64,000 bases of DNA from Lunularia cruciata (Eukaryota; Streptophyta; Marchantiopsida; Lunulariales; Lunulariaceae): assembly GCA_948567375.1 (NCBI GenBank), contig OX419758.1:53955473-54019472 (forward strand), in the 5' to 3' direction. Under the pieces are notes generated by a model, which saw only the letters and a program-made list of their open reading frames with translations, was not told the DNA's origin and ran no database searches. A program made the position numbers and the translations under genes. Below are positions 1 through 64,000 of this stretch, piece by piece; the first letter of the stretch is position 1, and every line of letters begins with the position of its first letter.

Positions 1-2651
1 ATGTCCCAAGGGCTAGAGGGTAAACGCGTTTAGTCGTTTGTTTCTGGTGGGGTTGGGATGTGGGTGGATGGTGATTCCTCTTGAGCCCTTAGGAGATGTT
101 CATAACAAAATGTATAATTCAGCATGATCTCAGGCTCCTTTGTAGCAGCTTGTGCTTCAGCTTCATGAGAAGCCAGGATGATTACATCTGGGTGTGCACG
201 AGTGCTGGGTATCCCAGTCCTCTTGTCAGATCATTTATGTCGCTCTTGCGCACCGACTGAATCTTGTGATTATGACAAAGCAGGTATATCTGGGCAGTGG
301 TAGTAAAGACATGCCTGAACTTCCAGACGACCTTGCGTCTCTTGAAATCCCTTGAGTCCCTTGAAATTCCAGTCGTCACTACTGAACACAAACATCTTTC
401 GGGATGGTTGTAGCCAGCACAAACTACCTTGTGTAATGGTTTTAACCTCCTCGATAGTCATGGAGATCTGGTTTTTGCGGAAGTTTATATGAAGTTGTGT
501 GGAAGTTCAATTTCTTCAGACGGATTTTGAATTTAAGATAAAGTGCTTGTTTCTATAAAGTCAGTTGGTATATATTTACTTCGCTGGTTCAAGCACGCCA
601 AACGCCAACGAGCAGCTGGAAAGAAAGGTTGCATTGTCAGTCCCAAGCATTATAGACAACGTTGTATAGCACGGAGTTCATAACGGTCGAATGTTATTTT
701 TGCTCGTTAAAATTAAATATCAGGTCAAATCACTGGAGCTTCTTTGAAGAGAGTGAGGCATATGCCACAAACACAGATCCATCCAGGTCCATCTCTATTT
801 CAGATCTGTTGTCAGATTCTGGTTTCTCAGCAGGCACAGGGCACTTTATCTGCCGGGCTTTGGTGATGATATGAATAGTTGATGAGAAAGTTTGAAACTT
901 TACCGTTATTGTTGTCGGAAGTCTTCATCATACTTCGTAAATGATTCGCCCTCACCCGTACAAAGAGCGATACAAGCTGAAATGTCAGTTAGCGATGCCG
1001 AAACATAGAGGATAGGCGTGTTGAATAAACATAGATCCTTGAGCGTGAACTCCAAGTCTAGACTTTGCACGGAGGCTGAATCTGGAAGAACAAGCTACCG
1101 AGAATGATGTCAGAGTTGTATTGAGTGGAAGGACCAAAAGGGTGGATCAGAGTATACGCAACCAAATTGCTTATGGTTAAAAGTCAAGTTGATTTCAAGG
1201 AAAAGGAGGGATTTATATAGACTAGCTCATCTGCCTCACCCCTCCTATTCTAACTGGAAGCCTCTTCCAGCCAATCAGATTGGCTAATTGTGTGTAATTG
1301 GTCGTTGCGGATTGCTGCTGAATGGATAGGATTCTTTCTATGTTTTGACATCAGGGGGTTTCAGAAATAGTTTTGAAGGATGTCTACTGGATATATAACA
1401 AATTTTGTAACTAATTGTATTGAACTCTGTAAGGAGATTGAGTGCTAATAAATGGATGGCCCGCAAATGGTGTTCCTATATATTTAATGCAAGTTGCATT
1501 CATTTATAAAAATGAAATGCCATCTTAGTGATGTTTAGGTTACCATATCAAAATAAATGATTGTCAGAAGAGGTAACATGGCTTCTTGAGGGAGTTGTCA
1601 AGGTTTGTGTTGGGTGATTCTGTGAAATTTTTTGGTGGATCCAATAGACTGCTCTCAACTATTCAAACTCAAATTCACCATTGGTATGCTAATGCTCTTG
1701 TTTGTAACTAAGTGGTGGGTTTAGTAGTTTTGCATTGGTGTGATGGTTCATTTTCATAGATTAATGTGGTAAGGGAGATAGCACAAGTTTTGGAAAATGA
1801 TAAATGATCTTTGGTGCACTCCCACAACCAAGAAATTGATTAAGGTAGAGAAATTTTATTCCAAAAGGGTAACAAAAATTTAGCTATGGGAGATCAAGTA
1901 CCTGATTGTAGTGCAGATTCATATTTGGATGCAGAACCAATGTGCGTTGATGGTGCACATTGGCAGGGGCGCATTCCAACAGCGACGGGAGAGAGTCCAT
2001 TTAATCCTAAATTAACATATTTTATTGTGCTACAACTTGCACCAACTAGATTCACAGTAAAGCATGCACTTTATTGACCTTAAATTATAATTAATGATTT
2101 AATTTAATTAATACCAATTTAGCCTATATGAAAATATAGAGTAAAATATTTTTGAAAACCCCGTTGTAACCATGCTCATAGCATAACGAGAGTTATTTGA
2201 TTGGTTTATTTGCACACGGCATAGTACCATAAAGGGGTGAGGTGGATGAGCAGAAAAGGTGAGGTGTGTTTCCTGTTTCTCATTCTTAAAGAGGGTATGA
2301 ATTTTGATGTCTTTTTGACACGAGTTTATGGTCATCTTATTATTGTATGAGATGATCAAGAGTAAATGAAAAAGAGTATTGATTTTTACTGTCTATTCGA
2401 TACGAGTTATGGTATGAGGTGATCAAGAGATAATAGGGGATCCTTCATGTTCTTTGATAATGAGTTAAGGTGAACTTTAGTATGATACTAAATAATTAGG
2501 GATGTGTAGTTCTGGATTCTACACGGGATGCGGTTTCAACTAGGGTGATAGCTCATGTTTCTGAATAGGGTAACGAGGTCACGAGGAGTATGTTAGGAAG
2601 TCACTTTTTTGTTCCTTATCCTTGGGAGATATATGTGACGCTTGATATATT
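1..2651. other. Spacer without a recognised gene
   Basis: Only short open frames (up to 83 codons) occur here and none carries a domain I recognise. The sequence becomes more A+T-rich from about 1400 to 2150. No RNA gene, repeat array or clear promoter was seen. Confidence 0.6.
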
Positions 2652-2669
2652 TGTCTCTGACCCAATATG
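2652..2669. repeat. Target-site duplication, left copy
   Basis: TGTCTCTGACCCAATATG here matches 6412-6429 at 17 of 18 positions. The two copies bracket the retrotransposon exactly, directly beside its 3' terminus on this side. This fits a duplication made during target-primed reverse transcription. Confidence 0.85.
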
Positions 2670-2776
2670 AATAAAAGGCGACCGCGTAGGAAAAATGAAG
2701 GATGGGAAGACCCCATCAAGCCGTACAAGGGAGAGACAAAAAAGGTAACATAGGGCTAAGCCCCAATAGAGTCTGT
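2670..2776 (-). repeat. 3' tail of the retrotransposon (reference copy of the dispersed tail family)
   Basis: On the minus strand this covers the last codons (HTDSIGA, stop) and the 3' UTR. It holds two short inverted repeats: GGGGCTTAGCCC(T), one base off a perfect hairpin, and GATGGGGTCTTCCCATC. It ends CTACGCGGTCGCCTTTTATT. The same sequence recurs at about 23.0, 33.5, 46.4, 48.8, 52.3, 54.7, 63.4 and 63.8 kb. Confidence 0.9.
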
Positions 2777-4046
2777 ATGAGAAATCTGCCCTACCGCACC
2801 TAAGATATCCGAGCTATGCAAGTCGTACTGTCTACACACAACTGGAGCATCCGAAGAAACATCACCTAAGGTGATTGCTCTCCTATGGATTGCACCAGCC
2901 ACTGCCCTCTGTAGAGCAATCGACACATGCTGTCTAAAATATGCTATAAAGTATGAGAGTGAGAGTGGTACACCTTGACGCCTAACATGATAAGCTCTCG
3001 CACACTCCTTGACAAATGTGTCAAATGCCGTGTCCATCGCTCCATATAACTCCAAGGCTAGAGGAACAAAGAGGTGACCTCGCTGCATGCCCCTATACTT
3101 GGAGACCTTGCGACCTGCTGCTGCACTCGCCACCCATCCAAGGGGATGGGTAATCACTCCTCCGAAACTGTATCCCGCGTAGGGTCCGTGACCACAACAT
3201 CCGCTACTGTCACTTGATCATCTCGGACCAAGTATAAGTCTGCCCTGACACGTGTTGTTTGCAAAGCATACGAACACTCCCTCCAAGCCAAGTATCCACT
3301 CTCTCGTGCCATAGTAAACACTACGTCTCTAATGGCATCATGGGTAGCTATCCTCTGTTCTCCAAAAGGACACCGTGTCATGTGGACCGCCGCTGCATCT
3401 AATGTAGAACCACACTCACAAGTGAGTAGTGAAGATGCAGATGGGTGGACCAAACCTAGGTGAAACCTCATCGCTGTAGAGAAAGTAGCCGGTGCGAGTC
3501 GGAAAGCCCTAATGCACGGTTCGAGCTAGGATCAACGAGCTTGCATGCTTGTCGGAGCAAGAGCATAGACGTGCTCTAGTAGCCTAAGGAATGGACGAGT
3601 CAACTAAGAGAGAATGTGGCGTATGCTTACATTGTCGCTCCATCAAGGAAGACTGTAAACCTCTTGTCCAATCTGACGATAGTGAAGCAAACGGTGGAAA
3701 ATTCTCTCGTGCTCATGGGGATAGACTATCTCTCATTTGCCGCAATAACACCTGGAGAGAAAATGATCCTCCTTCTACCTCTGTCACATAAGTCTCCAAA
3801 ACCGGCCTATCAGCAACCACAAAACGAGAGGAAAGTAGGGGTTCCAAGAGAGCACAACTACCCAAAAATGTTATAAGTGCAATCTCCTCCATAGAAAGCA
3901 AGCCAACCCCACCACATGAGATCGGTAGAGCCATTTGTCTACGTGCCAAATCCCCTGTCATACACTCAAAAGTCACTGGTCCAATAATATCACCAAAGAC
4001 TCTCATAATCCTCCTATCAAACGCTCTCAAACGTGATAGGAACGAA

Positions 4047-4065
4047 GGGGGGGGGGGGGGGGGGG
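4047..4065. repeat. G19 homopolymer inside the RT region
   Basis: A run of 19 G (C on the coding strand) separates the frames 4717-4091 and 4030-3713. Its length is likely variable and it is one cause of the frame break. Confidence 0.9.
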
Positions 4066-5893
4066 AGACTATACGGATGAGGTAGGATGGTCAACGAGCA
4101 ATACTAGAAGAGAGTATACCAAATGCCACTTGCGGATCTCCTAGTAATGGAAGGTCACCCACATGGAAAACATCCTCTGCAAGGGCATCGTCCAAGAAGC
4201 GTGTGACAAAATCCTCCGATCCTACTGGCACTCCAAGAACACGAAGTCCATCTGTGGATGTGATACACCCCTCTGAAAGCTCAAGGTGTGGAGGGATACC
4301 TAAAGGGGACCATGCCCTACACTTTGACACCTTGACTCTCAAGCTTACTAGATGTAGCTTGGTAGTCAAGTAGTCAAAAGCCTGCCTAATCTGATCTACA
4401 AGGCATACAATGTGTGTATCATCTGCCAAGGAGGGAAATACACAACCTGGCATGGCCAAAGTAATAGATAGGAGAGCTCTAAAGTGAGCCATGGCAAATA
4501 AGTGCCCTCCCAAAGGATCTCCCTGACGTGTACAAACAATTGATTCCAAGACGGTGACTCCCTCTTGTGAACCACCATGCTGGTAGTAAAGAGAAGCATG
4601 AGAGCCATAAAAAGACCGCACAAAAGGAATGAGACTCGCCAAGGATCCACCAGCCTCCCTAAGCTCTCTAAAGATGGATGCACGTGAGACGCTATTAAAA
4701 GCATTCTCAACATCCACCTGTAGGATGACCCACTCCGGATGGATATCTAGGAGTGCTCTAATGCTTAGAGATATAGCCTCACATCCTCTAGGTGTAGCTA
4801 CTCCAAACTGATGTGGACTAAGGTGCTATCGAAAGTGAGAACGATGCTGAAGGACAATGGTACGACTGACCAAACGCAAAAAGATCTCTCCAATAGCAAT
4901 CGGTCTAATGCCTCCCGTGTCCTTCTCCATCGTGAGAAGTTGACTAGCACCTAACACCCGACTAACAGACATAGGAATGTCTCCTCTCGCTATTGTTGTA
5001 GCCACCTGAAACAACTCGGTAAAACCACTAGAAGGATCATCTGCCTGGAAGCAATCTCTAAGGTGCTCATAAACCATCCCTGACAAGCCTCTTGAGGAAA
5101 AGCAAGGGGCAATGCACAATGCTTGTGCAAATAGCGACCTATCAAGACATAAAGGCTGCTCAGGCTGATAATCGAAGACCTCTAGTGGTAGTCCCTCTAC
5201 TGCTATAGGATGCAATGAGCGTAGGGAAGAGATGGTCTCATCAGTAGGACTCGCTATAGACAAAGTGTGTAGCGCTCGTGCTGCTCTACTAAACTCTCCC
5301 GCCTTACCCAATGTCCTACATCGTTGTAATCGAGTGGAATTTGTGGTATCCTATGGTGATGCATGTCTCCTAAATCATGTAGCCCTAACAGACTCCTCTT
5401 GAAGGGTTGCACAATCCCCCGCTCGGAATTGACGAAATCTAGCCGCCACCTCTCAATGCCCCGCACGTCCCTCCTCTAGCATAATGAAGACACCATTGAG
5501 GGAGTAGGAGGAATAGGAACCATGCTAACTCGTCCAAGGGATCACGTGCCAAACGATCCAGTGGTAGGCCAAAAGCCTGTCTAGCCTCATCATGGAGTGT
5601 GCGGGGTAGCCTATGGAATAGACATGGACATGGAAAACTAGTCTCAAATAACCCCAAAATGCAACCCGCCTGAGAAGCTAACCACTCATATGACTTGATT
5701 GGTATCCCTAGAACGATCAACGAAGGTATAGAAGAAGCGTGCGTAATCCAGAGTGTCACTGTTGTCGATGTGGTCGCTCATCTCACATGGGCATCCCAAG
5801 TGGTCCAATCATAGTCCTTGTGCATCCTTTCCACATGGGTCTTTACCCCTTGCGAGGTAAAGCATCGGTGACACACCGGGCATGGTGTATCCT

Positions 5894-5941
5894 GATCCGC
5901 TCTAGGCGACCCCACATGATCCGCTCTAGGCGACCCCACAT
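5894..5941 (-). repeat. 24-bp in-frame tandem duplication in the retrotransposon N terminus
   Basis: GATCCGCTCTAGGCGACC and the next six bases are repeated exactly (5894-5917 and 5918-5941). The protein therefore reads HVGSPRAD twice, immediately before the zinc finger. Confidence 0.9.
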
Positions 5942-6411
5942 GGGAAGGTGTAGCCATGGCTAGCACAAGAATAGTGGTAGTAAAACATGCTGCTCCTCTC
6001 CGTATCTCCCCATATCTGCAAAATCACAACCCCTCACATCCCAACTCACATAAAAAAACAATCCCTCCAAACCCTAAAATCTATAAGCTCTCATAACTTT
6101 CAATTTCTATCTCCAAAATTTTTAAACTAAACTCCAATAGAATTTAATCATGAAAACCAAGAGATTGAAAATGAAAATTCACTACACATCACTCTCAATG
6201 TATAATATCACTCTAAAACTCCAAAAAAAACTAAAAATATTCATAACTTTCTACTCCATTTTCCATAGTATTCAAGCTAGGTGCCCGATGACACCGAACT
6301 TGAAAAACGAAGAGAATCTACTATTCACTCAAATGCTATATGGCAGGGAGCACTTATTGAAATTATAGAAATTATTTCACGTCTCTCCCTCTCCTCTCCC
6401 GCAGCCCGCTC

Positions 6412-6429
6412 TGTGTCTGACCCAATATG
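6412..6429. repeat. Target-site duplication, right copy
   Basis: TGTGTCTGACCCAATATG pairs with 2652-2669 (one mismatch) and marks the 5' end of the retrotransposon. Confidence 0.85.
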
Positions 6430-7923
6430 TAGGGATGGTGTTAGAACTTATTATACTAAACGAGAAGTTATCACTTTCACTTTTCTATTTATAATACCTT
6501 TTAGTCAATTAATGGGTGTCCATTGCTATGCAGAGAAGAATACTGGTTGATATAATTCAAAGGAGAGTAATCACGATATTCTTCGGGAGCACTAACCGGT
6601 GGAATTTCAAATGAGAGCATTAGTTAGTATGTTCCACAGTAAATGGTGTTAGTAGCATTTGAATATACGATTAAATATACAAAACATTCAAATGTGAACA
6701 GTGATTAATGCAATCCATGGTAAATCTTGTTGGTATCATTTAAATAAAGGCATAAGTTTTCCAATGGTATGAACACCATTTAACTTATATAGTTTTGACA
6801 TTCTAGATTGTAGATGCTGTTGGGCAAATTTCTCATTCCAATCACGGTTGGACCTTACCCTGATTTTAACTGCAAACTTGCATCCTTGTGTGACCCGATG
6901 CGGCCTTCCCGTCCTTTATGTTCCCATGCTTTCTGTAGGAGAGCTTGTGTCTTCTAACTCTTATTCCTCGGCTGGCTCTGTCGGATTGTGAGTGCGGAAG
7001 TAGTGCCCGTGATTGAGTCCACAGTGAATTGTGATTCCTTGAGCTGTATTGGATTTTCTGAGATTAGCGACGTTTCATTTGGATGCCAAATTTGCATTTG
7101 CTTTCTGACTAAGTCTGCGACCCCTCAAAAGACTATGGATGAATTGCCACGAGCAATCTTCTTATTTTGTTTGAAGAAGTAAATTGATAAACAAAAATCA
7201 GGTGTTTACCAGTTAAAATTGTCTTAAAGAGGCAGAAGGAACTGCATGGCAAGAAGAATTTTACCACGCTTTCATCACAAGGAGACAACTACAGCTTCAC
7301 AAGAAACGTCAACGCAGAAAGGCACTGCAGCACATCAAAATTGAAAGGCGAAATCGCGAGTATTTATAACTGTACGTATATTACAGACTTGAATGTAACG
7401 ATCCCCTAGATCTAAACTGTTTCACTGTACAAACCAATGTTGGTGCTTGATCGTCCGATACTTTTCACATGAGTCTCTTCTCCAAGGACTATGAACATTA
7501 GATAGATATGAAGCTTCTCATGATCAGTTCCAAACGTTCTAGATCACAACTTAAATCGTTCGATTACGATCAATAATCGACTGTCAAAACTTCGATGTTC
7601 ATGTCGAGACTGTTGGTCGAGTTTGTATGCACCACACATTAGGTCGTGTAATCTACTTTCTACCAGTGTACACGAAGAGAAGAATCTACAAATACCGACA
7701 GTCTTCTCTTAGAGAGAGGAAGATGAGAGACCTTTTAATATACAGATCTAATTGGAAATTCTTGCTTTAGATTGTATAAGTCAGCAAGATAAGTAGTCAC
7801 TGATGAAGATTCCCCATGGAGTTCAATTGAGTCCTCTCGAGCATTGCCAACAGTAAGCTGTACTCGGGATCGACGTATAATACAGCTGGACAAGTGATTG
7901 ACAACTTATCTTGCTGGAAACGG
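6430..7923. other. Spacer; 3' flank of the BYPASS1-like gene
   Basis: No coding region can be supported. The last few hundred bases next to 7924 probably hold the 3' UTR of the minus-strand BYPASS1-like gene. Confidence 0.5.
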
Positions 7924-9135
7924 TCAGATGGAAAACGCATGGTATAGTGGGCGGCGCTCGAAGAAGTCCAAAACTTTTTTCCTCCTTTCGATGATTTCTG
8001 TAAACATGTCATTGAGTTGTGCGGAAATCCTGTCCAGAGTTCTAGTCAATTCTGTCAATTTCTGCTTCTTCTGCTCCAATAAATTCCGGATCTTCTCAGC
8101 AAAATCCTTCCCAGGCACGAACTTTCCTTCTTGAAGCCCCCCCTCTAGCTCAGCACGCAGTGATATTAAAGAGCTCTGCAGACTGTTTAAATCTTGCAGC
8201 TTCATGAAACTCCTCTTCATAGTACTAGATTTCTCGAGGTAATCTATGCCCTGCTCCACCTTCTCCTTCAACCTAAAGAAACAGGTCGGCCATGGAGATG
8301 GAGATGTTGAGATCTTTTGCTCCCTGAGATCCGACTTTGTGTACAGGTCCAGGTTGATATCCGTCGGGCACTGTTTATCACCAGCCTGCCCCGTGATAAT
8401 CCACAGCAAAATGTACGACACAAAGCTCGTCACCACCTGAACATCGTACAGCACTACCGACACTTCTCGTTTCTTCTTCTTCATTTGTGTAGCAGGAAGA
8501 GGAACCACACTGAAAGTCCGAGGCAACGGGCTATTTGGCTTAAGTGGCTTGCCTCCCAAATCATACTTCGGCAGCAATTCCACCCACACACACTTAGCTG
8601 CATTTGTTGCGTCCAGTCTATCGAGCTCTTTCTTGCATTCTCCCAGTGGTTTCAGGTAGCTCGAAGAATCCAAAGCTTCAAGATTTTGCAACTGCGCAAC
8701 GGCCAACATCAGTCTCCTCAAAACCAAGTCCATGCTCATCTGGTAGGACTCCAGTTGATTCAGTCCTTCCCTCAGATTATTGCAAGTATCCAACAAGCTC
8801 ATGCTGACATCGAGATAATCGTTAAGAGAATCAGGACCTAGGGTGGATTTAGCCGGAAGCCATATCGTTTCAACTAGTGCAAACGTTTCTAGGTGGACTG
8901 AATGGAGGAAGGATACACCTAGCACCAACCAATCGACCTGAAAACTCACAGAATCCTTGCACAGGGAACTCTCCAGATTACGTAGCCCGTCTCCCAGAGT
9001 TTCGTAGAGTTTATTTGTTTCTATTTTCTGCAGATTTCGACATTCTACGGCAGGCTGCTCCTGCTGGTCATGAGGTTTGGTGCCGTGTCCAGATCTATCT
9101 GGACTCCGGACCTTGTTCATCACCTTGTGAAACAT
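7924..9135 (-). CDS. BYPASS1/ROH1-like protein
   Basis: A 403-residue single-exon gene. The frame stays open to 9246, but the first ATG is at 9135 (MFHKVMNKVRSPDRS) and the added upstream part is low-complexity, so I start there. The N-terminal half carries the family hallmark YLDVSMSLLDTCNNLREGL followed by heptad-like helices (QLESYQMSMDLVLRRL). A hydrophobic stretch (VVTSFVSYILLWIITG) lies near the middle. The C-terminal third is a helical, charged coiled-coil-like region (FRLKEKVEQGIDYLEKS...LTRTLDRISAQLNDMF). BPS1 relatives are plant-specific; Arabidopsis BPS1 limits production of a root-derived mobile signal, and ROH1 relatives bind exocyst subunits. The biochemical activity is unknown, so only the family call is made. 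No intron is needed, as is usual for this family. Confidence 0.85.
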   Translation of the reverse strand: MFHKVMNKVRSPDRSGHGTKPHDQQEQPAVECRNLQKIETNKLYETLGDGLRNLESSLCKDSVSFQVDWLVLGVSFLHSVHLETFALVETIWLPAKSTLGPDSLNDYLDVSMSLLDTCNNLREGLNQLESYQMSMDLVLRRLMLAVAQLQNLEALDSSSYLKPLGECKKELDRLDATNAAKCVWVELLPKYDLGGKPLKPNSPLPRTFSVVPLPATQMKKKKREVSVVLYDVQVVTSFVSYILLWIITGQAGDKQCPTDINLDLYTKSDLREQKISTSPSPWPTCFFRLKEKVEQGIDYLEKSSTMKRSFMKLQDLNSLQSSLISLRAELEGGLQEGKFVPGKDFAEKIRNLLEQKKQKLTELTRTLDRISAQLNDMFTEIIERRKKVLDFFERRPLYHAFSI

Positions 9136-12100
9136 CTCCTTGACAACGAAAAATTGATGATATGGTGCCAGCGTTGTGTTTCCAGAACCTCGTCCTCCTC
9201 TCCTCTCTCTCTCTCTCCCTGTGTCTGTCCCAAATAAGCTGCACAAATCTTATACACAAGGTCTATAGCTCTATTTTCTTCTACTAGAGGTCTAATGAAA
9301 GATCCCTCTCTCTCCCTCTTCAGAAACAGATCAAGGAATTCCTCGGGATGTAACGAAATGACATGAAATGCTATCCGCACTGTCAAAAGGATAGGAAATC
9401 GGAAGAGCTAAATTCCGAGCAGTTGATCCCCCTAAACCTAGAATGGATACGCTCCACTGCTACGCGGTGAATTCTAACAGTCCGGTGACACGTAAAAGCT
9501 CGAGCTTTAAACTCTCGACTAGAGAAGATTCACAGAAGCACGCTCACGAGAACATGGGCACTGCTACCGCAGTACACTGCAGTTACGCAATTCTCGACGA
9601 TCATGAGATGCAGATGATGATAAATTCCCAACTGTGAGATTGTTATCGCCAATATAATATAAGCAAGCACGCCCTTCACAAAATCCTGACAGTGTACGGG
9701 ATGAACGTTGCGGGGATCTCAAGAGAACTTCAACATGGTTGCTTTGCTTCTACTTGGCTTTACCATGTGTGGTCAACTGCCCCCGACTGCACCCAAGCCG
9801 ACCATTGACTTCGCAGCGCGTCTCTATGTCACTGTCTAGAAAGCACACAACAAACGTAACTTCTCCGTTACATCATGTCATCTCATCCGTGTGACAAGCT
9901 TTCCCACAATAGATTCCTCTCAAGCACCTGGGCCCACCCAATGGTGCCAGCTTTGAGCATGAACTTTCCGATGTCAGGATGCGAACTTGCAAGAGTAGGC
10001 AGCGTGATCTTCAAGCCATCTACAATGTCATCCGGAAGTGGATCACCTTACGAAGTATCAAGAGTCAAATTTGTCACTAATGGTCTGCTTCAGATGCGGT
10101 GATTAGTTGCTAAAACACGTGACCTTGCCACTCTTAGGACTCTTGGTATGATTGTTCTTGAGCACATCTCAAAGTTTGATGAGATTTAAGCCTGTGGTGA
10201 TCGTGGATTCCTTCTTTCTTCACAAGCAGCGATTTCATGATCACTTTTTGTGCGTACGTGTTTCTTTCCAGTGCATGCACGGAGTTCATGACCAGCTTTT
10301 CTGCTCGAGCTTGCGACTGATTTCTTGACCTGAATTACTTATTATCATAGCTGTCGATCACAGGGTAAAATTATACTCATAATCATGCACTGCTACAGTT
10401 CCAAGCTGAAGACCAGGTCAACTACAGTAGTGAGGGGAATAAGACTTCCGTCTTTGGGAGAATTACCCTTGGGCTGCGCTTTAGGCAGAAGGTTTCTACC
10501 TTCAAACCATCAGAGGCTCGCGGACATAGCTCCATGAGGTTAAGTATATGCTTAAGAAGTACGGCAAAGAGAACGATTGCCTGTCCTTTCTAAAGAGATG
10601 CCTTACTGCAGGTGTAACTCATATTGCTCATGTACCAAATTTTATGGAAGTGTCGATATTACGTATATGAAGGTTGACTGTACGAGTACTCCTCTTGTGT
10701 GCTCACTCCACCGTCAGAGACTTAAGTCAATACTTTCACTTGGACGCTGAATAAGGAGTTGCCTAATTCTTACATCATAATTAATGAGACCATAGAAGTT
10801 TCCGACAACTTAACTCAGTCACGATTAATCACCCCGATTCTGAAACATCGAACTCTCTGTTACAACTTTTCAAACTGTTTAGAGTCCAAATTCTTCAGAT
10901 TTGGAGCTCGTAATCGCCAATTAGACTTGGCTTTTCTCTCGTTCCTTCCTCCTGGACCAAACTCATGACCCCACATTTCATAACTCCTGTCCTACGCCAC
11001 CAGCAATTTGGCCTGAGGTTAAATTACAAAAGAGTTCAAGAATTCATTCTAATATTCGTTTTCTGTGCAGTTGAAACCAGTCGCGAGTGAAAGATCAAGG
11101 GATACTCGAGACCTCAGGACCAACATCTGCAGGATGATGTACATGGAGTGGACTGGGAGTTCAATCCATGTGTGAGCTTGACACCTTAAGGCGGACATTT
11201 TGGCGGTCAGAAGACTGCAAATTCCGATGTGAGTTGTCGCATGTGTCTTCAATTCTTGTTGAATAACAGGAGCGCTCGACGAAGTATTATATTCTTTAAT
11301 TAGCCGCATGCAAACTCCGCAGAAGCTGCCAGTTATTGCTGAAATATGAATGTGTGCAAAACTGCATTCTACCGGTGTCTGGTACCCGAGAATGGCTTAT
11401 TTCATCAGCGAAGTGTTTGTTCAGGACCCACAAGTCGAGGATTGTTTCATGCAACCTTACTGTACCCTTTTTACTGGGTAACTAACCTGGGAGCACGTGA
11501 GCCCAAAGTACAATTTCTGACATGAGAAAGTACTTGTGAAGAACGGGTACGAAATTATTTGAACATTCCCAGCTTGTAAGTTATCACAGCTCATGCAATA
11601 TGTGGATTTTAAGCTTGCCAGCTTGACCGTCCATGGTCTTTCAGTTTTGTAGTTCTCTCAATTCTTTGCTTGTTACTTCTACGTCAACGACGGAAATGGC
11701 TAAGAACCTCGACCCAGTACCCTAGAACAGACTCCTCGATTATTCTGAGTTTGCCGCATTTCGAATCCAGGTTTATTGGTTGTCGAATGTCCTGCACTGG
11801 AAACAACTTCCATCCAATTGGACGAGGTTTTCCTGATGTCTGGTTGCATCCCCACGGTATCATAATGAACTTCTGCTGGATGAGATAACGAAGTCCTAGT
11901 CACATCTACGGGGACATCTCGAACCTTCAACAAGCTGCCAAACCTGCGTCTCGGATGAGGGAGTATTTCCACGTCGAGTTACAGAAGTGATCAGTCACAC
12001 AAGGACATGCAGTGCTTCCTCATCCAAATCAAGTGAATCACAAGGCACTCACCTAAACATGGTTACTTCACATACATCCGTCGAACAGCATAGCCGAGTC

Positions 12101-12903
12101 AATAATCAAGGTAGTAAATCTCATGTGCACGTTTCAGTTCTGAAAAAGTAAGCTCAAATCTAATCTGTACTTAATTCTCTCGATCGTACTTAGACATCTA
12201 AATTGAGAAGCTCAAAATAGAACACCTACAGGGCAGCAGTTTCATTCAAGAAACCTAATCCTCCCAAAATCCTTTATTGGAGAACATTGAAATATGAGGA
12301 TTTTGGTCACGTCCTGAGAAAGAAACAACAGCTCTTTAGTAGACGACCAAGGTGAGACAAGGAAGTGGTAAATCAAATCATATTGGGGCTGGATAGTGGA
12401 TCGGTGAATTATACAGGTGAAATAAATGGAGGAGCGTACTAAAAGATCAGAAATAAGTGCACTCTCGTTTCTTTTCGACGTTCGAGTGAATGAATTCCCA
12501 TGGTAAGCTTGGTTAGATGCTTCTACCAAGTGGATTTCACTTGTTTACCACATGGGAAGCCGACATTGCAATCCACGTATATACACAGAGGAAGAAAAAG
12601 TGATGCTCTTAGCAACCACCCAAAGAGAACAGTGCTGACAATTCTAGTAGTCTTTGTTGATAGTCATCCGTTCTCGCTTCCTTGCGGAGTTTCCAGGTTT
12701 AATCTGAAGAAAGTGTGAAGAAATGCATCTTTCAACTCACAGTTCCAGCATTGGACTAGGCGGCTATTTCACAAGATACAATTATTATTGACGTCTTCTG
12801 CTCAAATGCTGCTCTTCTTGATCATCGCAAAAAGTATTACTTGGCTTGTGCACAAAATGATTACGCATGATAGAATTTGGCTTCTTAGAAGTCATATCGT
12901 GCA
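9136..12903. other. Spacer without a recognised gene
   Basis: The part next to 9136 probably includes the promoter and leader of the BYPASS1-like gene; a CT/GA-rich tract lies at about 9190-9330. Frames up to 95 codons occur further on, without domain resemblance. Confidence 0.5.
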
Positions 12904-13221
12904 TCAGCACTTGAGGTTGCGCATGGCCTCTTTGCAAGATTCGGGTTTGGAGTCGAATCGAGTGCAAAGACAATTGATGAAAGTCTCTTGTGATGCCAGC
13001 TCTTTGAGGGCACTACAGCAGACTGAATTTCCTTCTTGCTCCGTGGGAAGAGTCGGTCCCAACACAACTGACATGCACGGAAGCAATTCTTGGATATTGC
13101 TGGCGATGTCGCAAGAAGCGTTGGGATTCGCCATCGTCTCCCCTCGGCACTCAGTCGTTGCCAGCAGCAGAAAAGCTACCGCAAAAGCAGCCGTGCTGCT
13201 GATTCTATGAAATTTGCCCAT
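12904..13221 (-). CDS. Non-specific lipid-transfer protein (8-Cys motif), secreted
   Basis: A 105-residue single-exon gene. Residues 1-27 form a signal peptide (basic start, AAFAVAFLLLA core, small residues at TECRG). The mature part has the complete eight-cysteine pattern at residues 37, 49, 68, 69, 84, 86, 96 and 105, spaced C-11-C-18-CC-14-C-1-C-9-C-8-C with Leu between the central CxC pair. The protein stops exactly at the last Cys, so there is no GPI-anchor tail. These small proteins carry lipids in a hydrophobic pocket in the apoplast and serve cuticle formation or defence. The specific ligand and subtype cannot be read from the sequence. It could also be called a protease-inhibitor/2S-albumin-superfamily protein; the CLC spacing favours nsLTP. 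Confidence 0.9.
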   Translation of the reverse strand: MGKFHRISSTAAFAVAFLLLATTECRGETMANPNASCDIASNIQELLPCMSVVLGPTLPTEQEGNSVCCSALKELASQETFINCLCTRFDSKPESCKEAMRNLKC

Positions 13222-14092
13222 TTTCCTGCAACCGCGGAACGAACGATGGAGGACTGATTAATCAATTCTCTCCTTAGTTTCGTTCACGAGATCACATCAA
13301 ATGGGAACAACGCTCGAATGCAAGAATCTTCTCTCCCAAAATCTGTTAAATGCCCGAAAAGTAAAGGCTATAGAATGGAGAGAAGCTGCGCAGATCGGGA
13401 CTAGAGAGGCAATGCCATGAGGACGGGAGCCGTTTAAAGCTCAGTATATTTGAAATCAAATAAAATCATACTGGAGAGGAAATGAACGGTTGTCTCGAAA
13501 ATTCAACAGTTTTTGAAATCGAATCGAAATCCTCCATCGATCGATCAGACATTTTGTCTGTCTGATTCCGAAACGAATCGCTTCAAAACTCAACGAGGCA
13601 AACCATGAGTTTTAGATGCATCGTTTCGAATCTTGCGGTTTCCCGGTTATCTGATGACCGGTGCGTGCTCGTTACCATACAGCCATCAAGGTCTCGTTAC
13701 CAGGTTACCAGGTCTCTCTTCCATCCAGTTCGCGCTTCCTAACCTCGATTAGTCGAAAAGTTAAGCTATCTATGTTGAGGCAAATCCCTTTATCCCGAAT
13801 CTTGATTTGCAACTGTACTCTAAGGTGCAGCTTACCTATGGAGTGTACATACTTGCATAAAAGTGGATGAACTTAATTGTGACCTTATTAATATTTCGCA
13901 AGTATAAACTTAAAGTATAGCTGTTGAGAATCTGGAAAGATAAACGCACCTGCTCAAAGACCAAAAGGATTCAAATCATTCTATAAATGTAGGAATGAAG
14001 TTCTCGTTTGCATATCATTGCATCTCCGTTGGCTGGTAAGAAATGAGTGAAATTGGAATGCCAATGCACTCCTTTTCATTCTGCAGTGCACT
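13222..14092. other. Spacer; promoter side of the lipid-transfer gene
   Basis: No coding region seen. The first few hundred bases are upstream of the lipid-transfer gene. A direct repeat TACCAGGT-type doublet near 13700 is the only pattern noticed. Confidence 0.5.
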
Positions 14093-15111
14093 TCAGAATT
14101 GTGTATCAGCGGCGCTGAAGAAGTTCTGACGATGTCCTCTATCAGATCCTATGCAACCCACGAAGAAATGGTAAACTGTAGACGAGTACCATATGAATCC
14201 GACTTTAATTTGGCTCTGAGTTTCGGCAGCTGGTGGTGGATCAACATCACCTGAAACGCTCGAATTCCCACAAGGTTCTAAATGCAATCCACACAAAATA
14301 AACCCGTACTTCCGTATCCATCGAAATTGTGCATTCGGAGGAATCCGCCCTGTGTGGTTGTCATTGGTGACTCCGAAATAGCTCAAGAAGCCTCTCAACC
14401 TCATGAGTTCCGTTGTGATTCCGCCTGATATCTGATTGCTTGAGAGGTCCAGATCCAGTGACTCCAGACGACGAAGTTCAGCAAGTCGACGAGGTATAGG
14501 ACCTTCCAATTTGTTCTTAGGACAGTCGCAATATAGATTTCCAATCCGCCCATGATTGACTGACCAACTCCTGCAAGGAAATTACCCGATAGATCCAGCA
14601 AGTTTCGTGGGGACATATCACTGTTCAACACCATGCATCCACTTTTGGCGTGAATTTGCTGGACTATCGAGCAGCCTGATGGATCACACATTACAAGACT
14701 ACTTTTTAGTAATTTTTGGCCAATAACCCGAAAAACTATCGGCTAGATCAGTCACCTTGAGACTTGCAGATGAAGTGACCCAAGTGAGGAATCCCCTGTC
14801 AAATTATCCGACCGCACCAGACATACTTCTCTCTCTGAAGTGTTGTGGGACAAGAATAACCACCGTGAAGTTAAGTTAGTGCCAACGAAATTGCTGCAAT
14901 GACATGAAGCAGAAAGTCAAATTAGGGGACAGGACCTCATCGAATAAGTTCGGAGAAAGGATTGTTTCCGCAGACTACTGCTACCAGCAATCTCAGTTGG
15001 AAGGACGACTGACGTCCAGGAACTCAAGTAATTCGAAGTATTTGGGAATGCTGCCTTCAGTGCAGCCACTAGAAAATATTGTAGGTTATGAAGAATACAG
15101 CTCGCTACCAA
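14093..15111 (-). pseudogene. LRR receptor-like protein, truncated and frameshifted
   Basis: Read on the minus strand, the order of an LRR receptor-like protein is preserved but broken. An LRRNT-like piece AALKAAFPNTSNYLSSW lies near 15060. DNLTGDSSLGSLHL follows near 14800, LLDLSGNFLAGVGQSI near 14600, then in another frame GPIPRRLAELRRLESLDL, SSNQISGGITTELMRLRG and the typical C-cap GRIPPNAQF (about 14510-14320). Intact members have many more repeats, so an internal stretch has been lost as well as the frame. A two-residue DL duplication disturbs one repeat. The tail after the C-cap (HLEPCGNSS...) resembles the region before the transmembrane segment. I infer a dead copy of a cell-surface receptor-like gene. 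Confidence 0.75.
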
Positions 15112-15530
15112 ATGTGTAAAGATTGTGATTGCAACTTGAATGTTCCGATGGTTCCGTACAACAGAATGAATAAGATATCTCTATCAGATAACCATGGTAC
15201 CGTAACATTTTTAGTTTCATTTTATAATTATCACCGTACGAAGGTGCGATAAGACTCAGTGACGAGACCTTCGGACGAAGTTGTGTACTTGATGTTACTC
15301 TCACCTAACCATAAGTTGAAGCGATCCATCAAGTTCTACCGGCTGCTTCCCCAGTAGACACGCAGATTAAGGACAACTACCCACTATTTGGCACTGGTAA
15401 ATCGATATGTGATAAACAACTCGCGAGTATTTTGCTTCAGGCAAATCAAATGGACCGCAACGAGTGTGTCTTCGTGTATTATATGGACGAGCTTAGGAGA
15501 CCACTTCCGGTCGCCAACTTTTCGGGAAGT

Positions 15531-15830
15531 CTGCATATCTTGATAGAAGGAAGTTGGTGGTCCCCGGCTCAACTTTTCAAGTTTGCATATCTTGATAGAA
15601 GGAAGTTGGTCTTTTGAAGGAGAGTGTCATTTGGAGAAAGAGTAATCTAAGAATACATTCTGCGATTGTCTCCACTCCTTGTCTTAGGGGATGTTTAACT
15701 GAAGTTTCAATCATAGAAAGAAGCTGGTCGTCTGGAGGAGATATTCATTCGGAGAAAGAGTAAAACACATTCTCAGACTGTGCATCAACTTCTTGTCCTG
15801 GAGGATCTCCTTCTAATCGGCTGAAACTTG
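15531..15830. repeat. Local direct repeats upstream of the 15.8-kb gene
   Basis: GCATATCTTGATAGAAGGAA occurs at about 15533 and again at about 15585. The second copy begins a unit of about 120 bp (to about 15711) that is repeated in diverged form to about 15830: GGAGAAAGAGTAA, ACATTCT and CTTGTC.. blocks recur in order. This is a small diverged tandem duplication in the presumed promoter/leader. Confidence 0.7.
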
Positions 15831-15834
15831 TGAG

Positions 15835-17073
15835 ATGGGAGGACGAACCATGGCGGAAATCCGGAGACGAACAGAACTAATACTGGAGTTTTGGAGGAAG
15901 ACAGGAGGCGAGGTGATCACGCGCAAGTCCAAGAGAAAGATGAACGACAGAATCTACTCACAGGTTTACTACGAGTATCTGACACCAAAAGGTACATGTT
16001 TCTTGAAATTCCTTTATTTCTTATTTGAGTATGATCAAGCTTCGAGAGCAATAGAGAAGGCTCATCAAAATTTGGACCATTCCAATCACCATTGATTGAC
16101 TTCTGGGTATGCAGGCCAGAGGATGAGGTCTTGGAAACAGTGCATGAAGTACTTGGGCTTGAAGAAGGAAAGTTTAACAGATATTCTTCCAGGATCCATG
16201 CAGTCGATTCAATCCTCACCAAGTGCTGGTAGGAAATACTTGCACAAATCTCCTCTTGAACCACAGGTGCCACTGGGGTCGACAGGCAACGAAGGTAGTG
16301 AAGACCTAGGAGACCCAGGGAGTGAAGGCAATGGAGATCAGAAAGACCAAGGTTTCTCCACGCCAACAGGAGGAAACTTGCATAAATCCTCCTCTCCTTC
16401 AGGCTCAAACGTGTCATCAGACGATTTCAAGGATGAAGGCAGTGCATACGAGAGACGTGCCTCGAAGAGTGCTGAGGGCTGTCAATTTGTTCTGGGCAAC
16501 CGAAGGACTCTAGAGACGAAGGAGAAAGAAACTCAGACTAGCAGTGCAAGCCTGAACGCAGAGATCTACACCTTCACTCCGGGTCGAGTAGATGAGATTG
16601 GCGAAGGGGTGACCTCCGGACCATCGACGAGGAAGAAGAAACTGCAAACAAAACGAAAAATCAGGCGTTCTCCTCCATCTGCACCAACAGAATTGGGTAA
16701 GTCCTCGGAGGCCCCCACAAACTTAGAGGTTGAGAGCTCTGAGGAATTTATGGGAAGGCCCAAACATCATACCTGTAATCGTGTATCGGAGCCCTTAATT
16801 ACCAAGGCATGTGGAGAAAATATCACATCCACGAAGAAGAAGGAGCCCGAGGCAGACATTATCTACAATCATGATGCTGACATTTCCGACGATTCACATA
16901 TAGAGAAAGCGAAGGAAAGGACTTCGGATCATTCCAAGCTTTCAGCGCCCATCCAAATCGACGAGGATTCTTCCTACGATCCCAATACCAATGCATATCT
17001 TCGGAAAGTCTTCGAGGAAGTCATGAAAACCAAAACGAAGACGAATTGTAAAGCTGTTGTAATGTTCATCTAG
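15835..17073 (+). CDS. Unknown charged protein, possible MBD-like N terminus (two exons)
   Basis: Exon 1 is 15835-15991 and exon 2 is 16115-17073, joined across a GT-AG intron of 123 bp in phase 1. The product is about 371 residues. Residues about 14-68 (from EFWRKTGGEVITRKSKRK to YYEYLTPKGQRMRSWKQCMK and YLGL) resemble the core of a methyl-CpG-binding domain: basic strand, YY..P.G..(F)RS..E...YL. The invariant Asp and some core residues are not obvious, so this is only a suggestion. The remainder is disordered-looking: Ser/Gly/Glu-rich, with a basic cluster RKKKLQTKRKIRRSPPS that may be a nuclear localisation signal, and a helical end (NTNAYLRKVFEEVMKTKTKT). The joined frame across the intron supports a real gene; its function is not established. 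Confidence 0.6.
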
Positions 17074-17249
17074 AGGCACATACCACCTGTTCATAGAGTA
17101 TATGTAGTGAGTAGATCCAAAATGTTTATAGACATAGTTTGATACACATGGAGATAAACAAATGTAACATCTACTGTGTCCGAAAGTTGCACGATGTATG
17201 AAGGGCGAGAGCAGTATTGATGACTAAGAGTTTAACAATACATCTATTA
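17074..17249 (+). other. Probable 3' flank of the 15.8-kb gene
   Basis: Non-coding sequence directly after the stop codon at 17071-17073. No clear polyadenylation element was singled out. Confidence 0.4.
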
Positions 17250-18790
17250 TGCTGCTAATCACTTAATTTTTTAGTGTGTTTTATTGTTTAGTTAGTAAAT
17301 TTAGAATTAGTTCTAATTTTATGTCTTTGATATATATTGACGTTGTATGAATTTCTAGGCTTATGAATACAGGGCATGTGAATGAATTCAGCGTAATTAG
17401 GCAATGCAGTAATTACTTAGAGTCTCATATATGTCTTTTCCACCCAAGCGTGAATGTGAAATAGAAAACTAAAAATTATTATTGTTATGTTTTCTATGCT
17501 ATTGATATTTCTCCAATTATATATCAATAAAGTTATAACTGCTAAAATTATTAATCGTTAATCATCATTCAATGGTAATATAATCTTTTAAAGTCAACTA
17601 TATCTTCTGTATATACATATTCTTTAACTGGTATTTAAGATTATTCTTTATTTAAAATCAGTCATTTTCGTGAAAGATGACTTCTTTATCTTTTCTCGCA
17701 ATGTAATATTGATTTTTCTATTAATAGCTAAGCCATATCTCTATATTTCACTCAACCAAATTTGCACCTAGGTTCTACTCCGCACTCCCCATAAATTTTA
17801 GAAATCTAGCAAGGTTTTTATATGTAGGTTACAAATTTAACTTAATCTCGTGAGCCTCCGGACCTCTAACAGCTAGGTGAGAGACTTCAAAAATTCAACC
17901 CGAATAATTTTATTTATTTTAAAATAAATTAAAATTTATGTAAAATTTTATTTATTACAGTAAATTTGTATGTAGTAAAAAATTCATTAATTATTATATA
18001 AATTTATATTAATATGAAACTTAAAATTAATTCTTATGTAAAATAATTTATAAATATATATTCAAGTTCATTTTAATAAATTGAGAATTTAATAAATATA
18101 AAATCTATTTTAATAATTTAATTTGAAAATTACCATACATATATAAAACGCTTATCAAAGATGTTAAATGGGATACAAAAGAATAAAGAAAAATGGAAAT
18201 TCGATAAATTTAATTTGGATATTTAACTGTATGTATTGAATTTGAGAAAATTTATCTTTACAAAGTACATTAGTAACAATAATAATTTAAGATTCATTTG
18301 TGTTTCAGTATAAAACTTTATCCATTTTGAACTTAATAATTTTATTGAGAATTATATTTTATATTCGTTTTGAAATTATAATTTTGACATACGTATGTTA
18401 AACTTAAATATAACTAAAATTTCCTATATTTTTATTAAGTTACTAATTATCAAATTTAGATATATATCTAAATTTAATAGTATAAAATTTCAGATGATTT
18501 TGAAAATTGGAAAATTAATTAAAATTATATATAATTTATTATTTATAAAAATATAAATTAAAAAGTTATTATTATAAATTTTAAATTATTTATAATGTTT
18601 CAATTATATACTCTCTAAAGAAAAGGCTAAACTTACAAATGTATAAGATTATTTTTTATTTCAGAAATAAATTTTATTTAAATTATAATTTAGAAAATTG
18701 AAACAGTCATAAACACAATATTCATTAATTTTAAAAAAAAGTCTGTAATTATCATTCAGTAAGAAAACCATTTAAGTAAATATAATCTGT
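17250..18790. other. A+T-rich island 1, no genes
   Basis: About 1.5 kb is strikingly richer in A and T than its surroundings, with many TTTAAATT/TAAAATTT words and no open frame of 60 codons. A segment at about 18607-18650 (TATACTCTCTAAAG then GGCTAAACTTA) matches a segment in the second island at about 48153-48198, so the islands may share an ancestral repeat. Confidence 0.7.
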
Positions 18791-20013
18791 TCCCGTGTAA
18801 TTGGGCCATAACAAGGTTCCGTGGAATGTTCTCCTCTGCTAACTTGGTGATTTTACTAAAATAGGGAGTCACTTATTTATCAAAGAAAATTTTTAGTGTT
18901 AAACAAGAAATCATAATCTCGTGTCAAAAGAGAATCCTGCTGACTGGGTTCGATATTTAATCCCGCACATTTTGGGCGATCCAGTCAGATGAAAATCAGT
19001 AGACTATTCCTCGCCTACTATACTACACTACTACCAAGTGCCCGCTGCTTCTCGGGTTTCTTCCCGGTCGGGAAACGGTGACATGGCATGGATCGGCCGT
19101 CCGGCTGCGAATGACGATGAGAACTCGTTTTCCATATGTTTACAGTTTCCACCCACTTGTAAATTCTGGCACGCTATTTTGCTCTTTGTTATCTTCCTTT
19201 AGCGCTGAGATTGTGTGGAAGGTTCTGCAATTACGGGGGCAACTTCGACTTCAGCAATTGAGATTTTGGAATACTCAGTGGGAAACCTTCGATGTACGCG
19301 ATCCTGACATTGCAAGGAACGGGCTTGAATCTTTGCCAGTCTACCTTCACAGTCTAAATTCGAAACGAGTTTGAATTATGTGAAGGCTAACCTGTGGGAA
19401 ATCCTTGACATATGTGACCCAAGTGAAGTCGATCAGCCTCTAACATCGTTCCTGACAACCTCAGAGCCCTAGTCAAGTCGTTGACTTGTAATATGTGCTC
19501 GCGATCTTTGACCTTTGTTTGAACCATCATGGAAGTGGATTCAATAGAAATTACTAGTCTACTGAACCAGTGGATTACAGTTACACGAGATTCATGATCA
19601 GGCATTGTTTCATCACAGTGGTGCGTAGATATTAGATTTTAGATTTCTTCTACCCTATGAATTTCTGATCACGAACAGCATTACTCAATGGGACACGTAA
19701 AAGCTGGTAATTAACGAGAGGGGACAATTTATCATGAAGACTTGATAAATACACGAACTTGAAGTTTACTGATCAGAACTACTGTAATGTAGGATATGCT
19801 AGCTTTCTCCTCACAGCTGAGTCGATCACTTAAGCAATAATATGTCGAACTTACCTGTATTGGCATGCATTGCAACATTCCAGGTGATACATGTCACACT
19901 GCAGAGTCAGATCTAGACAGGAATCCTATGGAACATGAACTCCAGTATTTCACCTTAGAGTTTCGTTGTCAGTAGCAAGTAAATCATCGTGGACCATCAA
20001 GATTGTTCGGTCT
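18791..20013. other. Spacer without a recognised gene
   Basis: One frame of 98 codons (19078-19374, plus) has no recognisable feature. The stretch 18840-19000 (GGGAGTCACTTATTTATC... and GGGTTCGATATTTAATCCC) looks like non-coding retroelement remnant but cannot be assigned. Confidence 0.4.
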
Positions 20014-20358
20014 TTACCAGCTATTCTCTTGTAGAGGTCTGATGACGGTGAACTTCTCATCGCTGACTATCCAGTAACCAGGGCACGACATCAGTCCTAC
20101 ATCTGAAAGACGTTTGAATTTCTCTGCAAGTACCAATGTTATATACGCCCCTTGCGTCACTGGTGACAGATATGAGGACATCTGATGCTTTTGAGCCCGG
20201 GGTGAGCTCAACTGGTTTCTTTGAGTTCGAGGCGATCCCATCTGCATAGCTAGCCTCTGCACTCTAGGAATGGTTATCTGAAGCCTTTGACGAGCTGGTG
20301 AGGCACTGCGAGGAGGAGCAGTTCTGATCCGAATATGGTCCTCATTGACAGTCGCCAT
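20014..20358 (-). CDS. Hypothetical protein, Ser/Pro/Arg-rich N terminus
   Basis: A 114-codon frame from ATG 20358. The first half is basic with repeated SPR/SPA motifs (SASPARQR, GSPRTQRN, SSPRAQKH). The second half looks globular (YITLVLAEKFKRLSDVG, CPGYWIVSDEKFTVIRPL). I recognise no family. Composition is more protein-like than neighbouring chance frames, but no intron or conserved motif supports it, so it may be spurious or one exon of a larger gene. Confidence 0.3.
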   Translation of the reverse strand: MATVNEDHIRIRTAPPRSASPARQRLQITIPRVQRLAMQMGSPRTQRNQLSSPRAQKHQMSSYLSPVTQGAYITLVLAEKFKRLSDVGLMSCPGYWIVSDEKFTVIRPLQENSW

Positions 20359-22489
20359 CAGTGAATTCCTAACTTGCAGTTACTGATCTAGATTTCACTG
20401 CAGAGAGAAAAGATAACTTGATCGCTGGAGACTTGGCCGGTGAGTTTTACTTATCTAATGCAGTAACTCCAAATTGTGGAAAAATTCTCTTCTAAGTAAT
20501 CCTGTTCCTATCAACTACTTAAACCAGAAGCTGCGTCCTATCTATCATCTATGCCAGTACAGAGGAGAATAGGATGTAAAATCTATGGGAATATGAATCA
20601 CGAGGAGGTCTGAAGACAAACATCACCAATGTCACTGTCCGACTTGCAAATCTCAAACAATCCGTCAGTCGCCAGCTTTAGTCTTGCAATTGTTTCCTCC
20701 ATTGTCACTTCCAGTTGATCTGCAATTGCAAGGGCAACTAGATAATACCTTCTGTCGGTACTAGCGGCCAACGTAGACTAATAGCACCCGGTATAGGGTT
20801 TAGATTGCCACTTTGGAAAAACCGAGAACTGTAACTGGTGAATTCTCTCTCTCAGATCAACAAAATCATTGTCGAGCGTACGTATTCAATCGAGTATATC
20901 TATCTACCAAGCAATCACTGCCCACAGAGCTCAGATATAGGAAATTGCACATTCAAGAACGGGCTTCGCTGGATTTCTTCTGCCAAGATCGTATATGGGT
21001 GAAGTGGACTTTGATTGCCCTGTGCATTAAGACTCCCAAAGCTGACTGAGTCTTTGATGAGGCTGCAGTCTAGATCTGGATCTAGATCCAGGGTTTTGGA
21101 AAACCTAATGCTGCAGATCGGACAAAATCAGAGGCTGGATTCTCAGTCAACTACGTGATCCCGACATCATGCAGGATATCTCGCTCGCAATATCCAGTGT
21201 TTCTCTCGCTCAACATTAGGTCTGTAACAGTCCTTCAGAATCTCAAACGTACCACTTGATTTATGGCGGTCAAGATCTACATCCCCTCGTCATAGTAGCA
21301 CCTATTTGGAGCTTACAGTAAGAGCGAACTCAATAACTTAAGTGAAGGGAGCCCAGATTTAGAGAATACCACAAGCGTAGACTCCTGAAATTTTGACACG
21401 CATACCCTAAGACTCCTGATTAACGCGTTTACTCACGACTTTCAAGATCCATTCCTCTGTGAATCTGTAGGGCAAAGCTAAGATTGTTTAGTTTCTTCTG
21501 TATTGCTAGAATCAGCGTTTATCCTGAGGAAAAGCTTTCTGGTAAACATTCATTTTCACGACTTCTTCAATTCCTATCTCATCCTTTAGAGAGGAGCTTT
21601 TACTTAAAAAAGAAATGAGCCTCTTGTGTTGCCCGTGAAATGAGTATTACAGTGGTAATTTAGAGTCACAGTTTGTGCTTAATTATAGCCAGTGAGATGC
21701 ATATCATGCGGTTTATGACGATAAATGGGACTCAGAGGAGTCTCATGCCAACTTTCAGATGATATAGATGAACAGTCCTCGATTCCTCACACTAATTATA
21801 AGCTGGGTCTACTTGTGACCTGGTTATATTCAGGTATCAAGAAGTCAATCTCAGTTATTCCGGGCTCCATTCCTTCGATATCGTGACCGATCAGGAATCT
21901 GTGCTGGCTTAGTGCTAGCAGTCTCATGCTTAGTCATCACGATCACGATCTGCTATGAGGTTATAACACACTTAGCTGAGTAAGCTTCGATATATAGTGA
22001 GAACTGCTTCAAGCTGCATATTTACAAAATGTGAAAATTTACAAATGTTGTTTTCTTCTAGGTGAGCCATGGGCCACTTACAGCAAGACGTCATGAGCGC
22101 ATAGATTACGCATCATACCTGCTGCAGTTGGAAAGCATGGACAGAACTACCAACTTCTCTGCGGCGATTGGTTGCTTGAGCGGCGTTCCCTGTACTAGTC
22201 AGATAGTGACGGCCGCCAAACTCGCACTGTAAAGGGAGTATTGTTTAAACCACGAGCAGACAGAATCATTGAAGCGAAGAGCGCATCATACCAGCATCAC
22301 TTTGTCTTCAGCAAGAAGCTTGGCGGCATCCTGTCAATTATGTATCGTGATTACTTTTTGGGGAAAGAGAGAGTTAATGGCGTTTGTCGTGATCTTCTTA
22401 TTTTTCCACCTTCTCCACTACGACGAATTGGGGCCGATCTCAAATTTGCTTCAAAGGAAGCTTTGTGCACACAGGCTCAGGACATGCCA

Positions 22490-22536
22490 CTAGATCCAAG
22501 CTGACTCAGGCTGCCTCTGAGACTACTTGGATCTAG
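22490..22536. repeat. Inverted repeat, 11-bp arms
   Basis: CTAGATCCAAG (22490-22500) and CTTGGATCTAG (22526-22536) are exact reverse complements. CTCAG/CTGAG in the loop can pair further. The same CTAGATCC word occurs in the palindrome at 21076-21091. Confidence 0.7.
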
Positions 22537-22994
22537 AAACATGGCCTACTCGACATCACGGAACCTGCACGTCGGAAGATCGGCCATAACGCATAATTGC
22601 AACCTCAATCTAAAACTTCCTGTGGACACTGTTGAACAGTCTGAATTACCCGTATTCTCATGGCTCCATCTACACGGAGATAGACCGATAGAAAATCATA
22701 CCGGGCACGTAACGTACCTCAACTGGTAGTACAACCGCAGTACTAGGACGACTTGCAAATGGAAGCAGTTGCTAAATCCACTCCTACAGAATGTAAGTAT
22801 CATGGATTGCGGATACTTACAAGGATTTTATACACCAGACGTCGGATTGTAGCAGTATCCACGTGTGAAACATGATTGTTGATAAAGTACTGTTTGATGG
22901 TTGAAATGTGTCCGGATCCATCTATTGGGTATCTTTGTTCTGCTGGTGTCTGCTGTTGCTTTGCAGACGTGGGCGAGCTTAGTGATACGAAAGG

Positions 22995-23055
22995 TGAGAT
23001 TAGGGGGAAGGACGACCGCGTAGAGAAAATGAAGGATGGGAAAGATGAGATTAGG
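22995..23055 (-). mobile_element. Micro-copy of the retrotransposon tail, 41 bp, with TSD
   Basis: The direct repeat TGAGATTAGG (22995-23004 and 23046-23055) encloses only 41 bp. On the minus strand the insert starts TCTTTCCCATCCTTCATTTT and ends ACGCGGTCGTCC plus TTCCC. It therefore contains only the last part of the 3' UTR of the 2.7-kb element. Confidence 0.8.
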
Positions 23056-25076
23056 CATTTGAACCTCCTCAAAAGTCGATATGCTCCAGTTGCAATTATA
23101 ACGCTATATTCTGTAGTTTCTCTCCTCCCCATACGCAAGTTCAATGTTTCGATTCCAAGGTCCTCTATAATGAATTCAGGAAGATATTGACTCCGTCAAT
23201 GCTTACAAAGGTATTTGGACTATTCTCAGATAGTGGTTTTTAGGCAGTTATTGGGTAGCACGTGCACTTAGCATGTTCTCTCTTCGTTAACGTAAGGATC
23301 TGTTCAAAATTTTATTTACTCTTTATGAACCTAGAATAACAACAATTACAACCCAATGCACCTTTGCTCGATGTGCGAATTTCAACATCCCATATCCAAT
23401 TTCCAAATTGGGTGGCATCCAGAATGGACTTACTCTGCTCATGTTGGAAATTAGAGATGTTGCAAATTCTCGCAGGTCACCCCAAAATATTGGAGAGTAA
23501 CTCTGGTGCACTGACTTCAGAATATCTTATTCTTCATCTAATCTTTCAGCGTTTTAGTAGGAAATCGAAGCATTGCATGGAGTAGCCTGTTATCATTGGC
23601 AAGAAACGAACATTAGGGACTGAATGAAACGGCGGGTGGAGCATCAACCTTTTCAGGAGTATCAGAGATCTACCACCACCTCAGCTACTACTGACGAGGA
23701 GCGATCTCGCTCCATTACAGAGAGTTCTTCGTGATCAATCAAACACCACTCTTTACATATTGACTACAACTTGATTTCGATCGAAGGATAAAGGACGGTG
23801 CGCGTGCTGTGTAAAGTTAAGACTAACTCTAAAATTTGCAGGAGGTGGATTGACTATTATGTTCACCACAGTGTACTCTCAACATATTTTGTGTCCTAGA
23901 ATTTAGAGAGAGGAATTTCCCATTGACTTCAGGTGTTGCCTGTGAACAAAGTCAGGATTTAGCTTTAAAATTTGCACCGAGTAAAGGATAAAGAGCAGAT
24001 TACGTGCGAACCACATTGGCAGAGTTATTACACCAGCTTTTACTAAATTAGGTGCCTGGATAGATTGACTTCCATTAAACCATCGATCTGCCACAAACGT
24101 GTGGTTCAATTTGTTGTGTGGAGAACAAATTTGCTGACCAAATAATTGTCACCAATATCATTGGCTCTGGAATCGACGTATTAGGTATTCCTTGCTTAAT
24201 GTGGTGGCAAGTAGTCCATGACAAGGGTTTAAAGAAGCACTCTGTGCAAGAACTTCACGCTGGACCTGAGCAGGCACATTCTCCTTAGTAGCAAGGAATC
24301 AGGATCGATTTCCAAACTGCCATCATCGCAAACTATCCTTTCTTTCAGCATCAAAATACTCCTTCAAGTGTGCCTGTACGCTACGACCTTCTTGATCATG
24401 ATGTCTTCTAAATCCGGAGAGCAAGTTATTTCACGGACATAGAGCCTGTCACTAGATACATAAGCGGGGAAGCATTTATACGAATATGAAACTATCAATA
24501 CTTCGTGACACCAGTCTGTACCTCTTGTCCTTATGATTGCTCCCAAAACACATTAAACTTCTCAAAATCGGGTTACTTCTAGTGATCCAATCTCCACCTT
24601 CGAACATATAGGTGATAAACCAGCCACACAGAAAAACAGAAATATGAATTTTTTAATTTTTCCCCTCCAGCCAGTCTCACACATCATGCGGTCAAACGAG
24701 TCTTAAGGGAGTCTCTTTCGCAGTAAGAAACTCGCAGGTCGAACAAGAAAGATGGAAGTTACGACACGAAGAAGAAGAATCTAAAGAATTTCAAGTTGAC
24801 CTCAAAGTCTAGTGAGCCTGAAGGAAGGAAACCCTGAAACAAAAGTTTCCAAAAGTCCAATTTCTCAAATGTGAAATTGGGTAAGAACAGCTTCTCATAC
24901 ACCTGATCAGACGTTCCCAAACGGGCTCTTAGTCAACAACAACTCGATCTTTTGCCAGACGCATGACGTTTGAATGTTTGGATATTGTCCAATTGAAGAA
25001 AATAGAGATAAACCATCTTTCAACAGGAGTGACTGGAAGTATAACGGTTCAATTTCATACACACACAGGTTTCTAC

Positions 25077-25416
25077 ACCGTCAAAGCACAGGCATTCGAC
25101 TCGGCAGTTCAAAGGATTGTGAACACAGCCATTCTCCTAATCCTTTTAGCTTGATGTTTGTATTCGGAATAATTTATCTGCCACAAATTTAGTTTCTATG
25201 GCCCATTCTCCCGCTTTCGGATTCAGCATAAAGATCGATAGTGACATTGATAACTGCGGGTTTCCTTGCTGCGAAGTACTCCTTAGAAGCTGATTCTAGC
25301 TCCTCTGGAGTACCGGCTAGATACCCCTTTCCACCAAAGGCCTCCATCATCAATTCGTATCGGGCACCAGGAACAAATGAGGTGGGAGCTGGATCTTCTT
25401 TGTGAGGACCTGTGAT
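25077..25416 (-). pseudogene. Oxalyl-CoA decarboxylase last-exon tail, tandem unit 1
   Basis: A copy of the final ~228 bp of the decarboxylase coding region plus its ~110 bp 3' flank. It reads on the minus strand through the [11 protein letters not shown] and [20 protein letters not shown] region, with changes (for example [12 protein letters not shown]). It lacks the first part of the exon and the rest of the gene, so it cannot encode an enzyme. It is the member farthest from the gene. Confidence 0.9.
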
Positions 25417-25756
25417 CTATATCGTCAAAGCACAAACATCCGACTCGGCAGTTCAAAGGATTGTGAACACAGCCATTCTCCTAATCCTTTCAGCTTGGTG
25501 TTTGTATTCGGAATAATTTATCTGCCACAAATTTAGTTTCTACACATTCTCGGCTTTCGGATCCAGCGTAAGGATCGTTAGTGACATTGATAACTGCGGG
25601 TTTCCTTGCTGCGAAGTACTCCTTCGAAGCTGATTCTAGCTCCTCTGGAGTCCCGGCTAGATACCCCTTTCCACCAAAGGCCTCCATCATCAAATCGTCT
25701 CGGGCACCAGGAACAAATGAGGTGGGAGCTGGATCTTCTCTGTGAGGACCTGTGAT
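25417..25756 (-). pseudogene. Oxalyl-CoA decarboxylase last-exon tail, tandem unit 2
   Basis: A second copy, offset by 340 bp from unit 1 with the same junction (CCTGTGAT joined to CTATATCGTCAAAG). The frame remains open from the FGGKGY region through [12 protein letters not shown], then a small deletion replaces the normal GRMGHRN end with a longer unrelated tail ending at 25490. Confidence 0.9.
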
Positions 25757-26027
25757 CTATATCGTCAAAGCACAAACGTTCGACTCGGCAGTTCAAAGGA
25801 TTGTGAACACGGCCATTCTCCTAATCCTTTCAGCTTGGTGTTTGTATTCAGAATAATTTAACTCCCACAAATTTAGTTTCTGTGGCCCATTCTCCCGCTT
25901 TCGGATCCAGCATGAGGATCGATATAGTGACATTGATAACTGCGGGTTTCCTCGCTGCGAAAGACTCCTTCAAAGCTGATTCTAGCTCCTCTGGAGTCCC
26001 GGCTAGATACCCCTTTCCACCAAAGGC

Positions 26028-26529
26028 GGCAGATCGTGGTCATTCCCGGCATCAGACTGATGACACCTGTCGCATAACAAGCAGCTGGCTACCGGGAAAT
26101 GCTGAATGATCTCCAAACCGCCCGGGACTTCGACAATATGCCAATCAACCCGGCAAAGGCTGAATGAATTCCAAATAGTCCGGGAACTCAATAAGATCCC
26201 GATTAACCCGAAAAGTACTGAATAGATTCCAGAGACTCCGGGACTTCGCTAACGTTCCAAAAAGTTGTAATTAACACTGAAATACAATACGTGAAGTGAG
26301 GAGCAACAATCTTCACTTCTACTCATTACAGTTTTCACTTAATTAGAATATACGTACTTGTATTTAGCTTTTTGACCCCAAACCCAAATCACAAAACTTT
26401 CCTAAATAAAAAATCAATTCAATTACTGGCCCCACGTACTTAAACTCTTTTTCATCTCTTCTTAGTTCATAGGCGTTAGCTGGTTGTATTTGGAAGGATG
26501 AGTTTCTGGATTTGGTACCTCTTGTTAGT
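26028..26529. other. Insertion inside tandem unit 3
   Basis: About 502 bp foreign to the decarboxylase unit. It contains a minisatellite (26101-26262) and A+T-richer sequence afterwards. No open frame of note and no clear target duplication, so its origin is unknown. Confidence 0.75.
26101..26262. repeat. Minisatellite, ~58-bp unit, 2.8 copies
   Basis: Units begin at 26101, 26159 and 26218. Each has (G)CTGAATGAATTCCAAA-like and CCGGGACTTCGA-like blocks; the first two also end in ATCAACCCGG-like sequence. Copies are clearly diverged. Confidence 0.8.
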
Positions 26530-26719
26530 TCCATCGTCAAATCGTATTGGGCACCAGGAACAAATGAGGTGGGAGCTGGATCTTCTTTGTGAGGACCTGT
26601 GATCTATATCGTCAAAGCACAAACATTCGACTCGGCAGCTCAAAGGATTGTGAACACAGCCATTCTCCTAATCCTTTCAGCTTGGTGTTTGAATTCGGAA
26701 TAATTTAACTCCCACAAAT

Positions 26720-28739
26720 TTAGTTTCTATGGCCCATTCTCCCGCTTTCGGATCCAGCATAAGGATCGATAGTGACATTGATAACTGCAGGTTTCCTTGC
26801 TGCAAAAGACTCCTTCAAAGCTGATTCTAGCTCCTCTGGTGTCCCGGCTAGATACCCCTTTCCACCAAAGGCCTCCATCATCAAATCGTATCGGGCACCA
26901 GGAACAAATGAGGTGGGAGCTGGATCTTCTTTGTGAGGGCCTGTGATGTCTTCAGCAGGTCTCCGGTCCCCACCATAGACACCTCCATTATTGAAGATGA
27001 TAATCACCACTGGCAACTTGTATCGAACTAAAGTCTGAGGATTAAAAGGCAATTTTGCTTTAATAAGAGTGATATTCTCAAAACGTGAGAATCTAATGCC
27101 ACGTTGGATCAAACTGATGTCAGAAAAACTCACAAAATCGTCTGTTGGAAAGCTAAAATTTATAGAACAAAGAGGTCCTTTAACCAGGAGGGGCCTCTCA
27201 TTGCACGAGATAGTACTGTCTACCAATCTTCAAACAAGCAGTGAAATAGAAGCGCAATGGCAATGAGAAGTTTCAAAGGTAGGAAAAGAACAGTACCTCC
27301 ACCTCCATCCCGCTGAACCCGAATCCCGAGTCTCCTTCCACAGCAACTACGAGCCTTTCAGGTGATGTTACAGCTGCAGCAATTGCATAACCTAAACCAA
27401 CTCCCATTGTACCCCAAGTACCTGCATCGAGTCTCGTTCGAGGCTCTGTCTGTTCTAGAACTGACCGGGCGATATCCATGGTGTTGGCTCCTTCAGACAC
27501 TAGTATAGGAACAGGTGATCCTTCCGCTACTATTGCATCACGGATGATGCGCAGAGGAGTCAAGTAATTGAAGGGTACAACAACCTTAGCCAAAGAAGCG
27601 GCCATCTTCTGTATGTTATCCGAGGACTTTTTCTTAAGTTTCTGTAGCCATGGGTGCTGATCACCGAAGGTGAATGGATCGTCTTTAACTGCATCCGCAA
27701 TCTGCTGAACAACTACTCTAGCATCCCCGATCAAACCTAGTGCAGGCTTGCGAAATTCTATCTCATCCTTGGACATGTCCACTAGGATGAACTTCACGTT
27801 CTTAGACCAGCGGGGCGATTCTCCGAAATGGAGCAACCAGTTCAGCCTTGCACCTACGACCAAGACTACATCACTCTCGCCAACGGCTATAGACCTTGCT
27901 GCAGTAGTGGACAAGGGGTGAGAATCCGGGAGCAGGCCTTTACCCATGGGAGTTGCCAGGAAAGGAATGTTGGTAATCTTCACTAATCGCTTGATAGGCT
28001 CCTCTGCACGGGCATATGCAGCTCCCTTCCCGAACACAATAAGTGGTTTCTCCGCATGTCGTAACAATGAAACAGCTTGGCTCACCTCGTCCTCGGAAAC
28101 CTTAAGCTCTTTGGGAACTGATCCTTCCGCCCATGATGGGACAATTTCTTTTACAACTCCCAATAGCTTCTCGGCTTCATCCTCAGGTAAGGTCTCATGC
28201 AGAACATCCGAAGGAATATCGACATAACTAGCGCCTGGTCTTCCACTCAACGACGCAGCTAGTGCTTCGGAAACCACAGTCGGGATATCCTTGATACTCT
28301 TCGCTTTACCAGCGTACTTCACAAATGGCTTCACTATTTCTAGTTGGTCTAGTTCTTGAAAGTCCCCTTTGCCGACATCACTCTGTACACTAGAACCTGA
28401 TACCATAAGTATTGGCCAAGTGTTTATCATCCCATTGCTTAGACCCGCAAGACCATGGACTGCACCTGGTCCAGAGACTGTAAGAAGAACCCCTGGCTTC
28501 CCTGTCAAGTACCCAGCGGCACTGGCTGCATAACCGGCCGACTGTTCATTGTGGAATGCGATAAAACGAATGCCCTCTTTCACTGCACTAGTAGCTAGGT
28601 ATGTAACAGGTATTCCTACCACTCCAAACATATGTGCCACTCCAGCTTTAGCAAAGGCTCTTGCTGCCATCAAGTTTCCGTCACAGAGTCGCGGACTTTT
28701 CTCCTTTTGAGCAGCTGCCATACCATTGCAGCATGCCAT
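26720..28739 (-). CDS. OXC: Oxalyl-CoA decarboxylase (ThDP-dependent; 2-hydroxyacyl-CoA lyase family)
   Basis: Two exons, 28739-27297 and 27034-26720, joined in phase 0 across a 262-bp GT-AG intron; 585 residues, near the family norm of about 570. ThDP-enzyme features are complete: the N-terminal pyrimidine domain with catalytic Glu in FIAFHNEQSAGYAASA; the GKPGVLLTVSGPG block; a central nucleotide-binding-like domain (KPLIVFGKGAAY...VVLVVGARLNW); and the ThDP/Mg motif GDSGFGFSGMEVE...IIIFNNGG, which spans the splice junction. The C terminus reads [14 protein letters not shown]...[15 protein letters not shown] with no obvious peroxisomal tripeptide. It converts oxalyl-CoA to formyl-CoA and CO2; the plant homologue At5g17380 has this activity, and related enzymes act as 2-hydroxyacyl-CoA lyases, which remains an alternative. 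The gene lies 411 bp downstream of AAE3, same strand. The last exon is copied three times downstream. Confidence 0.92.
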
Positions 28740-29150
28740 GAATAACGGTTATAAGTGACCTCATGGAGAGTTCAGTTGAGACCTGTCATTCTACACTTTC
28801 TACAACCATGACCTACATTTAGCTTGGAAGGACTTGGTACAGGCAGAATTACAACAGAGAAGCGAGTCCAGGATGCATCAAGGATCCAAAAGCAGTATTT
28901 CCATAACATTTATGCTGGGGGAATCAGAAAGAAGGTGCAAATGAGAGGCATCAAATACAATGGCAGTGGACAAGATTCATGTGTGATTTCAAACTTGATC
29001 GACGATTGTCCGATTTATTTGGGAACTCAAAATGACTGTACAGCTCGGAGAGGGCATACCCTGTGTGCTCTCTTGAAGTGGAAACGCTATATTCACTGTT
29101 TGTTCGAGATTAGCAAGATTGTGCATGCAATCCCCACAAGATCATGCACG
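28740..29150 (-). promoter_or_regulatory. Compact spacer between AAE3 and the decarboxylase
   Basis: Only 411 bp separate the AAE3 stop codon from the decarboxylase ATG. It must hold the AAE3 3' UTR/terminator and the decarboxylase promoter and leader, unless the two are co-transcribed. I see no CACGTG and no clear TATA box. A 111-codon plus-strand frame here has no recognisable content. Confidence 0.5.
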
Positions 29151-32100
29151 CTAACCTGAAGTTGACTCTTTGCCGGTTGAAAGGAAGTGTTCAGCAACAA
29201 ATCGACGCTGAATTTTCCCTGTAGCTGTTCGAGGAACCGTTTCCGCGAAAAACAGGCGCTTCGGAATTTTGAAGGTTGCTAGGTTCTTCTTACAGTGAGC
29301 CAAAATGTCTTCCTCTGTGGCCTCCACGCTATTGTGAATGACGATAGCAGCATTTACCTGATCAAAAGCAGAGCATGTTAATGCTATCGCTATAGGATCT
29401 TTAGTTTGAAGTCACAAAGTTTGGAGAGGAGTCTGTCATGGTTTGCTTCATTTAGCTCGACCAATGGCAATTATAGAATCCTAAAGAATGGCAGACATGT
29501 ACGTCTCTGAATTCACATATGAGATGAATTAATATGAGATAAATGTCTGACTGCATGTCTGTTCGAAGATTTACCTCTTCTCCATATTTCTCGTCTGGGG
29601 CACCGAAGGTAACAGCTTCTGATACTGCTGGATGGGCCAAGAGTACGGCATCAACTTCTAGAGGAGAAATCTTCTCACCTGTAACATCAAAAAACGAAGT
29701 TAGAAGACGTAAACCAGATGTAAGCATTAACATGAGTTATCTTGTTGTTTTATCCTGAACTTATTGAGGAACGGAATACAGAACCCGTTGTAAACAACCC
29801 AATCCCATACCTACGTCTGACCGGACTTGACCCTGATATTTGACGGTAACGTAGTAAATGTCTTCACAATTCGCAGTTTACATAGGGAGGTAAGAACGCA
29901 TTTGCCTACAGACGAGGGTCAGTACCATGGTGACCTTGAGAATTATCTAAGCCTAGAAGTGTAACCTTGAGAAAGGCAGCGTCTTGCGCCATCAGTTTTA
30001 GTGGACTGCACATAAACTGTATAGCTCTCCCAATGAAAGACATCTAGACGCCACTTGTTGGGTGGGATTGTTGTTTCCTTCTCGTTTCCAGCGTAAGCTA
30101 GTCAAGGAGAGGCGGTCCCTCACTCGAGTCAAGGAGTAGAGTCTACTGTACAATAACTCTTCTCATTGTAATTTACATACCAATCCTTGTCGGATGACTG
30201 GGCCCAGTCATCCGACGAGGATTGGTATGTAATATTACAATGAGGACTGGGATTTACCCCTGCATGCTCTGAGTCAGTATGAGCCCATCAACACAAAAAC
30301 ACATCCTGTACATAGTAGGGGATAACGTGTGCTCACAAAGTAAATTGGCTATGATAGGTGGCCTGCATGGTAGCAGAAGGGGAATATTGAGGGAGGTTAA
30401 GCTGCAAAGCATGCGATAATAAGCAGACAGCAGACTCACCTCCGCGATTGATAAGCTCTTTGATGCGGCCTGTCAAAGTCAGGTAACCTTCTTCGTCAAG
30501 AATGCCTTGATCTCCAGTGTGAAACCATCCAAACTCAAAGGCTGTTTTGTTTGCATCCGGATTGTTCCTGTAGCCCTTAGTCACATTTGGCCCACGAATG
30601 CAAACTTCGCCTTCCTTTCCAGGAGGCAACACCTCCCCATCCGGGCTCAAAGTAGCAAGTTCAATTCCTGTAGCCTTCCCCACCGTACCCGGTTTGTGTG
30701 CACCGTGATGAGGGAGAGGATTTGAGGTCATTTGGTGGCTAGCCTCAGTCATTGCATACGCTTCTAAAACAGGGGCATGGAAGGATTCCTCGAGATTGGC
30801 TAAGACTGCTGGTGCAAGACTGGAACTGCATGCACGGATGAATCTCAACTTCGGGTACTCAGCCTCAGGTTTGGATTTGTGTTGAGCAAGAAGGATTTGA
30901 TGAATGGTTGGGACTGCTGTATACCATGTAGCTCCACCATCTCTCATATCCTTCCAGAAAGTTGACGCAGAAAAACGACCAGCAGCAGGTAAAATGGCTG
31001 CTCCTCCGGCATTGAGCGTGGAGAGAACACCAGCCATGAGACCATGAACATGGAAAAGAGGCATGACTATCAAGGTTCTGTCATCAGAAGTAAGCTCATA
31101 AGTTGCTGTGATATTCACGATCGAATGGGCTAGATTGGAGTGAGTGAGTGGCACTCCTTTAGGACGACTGGTGGTCCCTGAAGTATGCAGAAAAAGGACT
31201 TCATCATCTTCCTGGGGCACATCCCCAGCCTCAGCTTCATCCACAGTTTCCAACCTTGCTTTTGGAATGAGATTGACCTCCCCACTGCCAGAATCACCTT
31301 TCTCCCAGTGCACTCCTGCAACTGGCAACTTGAGTCTCTCTGCCGCACCCTCGGCAGCCTTATTCCCTTCCTTACCGGGAACAAGCAGCAAGCTAGAAGC
31401 TGCATCCTCCATGTAGAAGACAAATTCATCTGCCGTGTAAGCCGAGTTCAATGGGGCTGCGATCGCTCGTACTCTTGTGGTTGCCAGAAAGACTACCACA
31501 AACTGCAAGCAACAAAGGAGTTTAGCTAGAATTCAACCCACAAAACCAAACATTTCCGACTACGCATGTGTTGCATTTCCAGAGTAGCAACGGATCGCCA
31601 GGGACAGAGTTAAAGCGCACTCGACACCGTCAAATAGCTTGAAAAGCACAACTTCCTTCTTTGAGCTATTAGAATTCAACCATACAACAACAGCAAAACT
31701 ATGCACAGCTTATTAATCAAACAGCAAGCTCAGAAGTTTTGCAAGACGGACCTAACTGAGAATTCGAATTGATAGAGGCCAATCGAAACTCAGAAACGCC
31801 AATCGTTTAATCAACACAAATCTGCGGATCTATGAAATCCTGTGACAGAAATCTCGAGGCGGACTTGATCCTCGCAATTTCCAGATTAGTCGCCTAACAT
31901 TTTCACCTGTCAAAATCCAAGTACACTGAGCTGCGAACAAGCATGATGGGGAAAAAGGAGGAACTGGAACCTCCAATGTGTTCGGAAAAGCAAGGGAAAC
32001 AAGATCCCCGGGTTTGACTCCCGCTCGCCTCAGCGCAACAGCTGTCTTTTCTATTGCGGCATGCAACTCAGAGTGGGTCAGGCTCGAAACATTGGGAACA

Positions 32101-32174
32101 ATAAGAGCCTGCTTATCTCCATGCTCCTCTGCTGCCTTACTCAACAAAGCGTGTATAGTATGAACGCTCGTCAT
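29151..32174 (-). CDS. AAE3: Oxalate-CoA ligase (oxalyl-CoA synthetase, AAE3)
   Basis: Four exons: 32174-31971, 31502-30440, 29678-29575 and 29357-29151; introns of 468, 761 and 217 bp have GT-AG ends and compatible phases. The product is 525 residues (Arabidopsis AAE3 is 514). The frame is open upstream, but MTSVHTIHALL at 32174 is the first ATG. Adenylate-forming motifs are intact: P-loop LHTSGTTSRPKGVPLTHSN, MPLFHVHGL, YAMTEASHQM, GWFHTGDQGILDEEGYL, hinge GRIKELINRGGEKISP (across the second intron) and the catalytic Lys block PRTATGK near the C terminus. It activates oxalate with ATP and CoA to oxalyl-CoA, the first step of the cytosolic route oxalate, oxalyl-CoA, formyl-CoA, formate, CO2. 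Its product is the substrate of the adjacent decarboxylase. The C terminus (STSG) has no peroxisomal signal. Confidence 0.93.
30162..30245. repeat. Near-perfect ~41-bp-arm palindrome in AAE3 intron 2
   Basis: The sequence folds back on itself around CTGGGCCCAG (30198-30207) with virtually no loop. Arms run from TCATTGTAAT...GGATGACTGG to its complement CCAGTCATCC...ATTACAATGA, with one indel and one mismatch. It resembles a small foldback element or hairpin precursor. Confidence 0.92.
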
Positions 32175-32521
32175 CGCGCTATATCTTCTATCAAACCCAC
32201 GATTTTTCCTCAATTCTTCGACACCCAATCCTTGAAGGCACTCCAAACTCCTTACACTAATCCTTGAAGTATGATCGAAAGAATTCAGCAGAAAGACGAA
32301 GGATCTCAGACCTTCCCGTTTTCCCTTCGCTACGGAGTCTGGATTCAGGATAGATGCATGAACCGGGCCTGCAAATGTAAACCAGGTGGGTGCTCACACG
32401 AAACCCACATACATATCCAACCCGGGTACTACTGTACACCTTGGTTTCAGACCGTGAGAGCTTCAACCTAGAGACGGAGTAGCTCTTATCAGCTCGGAGC
32501 ACTGGGGGAGCTCTCTGGGAC

Positions 32522-32550
32522 CACGTGTTTGATGACTTGGATCACACGTG
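32522..32550. promoter_or_regulatory. Pair of G-boxes upstream of AAE3
   Basis: CACGTG at 32522-32527 and again at 32545-32550, 23 bp apart and about 350 bp upstream of the AAE3 start codon. G-boxes are bound by plant bZIP and bHLH factors. A regulatory role here is inference from position and spacing. Confidence 0.45.
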
Positions 32551-35500
32551 CAGCTCATGCTGCGGCACTCGTCATGCTAACGGAGAGGAGATGAAGGAAA
32601 GGGAACAGAGTGGCGAAGAGACAAGTTCTCACTGACATTCTGGGATTTGTGCCATTGTATGCAAACTTCTCCGAAGGTTGATATAGGTGGGATATTCGCT
32701 TTTCCGAATTTCGTGTTCAGTGTTTTTTCTCTGGAGCTTTCGGCTTTTGTGTTCGAGGAGCCGTAGCTCGTCTGCAGTTCTCGAACGTCGAGGACGTTGT
32801 GTCCTTCCTGTGCATGTTAACTCAACCTTTTAAAGCATTTTAGGATGTGACGAGGCGATTTGGCTCGTTAGGATTTGAAATTGGTTCTCTGAAGTTGTTT
32901 TCCTGGAAACCTAATTCATTTGTTGCTGATTCTACTGAACGATGTTTTCGTGAGTCTGAGTAACTCGAGGATGCCTTATACAACTCATCTTCTCTACTAA
33001 TGTGGCAAAAAGTGATCGTTAATTCTGCGGCCCTGTTCGCATGTGGGCCTGCTCTGAGGAAGTAATCCTGTTGAGTCTCTTCTTTCAAGAGTTCGTGCAC
33101 AGTTCTGATCCTCGTGGCAAGTATGGGAGCATTTGACGACCTCGGTATAAAGACGCGGGCTCTTTGTATTCTCAGCCGGAAGCTTACATTCCAAGATGAC
33201 CGCTACTGTTCCTGTCTGGGTTTATCATCTGGATGTTCATTTTGATGAGGTCAACGGAGACTTACACAGGCGCACCTCAAAATTTTCGCAATGATTGTTC
33301 TGGATGATGTGCAGAGTTTTAAGCTACGATATTCACAATTATAAGCCTTAACATACGAGTTTTACTCGTTAATAAAACTGGATACGAAACCAAAGGGTTT
33401 GACATCCGGTGCAGCCGCTGAAGTTATCAGGATACTGTCAGTCACATAAAATTGGTAACTGTAAAAGATTTGCAGAGAGATGGATGAAAGAATTTGAAGG
33501 TATAGCTACTAGCAAAACGAGGGAAAAAAGGCGACCGCGTAGGAAAAATGAAGGATGGGAAGACCCCATCAAGCCGTACAAGGGAGAGACAAAAAAGGTA
33601 ACATGGGGCTAAGCCCCAATAGAGTCTGTATGAGAGCAAAACGAGTGCTTTGAGCGTTTGAAAGTTTAGCCTGCTCTCCATAGGTTTTTTCCCTCTTGGG
33701 CTAGTGCTGCAGTAAAGTACCGTAGCCACTTTCCCCACGTGTGAGTCTCTTTCTCGAGTTTAATGGGCATACCCAACTGTCAGTGAGCACAGCTCGGCCT
33801 CACTCATGACCCTAAAGGACAGGAAAGCGGGGCTTCATCCACAGGATATCAATGCGTTCGAGAAACAGCTCCGTGAGTTTACTCCAGCTTTCAGATACCG
33901 TAGGTCTGTGCCCTTCACAGCTTTAAGCGTTGGGGTCTTAACTGAAGCAGTCGGTGGAAAAGGCTTTTTGTGTGACACTGAGCTCGGAAGGAACTCTAAG
34001 CGTGAGGATTCTAAGCAATGACTACGGCTCTTAAAAGAGCAATGACGGGAAAATGTATATTGTCATTTCAATCAACGAATAATTTGAACCAGTTACTTCT
34101 GCTAATACTTACTCAGTATTAGCAGCCCACATCAATTACCATTACTGCAGCCAGCACAGCCGTTTCAAACTTGCATGGCTGCCATACTTGCGTTCCTCAA
34201 CGTTGATTACAGCTAACGAAACTAAGTTGCTCCTTGATCCAATCAACGATTGCAGCAAACATCTTCGATGCAGAAGCAACTTGTAGAACTGAGCCATAAG
34301 GTGAGATCAACAGCATATTGGGGCATGGGTGGATTCACGCCGAATCTTTGATCCCTGCAGCCTAAATGCTCTAACTCATTTTGAGTAACGGTAGCGATGA
34401 GTGTGGTATTCTATTCAGGTTCTGGGAATCCAAGAGTTTCTTGTCCAGAAAGACCAGCCTTCAGACTAGAGACCTAAGCCTCGACCCCCAATTCTGGAAA
34501 ATCTTAAAGAACGCTGCGATTTTCTTACAACTGAATGGCAATCGTTTCCCTCCAACTCATATGATACTGGGGAACAAGCAATATCTCATGTACGGAGAAA
34601 CAGGACTGTCATCCTCTAAATCTTCCGTCCCTTGAAAGAGAATCTGGCTGTCCCGGTATCAAGAATAACACGATCATGAGGAGATTTAGTGATCTGTTTT
34701 AGGTTTGCTGTAGCCATCCTGGGACCAGTAAAGCACGATGCCACTCATGCACGAACTCGGCATTCACACTCATCTCCCAGATGCCACGCCGTCAAACTTC
34801 GCTAGTAGACGAGGCCTCATGTCCGTCTTCCAAGCCGCAACCCCAGACATCCAAACATCCACAACTCGGGGACTAAGCGTGCGGGGAATATGTTGTGGAT
34901 GGTAGCTCCACCAGTGAAAATCTATCCTTTTGAGAATGATCTGCTCCGACCTACTCCGCGAGGTGTATTTGAAATTGAACGAAAAGCGAACAAATCGATG
35001 CGGATCACGAGCTAAACAGGGGGACTAAACTTGGTATCTCAAACATATTCTTACCAAACGTTGAAATCCTGACAGAGTGGATTGAGCATTGAATTGGTGT
35101 GACTTTGCCATTAATTTGCGACGTTCAGATGAGAGTAGACAAGTCTTGGCTTATTTGCATTGAACGAAAGAAGTGGTCAATGGGAGCAATCAATAATTGG
35201 ACCAAACGTACAAACGATGATGAGATTTAAGTTACTGGAATCCATCTTTATTCACTTGGGGAAATGAGATATCTGGCGTTGCGAATGACGACAACCCCGA
35301 ACAAACATTCAAAAATGTTACAATTATACATGAAGTTAACAAATGGCTAAATTTTCGAGCTAGCTAGCTTCTGATGGTAAGTAAGAAAGTATTGTTGTGT
35401 GTGGGGTGTTAAAAGAACCCGCCCACCATGAGGTTTGATTTGAAATACATTTTTGTGCGGGGAAAAGTTGGTGTAATCAGGCAGGCAGGCAGTTGAATAA

Positions 35501-35931
35501 TGAGCCTTGATGCTACACTAAGTAGTGAAATCTTGGCATCTGGCTGCAGCAGCATGATCCTAGTCAGTGTCCTACGATGGAGAAAAGTGCTCCCGATCCA
35601 GCGCCAATGGGGGGTAATCTAAAATTTTGCCCACTGTGCAACCAGAAGAATAGTGTACACTGCACGATCTCTGTAGGAACATGGCAGTGGAGCAACAAGG
35701 ATATCCGGGATCACGGCATTTTCGGAAGGCGTTGCTTTTGCACAAGTTGATGAGAATCTGCTCTTCGTGGTGGAGTATAAGATTCGCCTCTCCTGTTGTT
35801 TAACGACTGTTAGTAAGAAACAAGGGAGTATCCCGAGAGTCTTCCGAGAATACTCCGAGAATCTGAGGAGCAGAAGGCTGAGGCAAAGCTGTAATGATGT
35901 TGAGGTTATGTGACGATGTCGATGTGATTGG
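32551..35931. other. Spacer between AAE3 and the DUF547 gene
   Basis: No gene can be supported; frames are short and unrecognised. It contains one retrotransposon-tail insertion (33511-33645). The last few hundred bases before 35932 are probably the 3' UTR of the DUF547 gene. Confidence 0.5.
33511..33645 (-). mobile_element. Short copy of the retrotransposon tail, 113 bp, with TSD
   Basis: The direct repeat AGCAAAACGAG (33511-33521 and 33635-33645) encloses 113 bp. On the minus strand the insert begins CTCATACAGACTCTATTGGG, equal to the last codons of the 2.7-kb element, and ends GCGGTCGCC plus TTTTTTCC. It is nearly identical to the tail at 2670-2776, so the insertion is recent or from the same lineage. 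Confidence 0.92.
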
Positions 35932-38900
35932 TTAAACGAGAAAGAGGTAACGGAAATTGAAGTCATACGGCGCAACGTCGATGCAATGTGACAGGACGCC
36001 CTCTTTCGGGTGGTTGAGGCAGTCTTGGACGGAGTCTCGAAGTGGACTGGACAGCTGCCCGCACACCCATTCTAATAAGGACTCCATGTCCTTCGCAAAG
36101 TCGCGCATGTACCACTCCAGAAGCTTAGGCAGTAGTATTTTCTCCTGCGCGTTCACTCCGACTGCGGCTTGCAGGTACTCTCTCTTGGCGATTTCGAGCT
36201 CCTGCTCCACGGCGCCCGCTGTATATACTCGAAGCTGCTCAGAACATCGAAGCTCAAGTTTAGGCCACATTCAAAGATACAAGTATCATGTCAGCATACA
36301 TGTCACCTGTCATCTACTCTGCTGGAAGGATCACATCTCGTATTGATTTTATAGATCCTTTCAACCGCGGATGGAAGTTGCCACCAATGCAGCAGCCAGA
36401 CTTTGCGATCAATCTATCAACGACGAGAGGACTTACAGCGGGAGAGGATCGGCTGCCACAACAGAGTCCGAAAGTGACCAGTGGCTCGTGCCAATCAAGT
36501 CCGTACGCACTGCGCTCTATAATCTCCTCCATGTCCGAGTTTTTCATGAAAGCCTGGAGTAACGGCAGACGTTTCTTAGTTATTACATCCAGCATACTTT
36601 GAAATGTCGAATCTAAAACCTGAACCCATAGCATCCCCCGGCCCGGAAAGTGGTTTCGGGTAGAAGATGACATGATTGGCAAACTGTTGCAAACTGATTG
36701 AACCTACCATTGTCGGGATGGCTTCAGAGCGTTGCAAATGCTTCCACGGAGATGTTCGAACATTCTTCGGTCGACAAGGTAATCGAAGAATGAAATGTTC
36801 TATCGTCAAGGCGTTGAGAACATAACCCCCAACGTTAACTGTTGCCTGCAGTCACAGAAACGTTACAGTATGAAGATGATATGCACAACAGTTCTTCCAA
36901 ACAAGACGTAATTAAGCCCCAGGTTTATGCAGACTGACCCTCCCTTCTTGTAATGGCCGCAAATATAATCAGTGGACCTCCTTCCAAACCCAAGCTAGTT
37001 TTCGAACAAGGGTAGTGTCTCTTGCACAGGAGAGTAAGAGTGACATACATACCTTACGCATGAGGGCAACCACCTTCGATGCGCTACTTGGGATTCCACG
37101 CTCCAAAAATGCCTGAATCGATAAACCGTTTAGGACAAGTGATAAGCAGAAGATACCTGTCAAGAAGTTGAGTCTGAAGAAGATCACGTTCTCTATCCAA
37201 GCATCCTATCGAACAGATTTGGCTCCTTCGGCGTTGGCAACTTACATGCATCATGCACACGTTGTAAATGTTGATCCAGAAAGCCAGCTTCTCATGATGA
37301 GACAGCGCGTTGAGGTCCGTCTTCTCCAGCTGCTCCATCAATGAGCTGCAAGGGAGATATCGGGAACGACTATAGTGAGCGGCCGGTCGCAATTTGGATA
37401 AATAGTCAATGAATTCACTAGAGCATGACACAACATCATTCAATTCCAGCACATAACTTCTTCCATTAGAAATTGAACCGCTTCTCGAACTTCACCAATC
37501 ATCCTCTCCTTCAAGGGGAATCAGAACCTCATTCAAAAGCCTCAACGCAAACATTAACTATCCGGGAAATTTCACAAATTTAAGGCATACCCAAGTTTCT
37601 TATAGAGCGCAGTACAGCTTGCGATACCACTGCCGTCAATAGTTTCGACGGTGATTTCGTAGATTTGACTGTAAGGGCCAACATCCCTTGGATGATCCTT
37701 GCAGACCCCGTAGAAGTCACACGACTGCGATGAGCTCTCATCACTTGCTTTGCTGTTCTTGGCTGTTCTCGACCCCATTTTGTTCTTCGAGTCTGTGGCA
37801 GGGGCCTTAGCCAGTTTGTTGTAGATGTTGACTAAGCACTTCACCAATTCCTCGGAGAGTCGATTGGGTTCGATTGACGGTACCTCCTTTATGGTGCTGC
37901 TGGTGAATGCCATCTTACTTGCTGGTTGGACAGCATTCAGGAGTGCCTGTCAATCAATCCAATTCGCATATCAATGGGGCTGCATAATTGTTTTGTTCAA
38001 TGTCACAAAGGCAAAGAAATTAAGTACATACGAGGAATCCCTGAAACGAACCGCCATTTGGAAGAACGATTGCAAAGCTTTCTCTAAATGTAGAGAAAGA
38101 GAAGAATGCAAAGCTTTCTCTGAATGTAGAGCAAGAGAAGAATTAAGAACAAGGGGCCATCAATTCTCTGACGAAAACAGGCATTTGACAGGCATTCACA
38201 AAATCTCCACGGTGAAACTTAGAGATAGTACCTTCGCTCCTATCGAGGCCTTTCGATCTGCATTGGACCACGATTCAAAGTCTACGCTAAACCCAAGTTT
38301 GGAAGCTTGAGGACTTCTGGCAGCAATTTTGGCGGCAGCAGAGCTCTGGACATTCTCCTTCTCCCACAGTCTAGTGTTCGAGCCTCCAGAAAACGGGAGC
38401 CCGTTCCTCGCACCAGCTCTTGGACTGGAGGTGCCCCCATCCTTGGGCAAAGCCGAAATCTGTTGCCTATCGAGCCACCCAACGGTACTATTAGACCCTG
38501 CATTGAATCGAGGGCTGGAGGAAGATTGCTGCTTTGTCAAATGCGGTTGCTTGTCATTCCACCCGAGAGAGTTGAATTGCCGGAACAGATTGTTCTTTCC
38601 ATTGGTCCCTCCTGACGGCTTCCATGGCTGTTGCAGGCCCTGGAATCTCGACAAAACCTCGTTCACAGGAGGCTTCCGAGTGGGAGCAGGTGTGAGAATC
38701 GGAGCAGCAGCACCTCCTTTGTTGTTTGCTCCTGTTCGTCGAGGACTCTTAGTGTCTTTGGAGGGAGACTTCTTGGAAGAATCCTTCGAGTCCTTGCCAT
38801 CTTTTTGACCTTTTGCCTCCTTTGGATCCTTGCCATCCTTATCCTTACTCTCCTTGGACGAGTTGGATTTGAAGGGCATAAGAAGCAGCTTGGAAACAGG

Positions 38901-40023
38901 CTCAGCCTTTTTCGGTTCTGCAACCTTGGTCTTCCGACTGGCCGAGGATTTGCTCGGCGGCTCTTTGGCGGCGGGGGGAGGAGGATGAGGAACCTCCTTG
39001 ATTACTTCCTTGATGGGGTGTGGAAGCTCCTTAACAAGCGACTCCTTCTTCAACCGGATTTTGGTGAGATGGTTCGGCTTGCTCAAGTCGTTGGCATGAC
39101 TCTTGGCGTTGTTCGCAGCGTTGAAGTTGTTGGGCTGCTTCTGTATGCCCCATGTGGAGAATTGTTGAGCTTCATCTGTGAGCTCATTCTTCAAGTAGAT
39201 GACGTGACCCTCTAGTTTGATGACTTCCTCCTCCAAGACTGCCACTTCCGCCAGCAGCTTCTGGACCTGTATCGACACCAACCACTATATATCGGATCAC
39301 TGACTTCACCATAGCTGAAACCGAAACTGAAAGCTCGCAGTACCAAACTCTAATATGGAAGACATTGATCAGGGGAGACGGAAAAGAACAGCAACGGAGA
39401 AACAAACAGACCTTGGCAGGAAGATATGAAGGAATCCGAGGGAGAACTCCAACGGGTCTTTGCAGGGCCCTTTCCAAGGCTTTATGGAGATTCACCTCCT
39501 GTGCATGCTTCTTGCGAAGCTTGCCGACCTGAATTAACAAACCACAAGCATTCTCGTGTCAGTACGTCTGATCGAAATTCTGCTGCGGTAACAGCGAGGT
39601 AATTAATGGGCATGGGACATTGAGATGGAGAGCTCACTTCCTGCTCGAGAGCGAGCCGCCGGTCTTTTAATGTCAACTTGCCGTCATCGGAGCCTATACT
39701 GGAGACCGGTGTGGATACGGGAGATACCTGGTGGCCCTGTAATGTTCCAACACATTCAGATATTGAACTACTAGAGTCTTCCGGAAAGCAAGAAGAAGAT
39801 GGATTGGAAATCTGGGGAGATGTCTTGATCTTCATTACAGTGTACTAGTTATCTGTAGCAGAATATTCTTGAATACCCTTGAAATTAGACTTCGTGCTGA
39901 GGGATAAGAGTCTCCGCATTGTGTGCAAGCGATTTCTGCAGAGTTAGTATAATGTACCTTGCCGTCCTCGGGAAATTTGCCAACGGCCACCGGTGGCACA
40001 TTACTCCAGCCCCAGCTCTGCAT
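35932..40023 (-). CDS. MIP1-type leucine-zipper / DUF547 protein
   Basis: Exons, all with GT-AG borders and matching phases: 40023-39958, 39811-39638, 39528-39412, 39266-38232, 37946-37591, 37456-37246, 37112-37053, 36845-36708, 36553-36437 and 36234-35932; 858 residues. Without the first splice, translation from ATG 39835 gives 844. The N-terminal region (LTLKDRRLALEQEVGKLRKK and on to LLAEVAVLEEEVIKLEGHV) is the TCF/MIP1 coiled coil. The large fourth exon is a disordered Lys/Ser/Pro-rich linker. The C-terminal third is DUF547: HHEKLAFWINIYNVCMMH, AFLERGIPSSASKVVALMRK, TVNVGGYVLNALTIEHFILR, HEPLVTFGLCCGSRSSPA and LRVYTAGAVEQELE...EKILLPKLLEWYMRDFAKD. The family is plant-wide; the name comes from a MADS-box-interacting protein and no enzymatic activity is established. 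Confidence 0.88.
38071..38142. repeat. 36-bp tandem duplication in a DUF547-gene intron
   Basis: Two 36-bp units (38071-38106 and 38107-38142) starting TGCAAAGCTTTCTCT differ at two positions. They lie in the 285-bp intron between the exons ending at 38232 and starting at 37946. CTTTCTCT...AGAGAAAG makes each unit partly self-complementary. Confidence 0.9.
39835..40023 (-). other. Alternative first exon or upstream ORF of the DUF547 gene
   Basis: From ATG 40023 the unspliced frame encodes 62 codons and stops at TAATG, the stop sharing a base with the ATG at 39835. The first 22 codons (MQSWGWSNVPPVAVGKFPED..) can instead be spliced (GT at 39957, AG at 39812) in phase to ISNPSSSCFPED. Spliced transcripts would give a longer N terminus; unspliced transcripts would carry an upstream ORF abutting the main start. 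Confidence 0.5.
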
Positions 40024-43000
40024 TGATCCTCACTACACCGCATGAGTTCGGGCCCAATGCCTGCAATTTGCACCAGACCACCGAAGTTAACTCTCCCAGC
40101 CCAGAAATCTTTCACCAGCTTGGTCAAGCGCACACGATTCTTTTCCGGCTTAAATCACAAGGAAGACACTATCACTCGGATGAAAAACCTACATGCCAGA
40201 GTTGTGCGCGTCACGATCAGCACTCTTGAAGATGTCTTGAACAGTCTGCACACACAAAACACAAATGTGGTGAGCAATGACGTTCTCTTTCCCCACTACA
40301 GGATAACGTACACGAAGAACGGACCACGGAACGTAGAACTGACTTAAACGTTCAAGACGGTATTTCTTAAACCGCAGACATTGACTTAGGAGTTCAATGA
40401 TGACTAAATTGGTGTAGAATCGCCTGATGAAGAATTTAAAACCGGAGATTCGCTTGATTGATTGCAAATTAACACGCCGTCTTGTTGAATCCTGCTAAAT
40501 CTTTAAAAACCCACAATGCCTACATCGTGTTGGTGTACATATTAGCTTATGCTCCTGCACTCCCTCCAAATCCGTATAAATGTAATACTGGCTAGATCAG
40601 AAATGGGTCGGGTCTATTTTCGGTCCTTCTTGTGCGCAAACAGTTAACTTCCCCGTGACCTTTTTGAGCTGTGATTGATTAGGAAAGACGACCAGCATTT
40701 GTTATTTGACACACTCTCGTAACAGTACTATTTTTCTTTCTTCCTCTATCAAAAAACCCCCTACCTCGCCACTGAAGCAGGACTACTGGGAATGAAACAG
40801 CTGACAACAATCCTGTCTCGCAGTAAATTACTGATTATCGTATCTGTACCGTACTGCCACTAAACTTTCAAGACCAATATTCGTTTGCTTCCCATTCAAG
40901 CCCAAGAAGGTCCCTCCCACCCGACTCAGAGCCTCTCCTTCCTCACGGATAAGTTTCCCGTCCCGATAGACGGAGGACAGAAAGCAAAAATTTGAAAATG
41001 ACCGTTGGTTTTCTCGTGAGAGTTCGGAGTTCGGACGCAGCACCAATCACCCAGAGACCCAGAACAGCAGACCAGACCACCATCACGCCAAGTCCAACAC
41101 CTTTGCTGCAGAATGAAACCTCTTCCCAGCTCGCTCTCAATCCTCACTCACCTGATCTCTTCAGCTGCTCACGACATCGCCAAAAGACATTAATGAACCC
41201 AGTGCATCAGCTGCTGCTCAACTCATCTCAGCCGCCATTGTTTCCATCCCCTCAACCTCCCCACCTCCCACGTCTGATTGAAATATAGATTCCGAGGACC
41301 GATCCCGTCGAAGACTCCAACACGAATCAATCAATCTGTTGTCTTTCAAGAGGAGATCTGCGGCAGAATATGTATCTTCTCCTCCAAGTAGTTAAAAGAT
41401 CGACGAAATGGGGAAGGAAGGAGGAGCTAACAGAAACTAACAGTCGGAGTTCCTTTTGTTATGTATGTCAGCGACACAGAAAGGGCGTTTAAAACCGGAG
41501 TAAATGCAGCTGACCCGGAAGGGGTACAGAGTAGGAGTAAGAAATGAAGGCTACGGTAAAAGAGACATGGACGGGGAGGGGTGAGAGAACTCATGCTGTC
41601 TGAGATCCGACTTGTACGCCGAAGGAGGAGGTGGCAAGGCGCAAGCTGACATGGAAACTACGATGACGTCATTTACCATGGAAAGCGCAGCGACCATGGC
41701 CGCATATGCATGATCATGATCTCCATAGGCGCATGACTCCACCACTTTGGCTGCTGTGCTCTTCAACATGCAATTGCGTGCCTCCGTTTCCTGCGCAGTT
41801 CCTTCCGCAGGTTTTACGCGGTACGGTAACTCCGTACCCGGTCGGCCCCTCTCAGCCGTCTTCCTTGGTGAGTGATTCCTCGCGGGTTAGCTCCATAGCG
41901 AGTGACAAACTAGCTCCTCGGTAAACTGCCGCTCGATTACACACCCCCTTTGATCCTGTCCACATATCCCTAACCCTGTACCCTGCCAGTTAACTCTGGT
42001 CTGCTCACGAAGAATACGCCGGGATCGCCCTATTACCCGTACACCTCGTCTGCGGTTAACCCCCAAACCAGACTTTGTGTCTTTTCACGCACACTGCCTC
42101 GTTGAGTGGTACTCCTTACATGCCTCCAGGGTACAAATCTTAATGACCATCCTTTTTAGCTTCTTATTTTAATGGCAGACATCCTCTGTCTACAGCCAGG
42201 ATCATATCAAATCTCTCGGTCTTTATTTCCCTCTCTTGGTTACTCCCTTTCTTTCGTGAATTGGCTACCATAATTGGGGGCACAAATTTTATGTGTAGCG
42301 ACCACCATTTTTCTATAAATATAGCTTTACTGTGTGAGCCCAAAGATATGTGTGTCTTTTAATTCGACCTACGGTGTTCAGCCACGACCACGCGCACTTC
42401 GGCAACTTTTTGAGCCCTCGAATGTGATGATGAATGTGGTGACTTGTAATACTTGAAGTGTCGAAAAGTTTCGTTGTCTCCTTTTCACAAGATTCATTGT
42501 GGTTTGAAATCTATGGTTTCTCGAGCTCCATCCGACCGATTATATGAACACGTATTGTTTGTGCCAATTAAATTGTCGGTCATCATAATCGTAGATGCTG
42601 AACATCATCCACTGACCACCAGGAGCATGTAGGTCTTTCATGTGGAAAGCGTACAGGGTGGGATTTAGATTCTTTAAGCAATTGGGTACTCGATGAGCTC
42701 TCGATCGTATGCGAAGGTAACGTGAAAGGTAGAGCTTGAAATACGACGTTACTGTTCTCCTATTCGCTCGAGTTGGCAATAACTGTTCCAACACATGCAC
42801 ATTGAGAGGAGCCATACAATTGAGCACGAGGTAACGGATCACGGAAGAAAAGTTACTGTTTCTTCTATAATTCATGCACTTGGATCTTAGCAATTCATGA
42901 AACAGTACCGATTTCTAACGAATATGTATCTTGCGATGGAGTACGAGAGGGTACACTGTGTGGTACTTTGCATCGCACAATACAATACAATTAGAAAGGA

Positions 43001-46000
43001 GCGTCCAATAGAATATCAAATAGAGAAAGTGACATACGGTTCCTCTTTGAGGTTCTTCACCTCCTTCATGGACTTTGATGCAGAAGCTGAAAGGGGAGTC
43101 AAACGAGGTTCGATATCTCGAAGTGTTCAAAGCCGACAAAGATTCTATATAAGCACAAGAGAAAGGCTGTTATATATATTTACTGTATGGCATTGTAACC
43201 TTTTCCCGGGAATAGAAGAAGAACGATCCGGTAGACGATCAGCAGGGCCTCCAACTCTGGCAATCATTAATAAGAATCTCAGGAACCAGAGCATGAAAAC
43301 GCTGATTTCCGCTCTGCTGGGTTAGTTTGTGCAGGTTCATCGGTCTCGTCTGTGCGTAGCACCTGATCATGAGATAATTTCCACTGTAGATACTGATTAG
43401 TCTGACTAAACATTATCAACACCTCTCGATTTGGCAACCATGTTCATTTCGTGACCAATAAATAGCATATACTTCACACCACTTGTGGTTGTAGACACTT
43501 GTACAGCCAGTAGAGAATTCTAACAGTGTCACTCGAGTGCATATCTATTCCGCACACACAAACCAATCAAAATGCTCTCCCTAATCATATGCAGATTAGG
43601 CTTGATTAATTACCGCTAACCCTAAATCCTCGTCAACAGCTTCATGATTATCCTTCTTACCGGCGTCCATCGTGTTGAACACCTTCGAACTCCAGTCAGA
43701 AATATATTTCCCTCACTTCGGTCTACACCACACACGTCAAAGGGATGTCCACTTTTGTATAGGAGATCCCATCCATCTCTACGCGTCTCGTTATCTTCTC
43801 TTACCCATTACAGATACGAACGGCGTAGGGAGACAGAAAAGACAGTCACCGACTCACGAACGGCTCTGACTACATGAATTTGTATCTTTCGCACTCTTTG
43901 TGTGCCTGTCTTCTGAGGCAAGCACTCCTGCATCAGAAGACTTGTCGCGGAAATAAAAAATCCCCCAACAGATTCAGATATGGAGAATTCAATAGAATGT
44001 CCGCTTGTTGCAATGTTCTGTCGTCTCGGGTTGTGTTAAAGTCCACAAATTCTTGTGAGGTGCTTCTCTATACCAGACTGTCGAGGAGTTGACGACGAAA
44101 GCCGGTTCGGTGTCACCTCTTGATGTACACACTATACAGCGAATGATTTCGAAAGTGAGGACGATGTAATTCTTGAGAAATAGATCTCGAATATCTGTAA
44201 GCCAATTCAAAGTAGGAAACTCCATCTGAGAGATGATTGACTTCCTTTGGGCATGTAATAGCAGACTTACCCAGAACAGTATTAAGTTATCCAAAGATAT
44301 TCACCACGTCAGCAAACTTGAGTGCCAACACAACCTCTCTGAATCGAACCTCCAACACATCTTTTTGAGCTCAGTAATTTTGGATTGTTATGTACCAAGG
44401 TCTTAATCTAGAAAGGAGCATCATGAGTTGTCTATCCTCAACGGTGATCATTGTTCTTTCAAAATGATCTGCAGTGTGTTCCCGGGAGAAAATCTACTAT
44501 CCCTACCCAACTAAGCGTTCATAGGGATAGTATGATTCACATCACATTACTTGGATATAAAATTCTCTCCATGGAGAGTAAACTCTTTAGAGAGAAGCTA
44601 CCGTAACCAACGATTTGGGTTTGCGCAAGAGTTAACATCATTATCTGGTCGAGTTTTACAGATACCTTATGATCGTGTCTACATGACCCTACTGATGAAC
44701 GAATCACTCCGCAAAAATATTTTACAAAGCAACTTAGCTCCTACTTGTTGGAAATTTATAGAACAGTGAGGCAATGGCAGAATGACATAATTGAGACGTG
44801 CTCTATTTCTGGGGTTATCTATGGAGTCGAGCATAGGGAGAGGACCACCACTACATTAGACATGCATACTGAGGCAAGGTACGGTATTGGATCCCGTATC
44901 GGCAGTGAAGAGAGTGGGGTCCGACTTTCTACTTGAGGAAGAAGTTCAATTCTGAAAGTCAATGTCCAGTGTGTTCTTCAAACTGTTCTTGAACAGAAAG
45001 TGTAAGATACTCGTGGTGCTACCAAACCAGCTGACGAATCCCACCTACATCCTCTGTCTGGACTATACCGTATCCCTCTGGCGGTATCTCACATTTAAGT
45101 GCTGCTAGGCTTTGTTCTCGCCTTTTCCTCCTTACAAAGTCTAAGGATCTCCCAAATCATTACCTCTAGGCAGACTACAACCCAAGTTTTACGAGGGAAA
45201 CTTCGACCACTAAAGGCCTCCCGCTAAATCCAACAGCTCGAGACTCAGACTAAAATTAACAATGTTCGTGGACTCAAAAGCTCCCAAGTTTTTAACCAAA
45301 TGATGCGGCTGAACCCATATTCTTGACGGGTGGTCAGTTTATCTTACATGGTAAAGTTGGTCAACTCAATTTTGGTCATTTCACCCTATGATGTAAATTT
45401 TATTCATATGCTTATTGTATATAATGCGATACGATAGATAGTTAGGATTTTTTAATCGGGAAATTTTGTATTGGATTTGCTTCCTTGTTATTGTTGCTTG
45501 AACTTTCTTCGCCATGCGTGCAGATTGAGGATTTACTCGCATGAGAGGAAACAAAATGGGCTGGGGTGGACCATTGTTAAATTCGCTTGTGAAATCTTCC
45601 CCTGAAGATGGAAGTTGAGGGGCAGTGGCCAGGGACAACACGTTCCATGTTAATATTGTATTACTATATTCATCGGAAAGATAGATTTTAAAAAGAAAAG
45701 TGACCGTCAGTGCGCACAGCAATACTCCCGCGTTTTCTACGGGTTGAGTAACCCCACGCAGAGGACGAGTTAATCGACAATCAATAGAAATAATCGTTTT
45801 GAGTAAGTCGAATACGCAGAACGACGTGCAAAAATTAGTGAGGTTGAGTAAACTTCAGTAGTCAAAAGGGTCTGGCGAATCTGCTGTCAAGCCTAAAAAC
45901 CTTGTCATCGAGATGAACTGGCAAAAAGTGGAGAATCCGAGTGCGAAATCAAACATACCAACAAGCTATCAACAAAATGAATCTGATCGAATCTACAAGA

Positions 46001-46379
46001 GGGTATGGTTCAATCAATCTGAACCTGTTAACTTCAATCATTATCAAATAGAATTTGGACGTTTCTTAGTACGTTCTCGAACACAAACCCACCGTCATCT
46101 CGCTCTATAAGATGGCAGTAGTACTCGTGTAAAATGTGATCTGAAGGATATCCATTACTGGTTTGGCACGGCTATACCGAAATTAATCTGCATCTTCCCA
46201 AGAATGTGGATGTGTAGGAGCATACTCATGATGGCGAATCGAATCGAGACGAGGCTTTTTACGTATTGACAAAAAAAAAAAAAAATTGTACAGCACGACT
46301 CGATTTGTCCACTAGCGTAAAGCATAAGTGACTGCTTGAGATCATCAAGAATGTATCTTATCAAAGTGATTGGTTTTAT
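40024..46379. other. Long spacer without a defensible gene
   Basis: Frames of up to 142 codons occur (for example 42540-42893 minus, 42897-43325 plus, 45381-45722 minus) but none shows a family signature. The first part is upstream of the DUF547 gene. A TATA-like TCTATATAAGC lies near 43142-43152 (plus) without a recognised downstream gene. An A15 run lies at 46271-46285. Confidence 0.4.
44496..44531. repeat. Hairpin, 10-bp stem and 16-nt loop
   Basis: ACTATCCCTA (44496-44505) and TAGGGATAGT (44522-44531) are exact reverse complements. No gene end is nearby, so a role is unknown. Confidence 0.7.
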
Positions 46380-46423
46380 CCTTGTTCGCCTTGATGGGAT
46401 CTTTCCCATCCTTCTTGTTCTCC
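46380..46423 (+). mobile_element. Fragment of the retrotransposon tail
   Basis: CCTTGTTCGCCTTGATGGGA followed by TCTTTCCCATCCTTCTTGTT matches the second hairpin region of the tail, in plus orientation. It is closest to the variant at 63.75 kb. The GCGGTCGCC end is not recognisable and no target duplication was found. Confidence 0.65.
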
Positions 46424-46979
46424 TATCTGTGTCGATAGGGAGAATAAACCTGGAGATTAACAACACCATTGTGGAAACCGAATTTTCGGGAGCTCTCGTC
46501 GCCTCAAACAACTGGTAGTAGTGACGGAGGTACTAACTGACTGTAGTCCTGTCATCCGATATCTGGAGGCATCGCCAAGCGTTGACTTTCTCAAGGAACA
46601 ATTCAGATTGCATCGTTCCAAGAAGACGAAGAAATCGTGTGGTGTATCATGGGACTGATTGGGTCTGGTCTGTTTTGAGCTTAAAATACTCCGACCAAAC
46701 CTTATGTGTCAAGTCATACAGAATAATGGGGGTGAATCTCTTGTGGCTGTTCGCCTAGTTGCCCATATCGCTCTCAGCCCAAGGCGGCCACTGCTGGTGC
46801 AAATGGAGTCGAATGCAAGAGAAGCAGTTCGATTAAACAACAGCTGCGGGAGTCGTGTGCTTTTCTTGATTAGTCCAGAATTCTAATGATTGTAAGCCCC
46901 GTTTTTTGAGGCTGATATTCTGGCAGTTGACTTTCACAAGTATGCATGGTCTTTGTGGAGTGAATAATTGAAGTTTCAT
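46424..46979. other. Spacer
   Basis: No gene recognised. One frame of 75 codons (46659-46886) has no features. Confidence 0.4.
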
Positions 46980-48540
46980 TCTTTATGACTTTTTCAAGGA
47001 GTTTATTTTGTTGATATCATGAGGTTCTGGAATGAGAATTGTAAACAGGAACGTGAGTTATTAGTTGCTGCTCTATGTAATTTTACAATTCATCGTGCCT
47101 ATGCTTTTAGATAATTAAACATTAAATAGGAAAAGAATTGAAATAATAAAGTATATACATCTCACGTACTGACTTAAAGTGATAAGGGATATGCATTTTA
47201 TACGTATTTTAGATTATTTATTTTATGTGCAAATGATCCAAGGTATGTTTATGAAGTATATATTCATTTCTATTTTTATAAATATAACTTATGATGTTAA
47301 ATGAGATCCAGTAAATATATGATTTGAAACAATATTGTTTTAGAGATCCTCCACAATGATCACACTATTATATTTTATATAATATATACTCATGTATTAT
47401 ATATAATATAATCATCATACATTTGCAGCAAATTATAGAAAATATGAAATCAATATTTCTTAGAGGAATTAAACTTCTTGTATGCAAATAAATAAATAAA
47501 ATAGAGTCTAGATATAAGTTGGTAAAAATTGAAAATATAAATACAGTAATAAGCTATGGTATTGAAGATATCTAATAGCCTATTTAATTTTTAATAAACA
47601 CTCATGAGTTAATACTGCATATATGAATGTCGGATCTTATTCAATGAGCAACAAGAAGATCACGATAAAAATGTTAAATGTTCCAAAGTAACAATATTCT
47701 TTTTAGAATGTTTAATTGAACTAACACCTCTTAAAGTTAATTGATTTTTATATTAAAGATCTCAGTATAAGATCACTTAACATATCTATCTATGTTTCCA
47801 TTATTTTAAGATATATTCTGTTTTTCATAAAATCTTAGAAGATTAATGAATACCACCAGACCTCAAGGATACTATCCCCTTAAATCAGTTCAAGTTTAGT
47901 TCATGAAGATCAATAGATATAAGTGTATTTTCATTAAAACTATCCATCTTTGTTTACAATAAGATCATTTGAAAACATTATTATTTAAAAATTAATTAAA
48001 ATTTCCTTATACTTTAGCATGTGGGAATTTTGGAAAATAAATAATTTTTTTGTTATAAATTTATAATGAAAATCATGATTTTATAAGAGAATTGAGTAAA
48101 TAATAAATATTTAATAAAGATAATTTAATATTTTAACATAAAGTAATCTAGAGTATACTCTCCAAAGTAAGGTCTAAATTGCTATACTCAAGAATATGAT
48201 CTGGGTGAATTATGAAATAATTTGCAAACTTAAAGAATTATATATTTTTTCCATAATATAATAAAATGAGCGTGTATTTATAAATCAAGTCATCATCATT
48301 TTTAAAAAATTAGTATCTATATTGAAGATAATCTTATGTGTACAAGATAAGCTTAATATATTATAATTTATGTTATCTTAAATTATATTATTGGTTGAAA
48401 TATCCGCAGTAATAAATAATTAAAACTTTAAGTGTAGTCAAAATTTGAACCCGTCATTTTACAGTCGTACTACAGATATAGGAAAAGAACATAAAGTATC
48501 TTAACATCACATCATGGTATAAGCAAATCAAGCCAAAGTG
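46980..48540. other. A+T-rich island 2, no genes
   Basis: About 1.5 kb of very A+T-rich sequence without an open frame of 60 codons, comparable in size and composition to island 1. It contains an approximate ATATAATA inverted repeat near 47365-47415. The TATACTCTCCAAAG block at 48153 matches island 1. Confidence 0.7.
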
Positions 48541-48782
48541 ATAGAAGAGAATATTTAGGACACATCAATACGAAATTCAACTACCAAATTTAGTTGGTCA
48601 TTCTCCAATTTCTTGCAATGGATAAGCGCTTACAATCGATGAAGAAGTCATTAGTCTATAATGATCATGCATTAAAAAAAGTATCCACTTATTTCCACTC
48701 AAGAAGCAAAGGGTTAAAACAGATTACATTCCTATTTCGCAGACTTGGCAGTACGGGTGTAGGGACAGGGTACTAAACTAAG

Positions 48783-48909
48783 TAAGTTAAGATGGGGGTT
48801 AGCCACATTTCACCTATTTTGTCTCACCCTTGTACGGTTTGATGAGGTCGTCCCCTCCTTCGTGTTTTCTATGGGGTCGCCTTCATAACTTTTACATTAC
48901 TAAGTTAAG
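48783..48909 (+). mobile_element. Short diverged copy of the retrotransposon tail with likely TSD
   Basis: In plus orientation: GGGGGTTAGCCACATTTCACC, TTTTGTCTCACCCTTGTACG, GTTTGATGAGGTCGTCCCCT and finally GGGGTCGCC. TAAGTTAAG flanks it at 48783-48791 and 48901-48909. The substitutions show it is older than the 33.5-kb copy. Confidence 0.75.
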
Positions 48910-48951
48910 TTAATTCAGTTAATAACGCACTAACATAACAAGGCAGGAGTA

Positions 48952-48979
48952 CTTGTCATGTACTTAAGTACATGACAAG
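48952..48979. repeat. Perfect 28-bp palindrome
   Basis: CTTGTCATGTACTT followed directly by its reverse complement AAGTACATGACAAG. It has no loop. Confidence 0.95.
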
Positions 48980-49439
48980 ATCCTAACACCATCTGATTGA
49001 GTGAGTTGTCCATAAATAAAGTCTTTCCTTTCAAGTTCTTGTTATACTGCTGCTTTTATGTCATTATGCACGTACATTATTAATATCTAACAGTTGATGA
49101 TAACGGGAAGAAAATTCAAAGCACACATTCATCTACTGTAGTGGGTAGCCAAAATCCAAAAGTTGAGGATGGAACGGTCCAGTAATTAAGACATCTCTCT
49201 CTCGTCAAAATCTCGAAGGTCTTTGTCCATCAAGGTGCGTACGATTAATAATATATGGGAGTTATTGTCGGTCAAAATTCAAATTCAAATAAAAGAGATG
49301 TCATTTCACTTTTTGGCTTGTGAAATACCGCAAAATAAAATGAAATGGAACCCCCTCTGGCCTTTTTGTCCACAGCTGCTCATATTATTCGGATGAGGTT
49401 TCGACATCTTTATGATCATGGATGGCAAGCCCCCCACGG
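48980..49439. other. Spacer
   Basis: No gene recognised. The segment to about 49100 has a weak LTR-like look (TCCATAAATAAAGTC, then ...TCTAACA) but no convincing primer-binding site. Confidence 0.35.
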
Positions 49440-49915
49440 TTTTCGCTCTGTTATCTAAATTGCAGTAAACTACAAAATAAAGTTTTATTGTAAATAACTG
49501 TGCCCTATTCCACTGCTTGCTTCCTTTCTTCTACAGTTCCAGATAATAAATTCCTGCTCTGCAGTTAATATGATACTGTATTTAGGCTCTTGATCATGTT
49601 TTTCTTGCTAACTTACGGAAACCCTCAAGTTAAGTTAAGTACGAGGGGAATGGTAATATCAATGCCTTCTCCGGTCGCGTGTCGACATTAAGTCCATCAA
49701 TAACACTCTATCTAGGCTCTTGATTACGGTTTTCTTTGCTAAGTTTCAGTAAACCCCAAGTATTGGTCTTAGGGCAAGATAACTATTTTCCGTTGCTTCC
49801 TCGCATTTAAGCATATTAATCCTCAGCGTTTACTATGTATCCACTATATTTAGGCGCTTTTATTTCGACGAACAGTAAATGTCCACCCAAGTGAGAACAC
49901 CTTCTGCTGTAATCT
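49440..49915. repeat. Degenerate tandem repeat, ~130-bp period
   Basis: Anchors TTTAGGCTCTTGAT, TCTAGGCTCTTGAT and TTTAGGCGCTTTTAT start at 49581, 49711 and 49849, giving spacings of 130 and 138 bp. Each is followed by TTTCTT.GCTAA-like and CAGTAAACCC..AAG-like blocks. A partial older unit precedes at about 49450 (GTTATCTAAATTGCAGTAAAC). Confidence 0.75.
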
Positions 49916-50809
49916 TAAACTTAGACTCAGTAATCTAATATTGGCCAAGCTTGCTTTTTGCTTTGGGGCCCCACATTAGATTACTTTTGCGTCACCTTTT
50001 TTATGGACTTGTTTCTTAACCAGCTCAGTTCTAACCATGGTAGGTTACAGGTTCGTAACCTCCAAAATAGCGGCGACTGAAAGGTTTGTCCCCCAAAGTG
50101 AAAATAAAGTCACCCGGAAATGAGCTATCATTTCCAGGGTTTCTCAACTCATTACATATTCCTAGAGTGATATACATTCAGACAAGATACGCTTTCAGCT
50201 TCAGATTATAATACTGGTCCTACCCAAGGACATGTATATATATATATGCACTCTAGTAGGACACAGTAAATACACTCCTACTGTATCCTTCGGACACCGT
50301 ATATTCACTTTTTAAATAATATAATTAAAGTTGCATTTTTATTGTATTTTTGAGTTGAATAAAGTAAAATAAATATAGAAATTCAACTTAAGAATTGATT
50401 AACACATTTTCTTTTGTCCTTAACACCCAATCGTGGTATTTGTAATACCTGCACAATTATATGTGATCTTAGTCGGAGTGCAAGAAACAATAAAACATAG
50501 TGACTATACTGATGTAACATAAGTTATCTGAATACCTGTTGTATAGACTCACCTCTCCACACTATGAGGATGCATGTCGTAATGGGAATGGAAAACCAAG
50601 TCCACTGCGAGATGCGAAGACTATCTAGTCTATTTTCCCAAAGTACTCTCGACTCTTGCTGAACTCATGGTGTGTAATTTTGATTACTCGCTCTTATCAT
50701 GGAATGACACAAACACAAAAAGCCTATTGTAACCATGGAAGAATGGAAGAATATTTGCAATAATAGCTTGAGTTGATATACAGTTGTATTCATGTATAAC
50801 CAACTCAAA
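49916..50809. other. Spacer
   Basis: No gene recognised. A short (TA)n run lies near 50234-50247. Confidence 0.4.
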
Positions 50810-51100
50810 GGGTCTTACTCGTGATCATCAACTTTAAGCTGTTGTTGCTTTCAATATCCTTAAACATAACACCGAATGCAATTCTCAATCTACACTATAC
50901 AATTGCAAGTTGCTTGGTCCCTTGATGTTTACAACTTGCAGGGTCTTCACTTGGTTCGTTCATGTTTACAATTCTCAGGGTCTTCACTTGGTCATCAACA
51001 TTAAGCTGTTCTTTCACTCAATATTCTACAACATAACACGGGATGCAATTTTACCAATACAATTGCAAGTTGCTTGGTTCTTTGATATGCGTTGGCTGTA
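50810..51100. repeat. Imperfect tandem repeat with GGGTCTT(CACTTGGT) starts
   Basis: Units start at 50810, 50941 and 50978. The outer two share, in order, ATCAAC(T/A)TTAAGCTGTT, AACATAACAC..GATGCAATT and ACAATTGCAAGTTGCTTGGT; the middle one is a 37-bp fragment. Confidence 0.8.
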
Positions 51101-52252
51101 AATTTGCTACACGTTCTGATGATAGGATTTCGGTGCGTGGGAGTACACCCTTTGAGCTGTCAAGTACCTACATATGATGAAGTTAAATAGCAACGAAACA
51201 ATATGCTGATATATAAGTATGCAATAAACTTCTCAATGCCCAGTGCGCAAACGTGAGATCGTTAACCCAAAGGTAGCAGGTTTGAGGTTCTAATCAAGAC
51301 AGTAGAACAAACTCGGTGTTTAATTCAATTGTCTAACCTGGAACGGAACTCATCTCAATGGAACCGTAAACCTTTGTTTGTATTAGAAAATCGAAGTTTA
51401 ACCTATTTTGGAAAGAAGGATTAACACACTAAAATACCCTACAACTGGAAGTTGAACCCAATGTGAAGTGTATCGAATCTTCGAACTCTTGCTGAGGATC
51501 ATGGATGCCGGTACCAGCTTTCCTCGCAGGCTTTGCTGCCTTCCCAAAAAGTTCTTCCACGGAACCAAAACTTGTGGATGGGAGAAAATTCCAAAAATTG
51601 TGTCACAGAAGCAGAATCAACATCTGCAGCGGTCAGCCAGAGCACATCATCAAAGTCCAGTTGAGTAAGGATTATCTTCCCTTACCTGGAAACAATGTAT
51701 CATGAAGAGAAGAAAGTTCGTTTTCTCCCTTACATGCTCCAAACATGCACCTCCTAATATGGGAAGAAATCGTTATAACTTATTGTCCTCGTATCGGAAT
51801 TGAGAGCTCAACGAGTAAATCTTTCTCCTAAAAGCTCCCAAAAACCACCTCCAGAAAAAGGTTTCTTAGCTTACAGAAAAGCTCATATCTGTCTGGGCCA
51901 GGAAACGCTGGGCTACTGAGATTTAATTAAAATACCTGGGTAAGAACTCTTTGGCAAAACCCCAGGAAAACATCCTCCCTGTAATGAAAGCATATTCAGG
52001 CTGCCACGTTTTCCTGAAACTGCTCCACGCCTCATTAACATCCTGGACGTATTAGCCAAAAATTGAGGCTAAATTTTGAGACATAAGCTATGATATATAG
52101 TTAATCCAAAACGTTCGAAATCCGACCGCAGTCAAGAATCACGTTCCGTGACCGCAAAGGACTACGCCGTAAACATTATATATATAGATATATTCAAATT
52201 ACAGATAATCTAGAAGACATTACCTTGTGGTCGATTCATAAAAGCAATGGAA
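51101..52252. other. Spacer with a weak tRNA-like relic
   Basis: No gene recognised. At about 51240-51292, TCGTTAACCCAAAGG and GCAGGTTTGAGG resemble the anticodon and T arms of a tRNA-Asn-like sequence, but the D arm and acceptor stem are not convincing. Confidence 0.3.
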
Positions 52253-52291
52253 AGGGCGACCGCGTAGAGAACACGAAGGATGGGAAGACCC
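52253..52291 (-). mobile_element. Micro-copy of the retrotransposon tail, ~39 bp
   Basis: GGGCGACCGCGTAGAGAACA then CGAAGGATGGGAAGACCC is the complement of the terminal part of the tail (minus orientation). Flanks CATAAAAGCA and CATAAGCATA are only partly alike, so the target duplication is uncertain. Confidence 0.75.
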
Positions 52292-54659
52292 ATAAGCATA
52301 ACAACAAGCATGGACCTATATTGTTTGGAATGAACATAGTAAGATACTAATATGATTGTAGATTAGATGTAATCTGGTATGAAGTAGGCGTTTAACAAGA
52401 CAGGAAAGTAAATATAAAGTAAAGATGTAAAGAGTAACTAATTTTAACGTGCTCTTTTGTTTGTAAAAACCTGTCATATTTGCGGGCTAGAACCTTGAAT
52501 CGTCCGAATTCGTATGAGCGCACATATCTTACCTTGTGCAGGTAGGACTACGAGAATAGTTTCGAGATTTGAAATAAGAGAATCTAAGTCTTGGAGGAAG
52601 AAGGTTTTGAGATCAGTATAGAGACTTCATCAAACTGTTTTTTTTTTGTGAAAACTTACATTATCCTAAAGAAACAAAATTTCCCTTCCCTATTATTTAT
52701 TAGTTTCTTTTACATTCTTGTTGATAAGCATAAACGGCTTTGTCAAGTCACGAAGCGTTCACTATACATCTTGAAATTTATTTAATCGATTTATTTTACA
52801 AATTCGATCATCTAGAGCATTAATCAAGCAAGTCTCACGCTCATCCCATCCCTCGGTCAACGATTGGGGTCAAGGGAGAATTTAATTCTTGCATGTGACA
52901 TAGCGAATAAAAACAGAAAATGCCCATGTGCTGGTGTAGGCTGAGAATACTTGAAGCCCTCACGAGTATAGCCTTTCACATTTTATAGATTGTTCCATGC
53001 AGAACAGGAATTTAATTCCCCACTTTTGGGCTGTCTTAAAACCACCGAAAAAGAAGAAGTAGACACCTTCACAAGGGCCTGCGCATCTATCCTTTCTCTC
53101 GGTTATTTGCAAAGGAAATCACAAATATCTTCCAAAAATCAAAAAGAATATTCCACCTTCCTTATTACAGTATTCATCCAAGATACGTTTCCATTTATGT
53201 CATGCAGTTATAGCCTATTTGATGACGAGGTTGTGAGTGTAGTAGTGGCAGCCGTATAGGATACCACGATGACCGTAGAGATCTACTTGAGGTTGATGAC
53301 GTCGACGAGAACTGTAACGACGTACATAGCTAGTACTGCGCAGTAGCCCTATTTGCCACCTTTTGGTTTGTACGCACGCCCAAGCCCAGTACAAGGTTAC
53401 ATGCGAATAATAATATTTATTTATTATAATAGTGTAATTATCTAATTTAGATTATTTTAGATTTTTTTCCTTTTATCGTTTCTTTTTTCTTTATTGCAGT
53501 TGTTTGGGACTTCGAGGCTTTAAACGAGCTTTTAACATTGACTTGTAGAATGAGAGTATAAGAAGATATAATTAAAAACAGTGCACGTCGAGTTTCGAGA
53601 ATGTGTAACGCACATTCAGTCTGCACTCCAAATATGACAATGGGATTACTGATACTAGGCAACTTGTCACTCTTCAAAGAATATAAAGAATAAAGATCTG
53701 ACGCTGTCACTGGTCTTTTCTAAATTAACTTTTTTTTTCCTTTTTTTCTCAATTGAGATTTAAAAGTACTGTATTCAATCTTATTGAATTCCTTACATTG
53801 GATGTTGGAAAAACATTTCAAAACGCCATTTTTGTTCACTTAAACATCACCACTTAATTATGCAAGAAGAAGATTTGCACACCACACCTAGCAAAGCAAT
53901 TTGTGAATAGGAAGTAACCAGGGCGAGTAAAGGTAGCTACTATAGCAAAGAGGTTGAAGGAAGGAAGACATAATAAACTGTACTCTACATCCCCGATGGT
54001 AGGGTCGAACTTTTCGGGAATCATTATGGAATCAGTAAGAGATTGGGTTTATTTTTTTTTCTTCTATCTGTCTTCCACTCCTCGAGCTACATTGTGATAG
54101 TATTCCATCATTGTAATTTGTTCAAATGGAATTAACAGTCACATGGAGCAAGCAGCAAAAGGACGAGAAGAACCCAATAAAGAAATTCTTTTCCTCAAAG
54201 AAATTGCCTGTACACCTTTTCACGGTTTAATGAGGCCCTCGAAAGGATGAGCGTGCTCACAGGCATGTAGGAAATGAGTTGATGTCCCGAAAGGAAGGTT
54301 GGTGGTGGTTCGATATGATTGTTTGAGATAGTCCTCCTCCTTCTCCTCGAAGAGTCTATCTGTGTGTATTATGACTCTCTTGGACTATCGCATTGGCCAT
54401 GGCCCGTAGGGAATTGCAAGTGAGTAATGAAGAGGACGAAAAGCGAGGAAATCTGATAATAGATGAATGATGAAGAAAAAGAGTTTGCACTTTGGTGGTC
54501 CTGGAACGACAATGAAGCAAGTTATGAATGAAGGGAGAACCGACAAACATAGCGAGAGGTTGATGATACTCTAGGAAATCTTTGTCGTCATCTCCTCTCG
54601 CTTCAGGGTTTCATCGTGGTTCTAATCCCCCAGCTTAGTGAAGCCATCCTCAAATATTT
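52292..54659. other. Spacer without a recognised gene
   Basis: Short frames only. Several T or A homopolymer runs occur (52638, 53460, 53735, 54050). Confidence 0.4.
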
Positions 54660-54740
54660 CCATCAACTTGAGAAACGAAGAAGAAAGGCGACCGCGTAGG
54701 AGAAACGAAGGATGGGAAGACCCCATCAACTTGAGAAACG
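54660..54740 (-). mobile_element. Micro-copy of the retrotransposon tail, 45 bp, with 18-bp TSD
   Basis: CCATCAACTTGAGAAACG occurs exactly at 54660-54677 and 54723-54740. Between them lie 45 bp whose minus strand is GGTCTTCCCATCCTTCGTTT, then TCCTACGCGGTCGCC and a pyrimidine tail TTTCTTCTT. The start of the target repeat (CCATCAA) is identical to the adjoining element sequence, so the 5' junction has about 7 bp of microhomology. Confidence 0.92.
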
Positions 54741-57700
54741 GGGAAGTCTCAATCCTTGCGAAACCTTTTAGTCGCCACAACGCCACCTTGTTCTTATCTA
54801 TCAAAATACCATCGTCAAATATGTAAGTAAGGCACGATATATACATATGTAGCATGAACCACTTGCCATGTCTTAAGCCCAGCTTTACTTACGGTGAATG
54901 AGAGTTCTTGGAATGTGTTTGCTATAGGGGACCAAAGGATTGTGAATGTTCAAACCTCAAAACGTTGGGCTCTTCTATTGCTGCAGGTTTGTTGCAAAAT
55001 CCTATACAAATTCGTACCCTCCATATAAATAATATTTCTTGGTCATTGCGGGTTCTGTATTCCTCAGATGCCGTGCTCGTTTCGAAAAGGAGATAATAAT
55101 AGGTACAAGTGTTGTGCGTCCCATCGAATATCAATTTCGAATTGTAATGTTAATCTCGTTTGGTATAATCGTTCTAAGTTCCACCTCGTTACTTGTTGTG
55201 AAACGAAAACAAAAGATTGCTTTGTGAAGTACAGGAGAAGTTTCTTACCTGCGGTAAAGGATGTACCAAATTAACGAGAAAAACGAACAACTGCAAAGTA
55301 AAGCAGGCACCTTCTCGAAAACCTCACTTTCCAGCTTATAGATTCTTCTAGGAAACTTCAAATGCTTGAGGACTACGTACATACCTCCCTCCCGTATGTT
55401 ACATGTCTTGAAAAGGTTAGTGATTAGTCGGATGCTATGCTTTGAATTAGACGACAAGAAGCCAAGAGTCGTGTTGAATTCCAATCTGCGGCAACTCGAT
55501 TCTCCAAGGCGATGGATGTCTGAAGATGGGAGTTATTCAGTTGGATGACTCACATCAACACCGTTATAGCAGTTTGGCGTGCTGAAGGGTTCAAAATGGC
55601 CGTCAAAGAGATTCTTGAATTCTTCATCGATTCTCACGAATTGCTGATGGGTGATAATGGCGTTCGATACCTCTGGGAGTGAAGCATCTTTCGTGAGTCG
55701 GCAAACATCGACGTCCCTCTGTAGAATTAATAAAAGTGCAGAAGGTTGCAATATATACACCCTGCTCTCCCAGGAGGTTTACCGCGTCCCTGCCAAACGA
55801 AGCCGACATGAATGGGTTCACTGCACATCACCGAAATTCGAGAAGCTTGGTTTCACTTCGAAGTACTGTACCCTGGTTAAACAATTCCGCACGTTTGCTG
55901 CGGTTGCTGCTTCATACAAATTTGGCGCTGACAAATTTAGTAACTTGAGACATCTCTGCAAGGTGAAGACTGAAACTGCTGCGTCATGACCTGTTTTAAC
56001 GGAACAGTTTTATTCGAGTAATACATAGTTTCCACTGTCGAATGAATGAGGCCCACCAAAAGTTTGAGGGTTAGACTACTGTATACTTCCCGTTACAGCT
56101 AACTCTTAAGCAGGATCGTAAGCAGAGGTTTTCACCGTGGAGTGAAATATTCATCGACATTCCACTCTTTGTTTTCATTTGGTATAACCTATCTGTCAGT
56201 GTTGTCTAGTCCGGTGATCAGGAGCCAGAAGCGTCCGTAAGATATCTATACACTGGCCGACATAGCTGGATTCGACTGTATCTCCTGTGGACGACTATCT
56301 GCAAAGCAACTTGTTACGTCCTGCATGGTCTGCAGATTCCACATTGGCCTGGTCTTGATAATCCCAAGCTCCAAGCCCACTTGGATATTTTACGCTCAGC
56401 AAACGTCGGAATGTACCCTGTTTTGCTTCAACTCGCCTTTACTCGTCCATAGTTTCAGTAAATAGTTTGTCTGCGATCCAGATGGAGTCCTTGGTAAACT
56501 AGGGACGACCAAATTTTCATCTGCGACACGAAAGATTTATACTTACCAGTAAAATTTACATGTGCATGAACCAGGTCAAGTATTTCCTGTATGACGTTTT
56601 GTGCCAATGTTTCTGATTTCCTCTTCTAACAAAGTTCAGCTCTTTGTTCACTACTCGAGAAAGGCACACTGAAAGCTATGCGCACAGAAGTCCACACATC
56701 AATAGCCGACTCAAACTCGAGCACACGACATGCTCTGGATGGATAGACTCTTTGAAGAGCCGACTCTTCATGGGTTTGCTGCAGTGTACAGTGCTGAATG
56801 ATCTGTGCACATTTACCCAAAAATCGGTTTTTTTCCCCATTATTCGAGCGTGTGTTTTGCAGATTTCGTAGTCAGCAACTCCTTTGAGATCTCTTAAGAA
56901 GGTTAGTCGTTCACCTAATTTCATAATCGGGGATGATTTGCACAAAGTTCTAAAAGCTAGGAGTTCTTGTTTCTCTCAACAGGCCTTATTCATCTATCCG
57001 GACGTTGGAAGAATATCAAACTGAGATTTTGTAACTGTCACGCACCATCAAATACAAGCATAGGAGTTGGAGTGAGGTGCAATGAACTGGAGTGAATTCG
57101 TACAAACAGTTCCCTGATTGATTCAAGAATGTACCTCGCCCGCATTCATATCATTGATCAGTTTACAGCACTGTGCTATGACGCTGCACTTGCAGAAAGA
57201 AATATATGAACAGTGAAGATGCACGGCTCCAAGAGCATTAGCGGAGCTTCTTAGCTGGAGCATCATAGATGAACGTATCTTCATCACGGATTGCGACAGA
57301 ATATCATGCAATTGCACCGTCCAAGCCGGCCATCTATCCACACTTGTCTTCCATCATGTAATTCGTATAAGCAAATTGATCAAGAGATTGGTTCGGAACG
57401 GAATACGTGTCAAGAAGAACGGACATTTCTTAACCATTAGCAAATAGAATAGAATTCTAATCGGCAAACGCGTTCAGAGACTTGACCATATCTCAAATCA
57501 CACCAACTGTACTCAATTATTATAGTATAAAGCAGCCCCCTCCTGCAGACTTGGGGTGGTGATCAAGCCTGGATATGAGCACTATTAACCCATTTAGCTT
57601 TCCTAACGACGTTCCATAATTTGATTGATGTGCTGAGCGGCAAACTCTGTCACACTAATTAGCGACACGGTTATCTAGGATTCTTTCAAACTAAACTGCA

Positions 57701-59622
57701 CTTTAGTACCGTTCTCTACGATGTTGAATGTTGGACGGTGTTTTCCTCCCTTCATCAGGGTTTGCTGTACCGAGGCGGTACTCATAATTCAGGGAACTCG
57801 ATGTCCACACTGTCGTTCGGATGTCTCTACTCGGAGCTCCAATATTCTAGTAGCAAGAATATAGCAGATCCATAATTTTCTGGGACAACTTGAACTTGAT
57901 CTTCCATGTACATAAATGCTTACGGAAAATCACGAAGGCAAAACATTTTGAGAATCGAGAAGGAGAATATGAGGAGGTTATGGCCATAGCTGACAATTCT
58001 TATGACGGGCCTTTAACAAGTAAACTGGCCTTCACGTACAGAAGTTCCTCCTTATTCAAGTATTTAATCAGCTAGTGCAATAAGAGGAATGACCTGAGAT
58101 GTTCCAGACTGCAGAGGGTTTTCTGACGAGTAACGTTTTTCGAACAGGAAGAGATGTGGATGAAAGAAGCGATTGATAGTGCAGCGTCCTGCGTAGTTAT
58201 GCATTCAACGCGCAGATCATGTACAGGTTTACCGCCCACATAGTAGTATATCGGTCACCTCGCGAAGGAAAGAGGCTGAAAAAGAGTCCTGATTTGCTCA
58301 TCGGAAAAATCAAGATGTAAAGACAACAGGAAAGAGCTCTCTTACGATGATCAAGAAGAAAATCAAGCAACCACCTGTAGCTAATTAACATTTCGATCTG
58401 AAAACGTCGTTCATCACAGTGGCATAGCTCCCGATTGCAACCAAACTTACCAGAAAGGTTCTCTCAGTCTCTTGTTAGTCGGCACTGTAAACTAATGTAG
58501 ACAGATATCTAGGGACGTTCCCGGGAAAGACCAACAAGAAAATCCAATGCGTGTGATGCCGTAAAACCTCAAGGTCAACCGAGAGGAAGAAATTGCATTA
58601 CTCAAATCTAACGATCTTAGCTTCCGAGGTTGAACCGACAGAAGTAGAGACAATCACTCGGGTGGAGAGAAAGACAATAATCTTTAACATTTAGCGGATG
58701 CCATCCCCAACAAAATCAACAAATTTGGCTCGATGAAAGCTGTTGATGATCATGGAGCCTGTCAGTTAAAACCACGACAAATCTACGACGAAACCACGAG
58801 ATCCCTGGAAAGGATTTCAAAATGAGCCATGGAGATCTGTTCGTTGGGGAGAAAAATGTGCTCCCAAATGCGCTTTTCCCTCTTCCAGAGACACTATCCT
58901 CTCTCTTTACATATCCCGCCAGATAAGCAGCTGTACGTACTGTCCGCCAAAACATCCGACGGTTCAGAATAGAGATGCTTCACCTTTTCCCAGCGGGTCA
59001 GAGACCAGCCTCTTTACAGAATAGCTGTATGGAGTATCACATTCCACGTGTCAAAGATTTACAGCTGGCATCAGATCTCCTGTCCTTGCTTCCTCAGCAG
59101 TTCTGCCGCGTCAGCTCTGTGGGATGTCCAAATACAAGGTTCTCGTCAGCACGGCCTCTATAGGTCCTCTTTCTGTGCAACAACGTTTAATAAAACAGAA
59201 GGCAGATGGATAGGAATTTATCCAGTGGGAATTGCGGATGCAATATTCCTTGTCTTGATCTTGAGCTCAGCTGCCATCTCTGGAACCAGAAACTTTTTCT
59301 CGAACCAGAAACTTTTTCTCGCAGATGCTTTGACGCTGTACCGAGTTCAGGAGCCGATTTCTAAGTTGCTTACAGGTGATTCCTCAGCCATAGCCATTTG
59401 ATTGATACTTCGAGCTTAAAAATCAGTGAAGAGAAGAAGATTTTGATCAAGGAGGTAGCTATTCATAGCCGTTTCTGAAGACAAGGAGATTTTCGGTTCA
59501 GGTTTGAACTCTTGTCGGTGTTTGTATTGAGGAAACGAGGAACTTTCAGGAGATTGTGGGTTGTGGTGGCGAATTGCATTTGAGGTATTGAATGAAGTTG
59601 GTAGTCATATGCAGGTATTAAA
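54741..59622. other. Long spacer; promoter side of sorbitol dehydrogenase at its end
   Basis: No defensible gene. A CACGTG lies at 59045-59050, about 575 bp upstream of the dehydrogenase ATG. A 19-bp exact tandem duplication lies at 59283-59320. Confidence 0.45.
59283..59320. repeat. 19-bp exact tandem duplication
   Basis: GAACCAGAAACTTTTTCTC is repeated head to tail (59283-59301, 59302-59320), about 300 bp upstream of the sorbitol dehydrogenase start codon. Confidence 0.95.
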
Positions 59623-62067
59623 ATGGGAAAAGGAGGAGAAGGAACTGATGGCCAACTCGGTGAAAAAGCGGAGAATCTGGCCGCTTGGATTCACGGAGTC
59701 GATGTTCTGAAAATTGAACCATTCGAGTTGCCAGCTGAGCTTGGTCAGTATTACCCATCTTGTACAGTTGCAAGAATCTTCATTGTTAAATCCTGATCAA
59801 GATCTAAAGGCACTTCACCTGAACTGATTGGGTCAACTTCAATTTGCAGCACTAGTGTAACACTCAATTTCTGTGTTCCAGATTGTTAAGATTCTTAAAC
59901 TAATGAACCGGTTGTTCAATTTAACAGCTCCCAATGATGTGAAGGTGGCTGTGAAAGCTGTTGGAATCTGTGGAAGTGATGTCCACTATCTCAAGGTATC
60001 TCTTGAATCATTGCTTCCTGAAGTCCTGCTATGCTATTACTTGACGGTAACATTGGATGGCATGTAGACGTATTGCCAACAATAGCAGTCTGTGTCTATT
60101 TTAAGAGAACTGGGTTTAGAGTGCGGAGACGTTCATTTTAGAAATTGGGAGCTAAGATAGATATTTTTATGCCTTCAATGTCTTTAGCAAATAAAGAGAT
60201 TCTTTAGCCTTTTCGTCGTTTTCTTGTATCTGAGCAAGTCTGATGTAAAAAGCTAAGAAACTTTATCATTCAACAAATCAAAGAAAAACAAGATTCTTCA
60301 CGTTTTTATTCATTGTGTTGGACAACAGCATATGAGATGCGGCGATTTCATAATGAAGGAACCTATGGTTATCGGTCACGAGTGTGCGGGAGTTGTGGAG
60401 GAGGTTGGTAGCAGCGTGAAGCACCTTGAAGTTGGGGACCGTGTCGCCCTTGAGCCAGGCATCTCATGTGGTAAATGTAAGCTTTGTAAAGGGGGGTTCT
60501 ACAACCTCTGCCTCGAGATGAAGTTCTTTGCGACACCCCCTGTCCACGGTTCTCTGGCTAATAGGGTATGTATGTATTCAACTTTTGCAAGTTTAATCGT
60601 AATCATGGCTAAACTGGACCAAGCTTATGAGAAAGTAGCTCCATGGGTTATATACTACACACTTCGCTGGTTTCTCATCACTACCTTCATGTCCCGTACG
60701 TTGTCTTATACCTCAATGAAGAGATGAACAATGGAAATCACCATTTTGGAAAGTGTTTGAGAACAGAAATCCGCAGAGCGTCAATGATCATCTTGTAGTC
60801 CATATGGGTCCTCACACTTGACTGTTGCGAAGCAAGCCGAGTTTCAATTCGTGGATACTGCATATTGGGCCTGCAGTCATTGACGAGGTTGTGTATCCGT
60901 CCTTCATGTGTGGCGGGTTATGTAAACTAAAAGGATGTGTGCTGATTCTGCAGGTTGTGCACCCGGGAGATTTATGCTTCAAGCTACCGGAAAATGTGTC
61001 TCTCGAAGAGGGAGCTATGTGCGAGCCTCTGAGCGTTGGAGTACATGCATGCCGCCGAGCTAATGTCGGGGCTGAGACACATGTCCTTATAATGGGGGCT
61101 GGTCCTATTGGCTTGGTCACTATGTTAGTGGCTCATGCTTTCGGAGCTCCTCGTATTATCATTGCAGATGTTCATCCCGCACGTTTGAAGGTCGCAAAGG
61201 AACTTGGAGCAGATGCTACGGTTCAGGTGACACAAAACTTGGAGGTTAGTACTAAAACTTTTCTTCAGCTGTCTTTGATGTCTCCTCACAACCCTATCAA
61301 ACGTCAAGAACCAATTCTTTTGGCTAGGCAATCCTGAGATTGGATATAAGTCTCTACAAATGATGTGCACTTATCAGTCTGCAACGAATCTTAAAACGTC
61401 AGTGCTGTTCTGAATTGAAATTTATGATCTGCAGGATGTTGATCAAGAGGTCCTAGAGCTTAATAAAGCTATGGGCTCGGACATTGACGTTACGATCGAT
61501 TGTGCTGGCTTCACAAAGACCATGACCCAGTCACTCAAGGCAACTCGATCAGGTGGAATGGTGTGCGTTGTTGGAATGGGAGACACTCAAATGACTATTC
61601 CTTTGACTCCTGCAGCTGCTCGGTGAGAGCCCATTTTTATATTTTGTCGGGCCGTGGATGCATACACTTCACCAATCATCAAGCACTTCTTACTGGACTA
61701 TCCTCTGAACTAAATGAAAACCAAGAACAGACACCCAAGATCGAGGAAGCCATTTGACTCTTGATTTCAAGTAACATAAGCTGATGGATCTTCAACCGAG
61801 GATATGGTATGAAACCTGAGGTTTTTGTGTTTACAACCGAAGATTCTGATATGGTCATGGTGTTGATTGTGCAGGGAAGTCGATATTCGTGGTGTTTTCA
61901 GATATAGGAACACGTACCCACTGTGTATCAACTTGCTTTCCTCGGGGAAACTTGATGTCAAGCCCCTGATTACTCATAGGTTTGGCTTTACACAACAGGA
62001 CGTGGAGGCTGCTTTCGCTACCAGTGCGGCTGGTGGTAATGCCATCAAAGTCATGTTTAATCTTTAG
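59623..62067 (+). CDS. SDH: Sorbitol dehydrogenase (zinc-dependent MDR family)
   Basis: Six exons: 59623-59743, 59928-59995, 60329-60565, 60954-61244, 61435-61622 and 61875-62067. All have GT-AG borders and the phases agree, giving 365 residues (Arabidopsis SDH is 364). Catalytic zinc ligands are present in [11 protein letters not shown] and [12 protein letters not shown]. The structural-zinc loop [16 protein letters not shown] has its four Cys. The NAD-binding Rossmann fold is [21 protein letters not shown] with an acidic residue in [12 protein letters not shown], which favours NAD over NADP. The plant signature [23 protein letters not shown] is intact. It oxidises sorbitol and other polyols to ketoses, probably in the cytosol. 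L-idonate dehydrogenase is a close relative in some plants and cannot be excluded by reading alone. No break or missing residue was seen. Confidence 0.93.
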
Positions 62068-63338
62068 AGTGGGCTGATTACCTGTCGATTAGGTTTTTGT
62101 GAATTGCGGGCCCCAATCCCTTCTTTGTTTCAGACGATGTAGAATAAGCACTGAAGTCTTGAAGGAGCCATGCTCCACGTATTCAATGCGTACCTGGCAC
62201 CGTACACAAACATGTCGGTATATAACTTGTAATATGCAATGATGTTCATAGCTCTGCCCTTATCTCTTTTTCCGGAGTGTTGGGGTACAACTGTATTACT
62301 CTATCCAGACGAGAACTTATTATGTAGAAGCAAGTCTACTGTGTAGCACCAGTTTGAATCAGCTATCCAGTAGTCTGTCCATATGCTGTAAGGTATAAAC
62401 AAGGATATAGAGACATAACAAGGATATTGTAGAGGGATCATGACTTAAGAGCAGCAAATGGGCATGATAGTAGTAGTTGCTAGCAGATCAGATCTCGGTC
62501 CCGCATTTGGAGTTTCCTTGAGGTGGTCAAGCTTTGGGCCACCCTAGCCCATTGAGTGCTCTACCTCAGACCTTTAAGGGTAAATCTGATGATTCATGTA
62601 AAGGAACCGTCTTTCGCCGTGGGGTACTCTTTGTCCACTTGGCCCATGTAATTTGACATTCTGGACCTCAGGTGGATTGAGGGATCTCTCTGTCTCTACA
62701 TGGTCAGACGAAGATATGATGAAGGCAATGCGAATAGATAAAATTTAATCTGGAAATCATGCATCTCTTTTGTCGACATATGCAGAGTTTATTGTCTCTA
62801 TTGAGAAACTCGGATGATTGAGGATTTGGCCAAAGTTTCATGAAATATATTGTGATCAAATTGACCATGCCTGATGTTATGAAACATGTGAGTCCATTGT
62901 CTATCCATCTTGATCCCATCACAAGAGAAATAGAACTGATGAAGAGGAAGGGAGCAAACTATATGGGGGTATCTTTGATCGGCTTCTGCTCCTGTTACTC
63001 ATATATGGTAGCATAACCACGATCTCCAGCCCAAGCACAAAAACATATCTACGATACACACATATTGGAGCTCATGATATCCTTCGGAGAACGGGAATGC
63101 CCACCCACCCTTGACTGGCTCGAGTGTGATATATGCAATGTGTTCCTTGTAACCGTCAATCAAAGGAATTGGCATCCTTAGCAACTAGTCGTTTGTAAAT
63201 GTCCATGAAAGTCACATCAATGAAGATGACGTTTGCTTAGAAAGTCCCGAAAGAGAGATCGAAGAGCAAATTATAGAGCAAGTATAAAATGACTGGATTT
63301 TGAGCATGAATCGGAAAGAAGTGGAACAGCTAGTGTAA
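62068..63338. other. 3' flank of SDH and spacer
   Basis: No gene recognised. The first ~300 bases are the likely 3' UTR of the dehydrogenase. Frames of up to 72 codons further on have no features. Confidence 0.5.
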
Positions 63339-63503
63339 GAGGACTGGATTCTGAAAATCCTATTGGGGCTTAGCCCCATTTACCGCCTAGGTTTAATTAT
63401 GGTACGGTTTGATGGGGTCTTCCCATCCTTGTTATTCGATGCATATCCCCTTTTCGATCGCAAAGCAAAAGGAAACGAGCTATTTCGTGTACGAGGACTG
63501 GAT
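63339..63503 (+). mobile_element. Short copy of the retrotransposon tail, 143 bp, with TSD
   Basis: GAGGACTGGAT flanks it (63339-63349 and 63493-63503). The insert carries CTATTGGGGCTTAGCCCCAT, TACGGTTTGATGGGG and TCTTCCCATCCTTGTTATTC, i.e. both hairpins in plus orientation. The usual GCGGTCGCC end is replaced by CCCCTTTTCGATCGCAAAGC, a diverged 3' end or subfamily. Confidence 0.85.
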
Positions 63504-63730
63504 AGTGGACATCGCTGCATGCAGGCAAGGATTGTCTTGACGATCCGGTTTTGGACGATGCAGTCTACACTTACTACTATTTCGTGTCTTTCTCTTTTTC
63601 AATCCACTACACTATTAGTATAACGATACTATACACTATGCACTAGTTTCTGGTATTGTGTGTCAAAGCAGGGTGCCGGGAAGTGCTCCTGACTTCCCTT
63701 CCTGCTCTATCACTTCGCAGTGCACTGAAA
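63504..63730. other. Spacer between the two tail copies
   Basis: No gene or other element recognised. Confidence 0.4.
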
Positions 63731-63833
63731 GAGAAAACGCGACCGCGTGTGAAAACAAGAAGGATGGGAAAAGATCCCAACGAAAAGACAAAGGGGTAAA
63801 ATGGGGCTAAGCCCCAATAGTATCGGTACGAGG
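63731..63833 (-). mobile_element. Short copy of the retrotransposon tail, variant type
   Basis: On the minus strand: ATTGGGGCTTAGCCCCATTT, TACCCCTTTGTCTTTTCG, TTGGGATCTTTTCCCATCC and CACACGCGGTCGCG. It differs from the 2.7-kb copy in the middle (TCTTTTCGTTGGGATC in place of the CTTGTACGGCTTGATGGGGTC region), so it represents a second subfamily. No clear target duplication was found. Confidence 0.8.
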
Positions 63834-64000
63834 AATTGCCATCAAATGAATGCTGAAGTTTCCTTAAGCGCTTCATAGTGGACTTGCTATGGAACATATA
63901 CGTCGTCTTTCATAGACTGTATGAAAGTATAGAACTTTTTGATGCAATTCCTCATTGCTTAGATTCGCATGTGCTTACTTTGCGTCCGGTCTGTCGTCAG
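63834..64000. other. Window end, no feature
   Basis: No gene recognised in the last bases. Confidence 0.4.

Follow-up and report, generated by a model that had tools for sequence, protein, structure and literature searches.

Neighbouring genes of the AAE3 ligase and oxalyl-CoA decarboxylase families in Lunularia cruciata

Results

Layout of the locus

The window analysed here is a stretch of 64,000 nucleotides of Lunularia cruciata DNA that contains zero N and sits in a contig of 69 Mb, the whole assembly comprising 566 Mb in 74 contigs. Two genes lie head to tail within it, one for an AAE3-type ligase (AAE3) and one for a decarboxylase of the oxalyl-CoA decarboxylase kind (OXC) (Table 1); as both are on the minus strand, AAE3 is the upstream gene of the pair. 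With exon borders set by homology and splice signals, translation of the spliced models gives a ligase of 525 amino acids from four exons and a decarboxylase of 585 amino acids from two, neither with an internal stop, and all four introns of the two genes together (468, 761, 217 and 262 bp) are GT-AG and spliceosomal. AAE3 and OXC are real genes, and the preliminary description, which had proposed an intact AAE3-type ligase gene and an intact decarboxylase gene of the OXC kind on a common strand, 411 bp apart and with plant-type introns, holds in each of these respects, the family identities coming from the match to 5ie0 and from the PRK09259 cut-off described below. The spacer between the genes contains a single AATAAA, about 131 nt past the AAE3 stop.

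Table 1. Features of the AAE3-OXC locus, in positions of the window.
Feature	Position	Strand	Remarks
AAE3 exon 1	31971..32174	-	start codon at 32174; spliced model
AAE3 exon 2	30440..31502	-	spliced model
AAE3 exon 3	29575..29678	-	spliced model
AAE3 exon 4 including stop	29151..29357	-	spliced model; whole protein matches 5ie0
Spacer, 411 bp	28740..29150	-	presumed site of the AAE3 3' end and of the OXC promoter
OXC exon 1	27297..28739	-	spliced model
OXC exon 2 including stop	26720..27034	-	spliced model; whole protein over PRK09259 cut-off
Three partial tandem copies of the OXC 3' end	25072..26640	-	outside the working genes

The three partial copies of the OXC 3' end have a unit of about 342-345 bp, comprising up to 75 codons plus flank, with about 91-96% identity among them over the aligned pieces. 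One of them is interrupted by an insertion at about 26028-26528, which carries 58-bp tandem repeats (26092-26265). A DNA search of the genome with one copy, in which very common words were skipped, gave matches at this locus only. A near-perfect hairpin is present in intron 2 of AAE3 at 30162-30244, with arms at 30173-30202 and 30203-30232 that are 97% complementary; its RNA fold has a z-score of -11.9, with none of 200 shuffles as good, and it may represent either a foldback element or a hairpin of the small-RNA kind. Elsewhere in the window a reverse transcriptase fragment (PF00078) at 4091-4825 marks a retroelement remnant, and a gene of the zinc-type alcohol dehydrogenase family (PF08240, PF00107) has exons at 60257-61337. 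The window has 26 listed open reading frames of at least 130 amino acids, four of which belong to the pair; 10 others were scanned with Pfam, four of them giving a match, and none of these 10 was recognised as another gene of the pathway. There were no tRNA or Rfam matches in the window.

Identity of the encoded enzymes

In a structure-sequence search residues 5-517 of AAE3 match the Arabidopsis oxalate-CoA ligase 5ie0 at 1.8e-206, with 62% identity over 512 amino acids, and the protein matches the oxalyl-CoA synthetase 6qjz at 2.9e-194, a likeness over the full length to solved plant oxalate-CoA ligases. The best NCBIfam model is that of the FadD7 family, at 528 bits, below its cut-off of 650. 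AAE3 is placed in the oxalyl-CoA synthetase family, and by analogy with assayed Arabidopsis relatives, the AAE3 of that plant being presumably At3g48990, its substrate is likely to be oxalate.

The decarboxylase scores 645 bits against the NCBIfam oxalyl-CoA decarboxylase model PRK09259 (NF006721), over the cut-off of 557, and 608 bits against TIGR03254, the stricter, bacterial OXC model, under its cut-off of 739; with HdaclCoAlyACT, the sole HACL model listed, it falls far short, at 266 against a cut-off of 600. Over the whole length the HACL/S structures reach 502 bits and the OXC structures 501, the best match overall being to HACL/S. The last 113 residues, on the other hand, give 105-109 bits with four OXC chains, which by molecule name and variant pairs represent three distinct enzymes, two chains being versions of one YfdU protein, and at most 79 bits with the HACL/S chains. 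This C-terminal part also has a tyrosine after NNGG (NNGGVYGG) and an ESG lid (AGSESGRM), as in 2c31 and 2q27, positions taken to be diagnostic of OXC. Where the bacterial enzyme has Tyr120-Glu121, a pair that is absent here, the window protein has Phe-Gln, which is also present in all five HACL/S chains compared; the likeness to HACL/S lies around this point and not in the C-terminal part.

As the HACL/S and OXC scores are alike and Phe-Gln is found in HACL/S, some lyase activity on 2-hydroxyacyl-CoAs is possible. Were the downstream gene to encode chiefly a 2-hydroxyacyl-CoA lyase, the pair would not serve one pathway, and the top whole-length structure, the Phe-Gln pair and the missed TIGR03254 cut-off would all fit with this; it is nevertheless improbable in view of the OXC-type C-terminal part with its tyrosine and lid, the passing of PRK09259 and the wide miss of the HACL model. 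The assayed Arabidopsis enzyme, AtOXC, which decarboxylates oxalyl-CoA in vitro, has Phe120, Gln121 and Tyr488 according to Foster et al (PMC8004701), and since Phe-Gln and Tyr are common to both proteins the window OXC has the plant OXC pattern. PMC11271303 classes as HACL/S several enzymes whose PDB chains are named oxalyl-CoA decarboxylase. By family the gene encodes a plant-type oxalyl-CoA decarboxylase, for which the Arabidopsis relative suggests oxalyl-CoA as substrate.

A six-frame search of the 566-Mb genome found one AAE3 and one OXC, the next match being 34% identical for AAE3 and, outside the locus, 27% identical for OXC, and since the best candidates alone were scored these copy counts are lower bounds. 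A search of the genome for the thiamine-diphosphate C-terminal domain gave eight matches, two of which are the OXC gene. Three of the others were inspected by eye and look like pyruvate decarboxylase (L001), pyruvate dehydrogenase E1 (L008) and a piece of acetolactate synthase (L002).

Ligase-decarboxylase neighbours in bacteria

A sample of 296 genomes was taken from the phylum of the genome of an Acidimicrobiaceae record (G001). OXC was found at E 1e-150 or better in eight of them, seven of these over the cut-off, and in three of the eight (G104, G158 and G082) a FadD7-family ligase lies near OXC. The ligase matches of a further genome (G190) are on other contigs only, and the remaining four have no FadD7-family ligase at E 1e-80. 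Within the family of G104 (101 genomes), OXC at E 1e-180 or better is present in eight and a FadD7-family match at E 1e-180 or better in four, three of which are over the cut-off; with 13 candidates scored per genome, no FadD7-family ligase was found in the other four OXC genomes. In all four cases found, the gene lies close to OXC, with gaps of 255 and 330 bp between divergent genes and of 1322 and 2487 bp between genes on the same strand. The phylum and family counts are not independent, because three of the four genomes are common to both. Consecutive locus numbers are also borne by Rv0118c (oxcA) and Rv0119 (FadD7), named in PMC12210973.

These actinobacterial neighbourhoods (G104, G158, G395 and G082) resemble the Lunularia locus in having an AAE3-like ligase beside OXC, and as the pairing recurs in one actinobacterial family a functional link between ligase and decarboxylase is favoured. 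They differ from it in layout, two being divergent and two having the genes 1.3-2.5 kb apart on one strand as against 411 bp, and in the ligase itself, for FadD7 of three genomes is only 41-45% identical to the window AAE3 (in one over 355 residues only). The bacterial oxc-frc arrangement (e.g. CP061244, by record labels) likewise sets OXC beside a gene that makes its substrate, although there this is a CoA transferase instead of an ATP-dependent ligase.

Search for a bacterial source of the pair

From at least 586 relatives the best 80 bacterial AAE3-like loci were kept, with flanks of 8 kb at most and shorter at contig ends (e.g. L039, L076, L078 and L081). At these loci the ligase is 44-57% identical to the window AAE3, and none of the best 80 has an orthologue of OXC in its flanks. 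Nor did any of eight genomes, chosen by us among the 80 loci and many of them incomplete MAGs, contain an OXC over the TIGR03254 cut-off. A distant thiamine-diphosphate enzyme, with 28-29% identity to OXC, lies close to the ligase at two loci of the 80 (L010 and L064); that of L010 has the acetolactate synthase PRK05858 as its best match, below cut-off, and that of L064 is known as an open reading frame alone. In the first of these, a Poribacteria MAG (L010:1459-4656), an AAE3-like ligase of 56% identity is followed after 57 bp by the acetolactate-synthase-like enzyme, and this is possibly another ligase-lyase pair.

Among plasmids, 80 records have a match to AAE3 or a related ligase at 1e-60 and 28 have OXC at 1e-80; only NZ_LR743510 has both among the matches listed (60 of the 80 ligase and 28 of the 28 OXC records), and there they are about 1.4 Mb apart. 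The viral contigs searched gave none. A tree of AAE3 made by a quick method from 85 rows, leaving out the FadD7 of G158 (L122) and of G395, has no resolution at its base and therefore shows distance, not placement. In this tree the AAE3-like ligase of a MAG labelled Bordetella parapertussis (L031) groups with that of a Bryobacterales MAG (L042) with support of 100, and the Bordetella label is probably wrong.

That the pair entered as a bacterial operon and gained its introns later might be suggested by the bacteria that hold ligase and OXC close together. It is, however, very unlikely, as the FadD7 proteins of such bacteria are so distant from the window AAE3 while the closest bacterial AAE3-like proteins, at up to 57% identity, are unpaired with OXC among the best 80 loci; transfer of a ready-made operon was accordingly set aside. 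Because none of the 80 loci is paired with OXC and none of the eight genomes has an OXC over the cut-off, formation or persistence of the pair in a eukaryote is favoured, the preliminary description having supposed a plant genome.

Chance and selection

Under our assumption of about 20,000 genes per genome, two given single-copy genes would be adjacent by chance about once in 10,000, and over all metabolism chance may give perhaps a fraction of one adjacent pair of consecutive enzymes per genome. With such an expectation and a single genome, the adjacency is suggestive but is not proof. Between the spacer and the first 1 kb upstream of the AAE3 gene there are 24 8-mers in common against a mean of 15.4, a value reached in 20 of 300 randomisations (first-order Markov resamplings); for words of nine and ten the observed value was reached in 86 and 45 of 300, respectively. 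The sharing of upstream words is not convincing. An extension of the cluster to formate dehydrogenase was also considered and rejected, the nine genome matches all being below the family cut-off and none lying on C7.

Discussion

With good confidence, the locus holds the only AAE3 and the only plant-type OXC detected in the genome, set head to tail; the pairing most likely arose within the eukaryotic lineage and not through transfer of a bacterial operon. AAE3 would couple oxalate to CoA at the cost of ATP, and the two enzymes, which by family correspond to the first two steps in breaking down oxalate, probably work in turn. Most likely each gene has its own promoter, that of OXC being within the 411-bp spacer. 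The same two enzyme families occur in the CoA-dependent oxalate pathway of Arabidopsis (PMC8004701, PMC9090294). In that plant the two genes are expressed together, and their products are cytosolic and act consecutively in vitro (PMC8004701, in which OXC is At5g17380). The Arabidopsis genes are unlinked and not adjacent as here. Arabidopsis with reduced OXC accumulates oxalyl-CoA (PMC8004701), so that matched levels of the two enzymes would make sense.

The preliminary description had also called the pair a two-gene cluster, possibly co-regulated. The adjacency of genes for consecutive steps stands; co-regulation would be a possibility of which the upstream words give no convincing sign, and Arabidopsis co-expresses the genes without linkage. 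We consider it slightly more probable than not that the enzymes are as named and that their adjacency is a chance neighbourhood without regulatory meaning. This would be consistent with the unconvincing upstream words, with co-expression of the unlinked Arabidopsis genes (PMC8004701), with the lack of another recognised pathway gene among the 10 reading frames scanned and with a linkage known from one genome; it sits less easily with two single-copy genes on one strand across a 411-bp gap and with the recurrence of ligase-OXC neighbourhoods in one actinobacterial family. A selected, co-regulated two-gene oxalate cluster, to which we would give roughly one chance in three, draws on that same bacterial recurrence, on the consecutive steps, single copies and short same-strand spacer, and on the oxalyl-CoA build-up reported in PMC8004701, but not on any clear regulatory words in common upstream. 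More tentatively still, and on the whole unlikely, the pair may be an operon-like plant arrangement for oxalate breakdown that is kept by selection and that arose separately from the OXC-FadD7 pairs of actinobacteria; matched expression of the two plant genes would then stop oxalyl-CoA from accumulating.

Plant metabolic gene clusters consist of neighbouring, non-homologous genes of one pathway. The Lunularia locus agrees with this in the adjacency of two non-homologous genes of the same pathway and differs from such clusters in general in having two genes only and in serving a breakdown pathway. Linkage of AAE3 and OXC in a plant was unreported in the titles and beginnings of abstracts among the matches listed, in a search that took in few of the subscription journals.

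By analogy, the parallel in bacteria points to oxalyl-CoA synthesis as a possible, and testable, function of FadD7-type ligases. If the Lunularia pair is kept by selection, its two single-copy genes, which serve a breakdown pathway, would provide a very small natural test of what makes genes acting in one plant pathway become neighbours.
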